Shown: positions 1 through 21,531 of the stretch, in pieces
Position numbering within the stretch: position 1 is the first letter of the stretch
How the letters are laid out: each line of letters opens with the position of its first letter
DNA from: a virus
Virus record (IMG/VR): IMGVR_UViG_3300041016_001013
Span: 1-21,531 of that record
Length of the DNA stretch: 21,531 nt
Reading direction: 5' to 3' (one strand)
Notes under the pieces: generated by a model
What the model saw: the letters and a program-made list of their open reading frames with translations, nothing else
The model's database searches: none
Told to the model about the DNA's origin: nothing
Made by a program: the position numbers and the translations under genes

Positions 1-3000
1 TATTGGGAAAATAGAAATGAGTTAGTTACAGAGCTCAGAGAATTGCAAAAAAGAATGAATGAAGTTTCTAAGTCTAAATTTGATGTAGCTGAAGCATTCC
101 AAACAATTAATGATCTTATTTATAGTTACAGGGATGAACAAGGAGAACCTGATAGTTCTGCTATGGGTAAAACAAGACTTGAAAGAATCCGTGATATGGA
201 ACAAGCTATCACTGATTTTAAGTTTAAATATGATATGTCCACCGGTCTTTCTAGAGAAGACTCCGAAGAGTTAAAAGAACTATCAGAAAAATCTAGAAAA
301 GGATTACTCAAACCAGGTACTCCAGAGTCTAAAAGATATATGTATCTATTAGATATGCAAGAGTCTGAAGGTATCTTACCTGAAGATGCCGCTAGAATAC
401 AAGAAATATTTTCTGAGTTATCTGACTTGTCTGTAAATAGTCCTACTACATATTATATGGAGGTATTAAACTATAACTTATCTAAGCAAAACATTAAAGA
501 ACAAGATGAGGATGAGGTTAATGACTTCATAAACTCAGATGAATTCCAAGATATACTTGATGCTGATGAAGAGTTTAGAAATTGGTTTGAATTAAATCAC
601 TATGTTATTCAGACATATGATAAACCATCTAGAGCTTATGTTTCTAAATACAAAAGAACAAAAGCAAATACAGTAGCTATTCCAAGAGACGAGAGTTATA
701 TCAAGTTTACAAAAATTCTTGATAGAAATGGAGATGAAGTTCTGTTAATGGGTGCTCCAAATGCTAGACACTCTAGATATGAAGTTAAAGATAAGTATAG
801 AACTATTCCTTTTGGTGCTTCTAAAGAAGATTATGTAGGTAAATATGTAGATAATAAAAATCATCCACTTCCTAGAATGTATGATCTAAATGCTAAACAT
901 AGTGCACGTGATGGTAGATTCATGAATGAGAAGTATTTCCAAATGCAATCTGCAAATAGTAATGAATTTAAGTTACTTGAATCAATTAAGGAATACCATT
1001 TAGAAAATCAAAAAGGTCAGAGTAACTATAGTAAACTATATCATGACATGCCAAGATATGCTCTTAAAAAAGGAGACATATACCAAGCAATGCAGAAAGG
1101 TGCCTATGGTCAAAGATTTTCTGAATTAGGAAAGAATGTACAAGAGTGGTACAAACAAGCATTAGGTAAGTCTGTAATGGATGCTGAGAATGATTTAAAC
1201 TATAATCCTGAAAATAACTTAGTGAATACTGATTTAGATGGAAATCAAATATCTTATATCCCTGTTTCAGGTATTTACAACCTTGATATTGATGTACAAG
1301 ATGCGGATATTTTCCAAGGTCTATTTAGATATGCATTGTCTGTTCAAACTCAAGGAAAGTTATTAGAAAGTTTACCTCTTGTTCAAAGTATCTTAGATAC
1401 ATTAGAAGATCCAGACAATGCTCCAAAAGAACTAGAAAAGTTTGATAAGAATATCTATAGTTTAAAGGGGGCTCTTACTAATGCAAAGAAAAAATTTGCA
1501 ACTAATAATAGACTTGGTCAGGTAAAAGCTTTAATTGAAAGAGAATATTATGGTAAAATGGTGGAAGGAATTGAAGAAACTCACCCTGGATTTGGTAAAT
1601 GGATAAATCAACTTCAAGGTTTATCTGCTATGGGATCATTAGCAGTTAATCTTCCTTCTGACTTAAAAAATAAGTACGGTGCATATGTGCAGTTGATAAT
1701 TGAGGGTGCAGGTGCTGAATTTATAAGTCTTAAAGATATTGCACTTGCAAGACCATGGGCAGAAAAAGCTATGTTAGAGTGGAGTACAAAAGGAATATAT
1801 CAAACAGGAGCAGGTGCCGTATCAACACAATTGATTCAAATGTTTGATCCAAACTTTAAATTTAAAGATCAGTTTGGTAGAGAAATAGAAAGATCAATGG
1901 TAAAAGATCTTGCAAACATGGAGTGGATGTATATGCATAGAAAATTTGGTGAGATGCAAGTTGCTGTCTCGTTGTTTGGTTCTTTCATGTACGGTCAGAA
2001 AGTTGATCAAATTCTTAGTGATGGTACTAAAAAGTCAATGAGATATATTGAAGCTTGGGAAAAAGATGCTGATGGTATTATTAGACTTAAAAAAGGTGTA
2101 CATCCTGGTTGGAGTAATCTTGCAGTTTATCATGAATATGTTAAAGGAGAATCTTTAGAAGAAATTGCTAAAAAATATTATATAACAGTTGATGAACTTA
2201 AAGCTAAGAACAGGATTAAGTCTGAAGTACAACTTGAAGATGGCCAAGAACTTGTTATAGCCAAGTCAGAGTTATTCATGGGTCTTAAGAATAGAATTCA
2301 AGGGGTATCCAGAAAACTTTTTGGAACATATGATGATATGGGTCAACCTGAAGGTAACAAACTATTGCTTTATAGAATGTTCTTCTTTATGAGAAAATGG
2401 TTTACTCCTATGTTAATGAATAGATTTGGATTTGATTCTAAAACTTTAACTTGGACAAATGGTGGTGAGAAATATGATTGGGCAACTAGTTCATATGGTA
2501 AAGGTTTTTACATTACTGCATTCCAAACAATGTTAAAGACAATGAAATCAGGTTTTAAAAATTATAGTTATTTAACTGATGCAGAAAAAACAGCTGTCAG
2601 AAAAATGGGTGCTGAAGGATTCTTTGCAATTGGTCTTGCATTACTAGGAATAATGATATTTGGATTTGATCCTGATGATGATGAAAAGTGGAAAAAATTG
2701 AGAGCACAATCTGGAGCAGTTAATCAAGATAATTTTAGTACATATGGTTTCTTAGCTAATCACATGTTATTACTTGCAATGGGTGTTCAAGCTGAGTCAA
2801 GTGCATTTATTCCACTTCCTTCTATAAAAGGAATAAATTTTGGTGCAGATGATTATGTAAAGATGATGACACAAACAACTACATCTTGGTATAACACAGT
2901 TGTACTTTATATTGATATATTTGGAGATGTATTAGACTTTGTAACATTCTCTGAAATGGATAGATACAAAAGAGATACAGGACCTTATTCATGGAAGAGT

Positions 3001-3120
3001 AAAGGAGAATTAAAAATTTGGAGTAAATTAGGAAAAGTAATTGGTCTATCAGGAGGTACTGGAGATCCAGTTACACAATTTGAAAATATGTTTAAAAACA
3101 GTGCAAAATTAGGAGGATAA
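1..3120 (+). CDS. C-terminal part of a giant phage protein with an internal LysM-like module (5' end outside window)
   Basis: The frame is open from the first base, so this is the end of a longer gene; the first in-window start candidate is only a TTG at 43. About 1,039 residues are visible. The N-terminal part is charged and probably helical. A LysM-like module (nt about 2128-2271) has the YxVKGESLxxIAxKYxITVDELKxxN and DGQELVI pattern. Near the C-terminus is one hydrophobic, probably membrane-spanning segment (nt 2611-2667) followed by an acidic DPDDDE patch. No catalytic motif is recognisable. In crAss-like and N4-like phages very large proteins of this type are virion components, some ejected into the host, so a virion or ejection protein is inferred. 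It is the last long plus-strand gene before the strand switch. LysM modules usually bind peptidoglycan; whether this copy does is untested. Confidence 0.75.
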   Translation, partial: YWENRNELVTELRELQKRMNEVSKSKFDVAEAFQTINDLIYSYRDEQGEPDSSAMGKTRLERIRDMEQAITDFKFKYDMSTGLSREDSEELKELSEKSRKGLLKPGTPESKRYMYLLDMQESEGILPEDAARIQEIFSELSDLSVNSPTTYYMEVLNYNLSKQNIKEQDEDEVNDFINSDEFQDILDADEEFRNWFELNHYVIQTYDKPSRAYVSKYKRTKANTVAIPRDESYIKFTKILDRNGDEVLLMGAPNARHSRYEVKDKYRTIPFGASKEDYVGKYVDNKNHPLPRMYDLNAKHSARDGRFMNEKYFQMQSANSNEFKLLESIKEYHLENQKGQSNYSKLYHDMPRYALKKGDIYQAMQKGAYGQRFSELGKNVQEWYKQALGKSVMDAENDLNYNPENNLVNTDLDGNQISYIPVSGIYNLDIDVQDADIFQGLFRYALSVQTQGKLLESLPLVQSILDTLEDPDNAPKELEKFDKNIYSLKGALTNAKKKFATNNRLGQVKALIEREYYGKMVEGIEETHPGFGKWINQLQGLSAMGSLAVNLPSDLKNKYGAYVQLIIEGAGAEFISLKDIALARPWAEKAMLEWSTKGIYQTGAGAVSTQLIQMFDPNFKFKDQFGREIERSMVKDLANMEWMYMHRKFGEMQVAVSLFGSFMYGQKVDQILSDGTKKSMRYIEAWEKDADGIIRLKKGVHPGWSNLAVYHEYVKGESLEEIAKKYYITVDELKAKNRIKSEVQLEDGQELVIAKSELFMGLKNRIQGVSRKLFGTYDDMGQPEGNKLLLYRMFFFMRKWFTPMLMNRFGFDSKTLTWTNGGEKYDWATSSYGKGFYITAFQTMLKTMKSGFKNYSYLTDAEKTAVRKMGAEGFFAIGLALLGIMIFGFDPDDDEKWKKLRAQSGAVNQDNFSTYGFLANHMLLLAMGVQAESSAFIPLPSIKGINFGADDYVKMMTQTTTSWYNTVVLYIDIFGDVLDFVTFSEMDRYKRDTGPYSWKSKGELKIWSKLGKVIGLSGGTGDPVTQFENMFKNSAKLGG

Positions 3121-3260
3121 TGGCAAAGACAACAGCAGGTACAGTAAAAACTTACACAAGATCAAGTATTTCACGTCCAGGAATACATGCTAAGACTAAG
3201 AGTTCTAAGTTAAAGAAGTCTAAGAATTACAAAAAAGCATACAGATCACAAGGTAGGTAA
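3120..3260 (+). CDS. 46-aa highly basic phage protein
   Basis: The ATG starts on the last base of the upstream TAA (TAATG), so translation is probably coupled to the giant gene. AGGAGG lies 3 bases before the start but also encodes the end of the upstream protein. The product has 14 Lys/Arg in 46 residues and no Asp or Glu. A Lys/Ser-rich stretch in the second half (GIHAKTKSSKLKKSKNY) is followed by an SQGR tail. I recall similar short Lys/Ser-rich proteins with a QGR-type ending in Bacteroidota phages, but their function is unknown to me. The charge suggests nucleic-acid binding or packing inside the virion; that is inference. The gene ends 1 base before the strand-switch terminator. Confidence 0.72.
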   Translation: MAKTTAGTVKTYTRSSISRPGIHAKTKSSKLKKSKNYKKAYRSQGR

Positions 3261-3261
3261 G

Positions 3262-3290
3262 AAAAAAAAAGGGGAACCCGAAGGCTCCCC
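3262..3290. terminator. Convergent (bidirectional) intrinsic terminator at the strand switch
   Basis: Arms 3271-3278 and 3283-3290 form an 8-bp GC-rich stem with a 4-base loop. On the minus strand the loop is UUCG closed by C-G, every base pairs (one G-U), and nine U residues follow (A tract 3262-3270), so it should be strong in that direction. On the plus strand there is one A-C mismatch and only a weak T-rich tail. It separates the converging plus genes from the minus cluster. Confidence 0.85.
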
Positions 3291-3293
3291 TAT

Positions 3294-3482
3294 TTATTCA
3301 TCATCATCATCTTCACAACAGTTACATTCTTGTGACTCTTGTTCTCCGTATTCACTATTAAACCATTCTCTTGCATGGGATTTTGTTTGTCTTTCATAAC
3401 AACCACAATACATACTTTCAGCTCCTGCTATGTATGCTTCCATCAATGCTTTTTTAAATGCTACTGGATGCATCTTTGTCAT
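3294..3482 (-). CDS. 62-aa Cys-rich protein with acidic tail, unknown function
   Basis: No family is recognised. The N-terminal half (MTKMHPVAFKKALMEAYIAG) is probably helical. Cysteines cluster in CGC near residue 27 and CNCC near residue 54, and the protein ends EDDDDE. The cysteine pairs could bind a metal, but their spacing is not a standard zinc-ribbon pattern. The gene is a one-gene unit: a terminator-like hairpin lies upstream (3511-3542) and the strand-switch terminator begins at its stop codon. Its leader (3483-3510) is AT-only apart from single G/C bases and carries AGTATAAT on the coding strand, a possible -10-like element without a clear -35. Confidence 0.6.
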   Translation of the reverse strand: MTKMHPVAFKKALMEAYIAGAESMYCGCYERQTKSHAREWFNSEYGEQESQECNCCEDDDDE

Positions 3483-3510
3483 CTTTAATAAATTTATTAT
3501 ACTAAAATAA

Positions 3511-3542
3511 GAAAAAAAAAGAGGATAACAAAAGCTACCCCC
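3511..3542 (-). terminator. Intrinsic terminator after the DUF932-like gene
   Basis: Arms 3521-3529 and 3534-3542 form a 9-bp stem on the minus-strand RNA (three G-U pairs) with a UUUU loop, followed by nine U residues (A tract 3512-3520). It lies just downstream of the minus gene ending at 3566 and ends that unit before the 62-aa gene. Confidence 0.78.
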
Positions 3543-3565
3543 TTAATTGATAAATTATTCACTCA

Positions 3566-4996
3566 CTAAAAGAAGTCAGGAACTGAATCCGGATCTTCAT
3601 TAGTATCTTCACTGAAGTCTAAGTCAAAGTTGTCTTCTAAAGCAAACTCATCTTCTATCTTAGGTTCTTCAATAATTTCTATTGTTTCAATAACTTCTGT
3701 TGCAGGTAGTTCTTCTTCTCCTTCAGTATCAGTTTTACCCCAAATTAATTCTTCAACAGTTGGTTCATTATCTATAGGTTCTTTAAGTTGAACCTCTAAT
3801 ATATCATTGAAAGATTCAATAACTATAGGAGTTTCAAATGTATTACCAACTGGATCAGTGTACTTAACTACATCCGGTTCTATTTCTTTTAAAGTAAAAT
3901 TACCTGCTACATCAGGGGTTACCCAAGTAACTTCAGACATATCAATTTCTGAAGCATCAATTTCTGGTGCATTTATAAGAGCATCCATAATTTCTTCAGG
4001 TACTTTAACACCTGCTAATTGAGCCATAGCAAAAGCATCTGTTTCAAGTTCAAGTTTAAGTTCAAGTGCTCTTGCATTCATAAAAGTAGTTTCAGCTAAA
4101 TAAAGTTCAGCTGCTAACTCTTCTGTTACATTTGCATCATATCTAATATCTTCATCCATCTGATCTGCTTCTAAATCTGCAATCTGATCTAGCAAGTTAG
4201 TTTGATTAGGATCAACTTCAGGTTCTATAACTTCAGTAGGAATAGCAACAGGTTGAATTACTTGTGCAGGTGTACTACACTGTTGAAAATTACCAATTGT
4301 ACCAATGAAATAATGCAAAACTCTTTGATCTTCCATCCAAGTTTTTGGATGTGAGTTTTGAAGAGCTATTGTTACATAGTTATAAAATGCCCATAAACTA
4401 GCTGCATTAGCAAATACATGATATGGTTTCTTCATTTGGTCCCGTATCATACTAGCTTGTTCAGTAGTAAGTATTTCATACTCTGCAAACAAAACACCTA
4501 ATAATTGAGACTGTTTTCTTTTGTTTAAAGTAATACCTTCCATGATAGCTTTATCATCACACAATTGAGTATAATACATGTGTGCATTAGTGATATAGTC
4601 ATCAATAATCTTTTTGGTTTCTGTATCTGCAGTCCCGGTATGTTTTCTTACCCAACTACCAATATCTCCTGAAGTCATAACAGCACCAGTTTTATTGATA
4701 TAAGCACCAACTACACATTTAAACTTTACTTGTTTGTTGTAACTGTTTGTCCAGGCAAACATCATTGATAATTCAGGATCAGAATTAAACTGAAGTTTAT
4801 AAACTCCTGTGGCAATTTGTCCATCTGCAGTACATCTATACTGCTCATCTACAATTATAAACCCTGCAGTAGCAAGGGCTTGATAAGCATAATCAATAAT
4901 AAATTGATGACTAATTACAGTATAAGTAGCTGCATGATTTGGCAATGCTACACTGATTAACTCATCTTTTGTTGTATTTTGAATTTTTCTTGGCAT
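3566..4996 (-). CDS. DUF932-like phage protein with long acidic C-terminal tail
   Basis: 476 residues in two parts. Residues about 1-245 form a compact domain with TVISHQFIIDYAYQAL, a TNSYNKQVKFKCVVGAY segment and SGDIGSWVRKHTGT. This arrangement resembles the phage/plasmid DUF932 family (asparagine-serine-tyrosine segment followed by a hydrophobic strand and a basic H/R patch), whose biochemical role is unknown. Residues about 250-476 are strongly acidic, low in complexity and end DSVPDFF. Such an acidic tail with a terminal aromatic pair recalls the C-terminal tips of SSB-like proteins, so a protein-docking role is possible but inferred. The start lies 2 bases past the polymerase stop, so the two genes are almost certainly co-transcribed and perhaps co-regulated. 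The family assignment is moderate to weak. Confidence 0.6.
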   Translation of the reverse strand: MPRKIQNTTKDELISVALPNHAATYTVISHQFIIDYAYQALATAGFIIVDEQYRCTADGQIATGVYKLQFNSDPELSMMFAWTNSYNKQVKFKCVVGAYINKTGAVMTSGDIGSWVRKHTGTADTETKKIIDDYITNAHMYYTQLCDDKAIMEGITLNKRKQSQLLGVLFAEYEILTTEQASMIRDQMKKPYHVFANAASLWAFYNYVTIALQNSHPKTWMEDQRVLHYFIGTIGNFQQCSTPAQVIQPVAIPTEVIEPEVDPNQTNLLDQIADLEADQMDEDIRYDANVTEELAAELYLAETTFMNARALELKLELETDAFAMAQLAGVKVPEEIMDALINAPEIDASEIDMSEVTWVTPDVAGNFTLKEIEPDVVKYTDPVGNTFETPIVIESFNDILEVQLKEPIDNEPTVEELIWGKTDTEGEEELPATEVIETIEIIEEPKIEDEFALEDNFDLDFSEDTNEDPDSVPDFF

Positions 4997-4998
4997 AA

Positions 4999-6897
4999 TT
5001 AAAATAAACTTAATTGGTTTGTACTAGGTTCTAGAGATTCAATTTCTTTATTTATTTTCTCTAGATAATAATCATAATTAATATCATACTCTTCAAATGG
5101 TTTTTCTACATAATTAATCAATGTAGTTTGCATCCATTTACCAGCTTCTACTTGTATTTCTCTGTTGTCTGTCTTGTTTCTTTTAATGATTTTAGACCCT
5201 GACTTAGAGATAAAGTATCTGATAGTATGTTGTAAAGGATTGGTTATATAGTCACCATTTTCTATTTTGTGTTCTACAAATTTCCAATCTCCTTTAATTT
5301 TTACACCACCGCAAAAATCAAAAATGTTTAGATTTTCACTTATAAACTTTTCAGGTTTAATCCCATCTACAAAATATGCATGTATTGCTTGTGGTATGAC
5401 TAAGAAACTCTTGTTCTTATGAAGAGCAAGATCTTTATACTCAAATCTACCTTTACATTTAGATTTGCCCTCTTCATTTATAGCAATATAGTTATTTACA
5501 TCTCCCAGTACAATCTTAGAATACTTATCATGTTCTAGTTGAAGACTTGTTATCTTCTCCCATCTTTGACAAATTGCCATATACTGATCTTCATACTCCC
5601 GTGGAATCATAGTTTCTAAACCATCTGTATTTTGCATTAGAGGAATTGCTCCCGGAATCTCTTCACAAATCATCTCATATAACATACTAAGACTTAATTG
5701 GCCATTGATAGTTATACACATTGTGAATTGAGGATCATACAGGAAACTATTCTCGTCATTACTAAGACCATAGGTTGAATTTAAAATAATCTTGTATACA
5801 TAATTTCTTGGATCTGATTTTGGAATCTTTTTTCTTTCTTCAAAGAACCATTCATACTGTTCACAAAATTCTTCTTTAGGTAAATGTGCAGGAGCCCATC
5901 CATTTCTAATAGCCAAATTAGGATAATAACTTACAACATCTGAAGTCATAATAATCATGTCTTCTGTTGAATTATAGACTTTACTAGATCTAGCACCATG
6001 AATGCCACCCAAACCATAGTCAGTCTTAACTCCCTTATATTGTATAGAATATTTAAAACCTCCTTTAGTTTCTTCTGGATACAATACTATATCCTGAAAT
6101 TTCTTGAGAAGATTTTGAAATGTTGCTGTCTTGAATTCAACATAAGGTAGTATAATATCTTTAAAAATAATCTGTTCTCTCTGAGTTCTCATTTGTTTTA
6201 AGTGCCACTTCTTGATACCAGTTGATTTATTTAAGAAATGCAAAAATAATTCTTTGGATATTCTAGGTTCAGAGGCTGAGAACAAATCTATATCATATTC
6301 TTCTGTTAGTACTTTTCTCAGATTAATTTGATCCTTACTTAGATGCATTATCTGTTTAGTAGACTTGACATCATTTATACAATAATTAATAATCTCCGGT
6401 ATCTGACTTTCTTCTATTTCAGTAGTATGATGAATAGGCATATCTATGATATTTTTCCAATCCATAGTATACTGAATCCATTTCAAACTAGATCTCTTTG
6501 CAGGATTGTCCCAGTGATTAAGTTTAAAGACATCAATTTGTCTTATACTTAAATCTTTTGGACTAAACAATGCAAACTCTCCCGAATTACTTCTCTCAAT
6601 AGTTTGTTGTGCTTTCTGATAAATCCATTTTGCAATTTCTTCACCATCCATAAATAATAATGTACTACTATTTCTTACTATATGTTCAGTAATCTGACTG
6701 TCAAAAGCAAGACCATTAAAACTTACATGCCATTCATTCAGTTCTATGTTTTTATGTAAAAAAGTAAGTAAAGATACTATGTCATTTTTAGACTTATGAC
6801 ATATAAAGATTTCTTGGTGTTCAGATTTTACATCTTCAAATACACCGATGAAACAATTAGATAATGTTTCATAATCGTGGACCCAATGTGTTTTCAT
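4999..6897 (-). CDS. DNA polymerase, family B, with 3'-5' exonuclease domain and C-terminal clamp-binding motif
   Basis: Replicative polymerase of 632 residues. The proofreading exonuclease is complete: Exo I D8-Y-E10, Exo II N61-GLAF-D66, Exo III Y172-CIN-D176. Polymerase motif A is D320-VVSYYPN, motif B is K369-IIL-N373-STYG, and motif C is N423-T-D425-G, where most family B enzymes have DTD(S). About 40 residues separate motifs A and B, which leaves little room for the TPR2 insertion of protein-primed polymerases, so conventional priming by the neighbouring primase is likely. The last five residues are QLSLF, the canonical bacterial beta-clamp-binding pentapeptide. The protein is shorter than cellular family B enzymes (about 750-900 aa), as is usual in phages. 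It opens a unit after the 6934-6967 terminator; the ATG has no Shine-Dalgarno. Confidence 0.95.
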   Translation of the reverse strand: MKTHWVHDYETLSNCFIGVFEDVKSEHQEIFICHKSKNDIVSLLTFLHKNIELNEWHVSFNGLAFDSQITEHIVRNSSTLLFMDGEEIAKWIYQKAQQTIERSNSGEFALFSPKDLSIRQIDVFKLNHWDNPAKRSSLKWIQYTMDWKNIIDMPIHHTTEIEESQIPEIINYCINDVKSTKQIMHLSKDQINLRKVLTEEYDIDLFSASEPRISKELFLHFLNKSTGIKKWHLKQMRTQREQIIFKDIILPYVEFKTATFQNLLKKFQDIVLYPEETKGGFKYSIQYKGVKTDYGLGGIHGARSSKVYNSTEDMIIMTSDVVSYYPNLAIRNGWAPAHLPKEEFCEQYEWFFEERKKIPKSDPRNYVYKIILNSTYGLSNDENSFLYDPQFTMCITINGQLSLSMLYEMICEEIPGAIPLMQNTDGLETMIPREYEDQYMAICQRWEKITSLQLEHDKYSKIVLGDVNNYIAINEEGKSKCKGRFEYKDLALHKNKSFLVIPQAIHAYFVDGIKPEKFISENLNIFDFCGGVKIKGDWKFVEHKIENGDYITNPLQHTIRYFISKSGSKIIKRNKTDNREIQVEAGKWMQTTLINYVEKPFEEYDINYDYYLEKINKEIESLEPSTNQLSLF

Positions 6898-6933
6898 AGG
6901 CTAGTTCAGTTAAGCTGTTCCCCCTTTAAGTTA

Positions 6934-6967
6934 ATAAAAAAAGGGAGTGCCTGTAGTTCACTCCCTT
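6934..6967 (-). terminator. Intrinsic terminator between the 116-aa gene and the polymerase gene
   Basis: Arms 6941-6949 and 6959-6967 are a perfect 9-bp inverted repeat (AAGGGAGTG / CACTCCCTT) around a 9-base loop. On the minus strand a U tract follows (A tract 6936-6942). It lies 20 bases after the 116-aa gene and about 40 bases before the polymerase start. The opposite strand has no T tract, so it works one way. Confidence 0.85.
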
Positions 6968-6987
6968 TCTGGTAGAATTTAGAATAT

Positions 6988-7338
6988 TTATGCTTGGTCA
7001 GTCATAAATTCCTTATAATTAAAACTATCTGCATTAACTGCAAAAGTATTAACTAACTCTTCAACTGCACTGTGGTCCTCAACATAAAATTCTTGAAACA
7101 CTTCTAACTTATGTCGTTCTTGTTTCGTTCCTTTAGTTCCTGTTAAAGCTTGACCATATTCATCTAATTTAGGTAACATATGTAATGTTACTTTTTTAAT
7201 CTTAGATATAACCACAAATACTTTAGTACTTGGGTCAAAAATACACTCAACATAAGGACAGTCAGTACTTGTTGGAATCATTCTAAATGTTTGGCTTTCT
7301 TGCCAAGTTGCTTTTACAAGCATCATTGATTTACTCAT
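6988..7338 (-). CDS. 116-aa uncharacterised phage protein
   Basis: No function recognised. The soluble, probably alpha/beta product carries CPYVECIFDPSTKVFVVISK in its first half, a hydrophobic beta-hairpin-like element, then KLEVFQEFYVED and an acidic helical C-terminus. I recall similar short proteins beside replication genes in Bacteroidota phages, without a known role. Its start overlaps the upstream stop by 8 bases (ATGAGTAA), indicating coupled translation with the 197-aa protein, so the two may act together. It is the last gene of its unit, followed by a strong terminator. There are no transmembrane segments or signal peptide. Confidence 0.7.
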   Translation of the reverse strand: MSKSMMLVKATWQESQTFRMIPTSTDCPYVECIFDPSTKVFVVISKIKKVTLHMLPKLDEYGQALTGTKGTKQERHKLEVFQEFYVEDHSAVEELVNTFAVNADSFNYKEFMTDQA

Positions 7339-7924
7339 TTTCTATTGGTTTTGACAAATTTAATAATTTTTGATCTATATTTTCCAAATCTGCTATATCC
7401 ATTACTAATATTTCTTTAGCTTGATCTGGTTTACTACATAATTCTCCAACTTTGATTAACATTTCTGGTTCTACATCTAAGAGTTCTGCATAGTTACTAA
7501 AATACTTTTCAGGTATTAAATAACTGTGCATATAGGCATAATTACCACTGTATTTGTCAAAAAAACTAAGGATTTTTTGCTTTAAATTCATACTGATTTT
7601 ACTATATTTTCCATCTATAAAATGGAACCAATCATCTTCTAAATCAGAAAAGTCAAATGTGAATACAGCTTGAGAGTTTACTTTTACATAATCACTAAGT
7701 CTTGTATGACCTAGTAATATGTTTTTTTCAAAAGTAATATACTCATCATCTGTTCTTACATCATAGACACATATTAATTTCATATCCTCAGAGTTGTAGT
7801 ATCCCTGCCAACTAATATAAGTTTCAACTGGCACTACACTTACACCTCTTTTTATTCCAAGTAGCGGATATAAAAACACCTTGGATTTTTGAAAATACTT
7901 CTTATAAACTGAATTTAAAGCCAT
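7331..7924 (-). CDS. 197-aa uncharacterised phage protein
   Basis: No catalytic motif is identified. The first half holds hydrophobic and aromatic strands (FLYPLLGIKRG, VPVETYISWQGYY, MKLICVYDVR), consistent with a mostly beta domain; the second half is more helical and acidic. The segment from the FLYPLLGIKRG region through the ETYISW element resembles a recurrent hypothetical protein of Bacteroidota phages as I remember it, but no function follows. It sits 4 bases after the PD-(D/E)XK nuclease and overlaps the 116-aa gene by 8 bases, so it belongs to the nuclease unit. A nuclease accessory role is possible only by context. Confidence 0.7.
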   Translation of the reverse strand: MALNSVYKKYFQKSKVFLYPLLGIKRGVSVVPVETYISWQGYYNSEDMKLICVYDVRTDDEYITFEKNILLGHTRLSDYVKVNSQAVFTFDFSDLEDDWFHFIDGKYSKISMNLKQKILSFFDKYSGNYAYMHSYLIPEKYFSNYAELLDVEPEMLIKVGELCSKPDQAKEILVMDIADLENIDQKLLNLSKPIENE

Positions 7925-7928
7925 AATT

Positions 7929-8948
7929 TTACAATTTTACATTACCAACTGCTAAGTCATAGGGAAGGTCATATCTTTTTTTTGTATAGTGCCATTGTGC
8001 AACTTCTAGTACAGATTTAAACTTCAACCTCCATTCTAACATAGATTCCTGTGATACTTGGAATGGGTAAACTAAATTGTATTTATCTATTACAATAAAA
8101 GTAACTTGTGCTTGCCAAGTATCTCTATCCGGTTTATCTTTTAAAAATTTATCCGTAGCAAGTATAAGATAAATAACGGCTTGTAACCAATACCTATAAT
8201 ACTCTACTGCATCAGGAAAATCTTGTATAGACTTACCAGTAGTTTTGAGGTCATTGATGAATATCATCTTTGCCTCATTATCAACTACGACATTGTCAAG
8301 AACTCCGTGGAAACCAAATTGTAATTTGTCATGATCAACCTTAATGTGCAACTCATTGTAGGTCTCAATGTGTGTTTCTTCCTCAGTTTTATCTAGTTGC
8401 AATAATGACCTTACGTCACTATTACTTTTTAGTATTTCAACCTGTACTTTGCAGCCATTCAAAGTAGGTTCATCAATCACTGTTTTATCTAGACTTTTCT
8501 TAAGGAATTCAAAATACTCTTTGTTCTCTTCGGTGAGAATCTTTTCAATTCTTTGTTGATCTGTTTTAAGAGATTGATAAAGATTTGCTGTAAGTAATTG
8601 TGTGAGTATATCTTGTGAGTAATCATCCAAAAGTAAGGTATTATTTCCAATTGACAAGTGTATTCTGAAAATATTATCAATTATTTTTCTTTGACTGTCT
8701 GTAGGAAGTTTACCTGGCATGGATATAAAGGAATCATCATATTTTTCAGGTTCAAATAAAAGACAGTGCAAAACCCTACCACCAATTAGATGTGGGTCTG
8801 CACTGTCCTCTCTTTGATTGAGCACATAATGATTGTAAAACATAGCAGGTGAATAAAGTAATTTATTCAACCCACTATAACTAAAATAAAATTTTTTCTG
8901 ATAGAATTTTTCCATCTCATCAGAACCATTCAAAGCTATCTGTGTCAT
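7929..8948 (-). CDS. PD-(D/E)XK nuclease (RecB/exonuclease VIII-like)
   Basis: Predicted metal-dependent DNA exonuclease of the RecB-like PD-(D/E)XK superfamily. The N-terminal YSGLNKLLYSPAMFY (residues 24-38) matches the usual opening of phage PDDEXK exonucleases. H61 lies in GGRVLHCLLF, the catalytic acid D218 in GVLD, D233-L-K235 in INDLKTTGKS is the (D/E)xK motif, and Q256xxxY260 follows. All expected catalytic elements are present, so it should be active. Such enzymes resect DNA ends for recombination, which fits the Sak4-like ATPase and SSB elsewhere in the window. The longest frame starts at 8948 and overlaps the upstream gene by 29 bases; an ATG at 8915, 4 bases past the upstream stop, is an equally good start and would trim 11 non-conserved residues. 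Confidence 0.88.
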   Translation of the reverse strand: MTQIALNGSDEMEKFYQKKFYFSYSGLNKLLYSPAMFYNHYVLNQREDSADPHLIGGRVLHCLLFEPEKYDDSFISMPGKLPTDSQRKIIDNIFRIHLSIGNNTLLLDDYSQDILTQLLTANLYQSLKTDQQRIEKILTEENKEYFEFLKKSLDKTVIDEPTLNGCKVQVEILKSNSDVRSLLQLDKTEEETHIETYNELHIKVDHDKLQFGFHGVLDNVVVDNEAKMIFINDLKTTGKSIQDFPDAVEYYRYWLQAVIYLILATDKFLKDKPDRDTWQAQVTFIVIDKYNLVYPFQVSQESMLEWRLKFKSVLEVAQWHYTKKRYDLPYDLAVGNVKL

Positions 8949-10248
8949 TTGTTTCTTTTATTTGATTGTTATTTGATTCATTTTCTTCAAGGGTACCCTC
9001 AGTACTCTTTTCATTTAACTCAGATTCGGAAACAAGATTTGCTTCTTCTAATGCTATTAACTCTGACTTGAGTTCATTTCTCTCAATTCTAGTAAATGCA
9101 GTTTCTATGTCTTCATCAGATATTTCAATGTCAGTAGCAACCCCCGCAACCCCAAGAGAGTTATTTAAATCTTCAAGGTTTTCCTGAACTTCTGGAATAA
9201 AATCTGGGAAGGTCTCATGAACATAATTAGTATTTAGAAGTTTTGCTGCATCTTCACTGAGAGTAACACTTTTTACTTCAAAGTATTTAGTGCCTCCTGA
9301 ATCAGCAATTTCTTGACCATAATGTTTCATGATAGCTTCTACTTTTTCTAGATCAAAAACATCTTTTGCAATAAGAGACTCTACTACTTCATCAATACTA
9401 GTACCCAAATAACTTTTATCTTTCCCTAAAAAACTAATTAAAGATTTAAAATTTACATGGTTCTTAGTATGACAATCAGCCATTTTACGTGCATGTTTTT
9501 CAAATAACATTTCAATATAAAGCAAACTGTCAATATAGTTAGAGTTGGCCATAATTTCCATTGCAATAATATGATTGTCTTGATCTGAGCTTTCAAACAT
9601 ATCACAAAGTTGTACAAACATTACTCCATCTATCACAGTAGCATCTTCACCATTAATATACTTTAGTAACTTACTCTCATTAAAGATTTCAAGAGTGGTA
9701 ATTTTAGGAAATAATTCAACATAATCTTTATCAACTGTATAATAGACATCTGAATTTCTTGTAGGATTAGACAGATTATTTAAAATGCTTAATTGTGAAT
9801 TTCTAATATCTGATGCCGATGAACTTTTCATTAATACAATATGTTCAGTATAAAATTCTAAAGCTTGTCTAATGTTTTCTCTATAATAACTATCCATAAC
9901 ATTTTCTGAGTTATCATATATTTCTTGTAAATTACTTGTTGCCATACTATAATACCATTCACCTGAAGTAATTTTAGCTTTTGTATTTTTACTACCAAAC
10001 ACATGAGTTGCTTGGTCAATATCTCTTACACTTTTTATTCCATATTGCAGACTTAAGTCTTTCAATTTTACTCTAGGAACATTTATACCTGGTAAAAAAT
10101 AGAGTTTGTCTCCTTTAGTAGGAAAATAATCATCATTTTTAATAGTCATAATATTTTCATCCCGTCCATTTGTACAATAGAGGGGTTCAATTTTAACTAC
10201 TAATTCATTAATTGATGACTCAACATTAATAAGCAAATAAGTTTTCAT
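8920..10248 (-). CDS. 442-aa phage protein of unknown function with an acidic C-terminal tail
   Basis: No known family is recognised. The N-terminal third looks alpha/beta (YLLINVESSINELVVKIEPLY, then a beta-rich KGDKLYFLPGINVPRVKL). The middle is helical. Residues about 209-270 contain MFESSDQDNHIIAMEIM, which closely matches a motif in the 140-aa protein at 12805-13227. Residues about 360-442 are acidic and low in complexity (runs of E, N, S), ending NDTDSFEWF: another acidic tail with terminal aromatics, as in the 476-aa protein. It opens the unit that includes the PD-(D/E)XK nuclease. The start ATG follows an A/T-rich leader (AAATTTATAAATATG) only 15 bases after a terminator hairpin. A scaffold or adaptor role would fit the tail but is speculative. 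Confidence 0.68.
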   Translation of the reverse strand: MKTYLLINVESSINELVVKIEPLYCTNGRDENIMTIKNDDYFPTKGDKLYFLPGINVPRVKLKDLSLQYGIKSVRDIDQATHVFGSKNTKAKITSGEWYYSMATSNLQEIYDNSENVMDSYYRENIRQALEFYTEHIVLMKSSSASDIRNSQLSILNNLSNPTRNSDVYYTVDKDYVELFPKITTLEIFNESKLLKYINGEDATVIDGVMFVQLCDMFESSDQDNHIIAMEIMANSNYIDSLLYIEMLFEKHARKMADCHTKNHVNFKSLISFLGKDKSYLGTSIDEVVESLIAKDVFDLEKVEAIMKHYGQEIADSGGTKYFEVKSVTLSEDAAKLLNTNYVHETFPDFIPEVQENLEDLNNSLGVAGVATDIEISDEDIETAFTRIERNELKSELIALEEANLVSESELNEKSTEGTLEENESNNNQIKETNDTDSFEWF

Positions 10249-10260
10249 ATTTATAAATTT

Positions 10261-10285
10261 AAAAAGGGGAGTTTTACCTCCCCTT
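10261..10285 (-). terminator. Intrinsic terminator after the MoxR ATPase gene
   Basis: Arms 10264-10271 (AAGGGGAG) and 10278-10285 (CTCCCCTT) form a perfect 8-bp stem with a 6-base loop; on the minus strand it ends in a UUUUU run (10261-10265 as A). It lies about 57 bases after the MoxR stop and 15 bases before the next start. The rest of the 93-base gap is AT-rich with no ORF; AGTATAAT occurs on the minus strand at 10299-10306, upstream of the hairpin. Confidence 0.82.
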
Positions 10286-10341
10286 ATAATTGTTATTAAT
10301 TATACTTGTGGGTTTTTAAAGGGGAAACCTTCTACGTTGAC

Positions 10342-11511
10342 TTATTTTACAGCCATCTTCACCACCTCTTGGTTCATCATTAACTGACTAAACTTAACTT
10401 TATTACCGTTAACTATCTCTTTGACCATATAATATCTAAGGTCATCAGTAAATGCATCACAGTCTGTTGTAAGTTTAGCTATTCTGTCAATCATAAGTTT
10501 ACCAATTGAACCTTTCTCAGCAACAGTAAGAGAATAATTTATTATTCTTGTTGCAATAATACTTGAAATATCAGCACGGAACTCATCATCTTTTCCTACT
10601 GCACTAGTAAGAGAGCTCATTACATACTGTTCATCTTTAGTCATAATATCTACAGGACTAATAATTCTATCAAGTTTATTATTAATGAACATAGTGAACA
10701 TTGAACTAAAGTCAGGACCAACTGAACCCTCACCAATCATCTGAATCAATGGTAAGCTTTCTTCAAACTTAGGAATAGAACTAATACCATTAAAGAATGT
10801 AGTAATAGCTCTTGGATTAATTCTTTGAGTTACTAATTCTGGGTGCATCAACATAAAGTTAATACATCTACCATCTATGTTTGCTTTCTCTGCCCATTTA
10901 GCCCATACATCAGAATCATATTTTAATTCTACAGAAATAAATCTAGTCTTCTGAGCAACATCCAAAGAAGTTACATTATAATCACCATTGTCTGGATTAG
11001 TTGTCAAGATAACATGCCAGTTTTTAGGTAATTTCCAAGAAACATACTCTTGTCTATCTAATATCTCCATTGTTGCTTGCATGAATCTTTGATCAGCACG
11101 AGTATAATCATCTAATACTAAGAAGCCACCTTCACCTTTACCTTGAATCCATTCAGGAGCAGCATGAGACATTCTTTTGTCTACTACTTTATATCCTTTT
11201 GCACTTGCAGCAGGTATTTGAGATTCATTAATCCAAGTAGATTTACCTTCTGCATTTTGGATCTGAAATTCTTTAATAGGAAAACCAACCAAGTCACCTA
11301 ATTCTTCCAACTGAGATAAATTAAGTTTTACAACTTCCATATTTAACTCTTTACCTAACTGCATTATTGCTGAAGTCTTACCAAGACCTGCATCACCTTC
11401 TATATTAATTGCTACAGGAACTTTACCGTCCTTCTGAATATGTTGGTTATTATCAACCATATGCTTAATAAAACCTTTTAACTCTTCAACATTTAATTGC
11501 ACTTGACTCAT
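10342..11511 (-). CDS. MoxR-type AAA+ ATPase
   Basis: AAA+ ATPase of 389 residues, predicted to remodel or activate a partner protein using ATP. Walker A is G39-DAGLGKT46, Walker B FLVLDD (residues 130-135), sensor 1 TTNP (170-173), and an arginine-finger candidate is R190 in AQKTRF. The order and the C-terminal helical region fit the MoxR/dynein-related branch. The gene lies 11 bases after a VWA-domain protein, the classic genomic partner: MoxR ATPases typically act as chaperones that load metals or activate VWA-containing targets. Its substrate here is presumably the VWA/metallopeptidase-like protein. It is the last gene of the primase unit and is followed by a terminator. All ATPase motifs are intact. 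The biological process in the phage is not evident. Confidence 0.88.
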   Translation of the reverse strand: MSQVQLNVEELKGFIKHMVDNNQHIQKDGKVPVAINIEGDAGLGKTSAIMQLGKELNMEVVKLNLSQLEELGDLVGFPIKEFQIQNAEGKSTWINESQIPAASAKGYKVVDKRMSHAAPEWIQGKGEGGFLVLDDYTRADQRFMQATMEILDRQEYVSWKLPKNWHVILTTNPDNGDYNVTSLDVAQKTRFISVELKYDSDVWAKWAEKANIDGRCINFMLMHPELVTQRINPRAITTFFNGISSIPKFEESLPLIQMIGEGSVGPDFSSMFTMFINNKLDRIISPVDIMTKDEQYVMSSLTSAVGKDDEFRADISSIIATRIINYSLTVAEKGSIGKLMIDRIAKLTTDCDAFTDDLRYYMVKEIVNGNKVKFSQLMMNQEVVKMAVK

Positions 11512-11522
11512 CTTTCTTTTTT

Positions 11523-12827
11523 TTATAGTTCTAACTTAATTACTTTACCTGGTAAACTTTCATTCATATATGATCTTTCTGACAAAACCCAAAGAACATT
11601 TCCTTTAGGTTTTACATCTGTATAACACTCACCATCTGTAAAATACACCAGGCTAGTATATTTATTTTGGTTTGCATTAAAATACTCCAAGACAGGATCA
11701 AACTCTGTTCCTCCTCTTCCTAATACAGTCAATTCAAATTTACCTTTATAAGGTTCAATAGATTTAATAGACGTATCACATTGAATTATAGTAATTTCTA
11801 CTCCACATTTATAAATATGGTGCATTTCTCCCATAAATTCTCTTAACTCATCATCACTAACAGAACCTGAAGTATCAATGGCCAACAACATGTGTTGTCT
11901 CATCTTTACTTTAAGACCAGGATTAGCATCAAATCTCTTGTTTTCCTTTCTTCTAATCTTCTTAGTGAACACTTTAGTACTTACACCTGTAAATCTTCTA
12001 ATGTATCCTCTCCAATCAAATTTAGGTGCAACAATTTCTTCAATAATAATTACTCCTTCTATTTCACCAGGAACATTACCTCTTTTCTTAACAGTTTGCT
12101 CTTTAGCATCTGAAAGTACTTTCTGTAATTGTTTCTCAATTAATTTATGTTCAGCTTCAGTGAGATCTTCAAATTCATCCCATGTACTGTGATCAGGAAC
12201 ATCACCAGAAGCTATATTATCTAATAATTCATCCATTGCATCACAACCACATGTTCCATTTTGTTTTTTCTCATCTTGAGCTTCTTTAAGCTTATCATAG
12301 TAATATCTACAACCTGCTCTAGCAGCAAGATTCATTTCAACATAATCTTCAATCATAATACCTCTACTTGGAAGTTTATTTGCAATAACTTGCAATTCTT
12401 CCTGTGGAGCATCATTTTCCTTAGCACTCTCTAATTCAGATACTATACTTGCTTTAAGAGTATCAAACTCTTCTTTAGTATAATCTCCTCCTGGAAGCCA
12501 AGAGTTATCAATATACTGATTAATCTCCATATCCATTGCAACATTTGCAAGTTTTCTATCAGTAAACTTAAAAAATGTAGTCAAGTGACCAAATGCAATA
12601 TGTAATAATTCATGTTTTAACAAACCAAGTTTGTTTAATTCAGATAAACTTTCCCAAAATGTAGGATTAATTGCAAGTTGATAATTAATACCATTCTTAC
12701 TTACTCCTGCTGTAGGAACACGTTTACCATCCCAAACTTTGTTTAGCATAAGTAGAAAGAATCCATAATATGGTTCTTTCAACATAAGCTCTTTACTAGT
12801 CTTACTAAGACTTGTTACTTTGTCCAT
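11523..12827 (-). CDS. Metallopeptidase-like (DUF2201-type) and VWA domain protein
   Basis: 434 residues in two domains. The N-terminal part has a zincin-like signature H72-ELL-H76-IAFG-H81, followed by a D99/E101 helix (VAMDMEINQYI), the arrangement of DUF2201-type putative metallopeptidases. Residues about 115-250 are charged and helical with a CGCD segment. The C-terminal domain is a von Willebrand factor A fold with an intact metal-ion-dependent adhesion site: D318-T-S320-G-S322, T374 in GRGGTEFDP, D398 in YFTDGE. Cellular relatives pair with MoxR ATPases, encoded immediately downstream here. The start overlaps the preceding gene by 23 bases, indicating coupling. Whether the zincin site cleaves peptides or is only structural cannot be told from sequence. 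It is soluble, with no signal peptide. Confidence 0.86.
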   Translation of the reverse strand: MDKVTSLSKTSKELMLKEPYYGFFLLMLNKVWDGKRVPTAGVSKNGINYQLAINPTFWESLSELNKLGLLKHELLHIAFGHLTTFFKFTDRKLANVAMDMEINQYIDNSWLPGGDYTKEEFDTLKASIVSELESAKENDAPQEELQVIANKLPSRGIMIEDYVEMNLAARAGCRYYYDKLKEAQDEKKQNGTCGCDAMDELLDNIASGDVPDHSTWDEFEDLTEAEHKLIEKQLQKVLSDAKEQTVKKRGNVPGEIEGVIIIEEIVAPKFDWRGYIRRFTGVSTKVFTKKIRRKENKRFDANPGLKVKMRQHMLLAIDTSGSVSDDELREFMGEMHHIYKCGVEITIIQCDTSIKSIEPYKGKFELTVLGRGGTEFDPVLEYFNANQNKYTSLVYFTDGECYTDVKPKGNVLWVLSERSYMNESLPGKVIKLEL

Positions 12828-13227
12828 CTTCTTTTAATTTAATATCAATTTCAAATTTATCTATTGGATAACCAATACTACCAAGCACTTTAGTCATGTC
12901 TCTTACAAAAAATTCCATAAACAATTCAATTGACGTTGTAGAACCTTTATGTTCTGTTATCAAACTCAATGTTCTAGGACTTGTAAGACTATCAGGATTA
13001 TCACCTATAAGTTTACATATTGAATGACCCATTACTAAACAGTTATCTTTCCAATACTCTGATTTATGTCCTCCAAACTTATAAAGAACAAATAATTCAC
13101 CAATGTATTTTTTAATATCTACATTTTCTAATGTCTGAAATGCAATAATATGATTATCGGCATCTTCAGACTTTAGCATCATAATCAAATTCTTTGTCTC
13201 TTCTTTGTTAAAAATCATTTTTCCCAT
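12805..13227 (-). CDS. 140-aa protein sharing a DNHIIA motif region with the 442-aa protein
   Basis: Small, probably all-helical protein of unknown function. Residues 14-36 (LIMMLKSEDADNHIIAFQTL) match residues about 211-233 of the 442-aa protein encoded at 8920-10248, including the identical DNHIIA. The rest (KYGELF-like helices, HSICKLIG, then ELFMEFFVRDMTKVLG) looks like helical-repeat packing but is not a recognised repeat family. It is joined to its neighbours by a 1-base TAATG overlap upstream and a 23-base overlap with the VWA gene downstream, so it is produced with the MoxR/VWA pair and may belong to that system. The stop is TAG, which argues against amber recoding in this cluster. 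Confidence 0.68.
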   Translation of the reverse strand: MGKMIFNKEETKNLIMMLKSEDADNHIIAFQTLENVDIKKYIGELFVLYKFGGHKSEYWKDNCLVMGHSICKLIGDNPDSLTSPRTLSLITEHKGSTTSIELFMEFFVRDMTKVLGSIGYPIDKFEIDIKLKEDGQSNKS

Positions 13228-13418
13228 TATTCTTCAGTTTTTAAACATTCATCATCTAAATAATCTAATTCCATTAATGCACCATTTAAATCCATCATAG
13301 TCATGTATGCAGGATTTGTAGGATCAGCTTTATCCATATCATAGTTTTTTTCTAATAGCTCTATAGCTTCATTAACTAAAGCTTCTATTTTTTCTTTAAT
13401 TTGTTCTACTCTTTCCAT
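13227..13418 (-). CDS. 63-aa small helical acidic protein
   Basis: Unknown function. The first half (VEQIKEKIEALVNEAIELLEK) has the heptad-like hydrophobic spacing of a coiled coil or helical hairpin; the second half is acidic and ends LDDECLKTEE. Both ends are TAATG junctions (1-base overlaps with the genes on either side), strong evidence of translation in a coupled series. Its size and helix suggest a dimerising adaptor or subunit, but this is guesswork. Confidence 0.62.
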   Translation of the reverse strand: MERVEQIKEKIEALVNEAIELLEKNYDMDKADPTNPAYMTMMDLNGALMELDYLDDECLKTEE

Positions 13419-13759
13419 TAGTCTTCTATTTTTAAAGTTTTAATCATCCATTTTGTGGGTGTATTAATATTATCCACCCATTCTTTAGCACTAGGAATGT
13501 AATTATTACAATCCTCCTTAACATGTTGTTCAGCAACATATCTTGTGTATACAGTTTTGCCCTCTGAGTTTTCAAAACTTGGTCCAAACTTTTTTTCACA
13601 TTCAAATATTCCTTCACTGTGGTGACGGAACATTCTATGTTTACTATGTCCAATCCATGCTTTAGTTTCATCAAACCAGTTATGAATTTCTATGTAATCA
13701 ATTGGAAAACCTCCAAACTTTTTAGCTGAGGATTTTGCATGTTGCCAAGGATGTGCCAT
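13418..13759 (-). CDS. DUF6915-like His-rich protein
   Basis: 113 residues that match my recollection of the DUF6915 family: an opening MAHPWQHAKSSAKKFGG, then IHNWFDETK, a HRMFRHHSEGIF helix and YVAEQHVKED near residue 75, with a closing W-M element. The many conserved histidines (H3, H7, H26, H41, H46, H47, H79) and acidic residues suggest a metal site, but no activity is known for the family. It is found in both phages and bacterial genomes. TAATG overlaps on both sides place it in the coupled small-gene chain upstream of the MoxR/VWA genes. A minus-strand reading of the same DNA in another frame is a shadow. Confidence 0.75.
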   Translation of the reverse strand: MAHPWQHAKSSAKKFGGFPIDYIEIHNWFDETKAWIGHSKHRMFRHHSEGIFECEKKFGPSFENSEGKTVYTRYVAEQHVKEDCNNYIPSAKEWVDNINTPTKWMIKTLKIED

Positions 13760-13944
13760 TACTTCTTTTTTAAATGTTCAATTACTCTTTCCCAATAACT
13801 TCTGGCTTTCATTCTACCATCTGTAAATGGTGCCAATGAATGAGTTGCTTTTGCAGATTTTAATGATTCTTCTTTAGCATCAGTAATTCCATGTAATTTT
13901 ACAGCATATTCATACATTTCATCTGCTTTTTGTTTTTCGGTCAT
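13759..13944 (-). CDS. 61-aa basic helical protein
   Basis: Unknown function. The product is charged and probably helical, starting MTEKQKADEMYEYAVKLHG and ending RVIEHLKKK. It has no cysteines, no membrane segment and no recognised motif. Support for it being real is positional: it fills its interval exactly, with TAATG 1-base overlaps at both start and stop inside a chain of five coupled genes. Confidence 0.6.
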   Translation of the reverse strand: MTEKQKADEMYEYAVKLHGITDAKEESLKSAKATHSLAPFTDGRMKARSYWERVIEHLKKK

Positions 13945-14348
13945 TATTCTAAAGATTTATCAATTAAACTACCTTCATGAAAAAATTCTTCATGATCAGT
14001 AATTCTTACATTATTATTTATAATGTACTTACCTGAAGGAATACAAATACATAATTCACCAAAACCACCATCATTATTCCACCAATCTTCAATATCATCA
14101 AGAATTTTATTTTGAGCAAACTCGTAAATTTTATGATATAAAGCAGGATCTAATTTTTCTAAATCATAGTCATGATCCCACACATCAATTTCATTATCTA
14201 CATCCCCTGGGGTTTCACATGAGTTATGTGTATATGCAATTTGTTCTATAGCACCAGAATCTCCGGAACCTTCATATCTTACCTTAATACCTGTAATATC
14301 AAGATCAGCTAACTTAAATAAGAGAGCTGTCATTTCATTTTCTGTCAT
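13944..14348 (-). CDS. DUF6878-like protein
   Basis: 134 residues with the combination YEGSGDSGAIE (residues about 25-35) and a C-terminal DIEDWWNNDGGFGEL followed by a strand-rich segment and HEEFFHEGS. This arrangement is what I remember for the DUF6878 family, whose function is unknown. The GDSG string is not accompanied by a serine-protease fold and should not be read as a protease motif. It follows the GIY-YIG-like gene by 2 bases and overlaps the next start by 1 base (TAATG). Its presence beside a DUF6915-like gene suggests a shared accessory module. Confidence 0.68.
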   Translation of the reverse strand: MTENEMTALLFKLADLDITGIKVRYEGSGDSGAIEQIAYTHNSCETPGDVDNEIDVWDHDYDLEKLDPALYHKIYEFAQNKILDDIEDWWNNDGGFGELCICIPSGKYIINNNVRITDHEEFFHEGSLIDKSLE

Positions 14349-14350
14349 AA

Positions 14351-14776
14351 TTATTTTGTTTTGTAAAATCTACCAAGAATATTGGCATTTAGGAATTCTT
14401 CTTTCTCTAGCACTTCATATTTAAATTGATGCTTTACTTCTTGATAAGTCAATTCCATACCTGTAAAACAGATCATTAGAATTTCTCTTTTAATATTAAC
14501 ACCTGCTTTGTGAGCATCTTTAAGAATTTTATTACTACTGTAATAATTCATAAAGTCAGGTTTTATTTCTCTAGTATACTTTTTTAGTCTTTTATCTTTA
14601 GTTAAGGCTAAAACTTTTTTACCTAAAGGTTTCTTTTTATTAGTAAAAAAGTTCTTCTTACCAATATATGCAACAGACTTACCATCAATAATAGCAGTCA
14701 TAATGTAAATGAATCCAATACCATGTTCTGGTATACATAACTCATCAAACTCTTTTCCTTGATAACTCCAACTCAT
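14351..14776 (-). CDS. GIY-YIG-like nuclease
   Basis: 141 residues. F22-I-Y24 and Y37-I-G39 are the two strand signatures of the GIY-YIG fold, followed by KK. Downstream are Y78-Y-S (DFMNYYSSNKIL), the REIL strand around residue 97, a YQEVKHQF helix with E113 as the likely metal-binding glutamate, and N130-ANILGRFYK. This is the pattern of short stand-alone phage proteins annotated as GIY-YIG-type endonucleases. There is no extra DNA-binding domain. The start overlaps the primase stop by 4 bases (ATGA). It could be a homing-type or DNA-processing nuclease; the second FIY/YIG motif is good, the catalytic arginine uncertain. Confidence 0.68.
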   Translation of the reverse strand: MSWSYQGKEFDELCIPEHGIGFIYIMTAIIDGKSVAYIGKKNFFTNKKKPLGKKVLALTKDKRLKKYTREIKPDFMNYYSSNKILKDAHKAGVNIKREILMICFTGMELTYQEVKHQFKYEVLEKEEFLNANILGRFYKTK

Positions 14777-15750
14777 AATACTTGTTTTAATAATGGAAAT
14801 AACTTATCTCTCACAGTTTCAACACCATGATCTCTTACTGAATCTGACAAATCTTTAGACATGTCAAGATTGACATAATCAAAACCATACTTCTCTTGAT
14901 ACTTTTGAGCAGACTTTATACCTGGTTCATCATTATCAAATAATACAATTATCTTTTGATACTTTTCTAGGAGTGGTTTTATAAAATTTTCAGGAATGAT
15001 ACTATTCTCACTGTCTGGAGCAATAACTTCAATACCAGTGATTCCTAGTTTCTTAAAACACATCAAATCTTTTAAAGATGATGTAATTATCAAATACTTT
15101 GATTTAAACTCAAGTTGATCATTACCCTGTATGTAATCTCTTATTTTAATGAACTTGTTATCTTTGTTTTTTGGAGTATATATTTTATACATTGTACCAT
15201 CTTCTCTGAAAAAACCATAAATAAAGTTACCTTTAATTGTAACAGAATCTAATAATCTACCCTCATCTTCTTTTATCATTGTATAAAAAGATAGTGGTTG
15301 AACATTGTGTTTTTCTAAAAGAAATGAAGATAATTTGAAGTTCTTCCAATAAGCTTGATCTAATGTATTCCAATGTCTAATCTCAAAATCAGAAACAATA
15401 TATTTACTATGAGCTTTATATTCAAGTGGAACATATGTATTATTAGAAACATAGATATTGTAATCATCCATTATTCTAAATGAAGCTTTACCTCTACCAT
15501 CAAGATTGTATAGGTGCATCACAAGATTTAAACCATCTCCTCCATAACCAGAAGAGAAATCTTTAAACTTGTAGTAACCCTTACTATCTGTATAGACACA
15601 CATAGAAGGAACTTTATCACTTGTATTAAATACAGATTTAAGTTTTAGACTTTGACCACATAATCTTTCAGTAAGTTTTAGATAGTGCTCAAATACCCAT
15701 TCTCTAGGGACATCATTTAAATCAGAAATTATTGCATTTGTAGAAATCAT
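14773..15750 (-). CDS. DnaG-like phage primase (Toprim)
   Basis: Predicted DNA primase of 325 residues that makes RNA primers for the neighbouring polymerase. The N-terminal segment (about 38-82) has the layout of a CHC2 primase zinc domain (VPSMCVYTDS, KFKDFSSGYGGDGLNLVMHL) but lacks the zinc ligands. The Toprim domain covers about 219-305: KYLIITSSLKDLM, where the usual glutamate is serine; the metal-binding D272-N-D274 in VLFDNDEPG; and SKDLSD (298-303). It is short compared with bacterial DnaG (about 580 aa) and has no helicase-binding C-terminal domain. It opens its unit 14 bases after a long terminator hairpin. The serine variant at the first Toprim motif is, as I recall, seen in other phage primases, so activity is likely retained. 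Confidence 0.85.
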   Translation of the reverse strand: MISTNAIISDLNDVPREWVFEHYLKLTERLCGQSLKLKSVFNTSDKVPSMCVYTDSKGYYKFKDFSSGYGGDGLNLVMHLYNLDGRGKASFRIMDDYNIYVSNNTYVPLEYKAHSKYIVSDFEIRHWNTLDQAYWKNFKLSSFLLEKHNVQPLSFYTMIKEDEGRLLDSVTIKGNFIYGFFREDGTMYKIYTPKNKDNKFIKIRDYIQGNDQLEFKSKYLIITSSLKDLMCFKKLGITGIEVIAPDSENSIIPENFIKPLLEKYQKIIVLFDNDEPGIKSAQKYQEKYGFDYVNLDMSKDLSDSVRDHGVETVRDKLFPLLKQVL

Positions 15751-15763
15751 AATCTTTAGTTTT

Positions 15764-15802
15764 AAAATTAGGGGGAACCACTATGACTCCCCCTTAAATT
15801 TT
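15764..15802 (-). terminator. Long intrinsic terminator after ssb
   Basis: Arms AAAATTAGGGGGA (15764-15776) and TCCCCC(T)TAAATTTT (15788-15802) form a roughly 13-bp stem with a two-base bulge and an 11-base loop. On the minus strand the descending arm ends in UUUU. It starts immediately after the ssb stop and ends 14 bases before the primase start, separating the two longest units. Confidence 0.82.
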
Positions 15803-15804
15803 AT

Positions 15805-16497
15805 TTAATCTAAAGAGAAATCTGTAGAAGGTTTACTTGGTCCTGCAAAACCAGTATCATCATCATCACCACCAAAGTTTGAAACTTCTTTAGTCTCAAG
15901 CTTTTTCAAATGTTTGGTTTCATTATAAGCAATAACTTTACCTCCTTCAACTTCACCAAAGGCATACTTACCACTTTCTGCTTTTGGCAACCACATATCA
16001 TAGTTAGTGTATCCTGTTTTACCAACATACTCTTTACCAGCTACACAAAATTCAAGAAATATATCTTTAACAGGTGCAGTTTTATTAAATTCTTCAACAA
16101 AAGCTTCAATAGTATCATGTTTGTTATGTTGTGATGACATCCATTCATTAATACCCATTGTTTTACAAAGATTCTGTAAGAAAATCAAAATAGATCTATC
16201 TCTCTGAATCTTAATTCCAGTTTTTGTTTCTCCATCTGCATAAGCATACTGAGATGCTTTTACTCTACCAATTTGACCTTTGAAGTGACCTTTTTCAGGA
16301 TTATCTTTATCTAAAGCAAACCCTTCAAACCCTTCAATTGGTTCTGTTTCAACATGCATAATCAGATGGAATGCTCCAGGAATAAACTTGAATTCTTCTA
16401 ATTCAATGTTGTTGATTTTCATCACTTTGTTACCTGGACTAATTGTTTTTGGCATTCCGGTTCCACCGGTGCCTAGATCTTCTGTACTTAAAGCCAT
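15805..16497 (-). CDS. ssb: Single-stranded DNA-binding protein (SSB-like, OB fold)
   Basis: 230 residues. A core of about 190 residues has alternating beta strands (VMKINNIELEEFKFIPGAFH, GFALDKDNPEKGHFKGQIGR, GIKIQRDRSILIFLQNL) followed by an acidic, glycine-rich tail (GGDDDDTGFAG) ending STDFSLD. An OB-like core plus acidic tail and a position between a Sak4-like ATPase and the primase are what one expects of the phage SSB; equivalent proteins are annotated as SSB in crAss-like phages as I recall. Unlike cellular SSB it lacks a terminal phenylalanine tip. The assignment rests on architecture and context, not on a hard motif. It is the last gene of the first unit; the ATG is preceded by an A/T-rich leader. 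Confidence 0.7.
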   Translation of the reverse strand: MALSTEDLGTGGTGMPKTISPGNKVMKINNIELEEFKFIPGAFHLIMHVETEPIEGFEGFALDKDNPEKGHFKGQIGRVKASQYAYADGETKTGIKIQRDRSILIFLQNLCKTMGINEWMSSQHNKHDTIEAFVEEFNKTAPVKDIFLEFCVAGKEYVGKTGYTNYDMWLPKAESGKYAFGEVEGGKVIAYNETKHLKKLETKEVSNFGGDDDDTGFAGPSKPSTDFSLD

Positions 16498-16517
16498 TTT
16501 ACTTTACTTTTTAATTA

Positions 16518-17237
16518 TTAAACAAAAACTTTTTCCCATGATATTGTTAAAACACCATCAATCATTTCAGAAACTACTATTTCTTCATTTCTTAAGTGCT
16601 CAGGACGAGCACCACAGGTAACTTCTTCATTTGTCTTAAAAGACAAAATTGTTTTATTACCTTTTCTATACATGTAACCAATTGCATCAGCTTGTGCACA
16701 AATCAAGGACTTGATTTTACCTGTCAAATCTATATTAGCAGACATTACCATCTCACCTTTATCATCTACCACTTTGTCTTTAATATGACCAGATAAAATA
16801 ATTGTGGGTGCTAAAGTATCAATAAAATCTAAAACTTGGAAGAATGCTTGACGAATATATAAATATCCTGCACCATTAGGTAAGGTAGTTAGATTGTCTC
16901 CATCATAATTCTTACCCATTGATGTTGCTTTGTAAAGTTTGATTGCCAGTGGCATAATCATTTCTTCTAAAGCAGTAACTGTATCAATAGTAATAAAATC
17001 ATAAGGACAACCTGCAGCTTTGATTGCTTTACCAGCATCAAGTAGTTCTTGTAGACCACCAATTTTAACTTTTAAGGCATCAATAAAATCAGTGCCATTT
17101 TCTAAGTCTAAAATTAAATTGTTCTCAAGACCAGCATAAGCTGTTGTTTTACCTGTCTTTGGTTTAGAATATATTACAATTCTTTTAGGATTCTGTCTAG
17201 CAGCTCTTACCTTACTAGTAGGAAGTATTATACTCAT
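16518..17237 (-). CDS. Sak4-like RecA-fold ATPase (AAA_24)
   Basis: 239 residues, a single RecA-type ATPase domain. Walker A is SKPKTGKTT (residues 24-32), Walker B FITIDTVTAL with D85, then a catalytic-like TIILSGHIKD strand and NEEVTCGARPE near the end. Small phage ATPases of this kind (AAA_24, Sak4) are ATP-dependent ssDNA-annealing or recombination mediators that usually work with SSB, encoded 20 bases downstream here. With the PD-(D/E)XK nuclease it could make a recombination pathway. It starts 4 bases after the preceding gene. Length and motif spacing are normal for the family. Confidence 0.85.
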   Translation of the reverse strand: MSIILPTSKVRAARQNPKRIVIYSKPKTGKTTAYAGLENNLILDLENGTDFIDALKVKIGGLQELLDAGKAIKAAGCPYDFITIDTVTALEEMIMPLAIKLYKATSMGKNYDGDNLTTLPNGAGYLYIRQAFFQVLDFIDTLAPTIILSGHIKDKVVDDKGEMVMSANIDLTGKIKSLICAQADAIGYMYRKGNKTILSFKTNEEVTCGARPEHLRNEEIVVSEMIDGVLTISWEKVFV

Positions 17238-17241
17238 GTTG

Positions 17242-17856
17242 TTATAATTTAGATAATACTGTTGCTAATTTTTCAAAGTCAGCAGAAATTCTTTTACATA
17301 TTTCTACAATTGATTCTTCAGAACTTTCTAAAGATACTTCTACTTTTTTAGGAGTAAATTCTTCTTCAAAATCAGGAAAAATACTTAATGATTTTTGTAA
17401 CTGAGGTAACTCAAGTTTAGCATCTTCTTTTCTCTTTTCATAGAGAGAATGACTAATTTCTTGACCACTTTCTAATACAACAACCATTTCATTAACAGGA
17501 ACAAGATACTTTCTATCAGGTTTTCCTTCACTGTCTGTTCCTTCAATCACATCATATTCTTCTTGAAAGAATGGATTGTGTTTAAGTTTAAACAGTTGTC
17601 TATCTTCATTCATAGGAATAATATCAGTATTCTTTCCTTTGTCATCATAGACATTATCATAAAACTCCATGTAGATATCTTCACCTTTCTTTAGTTCCCA
17701 CTCAAAAAACTGACATTGTCTTCCAAACTTTCCTTTTTTGAAAAATGCAGTTTTAATTGTGAAAAAAGGATCAGCAATACCAATTGCTTTGAAAGCATCC
17801 ATATGTTGCATATAGAACTCTCTTTCTTTTTCTTTTCTTAAATTGTTACTATTCAT
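17242..17856 (-). CDS. 204-aa uncharacterised protein in the replication cluster
   Basis: No family recognised. The N-terminus is charged and helical; the middle has aromatic/basic strands (FFTIKTAFFKKGKFGRQCQF, GEDIYMEFYDNVYDD). The C-terminal third is acidic and helical, with a coiled-coil-like end (SIVEICKRISADFEKLATVL). It sits between DnaB (5-base gap) and the Sak4-like ATPase (4-base gap), so it is expressed with the replication and recombination core and may bind one of them. There are no cysteine clusters, membrane segments or nuclease motifs. Confidence 0.68.
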   Translation of the reverse strand: MNSNNLRKEKEREFYMQHMDAFKAIGIADPFFTIKTAFFKKGKFGRQCQFFEWELKKGEDIYMEFYDNVYDDKGKNTDIIPMNEDRQLFKLKHNPFFQEEYDVIEGTDSEGKPDRKYLVPVNEMVVVLESGQEISHSLYEKRKEDAKLELPQLQKSLSIFPDFEEEFTPKKVEVSLESSEESIVEICKRISADFEKLATVLSKL

Positions 17857-17861
17857 ATTTA

Positions 17862-18869
17862 TTAATTTACAGAGATTTTTTGTGTAGTTTCCCTTGGAGG
17901 AGTGGTTATTTCTATTATTCTCATAGTAGTTCTATCTAATTTAAAGAAACTTATTCTGGTCATACCATTTCTAGATTTAAGAAAATGAAATACTAATGTA
18001 TCCGGATCTTCAATTAAGAACTTTTCAGGACCATACTTTTTTATCTTTCTAATAGATGGTTTATTCATACCCATAACTACATCAGCATGCTGTAATAAAG
18101 CATCTGAACCATATATATCAGAATCTAATACATAATTACCATAAGTGGCTTCTATTTGTCTTTTAGGATCATCTATGTTCCTATTTAATTGACTAAGGAC
18201 TACAAAAGCTACAGGATAATTCTTTTTCATTATGGTGAGTGCTTCACCTAGAGCTCCTAACATTTCAAATTTATCTTTTTGTCCAAAATCATTTTTAAAT
18301 AAAGCTGAGTGATCTATAGTAACAAGTAAGTTTGTATACTTTCCATCAGATTTTCTATGTCTTTCCAATTCATGATGAATTGTAGCACACATTTCATTGA
18401 CAGTACATGTATCATAGACAACATTTATAAGATCTGTGTTTATTGACTCTTTATAATAGTCAACACATTTCTGAAATAAATTTTTATCTACTAACTTACC
18501 ACCCTTACTCATTAATGTATTGTAATCAGCACCTGTAATCAGACCAAATTTTCTTATTGCACTGGTTTCATCAACCATTTCCATCTGAAACTTAAGTACC
18601 CTAAATTCTTGATTAGGATTCTGAATAATAATATCAGAAACTAACTGTTCCATAAATAGGGTCTTACCTGTTCCAGGTCTTGCACCAACAACTGTTATTG
18701 TTTTCCATTCAAGTCCATCACAAAAAGCATCATTAAATTTTGGCCATGCACTAATAAGTGCTGGAAGTTTACCTTCTCTCTTTGCCTTCATTTTAATAAG
18801 ACCTTTTTCTAAACTTTCCCTTTCACTAACAGGTAACAGGTGTCTCGCACCATTAAATAATTTTGTCAT
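17862..18869 (-). CDS. dnaB: Replicative DNA helicase, DnaB-type ATPase domain
   Basis: RecA-fold replicative helicase. Walker A is G62-ARPGTGKT70, the H1a glutamate E97 lies in FQMEM, Walker B is LLVTIDHS with D186, the H3 motif is S226-QLNR230, an H4-like segment YGSDALLQHADVV follows, and R300-NG is the arginine-finger region. All elements of the DnaB C-terminal domain are present. At 335 residues it lacks the usual roughly 150-residue N-terminal primase-binding domain; about 50 residues precede the ATPase core. It follows the 196-aa protein by 17 bases. Short DnaB forms are common in phages. It should unwind DNA for the primase and polymerase B encoded in the same region. Confidence 0.92.
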   Translation of the reverse strand: MTKLFNGARHLLPVSERESLEKGLIKMKAKREGKLPALISAWPKFNDAFCDGLEWKTITVVGARPGTGKTLFMEQLVSDIIIQNPNQEFRVLKFQMEMVDETSAIRKFGLITGADYNTLMSKGGKLVDKNLFQKCVDYYKESINTDLINVVYDTCTVNEMCATIHHELERHRKSDGKYTNLLVTIDHSALFKNDFGQKDKFEMLGALGEALTIMKKNYPVAFVVLSQLNRNIDDPKRQIEATYGNYVLDSDIYGSDALLQHADVVMGMNKPSIRKIKKYGPEKFLIEDPDTLVFHFLKSRNGMTRISFFKLDRTTMRIIEITTPPRETTQKISVN

Positions 18870-18886
18870 AGACTTTAAAATTTACA

Positions 18887-19477
18887 TTATACAATTAACT
18901 CATTAAACACAACTACATCATCATCAGGGTTATTATTTAAAAATTCACAATAAGTAGCAAGATCAGAGTCCCAACTTCTATCAATTATAGATTGTTTTCT
19001 CAAAAAATATTGAGAATTCCTCATATATTCATAATTTTTAGACTCATATTCATTTACAAACTTCTGTGTAGCTTCAAAAATTGTTTCCCATGAATAATCA
19101 TAGGTATCAAAAAACCATCTAAATGCATTTTCAAGATTTTTTGCAGGTACTCTTGCATATTTTCCAGAGGATAGTTTCTTATTAGGAAATATATTTACAT
19201 ATGCCTCTATGTTTTGCATAAAATTATGCCCCATTAAATCTTTAGAAGTTTTCTTTTTAGATTTCTTAAAATAACCATCAATCTCAGTAATAAAGATAAT
19301 ACTTTTGTCTGTTAATTGCAAGTCATTTGTCAACCACAGATCGTTTTGCAGTCTTTTGCACTCTAATTCTTTGTTAACAAACTTATGAGGTACAATTTTT
19401 TCTTTAATACAGTATAAAACATAAAATGTATTAGGTGTTAACCCATGTTGAATGAGTTTTGTAAATATTTCTGTCAT
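18887..19477 (-). CDS. Putative helicase loader or replication-initiation accessory protein
   Basis: 196 residues, no definite family. The N-terminal 35 residues (MTEIFTKLIQHGLTPNTFYVLYCIKEK) resemble the start of a winged-helix replication protein. The second half has NIEAYVNIFPNK, then SGKYARVPAKNLENAFRWFF, YSWETIFEATQKFVNEYES and YMRNSQYFLRKQ, a repeated helical pattern I associate with phage proteins encoded next to DnaB and annotated as replisome organiser or loader. It starts 1 base after the ung stop and ends 17 bases before dnaB. Loader function is inferred from position and this pattern. There is no ATPase motif, so it would not be a DnaC-type loader. Confidence 0.62.
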   Translation of the reverse strand: MTEIFTKLIQHGLTPNTFYVLYCIKEKIVPHKFVNKELECKRLQNDLWLTNDLQLTDKSIIFITEIDGYFKKSKKKTSKDLMGHNFMQNIEAYVNIFPNKKLSSGKYARVPAKNLENAFRWFFDTYDYSWETIFEATQKFVNEYESKNYEYMRNSQYFLRKQSIIDRSWDSDLATYCEFLNNNPDDDVVVFNELIV

Positions 19478-19478
19478 G

Positions 19479-20177
19479 TCACCACGTTATTATTTGATCA
19501 TTGTTATCTTTTATAAGTTTAGATACTTTATTAAACACATCCATACTATCCCATTTAGACCCATTATAAGCAGCAGAAGCAGGATGTTTAACAAAAAACT
19601 TATGATTATTGTCGTTGGTAAGAGTAGACCACTCTTCAGCTTTTTTACCCATGTAAACATATACTAATCCGGGATTATAGTTATTTAATCTATCTAATAA
19701 ATATGCAGTAAACGGTTTCCATATATCATAATGACCACCTATTTTACCTACTTCAGTAGTAAGAGCTGTATTTAATAGTAATATACCTTGATTTGACCAT
19801 CTGGTTAAATCTACATCTTGACTTACTGCATGACCATTATAAACAGTTCTGTTTATTTCATCTAGTATAAATCTAAGACTTGCTTGTAATTTTTCAGTGT
19901 TACTACAACTAAATGCAATACCATCTGCTATCCCTAATTGAGGATATGGATCTTGACCAATAATGATGATTTTAAGTTCATCATGAGGACATTCTTCAAA
20001 TGCTCTAAATACTTGTTTTAATGGAGGAGTAAATCTTTTGTCTATCTTAGTTTGATTATAAAGTTGATTTAAAATTAAATCAAATTCTGAACTAAATATA
20101 AAAGATTTAAAAAATCTATCCCAACCACTAGGTTCAAGTTTCTCAAACATTTTTTGTTTAATTTCTTCTAAATTCAT
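19479..20177 (-). CDS. ung: Uracil-DNA glycosylase, family 1 (UNG-type)
   Basis: 232 residues from the chosen start. It removes uracil from DNA. The water-activating motif is G74-QDPYP79 with catalytic D76; family members have GQDPYH, so the sixth position is proline. AFSC (about 88-91) supplies the stacking phenylalanine, N136 lies in LLLNTALTT, and H198 begins HPASAAY, replacing the usual HPSPLSA. The key Asp, Asn and His are all kept, so activity is likely. An in-frame ATG 75 bases upstream would add a hydrophobic 25-residue leader, but it would run into the divergent plus-strand gene and UNG proteins do not carry one; MNLEEIKQK is the better start. It is followed by the possible helicase loader 1 base later. 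Confidence 0.93.
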   Translation of the reverse strand: MNLEEIKQKMFEKLEPSGWDRFFKSFIFSSEFDLILNQLYNQTKIDKRFTPPLKQVFRAFEECPHDELKIIIIGQDPYPQLGIADGIAFSCSNTEKLQASLRFILDEINRTVYNGHAVSQDVDLTRWSNQGILLLNTALTTEVGKIGGHYDIWKPFTAYLLDRLNNYNPGLVYVYMGKKAEEWSTLTNDNNHKFFVKHPASAAYNGSKWDSMDVFNKVSKLIKDNNDQIITW

Positions 20178-20208
20178 TTTTTTGTTATTTTTGATAAAAA
20201 TTAGGATT
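20178..20208 (+). promoter_or_regulatory. 31-bp divergent gap, possible Bacteroidota-type -7 element
   Basis: This is the only spacer between ung and the 104-aa gene, which point away from each other. TATTTTTG at 20186-20193 matches TAnnTTTG, the Bacteroidota -7 consensus, and would sit 16 bases before the plus-strand start. No TTTG occurs at the expected -33 spacing (the nearest upstream, 20153-20156, is about 10 bases too far), so in such AT-rich DNA the match may be chance. AGGA precedes the plus start by 3 bases. Confidence 0.25.
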
Positions 20209-20523
20209 ATGATCAAGGTAAAAGAAATGACAGATGATGCAATTATAAACATCCAAGTAAATAAAACATACTATTTAATGGCTAAAGCAGCATCATTTGT
20301 TGTTCTTCATGGTATGGACATTAATACAAAAGGTGAAGCATACTTTAAAGAAATTTCTACTAAAAAGTATGAAGAACTAGATGATCAACAGAAAACCTTT
20401 TATACACTAGTGCTTCTTCTTTCTGAAATAGAAAGTAAAGCTAAAGAGCAAAAGTTGTATACTGAGAAAGAGGTATTAGAACCTGGAGATGAAGGTTTTG
20501 TAGCACCTGTTATCCCAGATTAA
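20209..20523 (+). CDS. 104-aa phage protein on the opposite strand, unknown function
   Basis: The only plus-strand gene inside the minus cluster. The product starts MIKVKEMTDDAIINIQVNKT, has a helical middle (YYLMAKAASFVVLHGM, YEELDDQQKTFYTLVLLLSEIE) and ends with KEVLEPGDEGFVAPVIPD. I recall comparable proteins in crAss-like phages with the same acidic EPGDEG ending and no established role, so the reading is plausible on family grounds. The interval has no competing minus gene, and the ATG at 20209 is preceded by AGGA. It diverges from ung by 31 bases and overlaps the stop of the 117-aa minus gene by 14 bases. An upstream in-frame ATG at 20182 would overlap the ung leader and is less likely. 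Confidence 0.75.
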   Translation: MIKVKEMTDDAIINIQVNKTYYLMAKAASFVVLHGMDINTKGEAYFKEISTKKYEELDDQQKTFYTLVLLLSEIESKAKEQKLYTEKEVLEPGDEGFVAPVIPD

Positions 20524-20863
20524 TATTAAACTGTTCTCTTCCTATTTGTATACAAGATTCAATTGCTAACATCAATTCATCTTTACTACAATCTGCAAAT
20601 GATTTATCAGCTAAACCAGTTGCATCTTTTATAACACATTTCATTTCATCAAATGTGTATCCAGATTCTTTTGCCATTTCTCTAATACAAGCATGTACTT
20701 TTGCAAGTTGTGCTTTACTATGATCTGCATCAGCAAGATCAATATACATTTCTACTTTTTGTCCTTCAGGAATCTTATCTACAAAAAGTTCATATGCTAA
20801 CTTATCTTTTGGATTAGCATAAGTAAGTTTACCATCTGTTTTAATAAATTTTCCACTAAACAT
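20510..20863 (-). CDS. NinB-like recombination protein (tentative)
   Basis: 117 residues from the ATG at 20863; a GTG at 20869 would add two. The order KVEMYIDLADADHSKAQL, a helix KVHACIREMAKESG, the E-M-K-C-V segment, then SFADCSKDELMLAIESCIQIG follows the layout of NinB/YbcN-type phage proteins that bind ssDNA and assist recombination (R/D-x-x-Q, W-A-C-L helix, E-x-W/K-C-V, S-x-x-E helix). The match is by pattern only. The gene lies upstream of ung, in the same direction as the recombination ATPase, which fits. Its last 14 bases overlap the end of the convergent 104-aa gene, and its start overlaps the preceding gene by 8 bases. Confidence 0.6.
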   Translation of the reverse strand: MFSGKFIKTDGKLTYANPKDKLAYELFVDKIPEGQKVEMYIDLADADHSKAQLAKVHACIREMAKESGYTFDEMKCVIKDATGLADKSFADCSKDELMLAIESCIQIGREQFNINLG

Positions 20864-21119
20864 TTTCACATCCAGTTAAAGTTTTTACTAATTCTAAAAA
20901 TTCTGCTAAGTGTTCTGTAGTAGAGATTTTAAGAGAAGGTATGTCAAATGATTTAATATACCATTCTTCATCGTTTACTTCATCACTGGCACAAGATATT
21001 AAACAAACACCTTCACATAGATCAAGTATGTAGTAATAGTAATCATAACCATTACCTGTTTCTGTATGATTTGCTGTTTGTCTTTCAAAACCAGCATTAA
21101 TCAAATTTAATTCTCTCAT
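20856..21119 (-). CDS. 87-aa uncharacterised protein
   Basis: Starts at the ATG at 21119 (MRELNLINAGFERQ), 1 base after the stop of the 24-aa micro-ORF; the longer reading starts at a TTG and is not preferred. The core YDYYYYILDLCEGVCLISC looks like a beta-strand pair, followed by EWYIKSFDIPSLKIS and an amphipathic helix HLAEFLELVKTL. No family is recognised. It stops in TAG and overlaps the NinB-like start by 8 bases, so the genes here are translationally linked. A small alpha/beta adaptor fold would be consistent. Confidence 0.62.
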   Translation of the reverse strand: MRELNLINAGFERQTANHTETGNGYDYYYYILDLCEGVCLISCASDEVNDEEWYIKSFDIPSLKISTTEHLAEFLELVKTLTGCENV

Positions 21120-21120
21120 C

Positions 21121-21195
21121 TTAATCAATATTTTTATAAACAAAACTGATGATTACTATAAAAATGCTTTCAATCATTTTATTTAAATACTTCAT
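21121..21195 (-). CDS. 24-aa membrane micro-ORF
   Basis: MKYLNKMIESIFIVIISFVYKNID: a single hydrophobic run (IFIVIISFV) flanked by polar and charged ends, the shape of a one-pass membrane peptide. Its ATG overlaps the upstream stop as ATGA, and its TAA lies 1 base before the next ATG, so it fills the interval between the 61-aa and 87-aa genes. That exact fit is the main evidence. Function is unknown; it could also be a leader that couples translation of the 87-aa gene. Its short length makes chance possible. Confidence 0.45.
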   Translation of the reverse strand: MKYLNKMIESIFIVIISFVYKNID

Positions 21196-21377
21196 TGCTT
21201 CTTTTCTTTAGGTGTATATTTTTTTTCAAACTTATCCCAACCTTTAGGATCAAACTGTGTTATTAATAAGTCAAGTTTGATTTCTTCCTCATGTTCATCA
21301 CACATTCCTATACCCTTTATATCTAGATCAGGACTATACTTTTTAGTTGCAGGTACACCACATTTAATACATTCCAT
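21192..21377 (-). CDS. 61-aa protein with a C2-CH zinc-binding pattern
   Basis: Opens MECIKCGVPATKKYSPDLD with C3-x2-C6, then GIGMCDEHEEE with C26-x2-H29: a C-x2-C...C-x2-H set typical of small zinc ribbons. The C-terminal half is helical and ends basic (KKYTPKEKKQ). A DNA- or protein-binding zinc protein is inferred; no family is named. It starts 1 base after the stop of the 28-aa gene and overlaps the membrane micro-ORF by 4 bases (ATGA), so it sits in a coupled series. Confidence 0.68.
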   Translation of the reverse strand: MECIKCGVPATKKYSPDLDIKGIGMCDEHEEEIKLDLLITQFDPKGWDKFEKKYTPKEKKQ

Positions 21378-21378
21378 C

Positions 21379-21465
21379 TTATTTTGATTTTACTGTTGGT
21401 ACACAATCTTCTGGACCAGTACAACTACCGTCACATACACAAATGTAAGCATCTTTTTTTTTCAT
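21379..21465 (-). CDS. 28-aa Cys-rich micro-ORF
   Basis: MKKKDAYICVCDGSCTGPEDCVPTVKSK has four cysteines (C9, C11, C15, C21) in 28 residues, a spacing suited to a metal-binding knuckle. Its ATG overlaps the stop of the upstream partial gene as ATGA, and its TAA lies 1 base before the next ATG, so both boundaries show coupling. The A-rich start (MKKK) follows AAAGAGAAAGTAAC with no strong Shine-Dalgarno. Function is unknown; it may work with the neighbouring zinc-pattern protein. Confidence 0.55.
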   Translation of the reverse strand: MKKKDAYICVCDGSCTGPEDCVPTVKSK

Positions 21466-21531
21466 GTTACTTTCTCTTTAGGTAAGAAATTAATATAACT
21501 CTGTGCTTTTCTTTTACAATCCCATGTAGAG
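21462..21531 (-). CDS. C-terminal end of a gene cut by the window edge
   Basis: The frame read from 21530 is open for 22 residues (STWDCKRKAQSYINFLPKEK then VT) and ends in TGA, overlapping the next ATG as ATGA. The other two frames contain early stops, and this overlap type recurs in the cluster, so this is probably the end of a real gene. Nothing can be said about its function. Confidence 0.4.
   Translation of the reverse strand, partial: STWDCKRKAQSYINFLPKEKVT

Follow-up and report, generated by a model that had tools for sequence, protein, structure and literature searches.

A putative sliding-clamp-binding motif at the C terminus of a family B DNA polymerase from a phage broadly related to the crAss-like phages

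The polymerase gene and its surroundings

The window, by which we mean the whole 21,531-nucleotide stretch of viral DNA that was analysed, encodes a family B DNA polymerase (PolB), a DnaB-like replicative helicase and a DnaG-type primase (Table 1), together with a Sak4-like ATPase, a PD-(D/E)XK exonuclease and a uracil-DNA glycosylase. PolB belongs to the crAss-like PolB group (PHROG 1252), as judged by the family match and by its active-site residues: in the alignment, D8, E10, D66, Y172 and D176 of the exonuclease domain and D320, K369, N373 and D425 of the polymerase domain were invariant or nearly so. A Foldseek search against the PDB matched PolB to family B polymerases and ranked the structures of Escherichia coli Pol II below archaeal PolBs and Pol alpha, the best family match being the phage family PHROG 1252.

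Table 1. Positions in the window of the replication genes and of the motifs discussed in the text.
Feature	Position	Strand	Basis or remark
Family B DNA polymerase (PolB), exonuclease and polymerase domains	4999..6897	minus	632 aa; PHROG 1252, E 6e-142
polB stop codon	4999..5001	minus	
C-terminal sliding-clamp-binding motif (putative), QLSLF, residues 628-632	5002..5016	minus	direct reading and conservation
Variable linker between last helix and motif, residues 623-627	5017..5031	minus	mostly low conservation; length differs among relatives
DUF932-family protein directly downstream of PolB	3566..4996	minus	DUF932 in 32/54 homologues
Candidate second clamp-like motif (tentative), QTNLL, residues 265-269 of the DUF932 protein	4190..4204	minus	conserved Gln in variable tail
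DnaG-type primase with Toprim domain	14773..15750	minus	PHROG 12622, E 1e-24; Toprim_2, E 3e-5
DnaB-like replicative helicase	17862..18869	minus	PHROG 19, E 1.3e-30

Direct reading of the open reading frame gave a C terminus of ...SLEPSTNQLSLF followed by the stop codon, so that the ending NQLSLF reported in an earlier note on this DNA is correct. The last five residues fit the bacterial clamp-binding consensus QL[S/D]LF and its general form QxxLF, with the glutamine at position 1, a hydrophobic residue at position 4 and an aromatic residue at position 5. From the residue frequencies of the window, the chance expectation for QLxLF is 1.3e-5 at one named C terminus and 3.4e-4 across 26 genes. 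The window also has QVEIL in the exonuclease and QLSIL in a 442-residue protein, which resemble the motif but are not well conserved and were dropped. In the AlphaFold2 model of PolB (mean pLDDT 93), the last helix stops at residue 622, and the pLDDT averages 71 for residues 621 to 630 and 52 for the final two. Because the helix ends there and the confidence drops, the model places the motif on a flexible tail outside the folded core, this tail being the only disordered part of the protein.

The gene for the DUF932 protein begins 2 bases past the polB stop codon, and in most relatives the next gene likewise starts within a few bases. This protein carries QTNLL in a poorly conserved region in which, among 61 homologues, Q265 was conserved in 100%, P263 in 98% and N264 in 93%, giving the pattern PNQ[TLI]N[LI][LF]. 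To judge by this pattern, QTNLL is possibly a second clamp-binding site, although it fits the consensus less well than the motif of PolB does. The C terminus of the same protein (3566-3625, minus strand) is a low-confidence acidic tail which ends in DFF or FF in nearly all homologues and resembles the acidic aromatic tips of single-stranded DNA-binding proteins. A fold search on the DUF932 protein returned nothing useful.

Elsewhere in the window, an AAA+ ATPase (10342-11511) was considered as a clamp loader on the strength of a weak PHROG 168 match and rejected, as PHROG 1297 was the better match and its neighbour is a DUF2201 VWA-type protein; the stretch 10342-12827 (minus strand) encodes a MoxR-like AAA+ ATPase adjoining a DUF2201 metallopeptidase/VWA-like protein. 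A 1025-residue LysM-domain protein at 43-3120 lies on the opposite, plus strand and had no match among isolate phages.

Conservation of the PolB tail and its place on the PolB tree

A Q[LY]xLF tail was present in all 80 of the nearest IMG/VR relatives of PolB (74-91% identity). When the set was extended by a wider alignment-based search down to 57% identity, an exact QLxLF end was found in 106 of the 120 distinct PolBs of the window clade (57-91% identity) and a pentapeptide-type tail in 116, a count which takes in close variants and tails with one to a few extra residues. The four remaining tails (QMQLEFN, QYQLTFE, QIEIIYN and QLELSL) resemble the hexapeptide version of the bacterial motif, least so in the case of QIEIIYN; known hexapeptide clamp binders include QVELEFD of E. 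coli Pol III and QLVLGL of Pol IV (PMC3716654). Such a switch between pentapeptide and hexapeptide forms is hard to reconcile with any partner other than the bacterial clamp pocket. All 18 distinct Suoliviridae-type gut PolBs also carried QLxLF, QLxLW or near variants such as QTSLFDFVA, and the conservation in homologues that the earlier note had proposed as a check therefore holds in close and distant relatives alike.

The same pattern was seen residue by residue in an alignment of 73 PolBs, which includes Suoliviridae-type sequences just 28-31% identical to the window PolB. Gln628 was one of the invariant columns, and Leu629, Leu631 and Phe632 were conserved in 90%, 96% and 89% of the sequences, respectively. 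Position 630, the third of the motif, varied among S, K, T, N, Q and E, and conservation was comparatively low for this protein at residues 625 to 627, just N-terminal of the motif. Relatives differ in the spacing between the last conserved tyrosines and the glutamine, which is 16 to 22 residues.

To judge from these alignments, the PolB motif is real and under selection as protein, and two explanations that would deny it this role were rejected. That the tail is conserved as a nucleotide signal, for instance as the start region of the next gene, would fit the closeness of that gene in most relatives and the nearly uniform codons of the second leucine (TTA in 99 of 106) and of the phenylalanine (TTT in 101 of 106), on which the adjacent start may place an added nucleotide constraint. 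We consider this reading extremely improbable, as the codon of the first leucine is free (TTA, CTA or CTT), position 3 varies in both codon and residue, and the motif is kept with the start of the next gene at a distance of 54-58 bases (cr125 and cr10) or about 20 bases (locus L200). That the pentapeptide arose by chance or for structural reasons and has no function draws on a QLDLF in the exonuclease domain of some relatives, the PolBs of phage 9NA and others like it; this string aligns with a beta-strand of the fold, was taken as structural, and shows that the pentapeptide can arise in this way. The PolB motif differs from it in being terminal and disordered, with an invariant glutamine amid variable neighbours and with two spellings of the clamp motif, and in the same loci no QLxLF end was seen among the 718 other stop-terminated open reading frames of 150 codons or more (0/718); a functionless pentapeptide is contradicted by these observations, and we give it next to no weight.

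The motif was missing from the PolBs of 9NA, Sasha, Henu15, HMSP1, barba, MEW1 and others, and also from those of jaberico, phi14:2 and FPSV-D18; many proteobacterial phages have PolBs without it, which must work in other ways. In a maximum-likelihood tree, the window PolB clade grouped with these motif-less proteobacterial-phage PolBs (support 97/97), and the Suoliviridae PolBs were placed elsewhere. The distribution of the motif required three changes, at least two of them on well-supported branches, on a tree that was midpoint-rooted and with the four hexapeptide forms scored as motif-less, which undercounts the motif carriers. Since the tree separates the window clade from the Suoliviridae PolBs, the tail would have arisen twice or else have been lost in the line of the proteobacterial phages. 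The PolB of jaberico and that of its relative (loci L093 and L215) lack the glutamine and have NSLFD or NTLFD within the tail, perhaps a degenerate form. Split polB genes were seen in phi14:2, cr118, FPSV-D18 and L114 (loci L081, L092, L094 and L114), which fits the introns reported for crAss-like phages.

The earlier note spoke of related crAss-like polymerases, and the phage is crAss-like in a broad sense only. The helicase of the window had its best isolate matches in crAss phages, and the capsid protein of cr10 gave a distant match in nearly all long relatives (E about 1e-10, 23-27% identity), the window itself having no capsid gene; PolB groups with the PolBs of proteobacterial phages and not with those of the Suoliviridae. 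From the crAss-like kinship we infer a Bacteroidota host. A search of the genome collection gave a single relative, in a Sphingomonadaceae bin, which is possibly a binning artefact.

The search for a phage clamp and the predicted host partner

Since the window covers only 21.5 kb of a larger genome, the absence of a clamp from it says little by itself, and the search was therefore extended to long relatives, many of them above 100 kb (100-129 kb), none of the IMG/VR records being certified complete. No sliding clamp was detected, either in the window or among the long relatives searched, by profiles for the N-terminal and central domains of DnaN, for the phage-type processivity factor PHROG 947, for gp45 and for PCNA. 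As a positive control, PHROG 947 detected clamps in three PolB relatives, SLUR76, phage 73 and RcThunderbird, which belong to Seuratvirus, Septimatrevirus and Titanvirus. The PolBs of two of these clamp-encoding relatives end in AALSFF and SASLF, without the glutamine, as might be expected from such tails if they dock on the phage's own clamp. The case for the absence of a phage clamp is strong, not absolute, as a very divergent processivity factor would escape the profiles. The earlier note had seen no clamp gene in the window and had named a phage-encoded clamp as an outcome that would overturn its reading; the profiles agree with the former and turned up nothing of the latter.

The best explanation of these results, and one that we hold to be very probable, is that PolB docks on the DnaN clamp of the host. 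The phage would supply its own polymerase, helicase and primase and borrow the sliding clamp. The QLSLF on its short flexible tail behind the final helix would occupy the pocket in which the bacterial clamp binds peptides, in a manner analogous to QLGLF of E. coli Pol II and QLSLF of Bacillus subtilis PolC, and this docking would tether PolB to DNA and confer processivity; processive replication is the likely purpose. The borrowing of the host clamp proposed in the earlier note is thus supported by the conservation of the motif and by the failure to find a phage clamp, the binding being predicted from sequence.

Two other readings keep the tail as a binding peptide and change its partner or its purpose. 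The tail could bind a phage-encoded clamp or processivity factor too divergent to be recognised, and the clamp-encoding PolB relatives in Seuratvirus, Septimatrevirus and Titanvirus, two of them with PolB tails of their own kind, lend this some substance. We nevertheless consider it unlikely, given that all the clamp profiles were negative in the long relatives and that the tails of the clamp-encoding relatives are without the glutamine of the bacterial consensus, which is invariant here. Alternatively, the main role of docking on the host clamp could be competition with the host replicase or its displacement, or else repair or polymerase switching. The same motif and pocket would serve, and borrowing of the clamp would be expected to displace host partners as a side effect. 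This too we regard as quite unlikely, as the motif sits on the only recognised polymerase of the phage and as motif-bearing polymerases of families A and B substitute for each other in one gene slot. Docking on host DnaN for processive replication remains our preferred reading.

Family A polymerases and known clamp-binding polymerases

The earlier note dealt with the motif as a trait of PolB, where it was confirmed, and the trait also extends to the family A polymerases (PolA) of crAss-like phages. The PolAs of crAss001, cr111, cr108 and tikkala carry an internal QGDLF, QGNLF, QQDLF or QGDLW; it lies beyond the exonuclease domain in a stretch that varies, and Gln280 and Leu283 are the same in all four. 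In the same five aligned columns, Q-x-x-[LM]-[FW] was present in 61 of 66 PolAs, nearly all from viral contigs (loci L213, L216-L218 and L219-L298), and 26 of these 61 had the exact textbook consensus QL[S/D]LF. The entropy was 0.42-0.49 bits at the Gln, Leu and Phe positions versus mostly 2-3.5 bits around them. By alignment only, the motif is placed in a loop of the thumb region. A crAss-type capsid protein was found in 20 of the 28 PolA records searched for it, and a PHROG 947 clamp in none of the 30 searched.

In crAss-like phages, PolA and PolB are reported to have replaced each other in place repeatedly, which was termed enigmatic in a text that makes no mention of a clamp (Yutin et al., PMC7886860). 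One such pair could be followed in our data. In record G076 (locus L297), the capsid protein shares 65% identity with the cr10 one, and the polymerase is a PolA, with no PolB found. The gene order of this record is PolA, ScpB-like gene, helicase versus PolB, ScpB-like gene, helicase in cr10, and the helicases are 54% identical. Both swap partners bear the motif: the cr10 PolB ends in QLSLW and the G076 PolA has an internal QLSLF. The simplest reading that we can offer is that the host clamp would be a common socket for PolA and PolB. Extended to crAss-like phages and their kin, the host clamp would be a common replisome adaptor, reached by PolB through its C-terminal QLxLF and by PolA through its internal QL[S/D]LF or QGDLF. 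The two polymerases would then be replaceable in place, since each would engage the same host component, and this would explain the PolA/PolB switching; we put this wider proposal at an even chance of being right.

The proposal bears on DNA replication in a very abundant group of phages, which would rely on a hybrid replicase, a phage polymerase working on a host clamp. A shared host clamp, if true, would explain in mechanical terms the repeated polymerase swaps that were called enigmatic (Yutin et al., PMC7886860). It would also mean that these phages share a reliance on the host clamp pocket, a point at which a host defence or an inhibitor of the pocket could act on them.

A phage PolB that docks on a sliding clamp by a C-terminal peptide is familiar from gp43 of T4 and RB69, whose partner is gp45; the difference is that T4 encodes its own clamp and loader. 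We found no description of a clamp motif in crAss-like phage polymerases in the literature, of which our coverage was partial and did not take in a 2011 survey of viral replicases. Interactions of this type are known; what appears to be new is finding one in these phages, and in both of their polymerase families.

Among cellular enzymes, E. coli Pol II is likewise a family B polymerase with a C-terminal Q-L-x-L-F tail (QLGLF; PMC3716654, PDB 3D1E), which docks in the clamp pocket in Pol II and is predicted to do so here; Pol II differs in being a host repair polymerase of another PolB group (G1), whereas the phage PolB is the only recognised polymerase of its genome. Bacterial PolBs of groups G1 and G3 carry clamp motifs (PMC12926913), and G3 has been placed with the crAss-like phage PolBs in published trees (PMC7544198); the G3 enzymes are cellular and uncharacterised, and they are likened to the phage PolB by kinship and by the reported motif, not by motif position. 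For the family A enzymes, the closest parallel is the actinobacterial PolA2, whose QSSLF (PMC12926913) is, as in the crAss-like PolAs, an internal motif in an unstructured loop; in PolA2 the loop belongs to the vestigial exonuclease domain, whereas the motif of the crAss-like PolAs follows the exonuclease domain, in the thumb region according to the alignment. B. subtilis PolC ends in QLSLF, the very pentapeptide of the phage PolB and likewise on a replicative polymerase; in PolC it binds DnaN in an interaction essential for replication, and the affinity of this sequence for the E. coli clamp is submicromolar (PMC12309361); PolC is a cellular family C polymerase with measured binding, whereas for the phage PolB the binding is predicted.
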